From contig QEYB01001642.1 in assembly GCA_017562135.1 (NCBI GenBank), positions 744,001 through 808,000 of the forward strand: a stretch of 64,000 bases of DNA, read 5' to 3'. Below, piece after piece: positions 1 through 64,000 of the stretch (its first letter is position 1; each line of letters begins with the position of its first letter). A model generated the notes under the pieces. That model made no database searches, was not told the DNA's origin, and saw only the letters and a list, made by a program, of their open reading frames with translations. The translations under genes and the position numbers were made by a program. The stretch comes from Dipylidium caninum. Lineage: Eukaryota; Platyhelminthes; Cestoda; Cyclophyllidea; Dipylidiidae.

Positions 1-2071
1 CGGCAACTCTGTACATTAGATAACTTGACAAAGATAAACACACACACACAAGAGAGAGATAAAAGCAAAATTGCGTATAAACAGAATCGATTAATAACCC
101 ATGTGGCATTTTTATTAGTTGCCACAGTAGATATTAGCCATAACAATTCCCTAACATTGAAAGGTTATACGTGGATAGAGGGTTAGAGTGAGTGAAGCTT
201 CCTCCTTAATTGTGAAAGAAGAATAAAATCATCTATTATATGAAACAGCAGGATTCAAATAAAAGATCAAGAACAATAGAGAGTCAAGTGAAAGAATAGT
301 CAAAATGGACAATATAGGAAACCAAATGAGTTAACAATTTTCAAAATTTTAAGAAACTACGAGGAAAATGGGGGAAGGCATGATAGAGCAAAACTGTCGA
401 TGTTCAGCAAAATTTAACAAAGCTAAAACGACTCATATAATACCTGAAGGGTATTATAATGCTGTAAAAAATAGTTAGACGCAAGAACAAGTTCTGCAAG
501 ATACTCATAATAAAGTTAGTCTCAAGGCTTGAGAATCAGATCGGAGAATTTGAAAACAGGATTATTTGGTAATATGAGGGTAGACATGGGAACGAAAGCA
601 AAAAATAATTTTTCGAAGGCATCAATAAGAACATCACTCAAGAGGACCAATGATGAAGAGTCATCAGGGAATTGCAGGAGATAGTCAAACCAGATACAAA
701 TTTGAGAAAGACAAGACATTAATAGGTTGAAATAATTACGTAAAGAGCGGAACGAGCACATAAAGTGTGACATAAACGGCATACTGTTTATTATTCCACC
801 AAAGGTAACCAAGACACTAGGAGTCCTCGAATCTGTAACACGACAAGTGTGACCAAATTGTAGCCGAGCGCCAAAGCAATTCTGACAAGTCAAATAGTCA
901 AGGAAACTTAACATTACAACCACTATGAACAGATTTCGAAGTGATATTTTGAACCTAATGATAATTACGCTACCTGAAACTCAGATGGAGTGGATGCAAA
1001 AATAAATGGCAGAAAAAATGCGACAATAAAAGTAAATTTAATAATTTTTCATACATGAATAAACTGAGTATGAGTTAGCGCATTGTGCATTTACTCTAAG
1101 CTTACAGAGAGTTGTAACCTTCCGCTTGCTGGTAGACTAATAAAAGGAAGTCACTGCCATCTCTCGGGTTGAGCGAAGAGAAAGTACCTCATTGACATGA
1201 TATGCAACTACTAGATAAATAGCATTTAAGATTTGGGACTGCGGTACGTGGAACTATAGAACAAGTTACTAAAATAAATCAACTTAAAAATCCAACTCCG
1301 CTTATAGCTCCAACTCTTCTAGCTTACACGACTCGCCTGCATCTAGCTGTCTTATTGTCCACTGAAAGAATGGACTATAAAACTGGGTATTACACAGAGG
1401 TTGGTCTGGGCCCAAGGTGAACCATGATGTGGACTCCTTGGGCCGATAAAAGCAACCAACACAGCACAGAAGATGTACCGCATTCAGACATATTTCAAAA
1501 CATGGAAGGTAGTCACTATGAGTAGAAGTATTAAACTAATAAATGCGTGTTTACAAAAATTCAAAAAAGACCAAAGGTAAAGATGACTACGCAAATAGGA
1601 AAAAAAGAGGGTTTTAGGAAGAGACTGATGATCCAAAGAAAGTAATCAAACTTCAAATTAAACATTCATGATGTAAATTAACCCAACCATTGGCGGTGCG
1701 CCCTGCTGGATAGATATACTGAATACACTAAAACCAATCAGAATTTTATCACACACACACCCGCCCCATCACCAGTGGTGGGGTGTAAAGAAATAATCTG
1801 TGCAAAAGCGCAGCTGCAACATGTGGTAATGTAATTCTCCATTGTAGGATTGCGTGAAGGAGGGGAGAGGACTGGCGAAGAGAAAGACGGCGCATGAGTC
1901 ATGCGTTGTTTCCACTGGCTCACACCTACCAGCAGCGCACGCCTGAGACCAAGGCAAGCACTGTCCTCAAATTGACCCCAACGAGACATGCACACACGCA
2001 TGCATGCACACGAATAAAATCAATAAGCAGTGGCATTGGCGGAGGGGGCAACCGAAACCGCGAAAACTCAC
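1..2071. other. Probable SSBP intron, no exon seen
   Basis: No exon was recognised here. The stretch lies downstream (in minus orientation) of the SSBP exon at 2072-2144, so it is most simply a long intron of that gene, whose remaining exons would be beyond the left edge. The plus strand is A-rich, the mirror image of the T-rich plus strand in introns of plus-strand genes in this window, which fits minus-strand transcription. Open frames here (for example minus 1738-2001 and 1769-1957) lack any recognisable domain. I looked for the next SSBP exon, which carries a Trp-Trp-Cys motif, and did not find it. Confidence 0.5.
38..59. repeat. CA/AG dinucleotide repeat
   Basis: A short run of CA units passes directly into AG units near the left edge. 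It is a compound microsatellite with no apparent function. Confidence 0.8.
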
Positions 2072-2144
2072 TTCCTGAAGGAAAGTCTGTGCGGCCTTCT
2101 GCGCACCTGAGTAGACCAAGTACTCGTACACGTAAAGGGCTAAT
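2072..2144 (-). CDS. SSBP: SSBP2/3/4-like LisH-domain exon (partial gene)
   Basis: A 73-nt internal exon on the minus strand encodes LALYVYEYL followed by SGAQKAAQTFLQE. This is the LisH/LUFS dimerisation segment at the N terminus of SSBP2, SSBP3 and SSBP4, the nuclear single-stranded-DNA-binding cofactors that stabilise LIM-domain-binding protein (LDB) complexes. The acceptor is a good CAG preceded by a T-rich tract (plus 2145-2147). The donor is GTGAGT directly after the Gln-Glu codons. One leading base completes a codon from the upstream exon, so the initiating exon must lie at higher plus coordinates; I could not place it. The next exon would lie left of about 2072 and is not visible, so the gene continues beyond the window. 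Only one exon is seen, but the motif is distinctive. It is divergent to the F-box gene that starts near 3153. Confidence 0.8.
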
Positions 2145-3152
2145 CTGAAATAGTCAAATGTGAACAAAAATGTGTTAATTTGGATGCAAGCACAATACAT
2201 ATTCTCTCAAGGTTCAAATCATGAGTTGATAAAACTAGGAAGGGGGCCAGGAACTGCAAACCGGTTATATCAAAGGAGAATCGGGTTTAGACGTATAATA
2301 CGGTATCAAAACTCATTAGAAAGGAGAAATTGGTCGCACGAAGTTAGGTATGGTTGATACAATATTATTTACAACTGAATAAAGGACCAATATATAAGCA
2401 TGCAACAAAGCAAATTCCATCCACTATGCTCTCGTAAAAATGCGAGGTATTTTATTTATGAGAAAGCAACAGACACTGAATTCTACACAGATTGGACTCG
2501 AAGGAGGATCCGCTGTTATTCGAAAACAGTATTTATCCTTGGTATTTTAGAATTACCAAATTACATGCACCCAAACAAAGGAATTTGCCAACGGCGTATC
2601 ATTACTGTTTCGACGCGGTCCACAAGTTATAGAATCAAAAGCAAATCTAAAGAGTGCGTTTCGGGCACTGTTAAAAGAAAGAGCCAGTTGAAATAACAGG
2701 CATAAAAGACTAGCAGGTCGGATATGCACTTGATACGTAAGGTAGTGCTCACTTTTCATTAGCTTGGGCATCAGAAGGGGAAGAAAACGGTTTTGGCTTG
2801 CCGAACATCGAAAGGTTTAATAGTCCAAAATTTATAAATCCTGATTTCACTAATTTAGGTTTTTCAGGCGAGTTACTCCGGGGTTGACGAACCCCAGCAC
2901 GCCACTGGTACGTCAGGAGAGACTGTTCGTGAACACGATTGGCTCCAGTTGAATACAGCCAGAGGTTACTCTGCGATTGGAAAACTTGCTTCAGAATTTT
3001 ATTGGATCACTTAACTACTTTAAGGTCATAATTTTATACGAGTTTAAACAATTATACCAATTTTTTAATTCATTAAAATTTGCTATTGATTTTATATAAT
3101 TTAATTGTAGGAAAATGCTTTTAATAATTAGCGAATATAGGGTAGTGGTTAA
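2145..3152. promoter_or_regulatory. Spacer between SSBP and F-box gene, possible bidirectional promoter
   Basis: This kilobase separates the minus-strand SSBP exon from the first plausible ATG of the plus-strand F-box gene. It must hold the 5' end of SSBP (first exon not found) and the upstream region of the F-box gene. Open frames such as plus 2160-2357 and 2400-2696 show no domain and no convincing splice context. No TATA box or other core element could be assigned with confidence. Confidence 0.35.
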
Positions 3153-6100
3153 ATGGCTTCGCCGGGCTTTGGGGCATTGACCCTCGACACATTCAACTCT
3201 TATATTCTGTCTCTTTTAGAAGTTGATCTGAATGTTGCAACCCACCAGCCTACAAGGTAGGACATTTATATTCAAGTATCAACACGCATACAAAACCTCA
3301 ATTCGTCTGGCTGCAGACGCTTAAAACATATATTGACACGTTTTCCAAGGTTAAATATCTTCATTGGTTTTCTTGTTTCCCTAGTTTCACTCGCATTCTT
3401 GTCTACTTCATCAAAAAATTCACCTGATTGTTTCACAACACGAACTACCTCGTAGCAACTCGGGTTTCGTTGCCGTTGCTATGCTCTTCTGACTTGTATT
3501 TTTAAACTAACTTACGCCTTATGTAATATCCATATTACTTAGCTTATCGTTTGCCTGTTAACCTGTAGAATGGAGTAACTACCGTAATTGGGCTTTTATG
3601 CCCACATTGGTGTTAACTAAGATTTTCGCCTACCTGCCTTGGCGAGATCGGGCTCACGCTGCACTCACCTGCAAACGTTGGCTCAATGCTTTTTGCTCCC
3701 CTGACGTGTGGCGCGCTTTCACTTATCATCCACCGGCTCAGGGCTTAAAAAGGCCCCAGTATGACATGAAGATCTACTTCCTGGGGAGGTAACTATAGAA
3801 CCATTTATCTTGTTATTAACGAATATCGGTGACTTATAATTTGGTCAACTTAAAAATCCTTGAAAATGCGGATTTTTAGATATTTTGATGTTTGTAACAG
3901 ATACTAGTTTCTTAGATTGTTTTGGGACTAGGCTACAAATTTGATCATTACATTGCTTTTTTGTCAACAAGGGGGTTCCGGATTATTGGTTGGCACATCC
4001 AATATCTCCGATTTCCTGAAACGGAAGACTATTTCATGCTCAATCGTGTTCTTTTGTTAATCGCGGAGTTCTTTGAAGCCCATCCAATTCGGCATAATTT
4101 TTCGGGAAAATCTGTTGTCTCCACTGAGATTCTCTTCCCCGCACTGGCTGCTCTTGAAGCTGAACTTTCTCCTTCCTCTTCCTCCTCTTCTTCCGCCTGC
4201 CCATTCGAACGTCAAAAAGCATCATCGTCCCTTCCTGCACCTTTTCATGGATCGGATGAAGGAGATTCGAATGATGAGGCGAAATCGACCCACGAAGAAT
4301 TGACAGAGCAGATTCCGTGGGAGGTTCTTGCTGAATCAGTTTCGGGCGATCCGGACTTGCAAAATTCTATAAAACTTGCCATGAAACTTCAACAAAAAGA
4401 ATATGAACGTGACTCATCTTATTCATCAGATTCGGCAAATTCTTCTGAGGTCTGGGATTTATATTTTTTATGACAAGATAATTACGGTTCTCATGACAGT
4501 AATTCCTATTGCCCTTACTTCCAGATAAACAGCTTTCTTGAGTATGTTGCGTGAGGCGTGTCGTAGGAACATATTCCATTTTTTGCATCAGTTGACACCT
4601 TATTCCGTTACAGCTAGATAATCTAAAACCTATTCTACACTAGCCTCCTATTATTTCCTTAGGAGTATTTTCATTAGTTTGTACAATGTGTGTTTCCCTT
4701 TATAGCTTAAAAACATTACGGTTTATCTGGCTGATGTGTGGAATTTCGCTGAGTGATGTAACAGTTGACCTAAAAAACGATGCCAGCATTTTTGGAATTA
4801 ACGATACTAGTATATTTTTGATAAAAATGGTCTTCAAATTTAGCATTCTAACTAAATACGTCGTTTTGAAGGTAATTATAATAAACACGGTAAAAATGGG
4901 TAGCTCACTAGTCTGCTATAGGTATCTTTTTAACAACTTTTCTGAGTCTTCGTTTTTCCTTAACGAATCAGACAAATTCTCAAATCCATCCGATTTGAGA
5001 ATTTGTCTTTTGTGAACCTTCCTCATTCCTATTTTTTCTGATGTGTAAACAAAAATGTTCACAAAATTCAACTTCTGATAATCTTTGGATTTCGAGTATT
5101 TAAAAAAGTGTGCACTCCCAATCAGATTATTAGGAACTTCAAATGAATTCTTCTTACGCAAAATATATAATGGGGATTGGGAACGCAACCTCTATGCAAA
5201 TTGCTTGGCCAATATGCGCACTTTTTGGTAGAATTAAATTTTTACTCTTTTAGTTTTTCATAGACTGCATGTTATTTTTTTCGCGTTTCAACATGGTTAT
5301 TGCTTTCCTCTGTAATGTGATTTTCAAATATTCGGGCCCTTTATCCCTGACAAAATATTTTTAGTGAGGGGATTGATGGTCTAAGTTAAAAATACGATCT
5401 TCGTTAGGAGGTGTGGTGGTGGTACTTTCCCATAATTTACCATAATTCTTGTCTTCGTTCAAACTGCTTTTGGGTAATTTTGCTCTTTTTTTTAAAATCA
5501 TGTAAATGCCTTCATTCACAAGTTAATGATCTTTTGCCACTGGTATAGCTTATCATTTCTTCTACGTTTCGCTAGAGCATCGTTATATTGGGATTCAGCT
5601 TATTGTTCATCTCTGCTTGGTAGATTGTGGCAATGTTTTTTTAGAAAAATAACAAAGTATCATATTATACCAAAAGTGTGTTCGATGGAAGCACTATTTT
5701 CCGTTCGTGAAACGAATTAATTTAGCATGAAAATAAGCAGTGGTAAGAGCATCCGTTAATTTGATATCCCCGTGTGGAATAACAAAAATGTCAATCACTA
5801 CAAGGTTCTACGGTCAAATCGCAATGTGGCAAATGTTACGACCGCTTAAATTATGATTTACCTAGAAATTTCCTGGCCTCAAGGCCCCTGTGTCCGAAAG
5901 TATGCAAATTTATTTGAAATTTTAGTTCCAATATAGCTAATTTGGAAAAGATGCTTTACCGTTGTTAGTTGGGTGCTCAACAGCCTAAGCTATTTGACTG
6001 TCAGATTTAGCATAACATCTGGTACGGTGACCATGCACTGTTACCATTAATGTCAATTGGGAAATCGAGTTATCCATATTAAACAGTAACTCCAACTCAT

Positions 6101-9100
6101 CTGGCATTTTTGGCTCCCGTGGGACTGGGTACTTGAGTTAAAAGTGCTTTTTTGACTAAGGAATTATGTTGGATCTTACGATTTTTTGCCACATTTTTTA
6201 CTCCTTCCGCTAATGTAATGTACACAATTGCTTCCCACCGATAATTATGCCTCCCCCATCCTTTCTCTTGATATTTTAAACGAGGGTACCTTGTTGGTGT
6301 TTGATTTTTTCTATGGTGTAATGTATAGAGAAATTTTTCAGCATTATGTTTTAATGAATAAGACTAATTTTTTAGCCATTGAGCATATTCGGTGTGTTTT
6401 TATCTCAACCGGCGGTAATCCGTGCTGCGAAGTAAATATTATTCATGACATGCTTTTGTCATTTTTAGTTGAATTAATTTTTACGATGTCTCCCAAGTTG
6501 TAAACTGAAATGCTTTTTCCGTTAATATCTGGTCAACAAATTACCTACGTTTTGTCGAGTATGCTCAAAACATTTCCACTCGAAAACAATTTTGAACTTT
6601 TTCTCAACCATGACTTTGCTTAAAAAGGCCTTTTGCCCAAGGTGGTATACTGATAGAGCCTCTGTTTCCCTGAGCTGCGTTTGCATTCATGTTTACAGAA
6701 TTGGAATTTTTCACCAACTCATTACTGTTGTATAATCATAACGTGGCTGAGGTCTTATTATATACAATTTTGTTCCCCGTTGGGTAATTTTTTGTCCATT
6801 TTGTGGTTACGGTTTACGGTCCACGGGATTTATCTTACCAGCACTCACGCTTTTGCTGTAGCGTAACCATGACTCTTAGCAGTTTATTTTTCCGCCGCGC
6901 CATGGGTCATTAAAGTTTACACCATTCGTTGTTTTGTGCCAATAACCGGAATTCCTACTTCAATTCCAACATAATATCATAAAGGCGTAGATACAGCTCC
7001 TGAGTTGAACGTTTTCGTGTTATCTTATCATAATGACAAGAATGCTGTGCATGTTTCTGTTCGCGAATATTTTTTATAGCTATTTACATGTTTTTCCTCG
7101 CGAACGTTAGTTACATTCGCTGATATTTTTCAGCATTCAGGATAATCTAAGATTTTATATGGTAGGGTTTTAAATTGCGAATTTACAAATTTTTAAATGA
7201 CCTGCTATGATTGTCGATTTTTTTCCGGCTTTTCCATATATGGCGCGGAATTTTTTATTCAGTAATTAGGAATAGTTTTTTTCTGTCGCTCATGCTTTCA
7301 GTGACCGTTATAATAACACCCGAAGAGTAAATGATTTTTCTCCTATTCAAATTAGGTAAATTTCCTTTTTCGTCTTAATATCGAGGTCAACCGTCAAAAT
7401 ATCGCAAATCCCAACCAAACCGTACGTTCCCGTTTTAAATGAAGCTAAGTGTTGACAGTAAATTCCATTGGGAGAAAGAGATAACACAATTTTTTTAAGA
7501 ATCTCGACCAGTCAACCCGCGTACCGCTTTCTGGGATCTGTACGCCCTCGCATGTTATGGACTTTTTTGTATTTTTATTAATACAGAGCGGAATTGGCTT
7601 CTCTTCTCAAACACGTGCGGATGCATCTTCGCAGCTCTCTAACTCGGTGCCTATCAGCTTGCAGTTTCGCAGCTCCTCTACCGTCGTACCACCATCGACC
7701 TCGGGTTTAACTAGCGGGACAGTAGGTGGACCTTCGGGAACAAGTGTTAGTCGCGGAGGGACAAGGGGTCATAAGTACCAGCGCAGCTTGAGCTGCAAAT
7801 TTTATCGTACCGCCCACCGACTGCCATATCCACCGGACACATCTAATCTCCCGCCTCCTTGTGTGCGTTCCTTCTCCCTCGACTTTCACGCTGAGTTCGA
7901 CGAGGCCTCGGGGGTCGTCTATGGCTCTGGGGGGGTGCTCTTCGCTACCATAGTCCGAGTTCTATCCCAACTCAAGCATTTGCGTGCCCTCTACCTCCGC
8001 AACCTCTTCCTCTCTCAACTCGACGCGCGCCAACTTCTCATTGAGGTCTCAACAGTACGTGATTCCTTACATTTTATCTCTGCTCACTAATTCATGCCAA
8101 TTCCCTGTTTGCTATGTTCACACACCCCTTTGCTTCTTAGCGCTTTCTCTGCTTTTACTGTACTATATGAAACGTTACGTCGTAGTCCTAAATATTTCTT
8201 TCCTCGGTTTTCAAAAGTGGCCGTATTTTTTACAAAATCAACTTTTTAACGTGTCACGTTTCCACTTGCTCATCTAGCTAGACAGACCAGATTCTAATAG
8301 GTTTATTTGACGACGAGTTAGTTTTATTGTCATCTTCAGACTAAACCTTCTTCCGGTTTGATTATTCCTATCCGACTTTCATAATGCTGTTAAGTGGTTT
8401 TACAACTCTGATCTCCATCTTTCCCCCACTTTTATGCTACTTCTCGTTGACTTGCATGTAATTCTCACACGGTTGTTTTGTTAGTTTTGAGTATATTATA
8501 GTCGGAAGTATAATGTTTTTCTTTTATTAATTGTTAAAGGCGACTCCTGGAATGCCATCAGTTTATTAATATAGTTTTTAATCTCCGGGAGGATATTAAT
8601 GACAATAAAAGCTTTTTTGGAGTGCCATGAATCCACACATGCAGTGGAAAAAAGAGCAAGTGATATTACCTCCAAAACACTATTGTTTTAAGTCTGTTTA
8701 AGTAGAATATTTTTTTGTTGCTCTTGCTAACGCCACTTGTTCCTTAATAATCTCCTATTCGGCCATTGTTAGACACTGCGCTTAAAAATATTTGTAGCTG
8801 CTCTATTTCCCGCCGCTTTTCGTTTGACCCATCTCTATTGTCCATTACTTCCACAGCTGTCCCGCTTCATGCAGTTTTCTTTTTTCATGCCTAACGTTGG
8901 TCCTTTTCTTCCATCGTAGCTATCATAGCATTGTTCTTTTTTACCAACTTAGTGCAAATGACAAATGCTTAGTATTTTGTTAGTATCACCCTTTATTTTC
9001 CCATAATCGCTGTATTTTCTTTATTAAATCTGTTTTATTCCTGTTTCTGAACTTGTTTTTTCAAACAGTTACGGAATGTAATGAAACACTTCGTAATGGT

Positions 9101-12100
9101 GTACCCTATGTGACCGCACATTTTTGGCGTTTTTTAACTTACATGATTGCGCAAATTATTTTTATTTTGTATTACTACAAAATTCGAGCTTGAAGAAGAG
9201 ACGCCGTTATTTTGCCAAACTTTTTTGACCTTCAACCGTGTTTATTCACAGGCGAACAGTGGTCCATTCTCATACATCGAGATTCTTCTATCTTAAACTT
9301 ATTTACGATTATCTCCAGTCACATAATAAACTTAAACGACATTCGATGATGAAAATGTGTAGAAATTCATAAGACTGACTTTTCAGTCAGACAGAAAATT
9401 ATTTCTTACCGAAAACAAAGTATTTATTTGAGCTGCTACTTTTTCTCTCCCCGCAGGTTGCCGGTCCCACCTTGGAGAGGGCCAGTCTCCTTCATGTATG
9501 CAAAGTCACCCACGAGCATTGGCCTGCGGAGGCAACTTATCAAAGCGAAGAATCCTCCAACCAAGGCCACTTTGCTCTGCCCCCGACCACCACTCCTTCC
9601 GTCGCTTCAGACGACACCGACAGATACTGGTATCTGCGTGACCCGCGGTGGCTGAGTGCTAGGCCACGACTGTTGGGCTGGAACCCGTTGGCCGACCTAT
9701 TTGCTCTTTTCCCCAATCTCAGTCGCTTAGAGATCGCACTAACCCAACTGACAGGTCCTATGTTGCTGCGTCTCGTCTACCAGACTCAACTTTCTGTGCT
9801 CATCTTAACTCAGGTGTGGTCATGTACCATAAGTTTGCTCCATCAAAGCGGGCGGTAGGATAATGGTAATCCGTTACCCGTCAGTTTATTGAGAGGACAA
9901 TTGCCAAAGCATTCGTCATTTTTTTCACTAAATTTTATGGTTTGTTACGTTTTTAACACAAATCAACAGGAAATACGCATTTCTTCTCTGGAGTAGTTTC
10001 GCTCTTGCAGATCTCGTTTGAATGTGTCCCATTTCAGCAGTATCGAGGCCGTTGGCATGCTAATTCTCTTAAATAAACGGTGCTATCATGTGCATGTTGC
10101 TACCCATTACTTTTGCTATTTTGGACTCTCTTAAAGTAGATTTTAATTCAGAAATTTAACATCTTTCTGACAGTGATATGCAGTGCACTTATGGGAGCAG
10201 AACAGGCGTTCATAAATGTTTATAGCTGGTATTTTTCTAATTTTACGCAAGTTGAATAATTGTGCCTCAGAACCTCACTTCAATCATAATTACTGCTAAT
10301 AGTGGGGTTAAAGTTGCAATTTACTTACACCCAATAATGGACGAGACAGCGTTATTTGTGGTGTTATCAACACGATAACTAGAACGAAGTGAAATTTTGG
10401 AAGTTTGCCACACCTAACTTGACAGTTTTTAGGCATAATAGAGTTAGGTGAGATGCTTGCATTGTTACTTTCAGTGTCTCTTAACGCATGGCTTTTATTT
10501 CCCATTTCAGCTTGCATGTTAGGGTAAGTATTTTCGTTGTACATTGAATTCTTTTCTGTGCTTTAAAATACCCCCTTTTTCGTGAATGATTTTTAATAGA
10601 GGAGTCAGAGTGGTGGTTGCTTCCGCCTTAATGGTGTAAGAGTCTCTTTAATTCATCCACTTAAATAGAATGCCGATTTTCTATTTTTGTAAAATTTTGT
10701 TATACCATCCTTTTATGGTATACAAGTTTGAAACAAACGTCTGTCATTAGGGGCTCTGAAAAACTTAACATCTCGGGGTAATCTAGAACCTGACAAGAAC
10801 CTGACAAGCGCATGGTATTTATTTTTGATTCTCCAATTATGAACTTAACGGGCTGAAATAATTTCTTTCTGTACACATGGCTTCTTTTAAATGGATCTCC
10901 TGGAAAATACGCAAGCGAATAAGCGCAACAGTGGAGGAAATAATGTCGAAGCTCATGATATAACCTTGGGGTAGAATTCGTGCTATTTGTAAGTTTTGAT
11001 TTTCTCCTAGACTGACTTATCACCACGTTGGATGGAACATGTCCCTAATGAAGATCCACTGACAACTGTTACCCGTGAGGCAGGGGACATCGGGATGGAA
11101 TCGGGGGCTACGCACAATAGTGCTGAGTATTACGTGGATTGGGGTGCGGATGTGCCGGTGGTACGGCATGGCGCACCTCCGGAACAACGAGGAGCAACGC
11201 TTGGTGGTACTGCCGACTTTTGGCGTCCGGTGGCGCCAGAGTTCTGGCGTCAAGCAGTACGCTTGCGACCCACACTCAGTGTTCATGTGCGTCTGCGCTT
11301 TCTCTACCCGCGTGCCTCCTCCGACCTTTGTGTCCTAGCTCTCCCAGCTCTCCCTGCGCCTCTCGTTTCTGTGGTCTGCGTCTTTGGTTCTGGCGACCAG
11401 ACCGCTACGTACAGGCTCTTTGAACGTTCCATACCCTCAATCACTCAATATGCTGGCACTCTCACAGACCTTGTCCTTCTCACTGAGGTACTTATTACCA
11501 CAAATCATTGGATCTTAAGGGATCGGAATCACAAGAACGTAGTGGTTCTCTTTTAGCTAGATCTAGAGGCAGTGGAAGCAGAGGAGAAGGAGAAGGAGCA
11601 AATGGAGCGGTTGTACGGAAGACGACTATGTTTTAGTTCTCCGAGTCGCCAAAAACGTCGTCAAATCACCCCGACAAAGGATATTGTGCCTCAAGCGTTG
11701 GATGAACAACTGCTACGTCTCCTCTCCGCCTGTCCTAACGTCTCCTCATTGAGTATCGGTGGACGCCTACTTAATATTCATCTGACAACAGCTAGTCAAA
11801 TCTGCCGACTCCTCGTGAAGGCAGCTCATGCTAGACCGAGAGGAGGTGGTAATGTGCAAAGACCTCCACCACCAGAGTTGCACATCGATGTTGGCTCGAT
11901 CCGCCTCAGTGGACCAATCCCAGAGTCTGCGACGGAACGCGACACCAGTGTGTTTCTCGAGTTGATGCGCGACTTTCGTGGCAAGGAAATAGATTCACCA
12001 GTGGCGAAGCAACGCGCTGCGGAGTGTCTTATTGCCGCTGCCTTAGGCAGTCATCGGTGGCATTTCATGCGGACGGAGGAGTTTCGGCGTCATGCTCTGA

Positions 12101-12117
12101 GCTACGCAGCTGTCTAA
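3153..12117 (+). CDS. FBXO39: F-box only protein, FBXO39/FBXO33-like (7 exons)
   Basis: F-box proteins recruit substrates to SCF (SKP1-CUL1) ubiquitin ligases. Exons: 3153-3256, 3576-3788, 3972-4449, 7587-8054, 9457-9813, 11011-11487, 11557-12117. Their lengths sum to 2658 nt, 886 codons including the stop, and every phase matches. Exon 2 carries the F-box: WAFMPTLVLTKIFAYLP, then ALTCKRWLNAF and WRAF, close to the WAFLP...VFWWL pattern of vertebrate FBXO39. Later exons carry LRR-like or hydrophobic segments such as LKHLRALYLRNLFL and FPNLSRLEIAL. One segment in exon 6, FWRQAVRLRPTLSVHV, resembles the FBXO39 region after its repeats. Exons 3 and 4 contain long Ser/Gly/Pro-rich insertions not expected in the family, so the protein is much longer than the vertebrate one. 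The last four introns are phase 0. The first exon (ATG 3153) and the acceptor at 3575 are the weakest part; translation could instead start at ATG 3598. The choice between FBXO33 and FBXO39 is uncertain. Confidence 0.8.
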
Positions 12118-13615
12118 CCTTCCGTTCATGCATTCAGGCACACGCATCTGTACCCGCTTACTTGCTTTCTTATCATAGCAGATCAACATCATTTTCCTAG
12201 ATATCCTATTCTCTGTTCATTACTTTTCCTTTTAAAAGCTTCATATGATGTCTGTGAATGGAACGACAGTTTGATTTTGGATTGATTTACTTGTCGGGAT
12301 ATTAATTTCTGTTGTAACTACTACCGTCGTACATATAGCAGTTCATCGAATGGCCCTGTAACGCTGATGATCTTGAGCCCACTTGAGATCCTAATTAATG
12401 TACGGTAGATCAACTTCTTTGATTGTTGGGTATCATCATGCGATGGATCTTAGCTAGAGCGAGGGATAATAGGATCTAGAGAGGCCTGACGATTTGTAAA
12501 CAGGGATAGTTTTGCGAATGCATGCCACAAGCCTGTATCAATCAAAGGCATTAACTGGTATATCAAAGGTAAAATTGCGTCGCGACGAATACTGCTGACA
12601 TGACAACCTGGTTCATGCCTGCATGCACCAGTAATACCCCCCCCATGCTCTGCGCTTTTGTTTATCATCTAATTATGTTAGGAAAGCTGAGAAGATTGTA
12701 TACTCCAACTCACGAAATATAGGATTATCCGGAAGGTGACAAAAATGTTAGCTGAAAGCAGGGTCGGTGCAATGAGTGTTCTCACGATCAATTCGACTTT
12801 TAGGACAAATAACAGAGAATGACAGCGGTGCAGATAAAAGTCTTCGAACGTACCTCGGGAGAGACCTGAATGGCCTCATAGCGAGGCTTCCAACTATACC
12901 ATCACACAGAAATTATTGAATTCTTATGATGGCGTTATAATGAAATAGGCTAGATCTCATCGAAAATTTAGGCCAAAATCTGGACGACCAAACAATTACT
13001 TAACTAAATACTTTTGAAACATGATCCAGTCAATAGTCGTCGGTGAATAACTCAGTAACTAAAGCATTGCTCTCTGACAGAAGTATCAGTCGTACAACAT
13101 TTTGTAAAATGATATGTCCTCCCAAACGCTCAGGTAAAAAGAAAATTGAGTCGCGCATGTTTTATCCTCAAGAATGTGAGAAGTAGGACCGCGATTAAAT
13201 CGCCATTTAATTTTTGCCTAAGTGCAGGTGATGAGGTCGCCATTTCAAATCCAAGTCAAGTAGATAAAGGCAGTTTTAAAACCGATTTGTCAAAGAGGTC
13301 AAGTAAACTGTGCCTACCAGAGATATACAATGTAGAACATAGGAAAAAACTCTGATATATTCTACATATAATTTAGCCCTTTACTGGAGTGTCAACACAG
13401 TGAAATTATTGAAATAAGACTAATTCAGGAATGTTTTGGAAATTAGCCTGTTGTCCTGTCCTTGCCAAACGTCATAAAATTGCCGCCTACTTCGACTTTC
13501 TACTCGCCCGACTTCTTTGTTAGTTGTCTGTGCAGCAATGAGATGTTCGGCCCCCGGCTTCGGACCTTTACTACCGTCATGAAATCCTGTGACAAAAACT
13601 ATCGGACCTGCAAAT
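12118..13615. other. Intergenic between F-box gene and MICAL
   Basis: This holds the 3' flank of the F-box gene and the 5' flank of MICAL. No coding exon was recognised. From about 12440 to 13440 the plus strand turns purine-rich, unlike the T-rich introns on either side. Short frames (minus 12450-12668, plus 13146-13355) have no domain signature. Confidence 0.4.
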
Positions 13616-16600
13616 ATGGCCGCAGAATATAAAGTTAATTACGAGCCCATCGAAAATTATTTTGATCAGTTCTGCTCTGCTACATCCTTTGAAGCAATCA
13701 TTTTGGCCTTCGGAAGATTATGCGACGCAGCGAATTTGAAGAGTTTGCCGGGTAATGGCCCAGTTTTACAAGGAACTACGACAAAGACTGTCCTTCTATT
13801 GGAAGGCGGAAGCCCTTTTTACAAAGTTGGACGTTCGATTTAATGAAGAGACTTATCGAGGGCAAAGCGCATGCCAAAATATCCAAGTAATTATTGCTTA
13901 TTCGATGCATCCTCTGAAGTTATGGATTTTTGCACAAGTCGTATGACTCTTATACTACATTCATTTACAGTTTCTATGTGTATGTGACGTTTCCTCAAAT
14001 ATTGTGTCCTCACACATTTTCTCTTAGGGTTCTAAACATTTGCTTATTTCACTAACTTATGGAATTTATGTCTTCTTGCTGTCTGATTTATCATTTGTAA
14101 AACAGGAGTGAATTTTATTTTGAAGGCCCTTGTTGTCGGCTGCGGTCCCTGTGGGTTGCGTTCTGCCGTCGAATTAGCACTGTTAGGAGCAAATGTTGTA
14201 GTTATAGATAAAAGGACAATTTTCGCTAGGTAAGTTATGATTGATACCATCGAACTTTTGTCATTCTGAACTGGAATTGTGTAATTACCGCGAGTCTTAA
14301 TATCAAATATGTGTTGGTTTTCCCCACAATCATCGACTTGTAACCATATTGACTAAAAATCGCATACGCCTATTTTTCTAAAATTTGTCCAATTAATCGA
14401 CGAATTCTTAGCTTGGTGATTCTTGGGCTTTTCCTTCGAATAGTATGGGGTGGGAGGGGTTAATCCCTATATGATGGACTCTTTCTATTTTTACAAAATT
14501 AGCAGATATTTAGTTCCAGGGAGACAGGTTTTGCATCAATAACTCCTAACACCTACACAGTTTGGTGTCCATAAGGAGTCTTCCACCATTTGGTCCTTAC
14601 GCCATACGCCAATTCTAGTAATTTTGATTTTCTCATTATACTATGAGTAAGGACTAAGTGAGCTGAAAATGCCATTCACTTGTTATTTCTATCGATAACA
14701 CAGAATGTGCTAATTTTGTCGTGCAGTTGGTAAGATAAAAATTCTTCACGACTTATTTTTTGACTTTATTTCGAGCTTCTTGATACGGTCTTGATCTTCT
14801 TTCTCCTCGGTGAACTTAACAAACTATTTGGTTTTTTTATATTCACAATTTTCCGGTGCCAAACTCCTCGTTGCCCTTTCACCTCCCGTTTTCATTAGTA
14901 ATTCCAATTGCGAAGTTTATTTCCACATTTGCCTAAGAGGTAGTATGTAACTATGTGATGCTTCTGCTTCTGCATGTAATGCTGACTCACTTCAGTCGCG
15001 AATCATTTTGTTAGATTACAGTAAGTCATCCCCTTTCGCTTGATTGCCAAACGCTTTGGCCTCATTTCTATTACACTGGTGGTCATCACCCCTTCTGGAG
15101 TATTTGGTTTTTCGTTATGCGTCTGAAGACGTTATAGAAAAGTAAATGAGGTGTTCTTATTGCTGTAGGAACAATGTACTTCATCTCTGGCCTTATCTTA
15201 TCAGTGATTTAAAGTCTTTGGGAGCAAAGTCCTTTTTTGGAAAATTTTGTGCTGGCTCCATCGATCATATAAGTAAGTTGCATTCCTAGTTTATTTCTGG
15301 CATACCTTTAGATAGTTTAGTAGTGTAGAACGTCTTATGTTAAGCGTTTTGGTTTATAAAAGTATGACAATTTGGCCAAAATCGAGCAGATTTTTTATTA
15401 ATTAAATTTTTATTTCCATATTACTTTTATTGAAAGAGTGAACTAGCTAAGCTCACCAATTTCTTTTTCATTGATCGCGTATGCTTCCTATTCGGCAGAG
15501 GTTACTTTAAAGCAAATTTACTTTTACCACATCATTCTACTAGCCACTTATATCTAAATCTAACACGAGCCTACATAATGCGGAACTGGGATTTTTTGAT
15601 CTTAGAACCGACCATGATCTATTGTTAACGGGAGAAGGTATGATTTCAAACTTTTCCCTCACGTATACGCTACCGGAACGAACAACCGTGTTTTCCTATT
15701 CTCTCACTCGTAGTTTAGAAAGCGGAAGTGTCGATCACGACCTTATATACTTAACTGCAAACCTATTGGTTGACAGGTGTACTTTTTCAAAAATTTTTCT
15801 GTTTAGGTATTCGCACGCTTCAATGCATTCTCCTCAAAGTAGCCCTAATTTTTGGAGTACAGATCGTCAGCGGCGTTGAATTCAGGAAGCTCATTCAACC
15901 TTCAGGTAATGCGTTTAAATATTTTCTCCGAATTGTTACTGCTGTCGCTGAGCGCTTGCGCGTAAGTAAATCCGCGCGCCTGCCATCTAATGTAAAATAT
16001 TTAAAAATAGAGGCCTTAAATAAAAGCAATATTTTGATTGTTGAAGAATTTTTCTTTCCGCAGTCATTGACCAAACACTTTTTAGGTGATATTTTTAAAA
16101 ATTCATTATAGACCATAATAGGAATTAAATTAAGGTTTGTTTTTCCTGTTGTTGCATCATTTTAGAACCTTTTTATCCAGAGTCCTACGACTTATCAATT
16201 GTGGTTTTTGCTAGGACAAGACATTAACACCTATATCAATTGTTTGGCATCTAGACTATACAATTTGTTTTATATTCGTATGTGGGGTATCGTATTTGCC
16301 TTAGTCTTTCAATTTTTTGACGTTTACGTCATTAGAATCATTTTTCTTTCATCTGTAACTGAAAGCATAATAGGAGACGGTGGTTATAGATGAGGAATCC
16401 AAATGACCTTTCATGCATTCCTTCGCCCAATAGGTCAGCTATTTCGTTGAAACACTGCTCAGTCTAAGTTACGTAGTAACTAGGTTCGACATCTCTGTTG
16501 TCTTATATGTCTGCGCTAAAAGTTCTCAGCCTCGATGCTTTGTAGTTTCTACATTGTTGAAATGTTTGATTTGTTGAATCGATTACGGTATCCTTCGAAA

Positions 16601-19600
16601 ATATCTTAAAATACATAAGTTTCCCGATTATGATGTTTATATTAAAAAAAGTGTTTCCTTTTCATTTTATTAGTTTATTTTTTTGTGTTCGATAGTTTTA
16701 CCAAGCTATTTTGGACGAGATTTTTAGCACTCCCTTAAGTTTGATTATAATTGTTAAGGTAATTCTCCATTTTATTTCTCCTGCCGGTATACGGACTTTT
16801 ATTTCCTTGCATTCTCCTGGGTTCATTATTTATCTCTAGGTAAAGATTAAATATTTGGAGAAGGGAGCAGATGATTTTTGAAGCCCCAAAGAAGGGCCTA
16901 ATGATCTTAAAAACCAATGTAGAACTCTCAGTGGTTAGACATTTCACTTTATTACCCGGAAATGGAAGACCTTTTGTCGTAGTCGCTAGACGTTTACCTG
17001 AGGGTTATTTTTTAAAATGTATTTTTGAATCGGTAGTTGTAGTACTGCTTTACTGAAAAATGAGTCATTATCTCAACTAGATGACATTGAGGAACCGGGT
17101 GACACCTCTGATGGTATCGAAGATGTATGGCCACCAAGAGCAAAAGACGAACGGTCATTACGGCCCCTTTTTACCCTACATGAAGGCGAGCGACACGCCC
17201 GTCGCGGTTGGCGGGCGGAAGTCACACCCCATCATGAGGCCCTCTCCACCTTCGAATTCGAGGCTATTATCGACGCTACTGGGAAATCCAACTCTTGCCT
17301 TAGTATGTCCTCCTTTTTTCTCGGTTTAATTTCAAGACTCGAATTCTGGAAACGGCTAGTGATAGTGGATTTTGGTGAAAGTTAGTTTCTTTTTTTCCTA
17401 AAGGCCCTTTTCGAGAAGTAGGAGCTATTGCAGTGTTACTGAACAGCTGAAGAATCTTCTGCTAACCCGTCTTTCACTCTTCTGCTATTCCTTAGCGCTT
17501 CTTCGGGCCGTTTTTTACAACCCACACGTTGACCAAAAACCCATCAGAAGCATAGGATAGAGACGGTTTATGTAACGTTTTCATCTGTTTGGGAGCTGAG
17601 TTTCCTTCATGGAGATGAATATAAAATCACTGCCTGCAAAATAGTTCTTAAGTGCGAAAGAGTGAGGGCGACGAAACATGGTCACTGGTATAGGTATTTT
17701 CATGGGATATTTAACATTCATAGGCAAAATTTACCGTACTATAAAGTTTATATATTAATTAATATCCGGTGTCGCATTATGCTACGTCTCGGCTGTTGTT
17801 GACAAAGTGTTTTTTTGCATTCAGTTAAAAAGTAGGCGAGCGTTTTTGGCCAAGCCAAATACATCTAGGTGACTATACAAGGTTTAAGGGTAACACCGGC
17901 AGTTTCATGTTGCTCATTGAAACATCTTACATAACTGGTTTTATTTACACCGTTCACTTGACGCATAGGATCTGCGTCCCTATTGTCACGGCTATGCCGT
18001 TGGGCCTGTTGTTTTCATCCGAAATTTTTTGCCATTTCACTGCGTCTGATGAATGGCGTTAAGGTGCAACTAATTAACTTCTCTCTGTATTTGGTCCTGT
18101 CAAATAGCGGGCCCAAAAGCAGGCGTAACAGTTCCAATGCTACTTAATATTGTTCGAGATCAAATTTATCATTAAATGATCACAATGACTTTTAGGTATT
18201 ACTATTAAATGCATGTTAGGTCATATCCCGGGTAGTATATTTCTCCAGCAGCGACCGATGAAGAGCATGGCATTCCTCACGTAAAAGGAGGCTTACTTTC
18301 ATTCGCCAGATTTTCCGCGAAAATCTCTGCGTTGTCGTCTGGCTATCGCGATTACGGTAAATTTTATCAACTACGGAAAGGTGGATGAAGCTCATGTAGA
18401 GGAGATCTCTGGTGTGGCCAGCATCTTCAACCAGCCCTACTTCGCGCTGATGTCAAAAAAGCTTGGTATCGAATTGGAGAACTTAGTCTACTATAAGGAT
18501 GAAACGCATTACTTCGTTATGACGATCAAGAAAAATCCCTTCTGGCCAAAGGCGTCCTAATTAAGGTTTGTCTTCATAGCCTTTCTTCTGTAACAGAACG
18601 GTATCAGTTATGTGCCAATTGTGATTTTGATCGACCAAGGGATCTCTGGCTGTAATTTCGGTGGTGAAAGAGCTCTTAACATATCCTTTTAAATGTACAA
18701 ACTTTTTTATCTTGAACTATTCTGATTGGGGCCTAGGTTTAAGGTCTTGGTGACTTACTAAAAATGGTCGGCGTGTTTCGTTTGGATGATAATTTTCGTG
18801 CAGCCGCGTACTCCAATGCCTGTTGCTATGGCGTAGGCTCTAGGAGGTTTACTCTTAAAATGTCAGCTTTTCCTCTTAGGCAATTGTCTTAACCGACTAT
18901 CTCCCTATTTCACAATAACAAACAGACTCAAACGCGTCGGAGTGGCGTGATTTCTTCAGGCGACCATTTTCATCAGAATTTCTGGTCTTGCAAAAATGGG
19001 TGACGCTACGTAGGAAAGCTTTCTCGGTGAATTGTAAGATAGCTGCTATTCCTGTGTCTCGCTGCACTAACTATGTGTTTTAACAATCTCGTTAATGTAA
19101 AAGCTTCATTTTACCACAAATATATTTGTGTGCGTTTTCTCGAGACTCCACTTGAAACAGCTTGTCTCTAGCCACAGGATGTAGGGTTAGTGTATCCCTC
19201 GCCATAACTCAACGCGCTTTTCATACCCCCTTGTTAGTCCACTGTTATCTGTGATCTGACACCGTTCCTAATGATCATCTCACAAAACCTCTTCAATGAA
19301 ATACCTTTCGGCCTCTTGACTAGTTAAAACTAGTCTCTCAAATCGCCGCATCTCCCAATGTTTGGGCTGCGATGATGGTGCTCGACGTGTCTAGCGTGAT
19401 TGAGTTTTCTTTTATTAGATCCATCGTAGAACTTCCTCTTACGTATTCCAATCACTGGTGTTGCTATTCATTCTGCACACCTAACTTTTGTCTAAACTGA
19501 CTCTAATTTCCTACTGCACTCAAATATGCTCTCTTAACTGTATTATTTCGTAACCCTGTAAGGTAACGGCTATTTTCAATGTTTAAGTATTTTTTGGTGT

Positions 19601-22600
19601 CAGAGTTATGAACACACCGCTCATCTGATTCTCGATGCGGTTTTCCGTAAGTTATGAAGATGTCTTCAGTGTACAATATAGAGCCCAGAGATGCTCTCAT
19701 ATACCATTTTCCCTCTTCACGTCTGGTACTTCAAACTATTTCAGACCACATTCACTTTAACATTGTCTGCTTCTAAAGAATGCAGAAATCTTCCGTAACG
19801 TTTATGTAGCGGCGTAACTTATTTTTTTGGAAGCGATTAAAAGACCTTCATGCATCAATTTCTGAACGACTATATTCGCAACACATTAATGAAGATTTTA
19901 GTGTTAAAGTGATGATTAACTGGCGGATATTCCCACTTTTTTGCAGTTCCGGATTAGCACTAACAAACCCTTATTATTTGTGCTAGCGGTGAAATAAATT
20001 TTTTACCCTAACGTGACAAGTTTTAGAGCTGAGCAGGTGGGATCACCTAGCAGACTGGTGGCATCAAGACTGAGGAGTTATTGTTTCGTTCAATGATTTG
20101 AAGTTTTTTCGAACTTTTGATAAAATTACTATGGCTTTTTTGTTGCTACTCAGTTTGCCTAACGTCATTATTCTTGGATTCACTGCCTGCCTATTTAAAG
20201 ACACAATCTAGAGGCAATGATTCACGGTATGGAGGATCCCACAGCTGAAAACGATTTCGAGATCATGATAGGGACGCAATTTGTCAAAAGTCAGCAGGAT
20301 TTCAGTCCACTCCCGTCTTTTAGAGGACGACGTGAGACTTCGTAATATAAAACTCGCACTTTAACATGCCCAGTTTTGCAATTCTGAATGGGATTGTGAT
20401 ATCACTTCTATTTCCCGACCATTTAATTATGACTAGCATTTAGAGATGATCCCACACAAAAAAGTCTGGATATTTGTTTCGTGGAATGATGACTTGAATA
20501 AGATTGGATTCTTATGTCAGTACTCATTTGTTCGCTTTATTTTTGTGACTTTGTATTAATTACTGAGTTATTTACTCTCTCCTGTCTAAGTTTGGCACAA
20601 AAGGCTGTGAAAACCAATGGCACTTTCGAAAGACTGTTTTAGATCTCACTATTCCTATGGCTCCCTACTTGTACAGGATTTGGAAGATCCGGCAAAACTT
20701 TTGAGCACAGAAAATGTAAACTCCTCAGCCTTGGAACAGTTGGCAAAGGAGGTGGCTACCTTTGCTACGCAAGGTGGTCTACATCGTCTCGACTTCGCGC
20801 TAAATTCCCATGGCCAGCCGGACGTCGCCATTTTCGATTTCACCAGCCTCAGTGCTGCTCAATACGCCCTCCGCATTGCAGAACGCCAGGGTCGACCTCT
20901 TTGCCAATGCCTTGTCGGCGATGCTCTTCTTGAGGTACACATTAACGCTTTATTTCAGCCCCTAACCTCTTCTCTCTCGTCTCCACACTATCTTCGTGTA
21001 TCAATCCATTCAACCTCTCCCGACCACAAATAACCTTTTATTGCTGAGAAATTTCGTTATAACAGATCCCAGTTTTTATCGTTTAAGTAGAACCAGATCA
21101 CTTTTCGTATGTCTTCCAGTTGGCAGGAGCGACTTTCCACACCTAAATGCCACATCCCGTTAGATAAACTAACTTATTTTGCCTACGGATCCCTTAGGTG
21201 GTTCTTAGCAATAATGTTGATTCTACACCGTAGACTTAAAAGGTGAGGATTTCTACAGCTGTTTTCGAACTCATATGAGTATATAAGTAACCGGGTTACT
21301 GTATACATCTGCTGACAAATTTCAAATGTCGTAGCACTACCTTTGGTGCTCTGTTAAAAGGAAACGCATGAAGCAAATCGCACTTGTTTCTCTTAAGATG
21401 AAATGGAAGTTGAAGACTGCTAATCGGGCGTGTTCGTAAATGTTGGGCCAACGCCACGAAAGCCCTTAAATTTATGTAGCGATCTTCCGCATTAATAACC
21501 ACCTTTTATGGAGGTATTTCCGATATCATCCAAAGACTGAAGCGATGTTTTATTTGTCATCTCAAACCGGAACCGCAGCCCTCATTGTCGCCTCAGTTAA
21601 CGAGACCAACTGGCTGTTGAGTTGTTTTGGTCCTTTTTTTTCAACCTAACCCGTTTATGCATATGTATGCAGATTTGTCGTAGGTCCACATGGATCTCGA
21701 AGTTCCACTATCGGTTATGACCTCCGATATAGGCAAGGTTCGTCGAAAAACAGTTTGATCTGAAAGCGTACATCCTCGTAGAAATGTCTTTTCACTAATC
21801 ACGGAGAGAAATTCGAGGAGGTGTTCAAAGGGTTACAATTGGCTTCTGGTTAGCGAAAACGTGAAAAAAACAACAGTGCAACGATTTAATGTGGATATCC
21901 AGTTACGTTAATAGTTAACTTAGGTGGCTCGTTTATGAACAAATTCTTTGCAAATTCTCTGCAAAATGACAGTAGATGCAAATTTTACAGGAAGGACATA
22001 TATGTTTGTCGACTCACGTGTGAAGAATCCCTTTTATTTCATTGTGCTCGACAGGAGAGTATGATTTTTCCTTAAATACTCGTGACAACTTGAGGAACAA
22101 CGATTATTTAAGTTACCACTTCTGTTTTCGGTTTCTACTTTTTTCACTGAAGGCAGTGCAGAGCATTCACCTTAAACTTACCTGCTGTTTGTAATGTTGA
22201 CTTCTTCCAATAACCGACAAATGTCACAAAATTTATAAGGTATGTTTTTATCTTCAAATGAGAGGTTGCACTTCTTACTATAACAAAGAATATACCCACC
22301 TATAAATGGCTCTAGAAATTAGAGTTTCCTCGAGTTAACTAGCAACTCTCGGCTGGTGGCAGTTGGGTCTCCAAGAGAAGGCTCTGAAATCTTACCAAAA
22401 GACATCTTTGTCTCTTTGCTTATTGACTCGATGTGTTGACGTCCGCCTTGCTTTCTCCTTTCTCTACTCCTCTCACCCTTGTCCCTCTTCCTGTCTGCAG
22501 CCCTTCTGGCCACGGGGAAGCGGATGTGCCCTCGGCTTTCTCTCCGCCCTTGACGCCGCCTGGGCCGTAAGTCTGTTCGCAGTGGGACATCACGCTCTCC

Positions 22601-22703
22601 GCGTCATTGCCTGGCGCGACTCAGTCTACCAGCGCCTTAGCCAGGCTAGTCCCTCTAACATGCCTCCAAACTTCGCCGCGTACTCCCTCCTTCCCACCAC
22701 CCG
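13616..22703 (+). CDS. MICAL: MICAL monooxygenase module exons
   Basis: Eight exons encode the flavin monooxygenase domain. The dinucleotide-binding motif is [19 protein letters not shown] (14126-14229, GxGxxG). It is followed by [14 protein letters not shown] and [12 protein letters not shown] (15169-15272), [16 protein letters not shown] (15807-15905), [14 protein letters not shown] (17081-17302), [16 protein letters not shown] and [16 protein letters not shown] (18310-18565), [19 protein letters not shown] with the GD motif CLVGDALLE (20677-20934), and [13 protein letters not shown] (22501-22703). Each matches the vertebrate MICAL1-3 order. Introns fall at different phases and join without gaps. 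The usual second FAD motif IIGADGRR reads IIDATGKSN here, an apparent change. Exons 13616-13886 and 18310-18565 each contain a single-base frame break; correcting each restores both reading frame and splice phase. Confidence 0.9.
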
Positions 22704-25700
22704 GTATGTCCCCCCGAATCCGTCTCTCCAAACGACGATCCCACTATTTGATAAAGCGAGATCACTTCTGTTATACCTCCCTTCCCCTTCGATAACTCAC
22801 TTTTCTCTCTCAAAACACTTTCTCGTCATATTGCTTCAAAAATACTTGCTTATTACTCCTCTCAGCGGTCTTTTTTAGTGTTTGCCAATGCATTTCCAGG
22901 TAATAAAATTTACTGCCAGTTCGCCATCAGTGCATACTTTAGGAAATTTCGTTAGTCGGTAGTTTAAAGCCTAAAGTTAATACTGATCCTAAATCCTTCT
23001 GTCAGGGTCTTTTAAACATGTTCTCTCCTCATCAGTACATTTCTGTTTGATATTACGAGAAGTGCAATAAGGAGTCAGTTTACTGTAACGGATTCCTTCC
23101 TCCCCTTGTGGTTGCAGATATGCCTACACCGATTTAGAGTTAGTGCGTCCAATGCAAGTTCGTCATCTTTATGACTCAGACGTGATTGCTAATATGACGG
23201 AACGAAAGTCCTTCGCATTTCTGCGTGATTCCGTCAAATTCGATGATCCCGACATCGGACATACGACCACTGGTGCAAGTCGCAACGACTGTCCCCCAAA
23301 ACACGCCTTCATCCCAACCATTAGTCTTCTTATCTGGTACCAACAACGCCTCTCGCCCTATCCTGACACCCTGCGCCCTTCAATCGCCGATCTGTCTGCA
23401 GAGACATGGGCTGATGGTCGGGCCCTGCGATGTCTCCTGCACAAATATCGTCCCGATTTGTTGTCCGAAGGAGCATTGGAGACAACGACGGGAACAGAAA
23501 TGGGAGCAGAAGAAGTCATGCGTCTTCTAGCTGAGAATTTTGGTGTGCCACATACGTTGCCCCTTTCGGGCTGGCCCCAATATCTCAGCGTTCTTATAAC
23601 TGTTTGAAGAATCATGAGCCTGCATTTGTGAGGAATTTGACCGGTAGGTATGACTTTTTTCGATCAGTGAAGCTTGACGTCTAACATCGTTATCGTTTTT
23701 TCCTTACTTTGAAATTTTATATTTTTATCAAGTGCGAACAAAACGTGTAGGGGCTTTTTGCCACCCTTCGGTATGGAGGCCTTTATCTTTGGTGTTTCAC
23801 TCGTCCTAAAAAGCATTAATAAGTTCTGTGATTTTCTTACAGTTGATATTTTACTGATGTGAGCATGCTTTTTTCGAGTTAAGTGAATTAACGACTTGCC
23901 TTCCGAAACCGCGAACCGTAAATCATATTAAGCTGTCATCTATGACGTGGATGTTTTTGTTTAGTCTGTGTTCAGCTGTGAATAAGCGACATACATTTTA
24001 CCATGCGCCCGATACTTTTATTTACACATTTTAAAGACATTCTTCCTGCCGCCTCGCACACGTTTCTCGTGTTTGTACACCATTTCCTTTTTTGTCGAAA
24101 TCAGATGCAAACAAGACGCGACTTCCACCTACTTTACTTATACCTGTTCAAAGTGAATCAGAGCGCAGATTGGGAGGCTTTGAGAAACATTAATGAGGCA
24201 TTCGGAGATGAATCCACTAATAAAAAAGGCGCTCGACATTGCCTCTGAAAATTTGGTTCTGGCAATTCGAGTGGCGTCAAGGAGTCTCGAGGAAGACCAC
24301 CGACTCACGTTGCCAACGAGGAGGAAGAATGAAAGACGTCTGTGCAAAAGTATTCGCCAAATTGGGTCTAAGTGGGGAATCAGGAAGTGGGAAGTACACA
24401 CGGCTGTGTCAACACATTTGCGTACAAGAAATGAAGACTGAAAGTGGCCTCTCGTGTGCCAGCCATGCGAAATGACGAGGGTCGAGCGCACGAGCGAGTG
24501 TGCATGCTTGTTGCCCCCTTTGCAATACACGGTTGTCGCCGTTTTTACACCTAATCATGACTTACGATGAAAAGCGGATTTCGCATGATCATCGGAAACG
24601 ACCCGCAAAGTGGGTGGGTGAGAAGACAGCCATCAGGAGACACTGCTGAGCCGAAATTTCATCAAATCAAATCAAATCAAATCAAATCACAGTGATGTTC
24701 ATCATGACGTGGGATGCCCAAGCGATGGAGTCATCACCCAGCATTCCTTCCTTCCTTTACTTCCCACCACCACCGCCACCGCCACCAGGCGAAAGCATAA
24801 CGGCGGCGGAGTCTTCCTACTGCCGTGCATTCAATGCCATGTCATGCATGAAATGAAAAGCAATCGGCATTGTTCAGTGGGCAAGGCGCAACGGCGACCC
24901 CACCAAGATTCAGCTGCTGTTGGCAAATTAAATAACTTCCCTAAACCGCTAAAGTGTGTGCCGAATCCTCCATATTCACTTGACATTTCTCCGACCGACG
25001 GATTAGTACCTACTTCGTACTTGCGAATTGTTTTTAAGAGCAACAATAGTGCGAAAGCCAAAGTGATGTGAGAAAAGACTTTGAATCGCATATTGCGTCT
25101 AAATGTAAATAAGGGTGTTTTTCAAAGAGGTACTATGGCTTGCCTAATCGACAGCAGAAAGTTGTAGATGAGAATGCAAATTATTGCGGTTGAATGTGGC
25201 AAATAATGTGTGCAATTACGCTTTTGTTTTCTACTTATAGTCAACGCCCATTTCAGGCTTTCCAACCTACTATTATTTAGCGATGAAGGATATTTTGCGT
25301 TTGGTCGGACGACTAGATCCTTTATTTTTCAACGTCTGCGTCTTAACATGTAGCAACTCACTGAGTTATCTTTTTTCGCCGTTAAATCCGATGACTTTAG
25401 GCACTTTCAAATTTGAATATCGCGGTTAATTACTGAGCGAAATTCCCCGCATGCTTTACTGCTAATGCTGCCGCGTGTCCTTTGTCTGCAGAATAGTCCA
25501 ACTCGACGGTGTTCAAATTCCCGTCCAGTCATCCGAAAAGCCAAGTCCACCGTGTGAATGTGCCATTTACGGGTCTTACTTTCCCTCTTATTTGCGTAGG
25601 CTGATCACCACTATAATTAGCTTCCGTGTGCACACTAAACGGCAACTTCGAATGACATCATCCCCACAGAATTCAATTCTCTATGCGCACTGTTAGTCAG

Positions 25701-28700
25701 TCATACCTCATGAAAGACTGAAATCCCTCTTCCACGTTCCCCTTTCTCTGTTCACTCCAAATTTAAGCGGTAGGCAAATCGAAGTGTGAAATAGCATTCG
25801 TTTGAAATTATCGGGGAGGATAAATTTCACCTTAATCCCCTTAAAATACCCCACTTTTGGAAGTGTATATGTGTTGTAAAAGTTAACTCTTTTATTGTTC
25901 TTTATCAGTTCGCACTCACCCTGCAAGTATTAACGAATTGCGTCAGCGTTCCTTCGTAGTCGCCTCGCCGACCACATCAAATCGCTCTATCAACCGCTAC
26001 ATCGACCCTTTGTCCTCACCACGTGTCGCCTCGAGAGCACGGCCTCCGTTCCTTCCACGAAGCGAGTACCCTCTCCAGCATATTCACACAACCAAACGCA
26101 ATCCTGTAAGTCTCGTTCCACGTCCCGATTCTATCACAACTGCATACCGGAGAGAAGACGCCCTTTCTGCTGTCGAGAAGGGGCTCATGTCGAAACGCAA
26201 GTCCGAATTCTTAGCGATGCTCGTAAGTTCTCACCCCTTCACTTGTATCGAATATGCCAGTTTGGTCTGCGGTTCACTGCATTACTTTTCTAAGGAGCAC
26301 TATTTCAAGGAATTTCTAGGCCCCTCATTTTGACATGAGGCTTTTAATCAACTGTCAGCATTCTCTCGCTATCTTTTGCACTCAGAGAAAATCAAAATTT
26401 AATATTATTTTTTTCTATGTCTTACTTCTCTCAAATGTGTTCACTTTTAGATTATCGCTTTTACTCTATGTTTGGCCAGTTAGTAGAGTTACTAAAGAGG
26501 GGCTTTTTGTAGAAGCTTTTAATGGACAAGTTAACTAAATAACTAATTTGCTCCTGGAAAGGAATTTTGGTCTCCTTTTTACTCCTGATAATTCGGTATT
26601 TGGTAAACACGCTATCTTCTTTGCATGAATACATCACCATTATTCGTGTCGCTGTGTGCTCACGGAAGTGAGTGCAGTTATTAATTGGCGGGGGGCAGTC
26701 CCTGTGGGCGTCTCACAATTCTTCGAATCTGTGTCTTTACTAAAATTAAGCCAAAAACGATGTCTTCTAACGTTTTCAATGAAAAAAAAAAAACTTAAAG
26801 GAAAGTGCTTTTTATTCCGCAAAGTATGTACACTTACGAGGCAGGTAGAATATGGCGACGATTTTAACTGGAATGAGGTTAGAATTCGGGTGACTTGCAT
26901 TCGTCTAGTTTGTGGCTGGCAGTATTCCCTCTTTTCAGAATGATCCAGCATCAGCGAAGCGGCGTAGCCTCCTGATTGACTGGGAGAAAGCTGTCGAGGA
27001 GGCTGGACTGCTGCCTTCTTCCAACCGCCCGCAACGTATCCTGCCTCCAAACGACAACCAGCCCAACAATTGCGCTTCAACGTTCAGCGGGGTGAGTGGC
27101 TGCGATTTCGTCGCATCTGACCCTACAAATTATCGACTGCGTCATTTAACGAAATTCGGACGACCGCGTTTCTTGTGTGACATTGTTACTTGACCCTAAT
27201 TCAGTGAACAGCGAAGGTTTATTGACCGTTTGCGCAAGCAGATCGTGGAGGCCACTTACTTTGCTCTAAGCGTCTTTCCGCTAAGTCGACGCGCTCCCCT
27301 ATTGGGCCTATGTGAAATTCCTCATATTCGAGCCTACCGTGATGTTTTACATTTTATTACCTTGGAATTTTTATTGGGCTGATCGCGATTACGCTGTCCA
27401 TTCACCAGGCGCATAATTTTGCTACAGCAAGAACTGATTTCGCTAATTACATCATTGCGCTTTTTCATGTCTTATCAATGAATCTTTACCGTTGTTTTCA
27501 ATTTTTTCACTAGTGTGAGCTTTTTATCTTTATCGCTGTACAACGACCGCAAAGAACACGACTACGGCTTTTTTATAAACTGATAAAGTTTTTAGCTATA
27601 GCAGAATATCACTGGGCCTGTGCAGCTCATTCATATGCCATTGCGGCGGATTGGCAGTTTCGGGTTTGACGAAACCGTTGGCCTCATGCACCGTGATGTT
27701 GGCATTGCAGCTTTTGTACTCACTTCCCATAAGACCAAGTTATTCTCCTGATTGCTACTGCTTCCCAAAATGGGACTTGCTGTAAATAGACTCTGGAGTT
27801 TGTTCACGAAGACGTTAAATTCATTTCTGGGCTTCGGTACCACCCACTCACACACTACAAGTCTGTAGGCTTTAGTCCCAATACACTCGCGAATTTGGAT
27901 TTGGGAAAGGTTTATTCAGCAATTCACAGGTAGCATTCCGCCATTTACTGACATTCAAGCTGACAAGGTGAGTGCCCATCTGGAAAGCCTTTTATTTTTA
28001 CTAAGAAGTCCCGAGACTTCTGTGCCGTCTGCAAAAGGATCCTCTACGCAGCTGAATGTCGAGCTTATGACGGTTTCCGCTTGCATCCGAGATGTTTTCG
28101 CTGTGTCGAGTGTCAGCGTCTCCTTCGCCCGGACACTGTCCGCTTCCTGCACCACCCGACTGGTCGTAAGTGAGCCTATAACCTCTAGTTTACTTTACTT
28201 AAATGGAATTATGTAGCGTGTATATTGCATTTTTACTCGTAGTTCCTCTTACTCCTGTCAACTTCATCGTCACTCAGCATTTATGCCACAATGCACCTTG
28301 GGAAATGTGTCGCAGGTCTGTAATATATTGCGGCTACTCGGGTGAACGCCACGCTGGAGACTTACGTTAACCACTTCCCCTAATCAACGCTGCCTTTAAT
28401 CACAACACGAAAAGTGTAATGGTGCAAACTATCGTTACTTCGGAAAGTGGATAAGGTGAGGAGAAGCTTATGACAGAAGTTTTGCACAAAGTCAGTTGTC
28501 AATGCCGTGTTAATTATATTATTACAGACTAGCTTGCTGACTTTTCTATCGTCAAGGTGTGCTAACGTTTTCCCCTGTCGTCGTTCGCTGCCTACCTTCC
28601 AGCAGAGTGTGAGCTCAGCTTGCCTCACCTCTCACCTCCCCTAAAAATAAACAAAAAACAACATTTAAGTTGATGTGGCCGCTCGTCACATATCTCCAAC

Positions 28701-31700
28701 GTATATTCGGGAAGCGCAAATCACTACTTTTAACAGTAGCTTATTATACGAAATCTGGTCTCCTTTTTAAGCCTACTAGACGATTTCTTCTCTATCGTGG
28801 TACACTTTCGTGTAAATGGCACGACTTCGCTTTAAATAGCGTGGGACCACGTTGACACTGAGCCTCTGCCATGCGAAATTCTGTGTGCTAGGGCGGAGGT
28901 GCATCGGAATCATGTGTAGAGCCTCGCTTTGTGTGTGTGCCCCGAGGTTGAAAGCCTGGTGCGTCTGGTTGGTGCGCTTTGAAGTGACGCGTTTGCCCCA
29001 TTCGAAGCGTGTCTCTGTATGCGTGTTTGTGTGTGTTAGTGTGTGTATACGTGTGTTTTAGAGCAGTTGCTTGCCTCCTCGCTGATTTTCACAAGTCAGA
29101 CGTTTCTTTACTCTTTTTGATTCAGCTAAGTTCTACTGCGCCACACACTTCCCCTGCTCATCGACGCCCAATCCGACGGCTGCTTCGGACTCAAAAATGT
29201 GCGCAAGAAATTTCGGTAAGTTTCTCTCCTACTTCCGTTTAACTACTCTTATTCCACCTTCAATGTTATCTATTTCCATGGGAGTGCCAAATCTGTTGGT
29301 TTACTTGCAATCCTTCAAAGTAATACTTTTCGTCCGTAGGAAAATGCGTTGATACACCGGAACCGAGAACCCTAAATCCGCGATCTTTCCGGTGCTCATC
29401 TTTGCTTTTGTCGAATATTAAATTTTCATAAATCACTAGATTCAAACACGATCTCTCTACTAGTGGTAGCAATGCGCATTCTCTCTATAGTTTCATAAAC
29501 TCATTTATTGTTTATGCCACGGGCGTACTCCGTGCCGACGTGATACGCCAATGAGCTCTTATAATCACCCAAAGCGTTGATTTTTGCACTTAATTTCCGC
29601 CATCGTCTTAACTACGCTCTTTAGCTCATAACCGCCAAACATCTTGGATTTTTTAACACCTGGTTTCTCCTGAACCCGAATCTCGTGATCCTACAAATAA
29701 CTTCACGTATTGTATCCACTTAAGTTGCTTCAGGCAGGTGATATGGGCTTTCCTCTTTCCTAGCCTTACGTCAACCGTTTCTGTGAAAACGTCTCTCTCT
29801 CTCTCTCCTACAACTTCAAATTACTACCTTCACTTTGACGTAAATTATAGCGTTTTACAATATCGCTTCCTGATTCGTGCCGTTCTTTCGGTTATCTGCT
29901 TCTGGGCGACTCTTAGGTCCCTACGCGTTTAGGTGTGAAATACATTGGTGCATTTCTTAAGAGATTGAATCTTCATCGCCTCGCTCTTATAACATGGGGC
30001 CGTTCATTAAATTGTGATTGGTCAAAAGAACTTGAAATGGTGTTCTTTAATAGCTTGGTGCTTTGCAAGGTCTCTAATACTGGTGCACTTTCCGCCCTCC
30101 TTTAGTGTTATGTTAATATGCACGAAGGACCTCGTAACCCGAATTGCCAGCGACATACGTAATTAGGTCCATAAACGGGCTGTTTATGTCCGACCCTTCT
30201 TCTTTTTCGCAGAGTGGGTGACGGTAGTTGTGTTGCACCAGTCCTCACCATCAGTGGTGCTGGTCATTGCCGGGCAAACGTCTACGGCTCAAATACACTT
30301 GCATCCACTTTCGAGCGAGTTAAAGCGGGTACCGGACGATAGCTCTGTCCCGTCTCACTCACTCACCCCTCCTACCCCTTCCTCTCCTCCCCAACAACTG
30401 CTTTTTTGCTTAACGATTACCTTTCTATGTCGGGACAGACTCAACCTCTACTCCAAAAATTTTTTATGTATTCCGAATTGCTCATTATTTTAAATCCGCT
30501 CTAAACTGAGGCCGCTTCCACGGAGGTGTGTTACTTTGCCCACTTTCTGTCGAGCACTTCTCCAAAGAGGACTTGTGGTTTTATTGTTCGATACTTTTTT
30601 CCTTTCAACAACCAATTAGCTCCACATTTCTGTGGGCAGCTAAATTCGCGCAAAGTGTTTCTTGATTTTGCGCTTTCCCTTATAATTGTTCCCGCCGTCT
30701 TTCAATGCCGACCGGTTACGTGATCTGGTACGTGGTAGCGATGTTGACGACGCCTCAGCCCTTTTGCCAACAGATTTTTATACAACAGGATATTTACTAA
30801 ATGAAGAATGGAATGGCGATCTCACTTAATATACTCGAGGGTTGTGCTTTTTTTTCTAAATAGTGCATGCAGAAAATCGGTTTTCCATCCCTTTGGTTTC
30901 ATTTTTTCTTCTTTCCTATTATGCTCCTAAGTTAGCATTTTGGTGTCTTTTGGAAAAAATTTGGAGTTTGTGTCACCTGGGAACGCGTTGATTAAGTGAT
31001 TGACATGTATTTCCTGGAGTAAAACCTGAAAATTCGTGCTCTACCAAACTTTACCACACCTCCAGTCGCCTTCATTGAAATCCCAAGTAGCGAATATAAC
31101 GCCTGCGGAGGTATTCTTTCTCCGCAAGTATTTTACTCTACTGCCTTAATATCAGGTGAAGTGTTTGAATGTCTGTCGGACTTTACCCACAACAGCTTCC
31201 ACATTCCACTGCACGTATCCGTGAGGAATATGATCAGTCTGTTTTATGAATTACAATGGTAACACGCAGGATTGTTTGGTAAAATTAATGCCCATCTTAC
31301 ACTGGATTATTCCTCATTTTATTACCGATAGTTTCACCGAAACCGCGTGCACACAATACTCCGAGCCTCTTCTATGATCCGTCTATTCTGCTTTCGCCGT
31401 CAAAGCCTCGATATAACCAGTCTAACGGTAGTTCGGTGGCTTCCGCAGCGCCACAGTCTGCTAGGCACGTCCCTTCCGATCTATCGAACAGCATATCAGT
31501 TGCTAGGGGCATACGGGACGAGCCCGCCCCACCGGTTCTGCTTACCTCCCGCACCGTCCCAGGCACACTGGGAATGCCGGAGTGCCTGCGTCGAGCCGCC
31601 TTCGATGAACGTCTCTATCGCCTTGACGGAGCCTTCACGCTCGAAAAATTCATAAGGTTAGCTAGTTTATTGGATTAAGTGACTTGTTTTTAAAGATGAT

Positions 31701-34700
31701 GTTATGGGTGGTCAGTGGAGCTTAATGCATACAAACCAATAGTAGATATCTACATCCGTAACAGTCAGTGGCCCCAACGCCTGCCAAATTTTGTAGGCAC
31801 TGACTGTGTTCGGACGTTACTAGGTTGGAAACCATGAAACATGCGTTGACTAGAAGTAGAAAACAAAAGCGTAGTTGCACACACTATTTACCACATTCAA
31901 CCGAAATAATTTCCATTCTCATCTACGACTTTCTGCTGCCGATTGGGCAAGCCATAGTACCTCTTTGAAAACACCCTTATTTAAATTTAGACGTAATATG
32001 CGATTCGAAGTCTTTTCTCACATAATTTTGGCTTTCGCACTAATGTCGCTATTGAAAACAATTCGCAAGTACGAAGCAGGCACTAATCCGTCGGTCGGAG
32101 AAATGTCAAGTGAATATGGAGGATTCGGCACACACTTTAGCGGTTTAGGGAAGTTATTTAATTTGCCAACAGCAGCTGAATCTTGGTGGGGTCGCCGTTG
32201 CGCCTTGCCCACTGAACAATGCCGATTGCTTTTCATTTCATGCATGACATGGCATTGAATGCACGGCAGTAGGAAGACTCCGCCGCCGTTATGCTTTCGC
32301 CCGGTGGCGGTGGCGGTGGTGGTGGGAAGTAAAGGAAGGAAGGAATGCTGGGTGATGACTCCATCGCTTGGGCATCCCACGTCATGATGAACATCACTGT
32401 GATTTGATTTGATTTGATTTGATGAAATTTCGGCTCAGCAGTGTCTCCTGATGGCTGTCTTCTCATCCACCCACCCACCCACTTTGCGGGTCGTTTCCGA
32501 TGATCATGCGAAATCCGCTTTTCATCGTAAGTCATGATTAGGTGTAAAAACGGCGACAACCGTGTATTGCAAAGGGGGCAACAAGCATGCACACTCGCTC
32601 GTGCGCTCGACCCTCGTCATTTCGCATGGCTGGCACACAAGAGGCCACTTTCAGTCTTCATTTCTTGTACGCAAATGTGTTCACACAGCCGTGTGTGTAC
32701 TTCCCGCTTCCTGATTCCCCGCTTAGACCCAATTTCGCGAATACTTTTGCACAGACGTCTTTCATTCTTCCTCCTCGTTGGCAACGTGAGTCGGTGGTCT
32801 TCCTCGAGACTCCTTGACGCCACTCGAATTGCCAGAACCAAATTTTCAGAGGCAATGTCGAGCGCCTTTTTTATTAGTGGATTCATCTCCGAATGCCTCA
32901 TTAATGTTTCTCAAAGCCTCCCAATCTGCGCTCTGATTCACTTTGAACAGGTATAAGTAAAGTAGGTGGAAGTCGCGTCTTGTTTGCATCTGATTTCGAC
33001 AAAAAAGGAAATGGTGTACAAACACGAGAAACGTGTGCGAGGCGGCAGGAAGAATGTCTTTAAAATGTGTAAATAAAAGTATCGGGCGCATGGTAAAATG
33101 TATGTCGCTTATTCACAGCTGAACACAGACTAAACAAAAACATCCACGTCATAGATGACAGCTTAATTTTCTCCACTCCTCAGCATATTTCACCCAACAT
33201 GTCCACCATCTGGAAGGTACTGTGTTGAGCAGAAAGCACACTGGCTCTCGTAAATGCACATTTTGACACACAGGCACGTATGCACATATGTATCCACAAC
33301 CAGTGTTTCCCCCAAATTCTAGTCTGTTTTACCTCATTGTGTTGTTAATGTCCCCGGAGTAAGTGCGTCTTCTGTCATTTTGCAATACTTAATAAAAATT
33401 CTGAATTTGTTCACAAAACTGTAAATTTTTCAACCTGGCGGCAGTTAATAAGCCTGAATTGCACTCATACTGAACATGGTGTTAGACACCCATTCGGACG
33501 ATTTTTCGTAATCATGAACGGGTGAGATCGAACTAGGCTAGGTAGTGCGCTGTAAAACGGCTGACTTTAGGCCTGTTGTCGCTATCGAAGTTTGCACACT
33601 AAAAGGTTTGCGCCTACAGACTGTTTAGCATAACACGAACGTTTAGCCGGAAGTTTTACCGATTTCGCGGGTTCGTGGGTTACAGGACGAGCTCTACAGT
33701 GAATCCACTTAGGATTTTTCCTTCCATCATTTCACTCTTGATCTTGATCAAACTATCCCGATATAACCTCCTAACAACTTTTCTTATCAGACCGTGTGAC
33801 CGCTGTTCCATTCCGCATTTCAGCGATAATACCCCACGAAGGCTTGAGGGAGAAGAGGAGTGCTTTGCGTAAGCTAATTTTTTTACCTTGCATTCTACAC
33901 CATATTTCAATCAATGCAAGTAAATGCCACCAACCGTCCTTGAATGATACTACTTTTCGAACATAAACACATTTATGCTTATCAGATCAATTTATTTAGT
34001 CAATATTCATGTTTTTCTCTTAGAAAAATTAAGATACTGTTAGTTATGAGAAGCTATAGATGTAGCTTAGTTTTCACTTTTTATCAATGCCACTTTTGTC
34101 CCCGTCCTGGTTGAGTGGCATATTATTTTTCCACACCAGTTCTGGCGAAGACGAGCGTTTGGAACTTGGGCTGGCAAGTAACATCGAGTCTACTTGCAGT
34201 GAATCCCCCCCAATTAACATCGACGAGGCTGCACGCCTTTGCCGTAACATGCGCGATGAACGTTTCTACCGACGCCACCATCCACCCCCTGAGAGCTCTT
34301 CAGACAGTGGAGAAGAAGTTGAGAGCGATGAAGAAGACGACCCCGAGAGTGATGAGGATAGCCAACTTATCAGTATGGACACCTTCGACACACCTCAAAC
34401 ACTTCCCGAGTATGCGAACGTTCGTTGGACTCTTGTCAGACCCCCGCCCTCGCCTGCTCCCGTTCCACCCACTCTTGCTCCCTCTCCTCCCGCCGCGGAG
34501 CAATCGCCGCTGGTTCAGAAGTATGGTCTCTCGGGATCTATGTTGCTGGCCAAACAGCGATTCTGCATGGCAGATCCCGAGCCTATACGCATCGACTCGC
34601 GGGCTTTTAGGGCAACGAAAAACAAAGAACGCACGACCGAATCAATTTTGCCCGACTGCACCGAGCAAGTGGAATTACTGCCAGATATGGTGACCATTTC

Positions 34701-37571
34701 CCTCCCCTTCACCCATATCCTACTCCCTTCAGCCGACGAGGTGAATTTCTCCGTCCCCTTGCAAATGGTCACGGTGGTTCCTGTTCGATATTCCTCTCCT
34801 CTTTTGCACGTGGCTTCGCACACTGATCCACCGGAGTCAATGTTTTCACTGCCTTTAGTTTTTCTCGACAAGAGAAATTCCACTGCCTCCTCCGTTATTA
34901 GCGAGTGTGTTCATTCGATATCTGAATCCACTAGTTTCTCAAAACCACTGACTACTGGAATGTCACGAGTTATCCGTGTGAACAAGGATTCCTCCTCAAT
35001 GAGCGAGATGGTTCCCAATTCAGAGGTGGGTTCTCAAGTTATTCCACCTCGATCCTTCGAAGTGCGCGGTGCGACGGTAGTTTTACAGACAAAACTGGCC
35101 GACACTCCAGACTCCACAGTCGTGAGCGGCAATGATCACGTGTTGGGCATCACCCCGAGTTCCGCGAATGGCGCCGACGTGTATTCGAATCGTACGCTCC
35201 CAACAAGTAGCTCAGAAGAGGAGGAAGAGGAAGGGAGTGATGACGGGATGGACTTTCTCCATCGCCCTCTCGTTCTCCCTCCTGCTGAGTTAAGCGCTCA
35301 ACTTAAGGAGAATATCGGACAGACGGCTCGTCAAAAGAGTGTACCGTTGTACATTCTTACCTCCAAGCTCGACTCCGATGACGACCAGGGACCTTGTGAT
35401 CCTTTCAACCTGCTGGAAGATGACGACGACGAAGAGGACTCGTCTGAATCTCCATCTTCTGATGAATTCCCACCTCCCATCTCCGACCTTCACGCCAGAC
35501 AGATGGTCGCGTTGAGATCCCGCCTATCTGAACTGGAGAAAGAAATGCGTGAATTGGAGATACAGTGCATTGAGAAGGAACAAGCTCTGCGAGGGCTAGA
35601 AGAGGCTGCAGGTCAATCGGAAGTAGACCTGATGGCGCCAGTCTCCTCAACTAGCGAACCGGATTTATCGGCCACTTCAAATAAGCTGCCAAAGCGAGGG
35701 GGTAATTCACGATGGAGGTGGGTGAGACCCAAGCGTAACGTCCGCGGACAGGGCAGTGGGGCAGTGGCCTCGCATTCGCCCCCAAATCACGAGATGGCTG
35801 AGTGTTCGGAGCGAGCACGACTTTTCGCGGAACTGTTGACAATTATCTCAGAGCGCAATAAACTAGTCACTCAAGAGGCTGTCATTATGGCAGAGCTAAA
35901 GAAAATCAAGCTGGAGGATTATGAGGAATCTCTGCAACGAACCTATCACTCCCTTCACAAAATCGGTGGTGAGGCATCCCAGGTACCCTCGGGGGGCGAC
36001 GCTTTTCGACTCCGCGGGGCAAGTCGATTCCGAAAAGAGCGCATTTATCCAACGAGTAGCTCCACTGTACGAGAGAACGAAAAATTGTTACTCAACGAGA
36101 TTAGCAAAATTTCGAAAGAAAAGAACGTGCTCACTGCTGTCCAGGGTGAGGCCATGCAGCGGTAAGTCCAGCATCTATGCTTAGCTCAAACAACCGCTAT
36201 TATGTGTTTATTCCGTACATATCGTTAAGCGCCTTGTTAATTTACAGGACGTCTAGTGAAGACTCATGGTTTTTTTAGCTGCTTGTGAGTTTTTCATGCG
36301 CATGTCTGTTGTAAGTGTGCCGGGCTTGCCGCTTTTTGCTTGTCAACATGCACGTTCATGCACTCGTCCACACCCAGTCTACATTTGGCTGTCAGATCGT
36401 TGTTGTCCTCTCTTCTCCTTAACTCCTTTGCTATATGCGCCAAGTATAGGCTCGTGGTGCTCTTCGTTTCACAGATTGAGTTCTGTGCTGCAGTGTCTCC
36501 AACACAAAATACATCCCCCTTGAAAGTAAAGCTTGTTTAATCACACAGTAGTAAATTCTGTCTCCATGTCGGTTTTCGTTCTTGTCTTTTACAACCCCCT
36601 ACAGGGTTTATTTTCTCATGAGATGCCTGAAACGGAGGACCATTTTGTGTTGCTCAAGTCATTCTTACGCAGTAAAAGCCTTGCAACTTATCTTTCGGAT
36701 GAAGCATATGATGTTCGCACCAGAACTCCGCTTTCTTCCATATGCGCAGAAACGATTTCACACTGTCATCGTAAAGATAACTGTCGCCGGTGTATCTGCA
36801 GCTGTCTTATTAGGCAAAAATGGTGACTACTTCATGCGTTTGTTTTGCTCCTCCGAAGCGTCGTGTTGGCGTGACTTTCTCAGAAACCCTAGTGTTTTTT
36901 TACATTCCGCCTATTGCACGGTAGGGGCTTGAGTTTTTTGTTTAGTCACTCTTTCTACTTGGCAGAGAAACCTTTAACAAGACTTCATGCATGCGGTAGT
37001 TCACCAGAGATCTGGTGACGTATATTACAAGTGATTTTTCGAAACAATTTTATCGAAAATGCTTGGAAGTTGACACTGGAGCCGATGTCCCGCCACTACT
37101 CACTGAAAGTTCGCGGAACTGTCTCAGAATTACTCATGAATTTCATATTATTAAAAGGATATCGTTGACCCCAATCTAGACGGAATTTAATGATGGACCT
37201 TTCGGTTGTAAGTAACGGCAAACACCATTATTTTGCCGATAAAATTATGTGGAAAAGACTCGCGACACCCTCTGCGTGTGATTTAGTTTTTCCTTTAACC
37301 CTCTGAGCTGAAATAGCTGACGAAAACGAAGATTTATCAGTGTTGAAGATTAGACTGAGACAGCTAGAACTAAGGCACAAGTTTTATAGTTTCTATAGCT
37401 TTGCCTAGTGTGTATCTCCTTGTCCTTCCTCTTCCCCTAACACCTACTTTCGCTGTGTGGTTCAGCGCAAACCTGCAAGAGCTGAGTCTACGTGAAGTGC
37501 TGAATCGCGGCGGAACTGCACTGCGTCGAGCCTTCTCCCCCCCTACACGGAAACCACACCCTGGCCCGTGA
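13616..37571 (+). CDS. MICAL: MICAL: FAD monooxygenase-CH-LIM-bMERB protein
   Basis: MICAL proteins use FAD and NADPH to oxidise actin methionines and disassemble filaments; the C-terminal bMERB domain binds Rab GTPases. Exons supported by homology and phase: 13616-13886, 14126-14229, 15169-15272, 15807-15905, 17081-17302, 18310-18565, 20677-20934, 22501-22703, 23118-about 23601, 25909-26222, 26939-27091, 27930-27967, 28006-28165, 29126-29215, 31332-31656, 34140-36161, 37466-37571. Less certain: 25492-25551, an exon from 27212, and one from 30213. Modules run in the canonical order of monooxygenase, CH, LIM, bMERB. ATG 13616 was chosen because the exon then leaves phase 0 once a one-base frame break is allowed for. 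Two frame breaks (near 13755 and at 18532-18536) interrupt the monooxygenase. Two introns carry opposite-facing mariner copies. The final exon ends with TGA at 37569-37571. A polyadenylation hexamer lies at 37922. Confidence 0.9.
23118..23601 (+). CDS. MICAL: MICAL calponin-homology (CH) exon
   Basis: The exon opens with [19 protein letters not shown], the conserved link from the monooxygenase, then a Ser/Thr-rich spacer and the CH domain: [36 protein letters not shown] and AENFGVP. Acceptor GTTGCAG at 23117 completes the Arg codon left by the previous exon. The CH C-terminus is poorly conserved: after FGVP the frame reads [10 protein letters not shown] and meets a TGA at 23605-23607. The most economical exon end is a GTTTGA donor after 23601, which leaves phase 0, but this is a guess; a further indel or a degenerate last helix is also possible. 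In MICALs the CH domain supports actin or partner recruitment. Confidence 0.8.
23927..25270 (+). mobile_element. Degenerate mariner (Tc1/mariner) transposon, copy A
   Basis: A 1.34-kb element in the MICAL intron after the CH exon. Reading in plus orientation across several frames it preserves mariner transposase landmarks in order: the N-terminal helix-turn-helix region with [15 protein letters not shown] (about 24170-24225), then after an in-frame stop [10 protein letters not shown] and ESRGRPP (24248-24305), [19 protein letters not shown] (about 24555-24615), [14 protein letters not shown] codons near 24785, and RRPHQDSAA followed by [12 protein letters not shown] (24880-25005). These correspond to the mariner hinge, the first catalytic Asp, and the DNARPH and PPYSPDLAPTD motifs. 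The Asp expected before ARPH is missing, and stops and frameshifts make it inactive. The right end carries CCAACCTA, like a mariner terminus next to TA. A clear left TIR is not visible. An ATCAA repeat lies inside. Confidence 0.85.
24661..24690. repeat. ATCAA pentanucleotide repeat in mariner copy A
   Basis: About six tandem ATCAA units sit inside mariner copy A. The equivalent tract in copy B (32401-32423, read as GATTT on the plus strand) has about one unit fewer, so the array has changed length since the copies diverged. Confidence 0.8.
25492..27350 (+). CDS. MICAL: MICAL CH-LIM linker exons
   Basis: Low-complexity, charged linker exons between CH and LIM. The well-supported ones are 25909-26222 (104 full codons, Ser/Arg/Pro-rich, ending RKSEFLAML at GTAAGT, phase 0) and 26939-27091 (51 codons, containing [18 protein letters not shown], ending at GTGAGT, phase 0). 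A candidate exon at 25492-25551 ([18 protein letters not shown]) has a strong CTGCAG acceptor, but its donor and phase to 25909 are unresolved. Another begins at 27212 ([14 protein letters not shown], phase 0) with an unresolved donor somewhere before about 27350. These segments are identified by position, phase and coding character; linker sequence is not conserved across phyla. Confidence 0.6.
27930..29215 (+). CDS. MICAL: MICAL LIM-domain exons
   Basis: Three exons (27930-27967, 28006-28165, 29126-29215) assemble a complete LIM double zinc finger. The first finger has CAVC, a His 18 residues later (HPRC), then FRCVEC; the second ends with FYCATHFPC. All eight metal ligands expected of a MICAL LIM domain are present. 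The exon pair 27930-27967 and 28006-28165 is separated by an intron of only 38 nt (27968-28005), whereas the next intron is about 960 nt. The split within the second finger leaves one base (C) that is completed by the CT opening the next exon. In MICALs the LIM domain takes part in autoinhibition and partner binding. Confidence 0.9.
28918..29060. repeat. GT-rich degenerate microsatellite
   Basis: This stretch of the MICAL intron before the last LIM exon is dominated by interrupted GT runs on the plus strand. It is low-complexity intronic DNA; the short frames across it are not genes. Confidence 0.7.
29792..29807. repeat. CT dinucleotide repeat
   Basis: A run of about eight CT units in a MICAL intron after the LIM exons. 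Confidence 0.8.
30213..30400 (+). CDS. MICAL: Possible MICAL exon after LIM
   Basis: A strong acceptor (T-rich tract ending CGCAG at 30212) opens a frame in phase with the preceding exon, encoding [11 protein letters not shown] and then Ser/Pro-rich sequence. The donor could not be fixed; GTACCG near 30330 and later sites are possible, and the phase to 31332 is not reconciled. It may be a real linker exon, or a cryptic acceptor. Confidence 0.3.
31332..31656 (+). CDS. MICAL: MICAL exon upstream of mariner copy B
   Basis: An exon of 325 nt, Pro/Ser-rich at first ([20 protein letters not shown]), ending with [19 protein letters not shown] and FTLEKFIR at a GTTAGC donor. Two leading bases and two trailing bases fit the phases of the flanking MICAL exons; the trailing AG joins the T that opens 34140. 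Its function is unknown and it probably belongs to the flexible region between LIM and bMERB. Confidence 0.7.
31821..33167 (-). mobile_element. Degenerate mariner transposon, copy B (inverted)
   Basis: This is the reverse complement of copy A over its whole length, from the CCAACCTA terminus (31821) to the ATTAAGCTGTCAT end (33167). The central kilobase differs only by scattered substitutions and small indels; the end nearest 31821 is more divergent. The same decayed transposase landmarks occur on the minus strand: the [15 protein letters not shown] helix region (about 32860-32920), [19 protein letters not shown] (about 32480-32540), [10 protein letters not shown] (about 32280-32310), and RRPHQDSAA with [12 protein letters not shown] (about 32085-32210). 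The stop that follows GARHCL is shared with copy A. It lies in the MICAL intron between 31656 and 34140. Confidence 0.85.
34140..37571 (+). CDS. MICAL: MICAL acidic region and C-terminal bMERB domain
   Basis: A 2022-nt exon (34140-36161) and a terminal exon (37466-37571). The N-terminal two thirds are Ser/Glu/Asp/Pro-rich with acidic tracts. From about 35500 a coiled coil starts ([20 protein letters not shown], then ALRGLEE), is interrupted by about 70 residues with a basic patch, and resumes as [39 protein letters not shown]. This is the Rab-binding bMERB (DUF3585) helix set. The last helix continues [17 protein letters not shown], then crosses the final intron (CG joins C to give Arg) to [12 protein letters not shown] before TGA. 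Human MICALs end similarly with bMERB. Exon start was set by the acceptor CACACCAG at 34139, phase-matched to 31656. Confidence 0.85.
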
Positions 37572-38759
37572 CGTTCACGTCCAGTAAAAACCCACTGTTC
37601 TCCTTCCACTAATTTCGCTCCGGCCTCCCAGACCCCTACGTGCGCTCCTCAGCCACAATCGGCCGCACGGTAAACACAGGCGCTTAACCCCTCGCTTCCA
37701 CCACCACTTTTGGCCACCTTATTTCCAACTTTTCTCATCCCATGACAACTCTGTATAATACTATTGCTAATCCGTACAATGTAGATAAACGGCTCTGCTC
37801 TTATCACCTTAATTTAGAATTCACAACTAAACTTCTTTCCACCTGAATTTGCTCGCTCTTCATATGCGTTGGTATGTGTTCCTTGGGTAACTCAAGGGCT
37901 TTCCTGCCTTGTGTGGGTTTGAATAAAGTTGGGTCATAATATTTCATCAAGGCGGCAAAATATTCATTCTGCTCGGCTTGCCCAAGAAAATAATGAGGCC
38001 TCGGGGCCGTCGCCATCCTCATTAATGACATTCATAGATAAAAACACTGAAAGTACGAAATCAAAGTACCGATATTCAAGTCGGCCAGCATCCGTTTCGA
38101 CGCAGTCAGCCATGGGCTTGCCGATTGCGTGTCCAGCCTACCGGGACATAGCGAGTGGTTCAGACTGCTGACACTTTTGAAGTGGAAGTAACTGCCGGGA
38201 AATGCTAGGTAAGCATGCGTCATACGCGGGCAACTTAAAAGAGAATTTAACTATGATTTAGGGCTACCAGACTCTAGAAACAGTGGGTCAACGCACGCTG
38301 AGTGGATGAGAACTTGAAGTGGGGACTAGCAACAATCCAAATAAACTCGACGTTTAAACAGTGTCATTACTGCCATAGATCAATCACATCGACAGCACTT
38401 CTCCCACACACCCTCAACAAAACTGAGCTTTAGAATGAACAGCGCCATCTGTGAAATTAGTGGCAATTGCACGAAATGTAGACATTACGGGAAATTCCTA
38501 AATGGAATAAAGACAAGTGTGTCTATGGAAGAACAATTTCCTACAAGTCACGCAATCGACAACTGCCGTGTCAAAACCCATGCGCAACTTGTTAGACAGA
38601 ACTCTGTAAATTACATTCTCGAAAAATCTACAAATAGGAGGGATAGTAATTTTAAAAAAGTCGAAAATAATGCAAGGCAATCAGAAATCCGGATAAAGAG
38701 ATTAAGAGGTTGAACAAAAATCACAAGCGATAGACATGTGGGTTTAATCGATCTCGAGA
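37572..38759. other. Convergent 3' region of MICAL and TMEM65
   Basis: This contains the MICAL 3' UTR, with AATAAA at 37922-37927 about 350 nt past the stop, and the 3' flank of the minus-strand TMEM65 gene. The plus strand changes from T-rich to A-rich near 37.9 kb, matching the switch in transcribed strand. Short frames such as 37929-38171 and 38435-38713 show no domain. Confidence 0.5.
37922..37927 (+). terminator. Candidate MICAL polyadenylation signal
   Basis: AATAAA located 350 nt after the MICAL stop, just before the composition of the plus strand shifts. No transcript evidence is available. Confidence 0.4.
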
Positions 38760-40278
38760 TTACTTGCCGGTCTCCTTTTTTTCTTCTATTCCAGCCTTCT
38801 TTACATCCCCTTCGTCCGAGAAGAACAAAAGGGGAAGCATTCCGACGAAACAGCCTACTGTTATTCCGAACATCCGACCCTTAACGGTGGAAGACAAGAA
38901 AATAATATCACCACTAGTGGGAACGTATAGGGATTCCGAATGCAATTTAGGCTAAAGCAGTTACTTAAAACAAGAAAAATTTAATAAAAATATTCTATCA
39001 GGTAGCAAGACAACGCTGAGGCACAGTGTCCTTTGCCAACTATCCGATCCGCTCAACTGTAAGCCGTCAGTAAGATACAAACAAAAAAGGTATTGATACA
39101 AGCAAAGGTATGGAACATTTTGGAGTAAAGATATACAATCAAGCAATTTTCGCATGGCATACACCGCAATCTTGTGAAGCCTTTTCGTATCTTGACAAGC
39201 CGTAACAATCGGAAAAATCAAGAGAGGAAACCAAAAAGACTTAAAATAATGGAGAAAAAGCTGAAGCAAATATCTTCTGGGAAACGGTAGAGAAAAATGT
39301 ATATCTAGAATGAGACAGAATATCGCTGTCGATAGATGGAAGAGATGCGTCTGAAAAATATTATAAAGGAAAAAAAATAACCTCAATTATTGGTCAAGCC
39401 GAAGTCTAAAACAAGATTAATTACACACGAATGTACAGGATTTAAATAGTAATAGTCTTACCAAGTTTGAGCACCGTCGAACAGAGGTGGAATTCATTTG
39501 AGCATCAGTCATAATGGGAGCTTCAACGCCAAAGAGACTTGCGTAGCGCTCAACATAGCCAACAAGGCTAAATGCAAAAATCTCATGAAAAACGAAAGAC
39601 ATTCACCAAAAAAACATACAATTACGATATTATGTTAGGAAATCAACGAAAATTATAAAAACCTGAATGAGACAGAACAAAAAGTGACATTAGCAAAAGG
39701 TTGATACACAAATGATACTTCGACATTAAAAACACAATTCTATGACAAACGGCATGCAGAACAATTTTATCGATCACTCTTACGATGGTTCCGTTTGCAA
39801 GTCGTACGTCTGAAGTAGAATCAGGAACTCACCCCAAACCACACAGATCCGATATCAGATTTCCGATACCGGCAGCTAAACAAACTGTTACTATATTTAC
39901 TTAAAATCACCAGCCATTGTGGAGAATCCAAAGAGCGTTGCAAGTGTCATGTCAACATATTCACCCTGTTCTAGTACATATAATTTTGAGGTGATATTAC
40001 CGCTACTATCATTATGAAATTATCAAGAAACCCAAATCCGATAAAAGGGGTGGCGCTAGCCAAGAATACTACAAGTGACCCAGAAATAAGGGAAGCAAAC
40101 CCAGTCGGAGCTGAGTGTATGAAACATGGGATGGATTATTCGTGGGAAATTTTGGAGAAGAAACGTGTTGCAGGGCTTCCAACAACTGCTTCCTTTCTAA
40201 ATCTGAGCAGTTGTTAATAAGTTCAGTAGCCCATGTTGCCGAGTACACCTTGGGTGGTATTGGTAACGCTTCCGCCTC
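38760..40278 (-). CDS. TMEM65: TMEM65 orthologue, mitochondrial inner-membrane protein
   Basis: TMEM65 is a mitochondrial inner-membrane protein linked to sodium/calcium exchange and respiration. Six minus-strand exons join in phase: 40101-40278, 40001-40068, 39911-39965, 39833-39875, 39462-39567, 38760-38879 (stop 38760-38762). They encode, in order, ATELINNCSDLERKQLLEAL, QLRLVFLASATPFIGFGFLD, GEYVDMTLATLFGFSTMAA, GIGNLISDLCGLG, LVGYVERYASLFGVEAP and MFGITVGCFVGMLPLLFF. These align without gaps to human TMEM65 (QLRYVFIHNAIPFIGFGFLD, STMAAAALGNLVSDLAGLG, TIGCILGMFPLIFF). Three introns are 32-35 nt. The Lys/Glu-rich tail is normal. The first exon with the targeting presequence is not resolved: candidates are an ATG at 40454 (Arg/Leu-rich leader) and an ATG near 40845, and neither gives a clean in-phase donor. 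It is convergent with MICAL and divergent from the gene at 41481. Confidence 0.9.
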
Positions 40279-41480
40279 CTATTGATAACAAAAGTAGTTG
40301 CGGATGATGGGTTTGACCACCACAAGGCATGAGGTCTATAACTGCGGCCACAAGAAAGGCGCACAAAGCGATTGAACATTTGGGCCGAAGGTCGTAGAAG
40401 CAGGAATGGCATTGTCATTCCGTAAAGGTAATAAATAGCAGCTGTCAAACGCATTTTCTACGCGTCCTTATAAAAGGCCCAGGTTAGGTAAATTTTAGTT
40501 TCAGGAGTTATATACGGATATGATATAGAAATAAACGGTCTACATTGGTAATAAAGGCACCAAGTTGTTCACGAAAAAATTTCCCGTTTAGCATCACTTT
40601 TATTAACCACAACATGGGCGTTACAAAATAGTGCTAATTTAGTGGCAGAGAGGAGACGAAGAGGACAGTCGCTGCAGGGAATCGTGAAAGTGTGTGGATC
40701 ATGAAATGTATTTTTTTTCGATCTAGATATCCTAAACACTACGAAGTCGGAATATTCGCCCTTATTATTGTACCGACAGCCACGTCTTTGGAAGTCATGA
40801 ATGAGGAGTAAGTCTCGTTGGGAAAAACATTTCGAAACCGCCAAAACTGATGTTTCATTGTTTCTAAATAATGCGCTTTATTGAGGTTGTATACGGATGG
40901 TACCCTGATTATCTCCCATTGACAGGGGATCCGCAAAAAAATATAACAAACAAATGGCGACCTGGCGTTAAAAGAGTAAAAAGTAAACGCCGATTGGCCC
41001 CATCACAAACCCGGAGATGAATCGCAAATTTAATTCAAAAAGTGTTCAAAAGACGGCAACAATCCAGGGGAATGTACGTGGACGCACGAAGTGGATGTAA
41101 TTTTTTCGCTAATGCCCAAATCTCATGATTCGTTCCCCCGCCAGCGTGAAATTGATGAAATAAAAATGAATATGAGTGTTCGCTACATGAGTGGCACACA
41201 TCAAGGATCCTATTACTCAAATTATCACAGGTAATGTGTTATGCCTTTCGAAGTCAACATGGTAATTTCTCGAAAAATGATCAATTCTAACAGATACAAA
41301 ATACGCAAATGTAACTTTTTTTTAAGTTTTGGGCTTTTTGATGGAACTTATCGTTATAACAATACGATTTAGTCCACAACTTACCCGCTTTTGCTGATGA
41401 CCTTTATGAGTATTTCTTGTTTTAAAGTGTGGATATATAAAACGCTGTTGTACGCGCGACAACACTGAAATCCCGGGCGG
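40279..41480. promoter_or_regulatory. Divergent spacer, TMEM65 / coiled-coil gene
   Basis: This spacer holds the unresolved first exon of TMEM65 (minus) and possibly 5' exons of the coiled-coil gene (plus). A plus-strand segment at about 40725-40808 has a T-rich acceptor ending CTAG and a GTAAGT donor with one open frame, so it may be an upstream exon. The minus strand is also open across it (40739-40936), so the strand is undecided. No promoter motif could be assigned. Confidence 0.4.
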
Positions 41481-43209
41481 ATGGCTGTTCTCTTACAGAT
41501 CCAAGCCTCGGAAATCAGTAGACTAAGCACGGAGCTGGAATGTATTTTGAGTACGCTAGCAGAAAATATAGATGTATTACATCGCTCTATTCTTAATCAC
41601 CGGTACGTTGCTTTTTGAGATGACTCAATAGTAATTACGAAAATGACACCTCGGCTGGACTTAGTGCCAAAGAAGAGGTACGCTATACCGGGCTAACTTC
41701 ATTTGCAGGCAGAAAATTTGCTTTCTTTGTACATAAGGAGGGCCGGTCACGTAACTTCGCCATCGTGAGTCGTTTTTAATTTATAAGCCGATTTACAAAG
41801 TATTTCCGTTCAGTTGAATGATGCCATTAAAAAGTTTTCGGGAGCGATCTTAGCAAATCATATCCAGAATGCTGTTGCATCAAAGAACACTGGCATGCAT
41901 GCTGATTTTTCCCAAGATCCCAATGCCTTTTATCAGGATGACTTTGGTTCTTCCTTCGTTAACGTATGTTCTCTCATCTTACACCTTTCAGAAACTTCGT
42001 CTGGAACATATCCGCTCCTACGTAATTTGCAAAAATTTGGTGAAGCGCGTGGAGACGCTCGTTAATCAACGGGATAATCTCATGGTATGCAATGTTTTGT
42101 AGTTTTATTTTCTAGGATAGAGTGAACTCGCCTGCGGCCAACTTTCAAGCAAAATACGCAGGTCTGAAATACAAGCGGGATTTTTTGAGAACACGTTTGG
42201 AATCATTTAAAACCCAAGTGGAGTCTTTGCTCTCTTTAAAGAGCCAACTGCGAGACGCTGAAAAAACCTCGGTCGAATTTGAAAAGCGTTTTGTAAGCTA
42301 TGCTTTAAACTCCATCCACCCAATGGACTTTATTATTTATTTGGTAGAAAGAGAAGAAACGTCAACTCCTGTCCTTAAAGTCTTGTCTCAATGGATTTGG
42401 TTCTCACTTGTCTTCCAAGCATCTAACTGTATGCATTTCTATTTTACTTATATTCTCAAGGCAACGAAATCTCTAACCAATGCTCTCGATTCAGTTAATC
42501 GTCTGTCAGACCTGCTTAGGAATTTGTGGTTGCAGTCGGGTGGCAAAGGCATACATCTAGCGGCTTTTGCAGCATTAAGTGTGTGTCATTGTACCAAATT
42601 GCCTTCTATGAGGTATTACTGTCCCTCCATCTAACATTTCATAGTTCACGAGATGTGCCAAATCTCTATAGAGAACTTTGTGCACGTTTTAACTCAACAC
42701 CATTTTTGACTGTATGTGATGGTTTTGGGTCTCACCAAAGTTTCCCCTTAGTCCATCGACAAAGTTGTGGGACGAGTTCACAAAGTTATCGTGGACGATA
42801 ACACCATTGATCTTTTGAACAAAGAGCTTGATCTTGCGGTCGGTAACATGAAAGAGCTAAGGAGTACCCTGCGTTCCTCTTTGGGTGAGTTTGCTTCCTA
42901 TGTATGTCTCACATGGATGAGCAGGGTAATTGGCGAAGTAACATGCTGGTATAAAAATTTACGAACTGTGGATTCTCTACATTTTCAGGAAAAGCTGGAA
43001 ATGAGGAAAAAGAAACTTGTATCATAATGGCCGCAGCTTTAAAGAAGGTCTCTTCCTATTGTGCAAGGGTATCCGAAAAGCAAAAGCACTTAACCCAACT
43101 CTGGAATTACTGGTAAGTTAGCTCCACCTTTTGGATCGTTTGCTGACGTGAATCTTTGTAATTTTGTTGTTTTCGTAGGTCGCAGAACTTTTCTGGGGAT
43201 TGTATTTGA
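41481..43209 (+). CDS. Coiled-coil protein, tentative HAUS5 (augmin subunit)
   Basis: Thirteen exons join in phase to 394 codons plus stop: 41481-41602, 41632-41677, 41709-41750, 41814-41963, 41992-42084, 42116-42292, 42348-42428, 42461-42539, 42573-42612, 42645-42711, 42752-42884, 42989-43112, 43179-43209. Nearly every intron is 28-63 nt. The protein is helical with heptad-like stretches (RTRLESFKTQVESLLSLKSQ, LDSVNRLSDLLRNLW). The C-terminus, EEKETCIIMAAALKK...HLTQLWNYWSQNF, resembles the end of HAUS5, the augmin subunit that helps nucleate microtubules within spindles, where a similar helix leads to a WWEQP motif. Human HAUS5 is longer, so 5' exons may be missing and ATG 41481 could be internal: CTCTTACAG just after it is itself a good acceptor. 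The exon structure is well supported; the family name is a weak guess. Confidence 0.6.
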
Positions 43210-44171
43210 GTAACGTAGAATCTTCCGATACTGCAAATTGCGACGGTAACGATTTTTTTGTTTTTGTTGGGCTAAGATTTGTCTAACTATTGACAGAAAA
43301 CTTTCAAAACTATTTTCCTACGTTACTTTGCAACACGACGTTATCTGCTGTGGGTCTTCTCTTAATCTCTCAAGAGTCGATAACTTCCAGTGCACAGGGT
43401 CTATATATACTGTTATCATTAACTTGTTTTAGGTTATCTCTTCTGAACGATTTTTTACTGTTCGAAATCTACTGTATACGTAAAGGACCTGTGTGATTTT
43501 CCACATTTGTAATTGTTTCGAGGAATTGTATTATAAAACTGCCTTTTTGGCTTTGCTGAAGACCTTAGATTGTGGATTTAAACTAAAAATTACTCTTAAA
43601 ATTTACGTCTTTGAAGAGCCCATGGGGCACTTCTCTGTTATACAAGCTCAGCTCTTAGTGAAAGCTGCGTGAAATTCTCGTTGGAAAATGTCATCTTTAT
43701 TATCAGTTTCAAAGATCACACAGCTCATTTTGGCTGTTCGTGATAATCGTCTAACCAGGTCATTTTCCGCCCTAAAAATTGGAGACAATTTTAGGATCTT
43801 ACGTTGACAAATAACCATGATATCCAGAGCTAGTCTTGGTGCGGACCATGCAGTCAGGCTCGACCACCATGACCAAAGTTTAAGGAATGACAGTTTGTCA
43901 CCAAACCTGGGAAATAAATACTGATTTCCGACCGATTTGTTCCGAATGGGTCGAATCGCTTGATACAGACCTAACTCCCAACCCGTAGAAAGACCGGTAA
44001 CAAAATGACAGTTGAGGCAAAAAATTACTGAATAGCACCGGCTTTGAGTGGTACATCTAACAGAAGAAATGGGAGGATCTTGACTCGTACTCGCTGAACT
44101 AACGTCTAAGCGGGCCAAGCCGGGAAAGTAGAGTTAGGCGCTTTGTGTACAGGTAGAAACAGTTCAAGCGA
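43210..44171. other. Convergent 3' region with an unrecognised 156-codon minus ORF
   Basis: This lies between two convergent genes. AATAAA occurs on the plus strand at 43913-43918, and its complement at 43696-43701 gives one for the minus strand, so the 3' UTRs may overlap. The minus-strand frame 43648-44118 is open for 156 codons, long for this composition, with several Trp (LWSWWSSLTAWS). No domain was recognised and no splice partner is evident. It could be RDH 3' UTR, a fragment of a repeat, or chance. Confidence 0.35.
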
Positions 44172-45383
44172 TTACGTTAAGCCGACAGCTTTACGTGAAA
44201 TAGCGATGAATTCGTTTCCCACTCCTTCATTCAAGGCAAGAGGAAGGGGAGTGGAAAGCTCACAATCAGCATAGTAGGCGCCTGAGACCAGTTTCGGTGT
44301 CAGAATAGTGTATAGGGTGGTTTGTGCACCTTCCCAGGGCGTCTTGAAAAAAGGTCGAGTGAAGACGCAAGGGAGAATCTGAAGGGGAGAAGGGGTGAAC
44401 CATGTGAGCATCCGAGCTCTTCGATCACAGTTTTTGCAGCACGGCATTAGCCACTTTATTTCGTTAAACCCTGTCTACTAATGCATTCTTTCCTGAGAAA
44501 CAATTTTATAAATTTTTGGATTCCTGCATCACCATTGTTACTACCTACCGATAATCCAAGGAAGCGGAACAGCTCCGTCTGGACGACACCAGGATGAACA
44601 CTGGCCGTTTTGATACCATAAACCTCTAACTCTTTAGCTAAGTGTTTAGCGTACACTACATTGGCCAGCTTTGAACGACTGTAGCTTTCAAACCGACGAT
44701 AGCTCGCGCAATCCATATTCAACGGCAGTAAACCACTCTACAAGGCGGTTATACGATTTGATCTGTTAATACCTTTGCTCTAAGGTGTGCCTTAGAGGAA
44801 ACGAATATAATCCTAGCTCCGGCACCAGCGTTCTTGATTGTGGGAAGTAGCAATTCGGTTAAGAGTAAGGGTCCGAGATGGTTGGTCCCCATTTGCAACT
44901 CAAAACCGTCCTCAGTTACGCCATACGGGCAAGCCATTATCCCGGCATTGTTAACCAATATGTCTATTTTAGATTCCAACTGACAGATCCTTCGTGCAAA
45001 GTCACGCACAGATTTGAGGGAGCTTAGATCTAGATATTCCAAAGTAAGCTGGTTAGGCTTAATGGGTGATAAGTCTTGCTTGATCTCAGAGTTGAGGACG
45101 TTTTTTGTTAATGCGGAGAGCTGGCCTTCTCCATAGCATGATAGGATGTCCATTTTTGCCGTTCAGCGCGGTCAAGGTTTCTGCAGGCCATAATGACCCG
45201 GGCTCCACGCCTAGCCAATTCGGCAGCTGTCGCCTTGCCAATTCCAGAATTAGCCCCTGTAACGATCGCAACCTTCCCATCAAGACGTCCCTTCTCGTGG
45301 CACTTCGAGCCTGAAAAGTAGAATTTGTTTGCCGCGAATAAAGCGACACCAGCCCCACCGAGTGCGAGAAAAGCTTTCCACAT
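44172..45383 (-). CDS. RDH: Retinol dehydrogenase-like SDR (RDH11-14 type), minus copy
   Basis: A classical short-chain dehydrogenase/reductase that would interconvert retinol or lipid aldehydes using NADP(H) at ER or mitochondrial membranes. Exons 44773-45383, 44549-44737 and 44172-44378 join in phase 0. The N-terminus is a membrane anchor ([19 protein letters not shown]). It is followed by the cofactor motif TGANSGIG, the ACRNLDRAE strand, NNAGIM, the catalytic Ser region RIIFVSS and the YxxxK motif YSRSK, then PGVVQTEL and [11 protein letters not shown]. Exon 1 is out of frame by one base at a run of five T on the plus strand (45153-45157): one more A in the coding strand gives [14 protein letters not shown] and restores 612 nt. 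The first intron is 35 nt (44738-44772). It is head-to-head with a paralogue at 45962, whose two equivalent introns are at identical positions. Substrate is unknown. Confidence 0.9.
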
Positions 45384-45961
45384 GCTTATTCCGGCGTTAA
45401 ATACATCTTAGTGCTACGGGTATTCATAAAATCTAGGTTCTTACTGGTCGGTCTTCCGACCAATGGCTACTCTCCCGGTGTTGCGCTTCGCACGCGTTAA
45501 CAGGTCACGTAACCAATTCGCGTGTGAGAGACCGTTTGTCACCTTGACGTAATGTTCGACATCAAGTCAACATTTTGCTGTATCGCGCAAAAAATAACTT
45601 AGCTGAACTAAATAACGTCCGGTATCAAGGCTAGAAGTCACTTTTATTTATGCTTATTTCCCTGTTTCAGTTACTATTTCCACTTGACTAGTTAAATTTC
45701 TATTACAGTGGCTGGGTTTTTGGCACCATAGAAGACCCGTACCAGAATTTCTGAGTTGGTAGTAACTCCTTTTAAACCTCCCTTAGCGCCTTGACTTGTG
45801 TCTTTAGCTAACCCACATAAAGTTAATGCGCCAGTGACTTGCAACACCAAACACAGAAGCAATACATCTGATTCGGTGACTGGTGAATCAGCTGACACCG
45901 AGCTTGACAATCAACCAATCAGGTGAAAGTCTTTAATTTCTCTGAATCTACAGCATGTCGG
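45384..45961. promoter_or_regulatory. Bidirectional spacer between two RDH paralogues
   Basis: Only 578 nt separate the two start codons, so the 5' UTRs and promoters of both RDH-like genes must share it. No TATA box or repeat stands out. An open minus frame (45692-45910) has no recognisable domain. Shared regulation of the pair is inference. Confidence 0.5.
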
Positions 45962-48900
45962 ATGCTCGACACTTTGTGTGTGATGTTGGCGGGATGTGTG
46001 GTGTCTTTTCTTATAATTTCTAGCCTCGCCTTCTTGCTCCATGTTATTGTTCGCAAACGGACCAGTTTTTGCCACATCCAGGGGCGTCTAACTCGCAGGA
46101 TTGTGATTGTCACTGGGGCCAACAGCGGAATAGGGCTGGCAACTGCAGCCGAGTCGGCCAGACGCGGTGCATGGGTTGTTATGGCATGTCGTGACGTTAA
46201 CCTTGCTAAAGAGGCTAAACACCGAATTCTCGACCGATATGGGCACGGTAGAGGAGACGAGGTCGCGTGCAGAGTAAACGTCGCATCTCCAGAAGTTGGG
46301 TTCTTTCTCACCCCCATCGAGGATCACCAGGTTAGTTTGCCCGGGAACCAAGAATTCACTGCAGAAACAGGACAGAATTAACAGTTTAACGTAAAATTTT
46401 GAAGCCATACATTTTCGCACACCCATCAAATGATTTTCGTTGAATATACCAAAAGACAATCTCTCCAAAATGAATTTTAAAAGAAAAACTCCTTTTATTG
46501 ACAATATTTCCTCTTCAACTACTGTGTCGTTGAGTCTGTCTAGCTTTTGTCACCATTTCTTATTAGTTGCTTTATCGTAAGATTTGAAAGTTAACAAAAA
46601 CAACTACCTCGAGGAGCTCGTGATAAAGACCAGAGGTTTAGGGTGGTGAAAAAGGAAGTCAAATCTGAGATATTTATTACGTGGACCACCTAATCGTATA
46701 AATGGGTTATTGTTCTTATTTTATTCAGGTTCGTTGGAGCATTTCATCCCTGATCGTTTAAACCTAAGTATCGTATACTGGAGAAAACCTGCAAAATTTG
46801 TTCCACTTGCGCAATAGTTGATCGTGGAGGAGGTGGACTTGACATCGCTTGAATCCGTGCGCTGTTTCGCAGACCGAATCTTAGCGAGATACCCGAAGGT
46901 TGATTTTCTGATCAACAATGCAGGAATCATGTACCAGCCTTTTGGTCGCACCCAGGAAGGCTTTGAGTTGCACGTGGGTGTGAACTACCTCGCCCACTTC
47001 CTCCTCACCCTCCGCCTCTTGCCCGCTCTCAGACGTGCCGGGGCTGCTGCCGAAGCGCGTATCATCAACGTCTCCTCATTTGCTCATCGCTTTGGGCGGG
47101 TTAGTTCGAAATCTCCAACCTACTTATGCGCAATAAATGTAAACTAGTGATCCAAATGCCCATTAAGTGTCTAAATGAAATAGTCTCGATGTACAGTCAA
47201 TGAACTTCCTGCGAATTTTTTACCATTTGTTGCCTCTATGACAGTTTGTCGAAATGGACAACATTACGGGAACTTGAAGCAGCCCCTGTGTTTGCTCACT
47301 CGTGGTTAGTTGTTTACGAGGCTCATTATGTGGGACTCCTTTCGAGGAAAGTGCCCGGGTAGACTTTGAACAAAAATTCTTGCTCATCCAAAATGCCGCA
47401 TCAGTTCCTTTTTCCCGTATGAGTGTATTATTTAAAAACTCTGTCCTTATGGTGACACATCCAAGAGAAGCTGATTGGCACCACCGTAAATGGCTCACAT
47501 GACAGTGGTTTCATTTCATTCTTTTATTCTCTTCTCTGACACGCTATGTTAATTCCAATATTTCGGCATTACTGCAGACAGTTATTTGGTAGGTCACGAT
47601 TTCATTGCTGCACTAGCGTCCGGTTGAAAGGGGGAAACTCCAAAAGCTCTTATCACACTACGTAACTCACATTTGAAGTCGGAAAGTTAGGAGAGGACCG
47701 TAAGCATATGACATAACCGTAAATGATGACTTCGTTCTCCACTATCTTTGAGGGGGGATGAATCGAGTTCCTTCTACAATGACATTCTTTTGAAACACAA
47801 AAAGCGTGTAGTCCCCCCTCCCCGACTGCATTTAGAACCTTCAAATCACGTATGCGTATAGGCAAAAAAGACTTATAGCAATGCCAATGATTGATGATTT
47901 TGGTCATTTTATTCGGCGACTCGTGTGTTTACGTTTTGTGATGCTTTTGAAAGGGTGAGCAGTTATAGGGGAACCGCAAAATGTAAACTGGTTTTGTGAT
48001 AGATAATTCCTGCACAGTAGTGCGCAGGTCATGCGGTGCGATGAATTGAGGCAATTTCCGTTGTCTTTGATGTAGCATGAAAATGTGGTTGAAGAGATTA
48101 GTTAGAGTGGGCATTGCCTTCTTCCTTCAAATATACCGATTTTCTCTTCGGCTTACAGTGAATTAGCAAAATTGACAGCATAAAGAATTATCACGCGTGG
48201 GAAAGAAAATGACCTCCTCACAGCTCACAGAACTACCACACAACCTGTTTTTCCTCCGTTCTCTGATACCCCGAGCCCCCCCTTTGGCTATTTCTCCTTT
48301 GCGAACCCTCTTTTGGCTCATGCACCGCTTCCCTTTTCGAATTTGCTTCTGTTTTGTGGATGTATATCCGATATTAATCGCATTTACCTAGTGGATAATG
48401 CGTGGTAATAGCTCATAGAGTATTTCTTTGGGATTGCACTTCCCCATTAACAAATCTTGTAAGTCGGACAGGAAACAGATGCGTGAATCAACGAAAAGGA
48501 CATCGATATCCAACCAAGTTAGTCTCGGTGTCTTACTGTTTATGAAGTTTATATTTTGTCAATGCTCTATCGCAGGTCCCAATATTATTTTCGGAGAATC
48601 CGGATGAGGAAAAGGCGAAATTCAACAGGCTGCAGGCATATGCAGACTCTAAGTTGGCCCAAGTTATTCATGCCCATGAGTTGGCCAGACGTCTCAAAGG
48701 TACTGGTGTTTGCGCGGTCAGTCTCCATCCCGGAACGTGCCTCACAAACCTCGTTCGGCTTCCTATACTTAGGGTAGGCAGTTATATATATGTTAGAATC
48801 AGTTAAGACGTTGCATCTTGATTCCGGTGAATCGACTTAGGCGATCTTTCTAAGAAAAAAGTTACAATTACAACTACCCATTCACCTGCTGTACCATGCA

Positions 48901-49166
48901 GGTGATGCTGCCTGACCCATGTAGTCTCAACTAATTCTGTTGTATTTAAGCATATGATAAAGTGGTTTGGTCGGCCATTTATGAAGTCGGCTTGGGAAGG
49001 CGCCCAAACTACCATGTACGCGGTAATGTCACCACAGCTGCAATCGGGTGGCTACTATTCGGACTGCAAACTGGCTGAACCTAATCCACTGGCCTTGGAC
49101 GAGGTGGTTGGCAGAGCGCTTTGGACGGAGTCTGAGCGCGCTATTAACTTATTCCTGAATAAATAA
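45962..49166 (+). CDS. RDH: Retinol dehydrogenase-like SDR (RDH11-14 type), plus copy
   Basis: Exons 45962-46330, 46818-47099, 48576-48773 and 48951-49166 are all phase 0 and joined by GT-AG introns. ATG 45962 precedes an N-terminal membrane anchor ([20 protein letters not shown]). The SDR landmarks are [69 protein letters not shown], the catalytic motif [16 protein letters not shown], and [13 protein letters not shown]. Total length is 354 codons plus stop, normal for RDH11-14. All catalytic residues (Asn, Ser, Tyr, Lys) appear intact and no frame break was seen. It shares two intron positions exactly with the minus-strand paralogue and has one extra intron after EDHQ. AATAAA overlaps the stop (49158-49163). 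The plus copy has 249-1476-nt introns while its partner has mini-introns. Substrate specificity cannot be read from sequence. Confidence 0.93.
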
Positions 49167-51148
49167 GCTGATGACTTCATTATTTTAATTTAAACATTTC
49201 CCTTCTTACATAACACTGGGACTGTTGAAATGTGTGAAAAGAAGTTGAGTTAATTTGAACGGTTAAAAAAACAAAGTTACCAAGTTAACAGTGTAACACC
49301 CGCAAAACGTCTGGTTTTTGATTTCTTTAAAGAAGTGTCTTATTACGCGACTCAAATACCGCTTCCAGGATCCACACCGCGCATTCTATTGAGTGTGGGA
49401 TAAATTTAACTTAAAGTACATAATCCTTATTTGACTTCCAGAATTAGTGTGGCGGATGGGGTCGCAGTGTATCTCAAGCTGACTTTGCTCGTTACTCTGG
49501 TGCCTAGGCTTACACACTGACTCCCAGTTCGAGCGAAATACGAAAAGACTCGAAACGGGTTGAATCAGTGGTTGGCGGGACAGGGTGCCAGAGGCATGCG
49601 TCTATCCCGAGTTGTCGGTTATATTAATTGTTTACGAACGTTTGAAGGGTTGTGGACGTTTGTGCAAATTCAATTCTTGGTTTTTGACGTATTGGCTCTG
49701 AACCGAAGGCGTTGTGAATACGGCAAGCGTTATTTCAGTAATCAGGCAGAAGAAGAATGGAAGGACCTCGTACCAGGGCATCGACATACCTGGGATCTGT
49801 AAGCTCGGCGTCAGATATTTTGATAAAAGTGAAAGTATGACACCCGCCCTATAGCAGAGTAAAAAGGGAGAACTGGCGTATAATACACTTGCTTCCATCT
49901 CGTTCTGAAGAAAAGGTAAGGAGAAATGAATATCTGAGTAAGTGAACATCTCACGGGGTTTGGTTCACAAAGACGCATTAATTACTAACTTGTTTGTGCA
50001 AGTATATAGGTTGTGTTTGGTGTGGGTAGTGGATACCGATTCGTGTAAAGGAGTCCCTTATAGTTCAAAGCGGTGAGATAGCTTTCAATGGTAGTAAAAG
50101 CTGCTTAATCGTTGTATACAGTTAGAAAATAGATTAAAATCACAATATAAACAATCCTTTTGAGATGTGCAAGGCGACATAATTTATAGAAGGAATTCAC
50201 TTCGTGGTGCACAATATTAATAACAACTTGCTAAAACTTATATAACAAAAAAATGAAAAAAATCAAATTTGCAGCGGGAATTACATGTTTATAGACTTTA
50301 TAATTCATCAAAGGCACAACCTTCAATTGTTGGAGCGGTCATTTCTCAGTTCGTTGGTGTTTGGTGGTGCGGTTGTGGTTTTGTAGCGCGGATTAATTGG
50401 CTTGCCGCATTGCATGGCTGCATCTTCTGAAGTTAGTCTTTTGCCATTCATTAATTATTGCTGTTTTTTACTTATACACAGGCGCGTTCCTTTCGGTGTT
50501 CTCATGCGTTTCTCAGAATAGCAACATGGATTTATTTCTTTAATGCTTTTTATTAAACTCATGCACTCAAGGTATGACGTTTGCACAACCTACAGTACGC
50601 ACATCGTTGCGTCAAATCTATCATCGTGGTCAGTAGTAATTTCTTGACACATGATATTATTGCAGAAATCTCTTCTTTATAATTTTCAAAACATCACCAA
50701 ACTCTCTTCTATATACCCCTTAAAACCGACGTCACGGTTGCATAGCATAATGCGCAATGCGATTGTATACTTTGAGTGGTAATAGAAACATCGCCGACTA
50801 CCGCTAATAAGCAAAATGATGGTTATCAAATTTGTTTTGAGCCACTAAACTCAAGTCGCATCGGCTCACCCCTCGTATTGGTTTTCAGCATTCGATTTCA
50901 TCCATGTAAATACAATAAACCACATAAGTCGAGTAAAAATCTATCAATGACATGCTTGATAGCTGTTTGTCTGGATAAAAATAATCATCCATATGGCATA
51001 AACGGACAGAAAACTGTAGATAATCGGATGCATTCGTGGTTTTTACATAATCTTACTACATTTGTTCTGTCAAAGTTTCCTACTTCTATCGTATTACAAG
51101 TATATGCAGAGTTTTTTATTGATATCAAATTTGGCAAATTCCTTTCAG
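49167..51148. other. Intergenic, RDH 3' flank to RalGPS
   Basis: No conserved exon was recognised. RalGPS proteins normally have a short N-terminal segment before the part encoded at 51149, so at least one small 5' exon of RalGPS should lie here, but it could not be identified. The open frames at 49560-49802 and 50776-51162 lack domain features. Confidence 0.4.
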
Positions 51149-54100
51149 GCTTGTCTCGGTGAAAAGACCTTGGAGAGTGAGCAGTCGAAAAATGACAGAG
51201 CTGTTTCGGATCTGATGTGCAATATTGCCATTGCTGACATTACCAAAGTCGGAGTCGATGACTTCGTGGTTTGTCTTTGTGTTTCCCTTTTAGTTTATCC
51301 GTTAGAAACAAATTACTCTCATAGATATGTCATATTTTGCCGCAATAAAACGGTCTGAATTTCTCAGTCTAAAGTGGAATGGGAGAGACAAAAAAATTTA
51401 CGCCCCGAACATCGTCGAATCTACACGGTGGTTTAACCAACTCAATTTTTGGGTCCAAAAAGAAATTTTGAAATATCCGGCTGTAAATAAGCGGACGGAA
51501 ATGCTTTCTTATTTCATCAAATTAGCCAAGGTAGGCTGAATCTCTCCTAAACCCTTCTGATATTCGATTGTTCTGAGTTTGGCTTCTAGATGTCACAAAT
51601 TTAAATTTTATTGCCTATGTTTCGTTTTGGAGTTGACAGTCATGCTCTCAATCGTAATCTTACCGAATATCTGTAGGTTTAAATCCCCTTCCGTTGTCGT
51701 TATTCATCAAAGTATTTCCAAGTAGATACATGAGATTAATCTATATTCTATGTAGCTCGTTGTGCATTACGAAATCCACGAACGCGCACCACTGATACAG
51801 ATATTACAAGTGTTCTCATTCATCGAAAGTAACTGGTTTACTAAACTCGTTTTTTGTCTTTTTTAGCGTCTGGTTGAAGTGAATAATCTATATTCCGCTA
51901 TGTCGATAGTTTCGGCGCTACAGGTGGAATGCATATATCGCCTTCGACTTACTTGGTCCGGCCTCGGTCATCGTGAGAGAGCATCCTATCGACGCTTGGA
52001 GGAACTCTTTGGTCAACAGGATAATTGTCGTCTCTTGCGCGAACACACTGCGGCCATGCGCCTCCCCGGTATCCCTTATCTCGGTGCGTTATCCTATATA
52101 TACCACTTATGTACTAGCTTTGAATATTGGAAAGGAGTGCTTTATTGGTCCTCTCCCGATTTTGTAAGTAGTTCGGACGGTGATGTTGCAAATTAATATT
52201 TTTTTTCAGTTCGGTTCCTTACAGAATGGAGACATGTACTCAACTTGAACGTTTTTTTCCATTCTCGACATAGTGCTTCACAATTCTAGTTTGTGGGAAT
52301 GAAAATAGTTTTGCTGATTGCAGCTTACACAAGAGAAGTTCATAATTCGTTTTGTTGAAAAAATTGCACAAATAGTGGTGAAAAGCTGATCAATTGGGAC
52401 TTTTTTAATTGAGTAATCATTTATAGTTTCCATTTATCCATTGTCAGAACATTTCAACACGAGCCATCCATCATTCAAATTTGGGCTTCTTTTTGGATTA
52501 CTGATTATAATAGGTCATATGCTTAGGATAACTTGTTAAAATGTGCTCCCTTGTGTGAGAATTATTTATGGTAGTAAAATTAGGAAAATATCATTATTTT
52601 GGGTGATTTAGTTTTGGTATAGTAATTCTACCACGACACGACAGGTGTTTATCCAAGTACCACCTGAAAAGAGCCATTTCTCCTGCTGTGATGCGTGGAG
52701 TTTGACGTGACTTTTAGGCTGTCGTCTACGCCCATCGCAATCATAATAGCCCAGTTTTTTCGCCTTTATTCCTTTTCTCCACACAGCTTTTATCCTAGGT
52801 CGGAAATACTTAGAAGTAAATGGAATGTAAACTCCGAAGTGGTATTCAGATGCATTGTTCAGAAATCTGCCCAATTATCCAAAATGTTTGGCTTTTGGCA
52901 TCACTTCGAATTTTATTTTAACAAGTTCATTATTGAAATCATTCTTATTCACAAATATAATGTTTTCAAGGAGATTGGTGAATAAGCATTTGCCAATGTT
53001 CTTTGTCAGTTTTCTTACTAACATTGATTTGATTTTGGCTGTTAAATTTGTGCCACATGCGAGGTTAGATTGTTGAACATCTCTTCTATGAATCTTTTTG
53101 TGTATAGCTGTAAGCAACAGGTTCATTTAGGCCACAGAGCCTCGAGTATTAACACTTTTGAGGACCATCGATTCCAAGTGTGTACATAAAAGTTGCATAA
53201 GACCGGGAAAAATTTTATGATTTGACATTTGAACCCTCGCATATATATTATACGATAGCCCTATTTCTCATCACTTTCGTCTCAATTTGAGTTCACTCTA
53301 CTATTTCGTTCGCCATTTTTTGTCCGAGATTGTGACTGTATCTGTATTTTATGCTGCGACGAAGTTGTTAGGTGGGCCCTAATAGGGCAGAGAACTGCTG
53401 ATTCTACTTTATCCCTCTTTAATTTAGTGGCTTGTTTGATTGCATAAACATTAGCATCTACCAGAACTGCGTAAAAATGCTTTTATTTTAGTCAGCTTGG
53501 GAGACGTCAGCCATTAAAGGAATTGGCCCTCTCAGAAGGCTTTTCTCAGATGAAAAGATAAGTCTAAAATCTTAAAACTTGGTTTTCATTCGTGAAAGAA
53601 AAGTTAAGCGTTATAAATTTGCGTCATCGTATACACGTAGGCTTAGTCGACAGCGTTGACTATCATTACTAATTTTGGATATTGTAAAGTTTGTGATTAA
53701 TGCGATGCCTTTGGTGGCTTCTTCACTGTTGACATGCTGTGTGAGTCATGCACAAGCCATCACTCAAGCATGTTCCTGACCTTCTCCGATTCCCAAAATA
53801 TCTAAACATCCACACCTGAGCAACACAATTTGACAGAAGTCATCTAGGTAGCATTTTAAGCTAACCTAGGTGAGAATGGAGGTGTACACTGTGGAGGATG
53901 AGTTGTTTTGTAAGTTAATTTATTGAAACTCCAGTTTTAGTTGCGTGAAGTCAAATTGATTATCTGAATGTAGTTCAGACCACTGTGTAGAGAGAGCTTT
54001 TAAATGAGAGAGGTGCGTCAAATGGGCACCCATTTTTGTGCAGGGGGTGCGGTCTATGCATTGAATAACGCTGGAGCTTTTGTTTCTGATTATCAAGGTT

Positions 54101-57100
54101 CATGCGCTTCGCTTACAGGCAATAGCATTGAATATGGGAGTTCCTAATTTCGGTTCACTAATACCCTGTTTCGTCACCTTATCAGCACACACAGTTAACA
54201 TACGAGACATAAGTAAATGCATTTCACCGCGAAAAATTCATTTTTCGCCCCCGATTGACCGTTTAAGCTGATCAAAGGAGCTCATTAATATTTTGTACGA
54301 TTTTAAATTCAGGCTACGTCGAAAGTTATCGAATGCCTGTCTTATCCGCTCTGCAACTAGTCTCAGGACTGCTACTTTCTTGATCTTCAATTTACCGTTG
54401 TATTCGTGACCACAGTATCACAGGTACGTAATACGCGTAGACAAGTGTGTAGCACCGTCAAACTGGCAGTTGATACTTGAACGGTCACACTCGTAACCAA
54501 ACCACATGTGTGTGCGCGGAGCGGTTAACGAATATTTGACCCCCCGGTCAGGCCGGCTGATATAGTCCTGTAAGGTCTACCGACGTCTGGGTGTTAAACT
54601 TTATCACTCGCTCACACCGTGTAAGCCAAACTGGACAATAATATTTCTCTTAACGTATTCGTCAAATCGAGTATCTTTTGGCTACCTTGACTGCTCCTCA
54701 AGTTTACTTCTTCAGACTACATTCCAGCGAAATTCGTTTATAAATGGTAGTGTACACCTTTTAACAGCGAACAAATTTATAAACAACTTAAAGGTTATTT
54801 TTGAGTGTAGGTTGATGTGGCTGACAAATGCGATGCTTCCGATGTCCATCCCCATCACACTTAAAATGTTCTTCCTTCCCTTAGCCTAATTCTGTGCAAG
54901 CGAATGCAGTATCTCGGTTAATTTGTCGGTTGTTACGATGAATCCACACAGTTTTCGTGTCGGTGCGCCCTCAGTGCAATCTCAAACTTCTTTAGGACTT
55001 TCTTTGGAACCTTTTTTTCATTAGGTATTTCATCAAAGACTAGCAACATTTTACTTTCTCTTCTTTTTTACCTTTATCTTAGCGCCTAGGCCCCAGCATT
55101 TAGGCTTTATTTGCGCAATTGGCTTCTGCCAAGACAAAGATGACCTATGTGTGGTCATGACCCCTCCGCCCCCGTCGTCGCTACCAGCAGTGACGACACT
55201 GTGGGCGCGGATGGGTAGGCTTCGGTCGCACCCTCCTATTCGGCTGCATAAAAAGTCCTACATTGACATTGACGGCGGCTGTGAGCTACAATTACCCAGA
55301 AGCGTCAGCTGTTGGGTCCAGTCGAAATTAGTTTGCTTTATTTTGTTTCTGTTTGTTAATTCCTCGTTATCCGCCCACATAAAATTGCTAAATTTTAATT
55401 TCAGGCCATCTGTAACAACACCAAAATAATTCATTCTATAGTGATGTCGTGAGGGTTCTCGGTCCTACAAATCCGTAGCCTACGTTATGACCTTTTTCAT
55501 TGATGTTAGCGCTAGTCGTTGGATAGAAAGACGATATTAAAGTTATTTGCCCAGTCTCAGCGAGGACCGGCGAACATTTGATATGATCAATTGAAATCAT
55601 ATACACTGAGCGTTTTGCGTTTGACCCTTTGAAAGCATATTCTTGCGGCTATGCAAGATTTGCAATATTATAAAAATAAGTTAAATTTAAGGTTACACCA
55701 ATTACTCAGTCCTTAACGTGTATTGGCTGGTAATTTCACAAAAATAATGGAAGTTACTTTCGTAGCTTGGGACTTGACAAATTTTTGGTGACTCCAATTT
55801 GCGGTTCCTGTGGTGAGCGCATTCTTGGCGGCCTTTGGTCTGTAAAGCGTAACTTCTCGAATTTGTTTGGCCCCCTCATAGGTGTATTCAAGGAGGCGTC
55901 AAACTGGACCAGGGAGTAGCACTTTGATCCCGAAAATTCGGTCTACCAAAAGTGAAATTATGATAGCATTTAACAAATCAAAGTCCGAATTTGCGCCACT
56001 TTTGTTTACGAACACGTCCTGTCCGATCAATAGGAAAAGCCCCATGTTAAAATAGCATGTAGTGCTGAGTGATGATATTGCGGGGTGTGTGTAGGTGTGT
56101 GCAGTTGTCTTGGACCAGTGGGATGCCCACGACAGTCCGATTGCGTCATCCGCTTAACCCGCGTTCGGGCATTTTGCACGGAATACTTCCGAGTATGGAG
56201 TGCAACTGCAGTCTCCGTTTTAATAATTAATACCTTTTGCCTTAACCTGCGATTTCTGACCGGTTAAGTGAATTTCATCCTTGTTTTTCTGGTTAACAAG
56301 TCGATTTCTCCTAATTAAACATGCCGTCGTATTATTGTCCCTCTGATCGTAGTTATTACGACATCTACGATTATGTTTCCAAAGGCGATGCTGTACGTCT
56401 GTCAGAAATGTCAAATTTGTTCCTGCGCATAAAAAGTGGTATCAACATCAGAAAACAGGGGCGGTCCTTTTCTTACCGACTTCTTTATGGTAATTTTTGA
56501 ATAAATCTGCCGTCTCCGATATCGTCTCCATGATTCTCCATTAATTAGACTGTTACCGTTAACAGTTAGATCTCGGAGTAATACTAAATTTATAGTAGGC
56601 AACATGTTCTCGAACTTGCTGCAGACTGGTACTTTTTCTCGGCATTGGACACATTGAAACCAGTTAAATCAAACTCGCGTTTTGACCCCAGACCTAATGG
56701 AAGTGTCAAAATGATATTGTCGTAAGAGGTAATGTCTATAGTAGCTATGAGGTACGCGCAAACCACATATTTCTGTCTTCTCATCAATCCTCACTGTCCT
56801 CTCGTGGTTCTCCCATTTAGGCCTCTACTTGTCTGATCTCATCTACACTAATGTGGCCCATCCGCGCATTAATGGGCAGCCGACGACCGTCTGGGTGACA
56901 AAGTTAAATACTATCGTTGACGCCATTGCCCACTTCCAGCAGTCGCGCTTCCGTAAGTTCGGTCTTCTGTAAGGATATTTGTTCTCGTCTTGCGTCGAGT
57001 CGATGTCTTACCTTCTTCAAACAAGATGCAAACTATGACACGTACTCTACTTGACGCATTTGCTACCAATATCTCACTGGTGCCCGTAAAAAGACGGTAA

Positions 57101-58580
57101 AGTAATAGTTTTAGAGCGTTAAAACATCAATGGCTTCAGTTTCTCTAAATGTCCTGTTACCAATCGTGCCACATTAGGCTGTCGTTTCCTCATTCCATTT
57201 CACTAGTCGTTTGTACCCTCCTCCCGGGCAAATAAACTTTCCTCGAAGGATGCTGGCACTTACAATGACTTCTTCGTGGTCGAGCACACTCTTTTCAGTC
57301 GTTATAGTCTGCTACACACTTTCAATCGTAATGACAGAAAATTTTGATAACCACATGTTGTTATCTGCTCAATGTGAAAATGATCACTTAGTATTCATGT
57401 AGGCTTGTTCATATCCAGAATGGTTGATGCACGTCTTTCAATGTATTTAATTGTCTGCATTCTATTTGGGGGCGCCTGCTTTATAGCCTCTTTGGGACCA
57501 TAACTCGACCACAACCGGCGATTTTAATTTAAGCCTGCCAGCATTCCAGCAGTCTTCTCAATTCCGTGGACTAATCAGTTTTTTTATAGTAGCTTATTCA
57601 TCTCTTCGCTTGCAATCATTTTCAACTCCTCGAAAACAGCAATACGCGACTGATAGGCATTCGCTTCCCCGACTTACCGTCACTTAGTTGCGAGCAAGCG
57701 GGCTCCCCACGGGGGGGTGGTGGGTGGGTGGCTACATTCACTCAGATGGTTTGAGAGAAATGGAGGCAACACAGAGTTCGAGACCGGGAACGAAAGAGTA
57801 GCCGGCAGGACTAAGGCATGATTGGCGTTTCTACAGGCCGTGGTGTTGGCTTTCAATGACAGAACGCGACGGAACCGTTGATTGGTCGTCACGCCACATC
57901 TCGCACTAAACTTGCCCACTTGCTTTCTTCCAGACGCTAGGTGGGCGTTCGGTCGATGTACGACCCACGTACAATGCTGGCAGCGACCTTTACAGCATAA
58001 TTAACTCGTTCCTCTGCTTTTTCTCCCATCACTCCCAATCGTATCCTTTTGCCCTTAACCTTTCTCTTTGATGTGGATTAAGTGGTTTAATCAAAATCAT
58101 AAGTCCCAGTCCAGCGGACTTAATTCATGCTTGTTGTTCTATATAACTGAAATTTAATAACGTTTGGACCCCTGTCTCATCTACTGTTCACTACGTTTCC
58201 GGTCAGTGATAGGATTTCATGTTGCTTGTAGTGATTGCATGTTCCACACTTCCCCTCATGCGCTGAAACGGCGTCCCCCTATTGCTTCGAAGTTAGTAAA
58301 AGTATTAAAAATTGTGATCACTGAGAATTCGACTTGTTTCTTTTAAACTCAATAGGAAAAAAATTTGAGAGACCCATTTGCTGTTAAAATATACTCATAA
58401 ATGAAGTGAGAACGCGGCCGGAATTTGGCGCTAAAGATAACTTGAGTGGTTATAATGAAAATATGCGTCAATTCTTTATGTTGAATTTAGCTTACCAGGT
58501 GAATGAAAGTATCCGTGCCTACCTCCTCGCCCAGTCTTACATTGAGGAACTGCAAAAATTCCTGGAGGACGCCAATTTTA
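51149..58580 (+). CDS. RALGPS: RalGPS RasGEF (CDC25-homology) exons
   Basis: Key matches to human RALGPS1 in order: ADITKVGVDDFV then KQITLIDMSYFAAI (human [21 protein letters not shown]), YAPNIVESTRWFNQLNFWV (human [20 protein letters not shown]), LSYFIKLAK, NNLYSAMSIVSALQ, RLPGIPYLG joined across a 4.7-kb intron to LYLSDLIYTNVAHP (human [20 protein letters not shown]), and [20 protein letters not shown] (human [20 protein letters not shown]). The splice between 56952 and 58491 leaves C joined to CT. The whole catalytic fold appears intact with no frame break. The 51269-51305 intron is 37 nt. Confidence 0.92.
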
Positions 58581-61500
58581 AGATGTCTCTTCACCTTGAA
58601 CCCCCTCGAATAATTGAGGCTTCTCCTCCACCTACCTCGCTCTCCCTGATGGCCCACTCTGCGACCGCGACCAACGGTCACAACACAGATGGGTCGCGGC
58701 GAGGCTCCTCGGCGACGGCGCGAATGGTCGCTGGGACATCGTGCAAAACTGCACCGCTTTTTGTCACCCTTGCCGCCGGCTACACCTCCGATCAAGAGTC
58801 TGTCCCGAACAAGAAAACGGCTCTGCCTACGAAGCCACTATTCGCCCTTAAGTCGCCTGGACTCGCCTCTGGAAAAACGATGGTAGGTGGAGATGGGGGA
58901 ACGGAGACAGAGGTGGATGCGGAGACAGTGAGTTGCTCCACTGTGTCCACGAAGAATCCCAGTGGACTGAAACCATCCATTCCACCGAATCCCGTTGAAT
59001 TGCTGGAGTGTAGCCTAAGTCCCACTGCTTCCCCCACTGCTACCACCTCAACTGTCGTTAAGGGCTGCATTGCTAATCCGACATGTCTTCTCAAGACAAA
59101 TAAGGTGAATATTTTACTGTCACATTATTTACAAAGTAGTTGTTTAGGCGAGCATTATGTAATGCAGTAATGCACTTTACCTTAAATGTAATTCATAATA
59201 AAATTCCCACAGGCCTCCTGCTCCTTATAGGATACACCGAATGTAAAAAAACTAGTTTGCCTTTCCTGAAATCGGCTAAACGGTATAGGCCATTACCGAG
59301 AGTCTGGAAACTGGTTTCGTGAGGTAACATTCGCCAGGGCAAAGCTTCTAATCGGCAAGAAGTGCAGGGAGTTTGTAAATGTTTTTTAGGATACGAATAA
59401 ACTGATTACATAGTTATAAACTATTTTCGTTAACCTGATTAAAGGTCCTTTCGGCTTATTAATGAAAGAGCACGTGTTTTGGAAATTAGGTGACTTAGAT
59501 TAGCAAGATGTCGAACGAAGTGTCAATAGTTAAGTACTGTCAAGAGTTGACTTTACTCGACATGGTGAAATTTGAAATGTTCAACTAACATGGTTTTCGC
59601 AGTATTGTTGTGCATACTGATAAAAAATTATTTCCTCGAACGGGATGGATTTTATTCTTGAGAAAGGAAGAAATGCAGCATTTTGAAGCGGCGAGGTTGT
59701 ACACAGAAAAGGTCAACCAAATCTTTCGAGCGATGACCTGCGAACAAACCGTCGGGCATGCTCTGCATAGCAGCCGGGTCGTGGAGCCGAATGTCGAAAA
59801 TCTCCAGCAGGCCAATTAAGTGGCCTCTTGACGCGCTAAGGGCAACTCAAATTGGCAACTGCGGGGTCACTTGTGTCCGACACTGCTTTCGAGGATTTGG
59901 GACTTGAATTGTCACACCAAATACTCTCTCGAGAACCGAATTTTGCTGATCGACATTGACTCCTCGTCGCATGCATTCATTGGGCGGCTTGAGGACGATT
60001 CGAGTTGGCTGATGGCCAAGCCGCGAGAGACGCCAAAAACTGGGGATAATGCAGTGGAATGGTCCATGTTTGTGTATAATGGCAAAAACTCTCAATTTCT
60101 ACCAACTCTCTCTGTACATTTAAATACTTCACTGGAGGCGCGTCAAACTTTTACCTTACCACTTTTACTTTTTTCGATGTCGTTTTTTCGTAACACACGT
60201 TAGCACATATTGGAGAGGAAAATCATCCCTAAATTTTTGGTGAGTTTACTTTGTAAGTGCTTTGTGTCGCACTCTTTCGTGCCCACTGTTAATGCTTCCC
60301 TTGGTATTTCGGTTATTCGGCCTCTTTCCCGTGAATCAGCGAAATTTTATAGCCTGTTTCTTCTAATGTCAACCCATTGAGCGGTAAAATACTACTACTG
60401 CTACTACTACTACTACTAAGGATAATAATGGCACTAATTATTAAATGTCGGTCTAGGAGTGCTCGGTTGACAAAGCGTCTGAACCGTGCGCGAATTCCTG
60501 CAGCGATCTGATCATCTCGTCGAGTTCCAGGCCGCAGTGTGTGACTGCAACACACGACCAGGAGGTGCAAGTGCCCCACCCCGACACTGGTAATTCGCTC
60601 ACCTCGGGCCCCGCCTCCCTCACCTGCCTCCTGTGCGGTCGACAAAAAGTACAGCAGGCGCCCCAATCTGACCTCAACATCACCACCGTCACCACCCCGT
60701 AAGCGTTCTTTCCACTCCACCGGTCCGGGAGCCATATTTGCACTGACTTTCCTTTACGAGACACTCATTAATTTTTGCGTGAAATAATTTAACCCAACAC
60801 GTGGTGTCCGTTTCGTCTGTTTTTGTGTGTCCGACAGGTAAACAACCCTGCGGTTGTGGCCTTCTCCTCTCTCTTTGTTCGGCCAATCCAGGCTCTGCTT
60901 GACTCCTCTCCTCAATAATCAGTGTCGTGTAGATTTGGGCAAATCATACTTTTTTGTGTTGCGGCGTGAGCACTTTTTAGGCTTCTACAAAATCGAGGAA
61001 AATCTGCCCATTTGAAATGACCAGTTGAGAGGCCGCCGTGGATGCCCGAAAGTGCAGCTGCCTACCTTTGAGTAGTCCGCAGTCTTTCTCATGACGTGGC
61101 TCGCTCCTTCGATCAGGCGTTGGCTTGTTTTTTGTTGCATTTTCTGCGTTTCCATGTTGGTGTAAACTACATGGTGATTCGAAGCCGTATTCTCCGTTGA
61201 ACACCCTCTTTGAGGTCTTTAACTAACCGAACAATAGCAGCACTCCGCAGTGATACAGCTTGGGGTTATCATTTTCACTTTTTGTTTCAAACTTTTTTGT
61301 GTAAACATTGTTTCAATTGTTCACCCCGAAAAGTGTGTGCAGATACTATCACATTGTAGTCCTAAATGAACACTGAACTATTTTCACTCAGTGCCTCTGT
61401 CCCTTACGGCAACTTCATACTTGTGATTGCCGACTTTGGACCCTCGACGCGTTTTTCTGAAGAGACTGAACCTCCAGTCCGCAGTAATTGTGTGGAACGA

Positions 61501-64000
61501 ACAGGTAAAATATTCCGCCTATCGGAATCACCCCAAGGGAGTTGACATCAAAGTCATGTGGGCTTTTAAACCCTCCGGTCTTTCACCTGATTTTCCGTTA
61601 CCTCATGCTTGGCGCTGTTGACGAACATGTTATTCATAACAAGTCGATTCCAATACGAATGGATGGCTTCGAGGTAATCAAACTGACTTATTCATTCTGC
61701 CTCGTCGAGCAGTAACTTGATGATGGCTGAATTCCATTTTCTACGAGGGCGACGAGAACGATTTCATTAATTCATCTTTCAGTCATGCTGAAAGGTGGTC
61801 TTTTGGTTTCATCACTTTTCCAAGTAAAGTTAAGAGGCTTAAAGCGGACCTTTCCACCCGCACCAGGATAGCAGCTACCAGGCTTATTTCCCCACGACTC
61901 ACTCGCGATAATTTCTCTTTCCTTTTGGTAACCAAATTTTAGCGCATTGCGTTATTTCTACATTCCCCCCCCCATTTTTTCTGCTCTTTGTTACTTGTAA
62001 ATTCTCGTTAGACCTTTGGTCAGTTTTCGCAAAGGTGCTGTTTTTGCACGGCATTTATTTCTGTTGTTGCTCTCCTTTAAGTTCTCACTCCGAAGCCGTT
62101 TTCTCCGATTCCTCCAGCCAGTTCGACAGGGAGTCGACTCTCGCATCTGCCAGCGTCGAGCCGCCAATCACCCCCATCTCCTCACCTCGACGTAAATCGC
62201 CTCTCGCCCAGCGAAATGACATCTATTCAGCCGTGATGGCTGTAGCCAATCAGACTCTCCCACAGGGTCTCAACAATGGCGCGACTAAAAGCCACTCTGG
62301 TGAGTGTCACCTGGGGGCTGCTTCTCGTGCATTATTGCCTGTGTGCTCCATTAGGCTGTCTGCAGCATCACACTTCCCCCCACTGCCTTTTTTACGGCAC
62401 CAAAAACCCCCGTTTAATATTATAATCAAGTCTAACTTGATTAAACACGTTGCCACGGGCGGTTGCCTTAATAGACCTTTTTTTAGGAATTTCGTGTCCA
62501 AAATTGGTAGTGCTTCTCTTCCCCAGATGGTGTCATTTGTTACTTCCTTTCACCGTGAGTTTCCTCGAAAACAGATTTGTCACGCGATTGTTTGTGTTTT
62601 TGTTGAATGTGTCTATACACACAGCGCTTGTGCGATATTAGCACTTTTGTTCATAATTGTTATAAGTATCTGCCACTATAGTAGAATGGGCCAGTATTTA
62701 AAGTGGCCTTTTTCACTTTTGATGCTCTTCCTTTTCGTGCGTTTGATTTCTCCCACCCAACACTTCCCGGTAGTTTCATTGGTAGCATGTCTTTAAATAA
62801 TTTGAATTGTGTGTAATTCTGCTACTTATATATGACATCAACTTTATGGAATCAATCTTAGTCCAATTTTATGATGCCTTGTAGACTCCGGAGCGTTTTT
62901 CGGCTCGCCTCGATCAAGGGAGGACATTTCGCAATGGCCACCCACCACCTTCCCCTTCATCACAGCTTTACGACCCGCCTGTGTGCTCTGCGAGGGCCCC
63001 GTAAACCGCAAAACTGTTGGTCGTCTCATACCCCCCGGGCTGGAACAGATAACCAGCACGGTGATGAGCTCGAGCACCTACAGCGAAGATTGTTTTAGCT
63101 CCCCCTGTCCCGGTTCCACCACTCCCACCTTCCCTTCGTTCCTAACCCCTCAGCCGCAGCAACGCCACTCCCGAAATGCCTCTTGGAAGTCCTTCTGGAC
63201 GGCTCTCATTGTAATGGAAGGCTGGGTCTCAGCTTACATGGTCTACTTCGACGCTGTTGCGAAGAAACCCTACAGACGTGAGGATGTAAGTTTTCTTTGA
63301 AACATATGACTCCAACTTACTATCGGTTTATAGAAGTGAGTCGAGTTTCGTCCACTCGTTCTTTAACTAGATTACTGACATCCAAAATCTTCATTTTCCT
63401 CACAGACTGGTGTAAATACAAATCTGTATGTGAAAGCAGGGGTTTTACTTAACCTAAATTGCGAGACAGTTATCTGTCAGCACTCGTACTTTAAAGGCGT
63501 TTCAAATTGTTCACACGTGCTACTTCAGTTTGTGACTGGACGCTGTCAAATCCAACCCTTCAAGAGATGTTTGATAAACGGAAACGGAGTCGAGTGTCCA
63601 CCGTGCGTCGGTTTGGCACGTCACCGCAATGGCACCGTGGACGAGACGTCCTTCCTGTTACGCATCCAGAACTTCACAAAACTTACCGTTTGCGTCCAAT
63701 TATCCGGTGCAGTGATGCCTCGGCTGAAGTTACAGGTGGTGGCGGTGGCGTTACTCCCCTGACCCCAACCTCACACCGATGCCACTCTCGACTTCTCTTT
63801 ACCCTATCGCGCAAAAATTCTACCGCAAACACTCCCACCCACACTCCACCGCCCTCCGTCACACTCCGGGGCAGAGGCGCATCTGCTCCCATGTTGGCCG
63901 CTGCCGCCGCCGCCGCAACCACCACCCCGACTTCCCCCGGTCAATCGACACGACCAATGCCTACGGTGGAAGACTGGCTCCACGCCCTCCAAACCACACT
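51149..64000 (+). CDS. RALGPS: RalGPS: Ral GEF with RasGEF and PH domains (3' truncated by window)
   Basis: RalGPS1/2 activate RalA/RalB by nucleotide exchange and bind membranes through a C-terminal PH domain. Exons: 51149-51268, 51306-51530, 51867-52083, 56821-56952, 58491-59104, 60504-60698, 62082-62299, 62885-63285; coding sequence then probably continues past 63532 to the window end. The first five join cleanly in phase, as do the last three; one small exon is missing between 59104 and 60504, because the phases there do not fit. Domains are in the canonical order: RasGEF, Ser/Pro-rich linker, PH. The 5' exon (start codon) is not located. Intron sizes range from 37 nt (51269-51305) to 4.7 kb (52084-56820). 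Confidence 0.9.
52084..56820 (+). other. Large RalGPS intron
   Basis: 4.7 kb between the PYLG and LYLSDL exons. It is T-rich on the plus strand and contains no recognised exon. Frames at 52695-52985, 54080-54271 and 55151-55429 have no domain. No transposase or reverse-transcriptase motif was recognised here. Confidence 0.6.
57711..57731 (+). repeat. G-rich tract in a RalGPS intron
   Basis: A run of seven G is followed by further GGG runs separated by one to four bases. It has the spacing needed for a G-quadruplex on the plus strand. It lies in the intron before the exon at 58491. Confidence 0.6.
58491..59104 (+). CDS. RALGPS: RalGPS exon: end of RasGEF and Ser/Thr/Pro-rich linker
   Basis: The exon begins with the last RasGEF helix ([11 protein letters not shown]) and then runs about 170 codons of Ser/Thr/Ala/Pro-rich linker ending TCLLKTNK at a GTGAAT donor, phase 0. 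The acceptor is AATTTAG at 58490, chosen because it completes the codon left at 56952; the CAG a few bases later would not. Vertebrate RalGPS linkers carry PxxP SH3-binding motifs; here the segment SIPPNPVELL is the nearest candidate. Confidence 0.85.
59603..59819 (+). CDS. Unrecognised open frame in RalGPS intron
   Basis: A T-rich acceptor ending CGCAG at 59602 opens about 71 codons (starting IVVHTDKKLFPRTGW, later EMQHFEAARLYTEK, ending LQQAN) before TAA. The leading single base does not match the phase 0 end of the RalGPS exon at 59104, so it does not fit as the missing RalGPS exon. It may be a fragment of a mobile element or chance. No family was recognised. Confidence 0.25.
60390..60418. 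repeat. TAC/ACT trinucleotide repeat
   Basis: About nine TAC units with one interruption, in the RalGPS intron just before the exon at 60504. Confidence 0.85.
60504..62299 (+). CDS. RALGPS: RalGPS linker exons
   Basis: Two low-complexity exons, 60504-60698 (DLIISSSSRPQCVT to NITTVTTP, donor GTAAGC) and 62082-62299 (SHSEAVFSDSSSQFDREST to NNGATKSHSG, donor GTGAGT). Their phases agree (CC plus T), and the second passes G to the PH exon at 62885. They are called by coding character, splice sites and phase rather than by conservation. The acceptor of the first needs two bases from an unlocated exon. Confidence 0.65.
62885..64000 (+). CDS. RALGPS: RalGPS PH-domain exons (partial)
   Basis: Exon 62885-63285 encodes CEGPVNRKTVGR, corresponding to the human PH start MEGPLRRKT, then about 60 inserted Ser/Pro/Thr-rich residues, then SWKSFWTALIVMEGWVSAYM, corresponding to [20 protein letters not shown], and ends KKPYRRED at GTAAGT, phase 0. 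Downstream, a frame opening after CAG at 63531 (CDWTLSNPTLQEMF) stays open to the window end and includes Thr/Pro- and Ala-rich tracts and VEDWLHALQ, which resembles the last PH helix. The phase link from 63285 to it is unresolved: a short exon near 63406 (GVNTNLYVK or WCKYKS, depending on frame) may intervene. The protein end is outside the window. Confidence 0.75.

Follow-up and report, generated by a model that had tools for sequence, protein, structure and literature searches.

An inverted pair of decayed mariner-like elements in introns of a Dipylidium caninum MICAL gene, probably overwritten over most of their length by gene conversion

The window analysed here (that is, the whole stretch of 64,000 nucleotides of Dipylidium caninum contig QEYB01001642.1, positions 744,001 to 808,000 of the forward strand) carries on its plus strand a MICAL gene, the domains of which follow one another in the order Rossman_Mical, CH, LIM and bMERB in a Pfam search; the matches to Rossman_Mical (E = 7.9e-30 and 1.4e-14) and LIM (E = 8.4e-7) lie above the Pfam cut-off, and those to CH (E = 2.9e-4) and bMERB (E = 1.4e-4) just under their cut-offs. 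Two decayed copies of one mariner-like element, here called A and B, lie in introns of this gene in opposite orientation, and six candidate exons, including that of the LIM domain, are found between them (Table 1). Joined, these six yield an open frame in 12 of the 576 border combinations that result from multiplying the exon border options considered. An earlier note on this DNA had placed the LIM-encoding exon of MICAL between the two copies, and both the LIM match and the domain order, which is as expected for MICAL, bear this out. If the exon borders are correct, a candidate intron as short as about 38 bp (27968-28005) directly precedes the LIM exon.

Table 1. Features of the MICAL region, in coordinates of the window
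Feature	Position	Strand	Basis
Mariner copy A, decayed	23928-25270	+	Intron after CH exon; TA on both sides; repeat blocks, HTH_48 in frame 2
Left part of A, nearly identical to B	23927-25007	+	6 substitutions in 1,076 columns, 5 of them in 24358-24453
Right end of A, 10% diverged from B	25008-25270	+	26 substitutions in 262 columns
Candidate MICAL exon	25909-26222	+	Joined open frame
Candidate MICAL exon	26939-27095 (end 27081 or 27095)	+	Joined open frame
Candidate MICAL exon	27930-27967 (start 27930 or 27934)	+	Joined open frame
LIM exon	28006-28165 (start 27988, 28006 or 28009; end 28162 or 28165)	+	Pfam LIM, open frame
Candidate MICAL exon	29126-29215	+	Joined open frame
Candidate MICAL exon	31332-31656	+	Joined open frame; no Pfam match
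Mariner copy B, decayed	31820-33166	-	Flanked by TA and TT; repeat blocks, sequence
Possible 33-bp exon	33184-33216	+	Starts 17 bases past the end of B; open frame and splice-like borders only

A repeat search of the whole window found five inverted-repeat blocks that jointly pair 23927-25272 with 31818-33167, and no repeats of at least 40 bp (seed 12) other than these five; the self-comparison that the earlier note had proposed as a check thus leaves the inverted pair as the sole repeat of this size. The alignment of A with B comprises 1,338 ungapped columns with 32 substitutions (97.6% identity) and 16 gap columns, and pairwise alignment shows that the similarity ends at the element borders, beyond which the flanking DNA is unrelated. 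The previously described picture of two copies of the same element, each about 1.34 kb long, inverted and about 6.5 kb apart, is upheld by the blocks and the alignment, as are the proposed end points (23927-25270 and 31821-33167; 23928-25270 and 31820-33166 as read from the sequence). Copy A is bordered by TA at 23926-7 and at 25271-2, copy B by TA at 31818-9 and TT at 33167-8. A TA on both sides is the expected target duplication of a mariner. The ends of the copies, TTAAGCTG and, reversed, GTAGGTTG, were read by eye, unscored, as candidate terminal inverted repeats.

The sequence points to A and B being decayed mariner elements, weakly at the protein level and better at the DNA level. A match to HTH_48, the helix-turn-helix of Mos1 transposase, lies in frame 2 of A (E = 1e-4; 22.8 bits against a Pfam cut-off of 24.1), the other two frames match none of the Pfam families, and PF01359 was found in none of the three. 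When a transposase frame of this genome served as tblastn query, four short matches were obtained within A and B (E = 0.016-0.18). At least three DNA relatives of A, by comparison, adjoin matches to PF01359 (C95:78133 next to C95:77639, C296:4594994 next to C296:4595535 and C394:959970 next to C394:959556), of which a profile search of the contigs records at least 135 in the genome. The pair resembles mariners with a Mos1-type helix-turn-helix and PF01359 in its sub-cut-off HTH_48 match, the TA flanks of A, its length and its DNA likeness to PF01359-bearing copies, whereas it differs from them in its lost coding capacity and faint protein matches; the mariner assignment that had been made from transposase motifs draws its support from the DNA relatives, and less from the motifs themselves (HTH_48 below cut-off, tblastn E of at least 0.016).

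The differences between A and B are unevenly spread. The best change-point separates 6 substitutions in 1,076 columns from 26 in 262, a step that 0 of 5,000 permutations reached, and the longest substitution-free run, of 431 columns, was likewise reached in 0 of 5,000. Within the nearly identical part, 23927-24357 is free of substitutions, 24358-24453 holds five together with a 2-bp indel, and 24454-25007 holds one together with two differences in length (8 bp and 5 bp). In eight outgroup copies, divergence stays at 27-42% throughout the windows that lie within the element, with no step, so that constraint or local mutation rate, and specifically a slowly evolving left part, can be ruled out as its cause. 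Polarized by outgroups, the right-end differences comprise 13 derived in B, 10 derived in A and 3 ties. Other relatives of the pair in the genome, with the best 40 candidates scored per search, reach at most 77% identity over at least 100 bp and at most 82% over 60-75 bp, and those in the longer outgroup alignments are 61-66% identical; because these scored relatives are far more distant, chance is excluded as the source of the likeness between A and B. The result is a low-divergence tract that breaks off sharply within the homologous stretch, as is expected after interlocus gene conversion. As no window of the pair reaches the outgroup level of divergence, independent insertion of the two copies is unproven from A and B alone. 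The earlier description of two decayed mariners in MICAL introns with the LIM exon between them stands, and its account of them as two insertions of one element falls short as a full explanation, given that their likeness is a mosaic and far exceeds that to the other scored copies.

Three further near-identical same-contig pairs (on contigs C687, C226 and C296) are inverted, lie 37 to 183 kb apart and are uneven, each with 0 of 5,000 permutations in both tests. The pair on C687 (39 kb apart) has a clean run of 686 columns and 22/89 substitutions at one end; on C226, with 37 kb between the copies, divergence is 0-10% in the core and 25% and 41% at the ends, where outgroups stand at 44% and 49%. 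In both pairs the ends are diverged, though to a lesser degree than the outgroups; some of the end windows compared in these three pairs extend into flanking DNA. In the pair on C296 (183 kb apart), eight core windows lie at 0-7% and one window at either end is at outgroup level (left, 39.0% versus 41.9%; right, 32.3% versus 29.4%). Because these two windows differ as outgroups do, it is here that independent copies sharing a core are most clearly seen. A direct pair on C164 (757054-757278 and 806708-806932), the copies of which are separated by 50 kb and differ by 2 substitutions over 996 columns, with many gap columns besides, showed no unevenness (478 of 5,000 permutations). Mariner sequence also occurs in a palindrome on C387 (223500-233400), the arms of which (1253-4494 and 5626-8903 of this locus, L054) are 3.2 kb long, 98.3% identical and about 1.1 kb apart, each holding parts of two mariner copies; this palindrome is likely an inverted segmental duplication.

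Near-identical pairs are in excess within contigs. Among 59 loci, pairs of at least 90% identity numbered 4 of 32 within a contig versus 0 of 1,679 between contigs (Fisher 1e-7), pairs of at least 85% 4 of 32 versus 2 of 1,679 (1.5e-6) and pairs of at least 80% 4 of 32 versus 4 of 1,679 (6.7e-6), figures that serve as a guide only, as one of the four same-contig pairs is A and B themselves, the pairs are non-independent and linkage was scored per contig, contigs not being chromosomes. A survey with seven query copies (PF01359 match ranks 1 and 4-9) found closer partners on the own contig for two (L012 on C164 and L014 on C459, both clearly closer to these partners), on another contig for one and none for four (L009, L013, L015 and L016). 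The one with partners elsewhere, L017 on C828, has two 86% matches on C853 (30473-31849 and 19969-20915), one of which covers nearly the whole 1.4-kb query. With own-contig partners in two of seven, contig-wise clustering of copies was not found to be a general rule. All four pairs of at least 90% in the 59-locus comparison are inverted; a preference for inverted pairs is nonetheless not established, given the direct pair on C164 and the direct partners on C164 (one of the four closest to L012) and C459 (one of five partners of L014).

Between contigs, four pairs fall at 80-90% identity (L019/L033, L038/L069, L018/L066 and L021/L066). The match of L019 to L033, being 3.2 kb long, holds more than one element. 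That of L038 to L069 (contigs C880 and C755) is uneven, with 0 substitutions in 117 columns followed by 98 in 1,125 (step, 1 of 5,000 permutations; clean run, 19 of 5,000); unless both contigs are linked, this counts against a requirement for linkage. The sequence shared by L018 and L066 is small-subunit rRNA, which lies near mariner-like matches in both (positions 3372-4501 of L066, on C618, and 414-1073 of L018, on C889); the stretch in L018 is 85-91% like that in L066, and one of the two may be a decayed rRNA copy. According to extracts of a review on Caenorhabditis, conversion is 3.7-fold more frequent within than between chromosomes (PMC3966223); the same extracts cite a Caenorhabditis survey that leans towards same-orientation pairs, the opposite of a preference for inverted ones, and a human study in which proximity had no effect on conversion (PMC3966223).

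Taking these observations together, we consider it likely that most of A and B was overwritten by recent gene conversion, superimposed on an older common origin of the whole element. Two old, dead mariners would have come to lie in one gene as an inverted repeat with wide spacing, and their common origin, judged from the divergence of about 10% at the right end, would be younger than the spread of the family; this older layer may go back to an earlier conversion of the element from end to end, or else to a copy that transposed when it was already decayed. Later, a break in one arm may have been mended with the other arm as template, either within the chromosome or from its sister, with the flanks left unexchanged, and we take the right end of A (25008-25270) to be the part not overwritten in this last event. 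How copies that had diverged by about 30% could convert is not obvious, and we find it more probable that a few linked pairs were still young when their cores began to be kept alike, with the ends escaping, than that conversion set in at such divergence.

Linked transposition alone, in which one copy is the daughter of the other, shifted by about 6.5 kb through transposase supplied in trans and left without later conversion, would account for a likeness that stops exactly at the element borders and for the TA on both sides of A, and it may well explain the older 10% layer; yet a single event implies a single age, and adjacent parts of A and B stand at 0.6% and 10% with no step in the outgroups, for which reason we regard transposition as a rather unlikely full account. 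An inverted duplication of a segment that happened to hold the element has a precedent in the same genome in the palindrome on C387, but on either side of A and B unrelated flanking DNA begins directly at the element border, and we reject this origin for the pair as extremely improbable.

That the sequence of one copy was placed into the other during assembly must be considered for an assembly in 920 contigs, and the same concern was raised in a yeast study of a homogenized inverted repeat, as its excerpts show (PMC9731477). Such an error would nevertheless have to leave 32 substitutions and several indels in place, some of them in the clean part, and to recur in the same shape at other loci, and copies about 30% diverged should hardly be confusable for an assembler; we therefore hold an artefact to be improbable. 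Near-perfect complementarity of about 1.3 kb around six candidate exons of one gene might instead have been selected, as an intronic hairpin that steers MICAL splicing or exon circularization, in keeping with the backsplicing favoured by reverse-complementary repeats (PMC8516420, in part) and with the selection on structure that the authors of a Caenorhabditis inverted-repeat study finally favour in the sections at hand (PMC1803023). The right end has drifted to 10%, though, and similar pairs lie 37-183 kb apart, where one common transcript is unlikely, so that we give selection very little weight, and the pair is probably without a function of its own.

Conversion between inverted copies is a process of a known kind, and what gives the present case its value is how sharp the mosaic is and that the genome holds sister cases at other loci. 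In the flip/flop region of Saccharomyces, as described in excerpts of the report, a homogenized 4-kb inverted repeat of genes brackets 24 kb that have been shown to flip (PMC9731477); there, as here, two inverted copies that are alike within a genome bracket a stretch of DNA, whereas the pair in MICAL is a dead intronic transposon, and its flipping is a prediction. The inverted repeats formed by paralogous gene pairs in Caenorhabditis, for which the available sections list conversion among the mechanisms considered (PMC1803023), similarly have nearly identical arms while the family diverges, and differ in being gene pairs compared with orthologues, whereas A and B were compared within one genome. 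Conversion among human LTRs shares with our case that transposon copies are the partners and, for those of the Y, that it acts mostly within one chromosome, but it concerns retroviral LTRs, with tracts of 99 bp on average and 450 bp at most in the portions of the paper available (PMC4921805), whereas about 1 kb of a DNA transposon is affected here; that these tracts are shorter than the region proposed for A and B counts against the conversion reading. A literature search on conversion among transposon copies found no paper on converted mariner pairs, which does not prove their absence from print.

More generally, we raise as a tentative possibility that some long-dead mariners on the same chromosome are locked together by conversion, mostly in inverted orientation and over distances of up to about 180 kb, with identical cores and escaping ends, while most others drift. 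If so, dead mariners would be a lasting source of brackets prone to inversion, and the LIM half of MICAL would sit within one of these. Exchange in place of conversion between A and B would be expected to occasionally invert the exons between them (LIM included), and the two introns could pair in the pre-mRNA and favour backsplicing, as excerpts of PMC8516420 suggest for such repeats. Converted pairs would keep such substrates for inversion alive inside genes and would look young in an old family, which matters for age estimates of transposons that assume independent divergence. The core-to-end contrast inside a single element also makes it possible to test, in a natural setting, how conversion comes to a halt and how divergence escapes it.

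Elsewhere in the window, two divergent short-chain dehydrogenase genes lie about 500 bp apart (45108-45407 on the minus strand and 45908-47147 on the plus strand).
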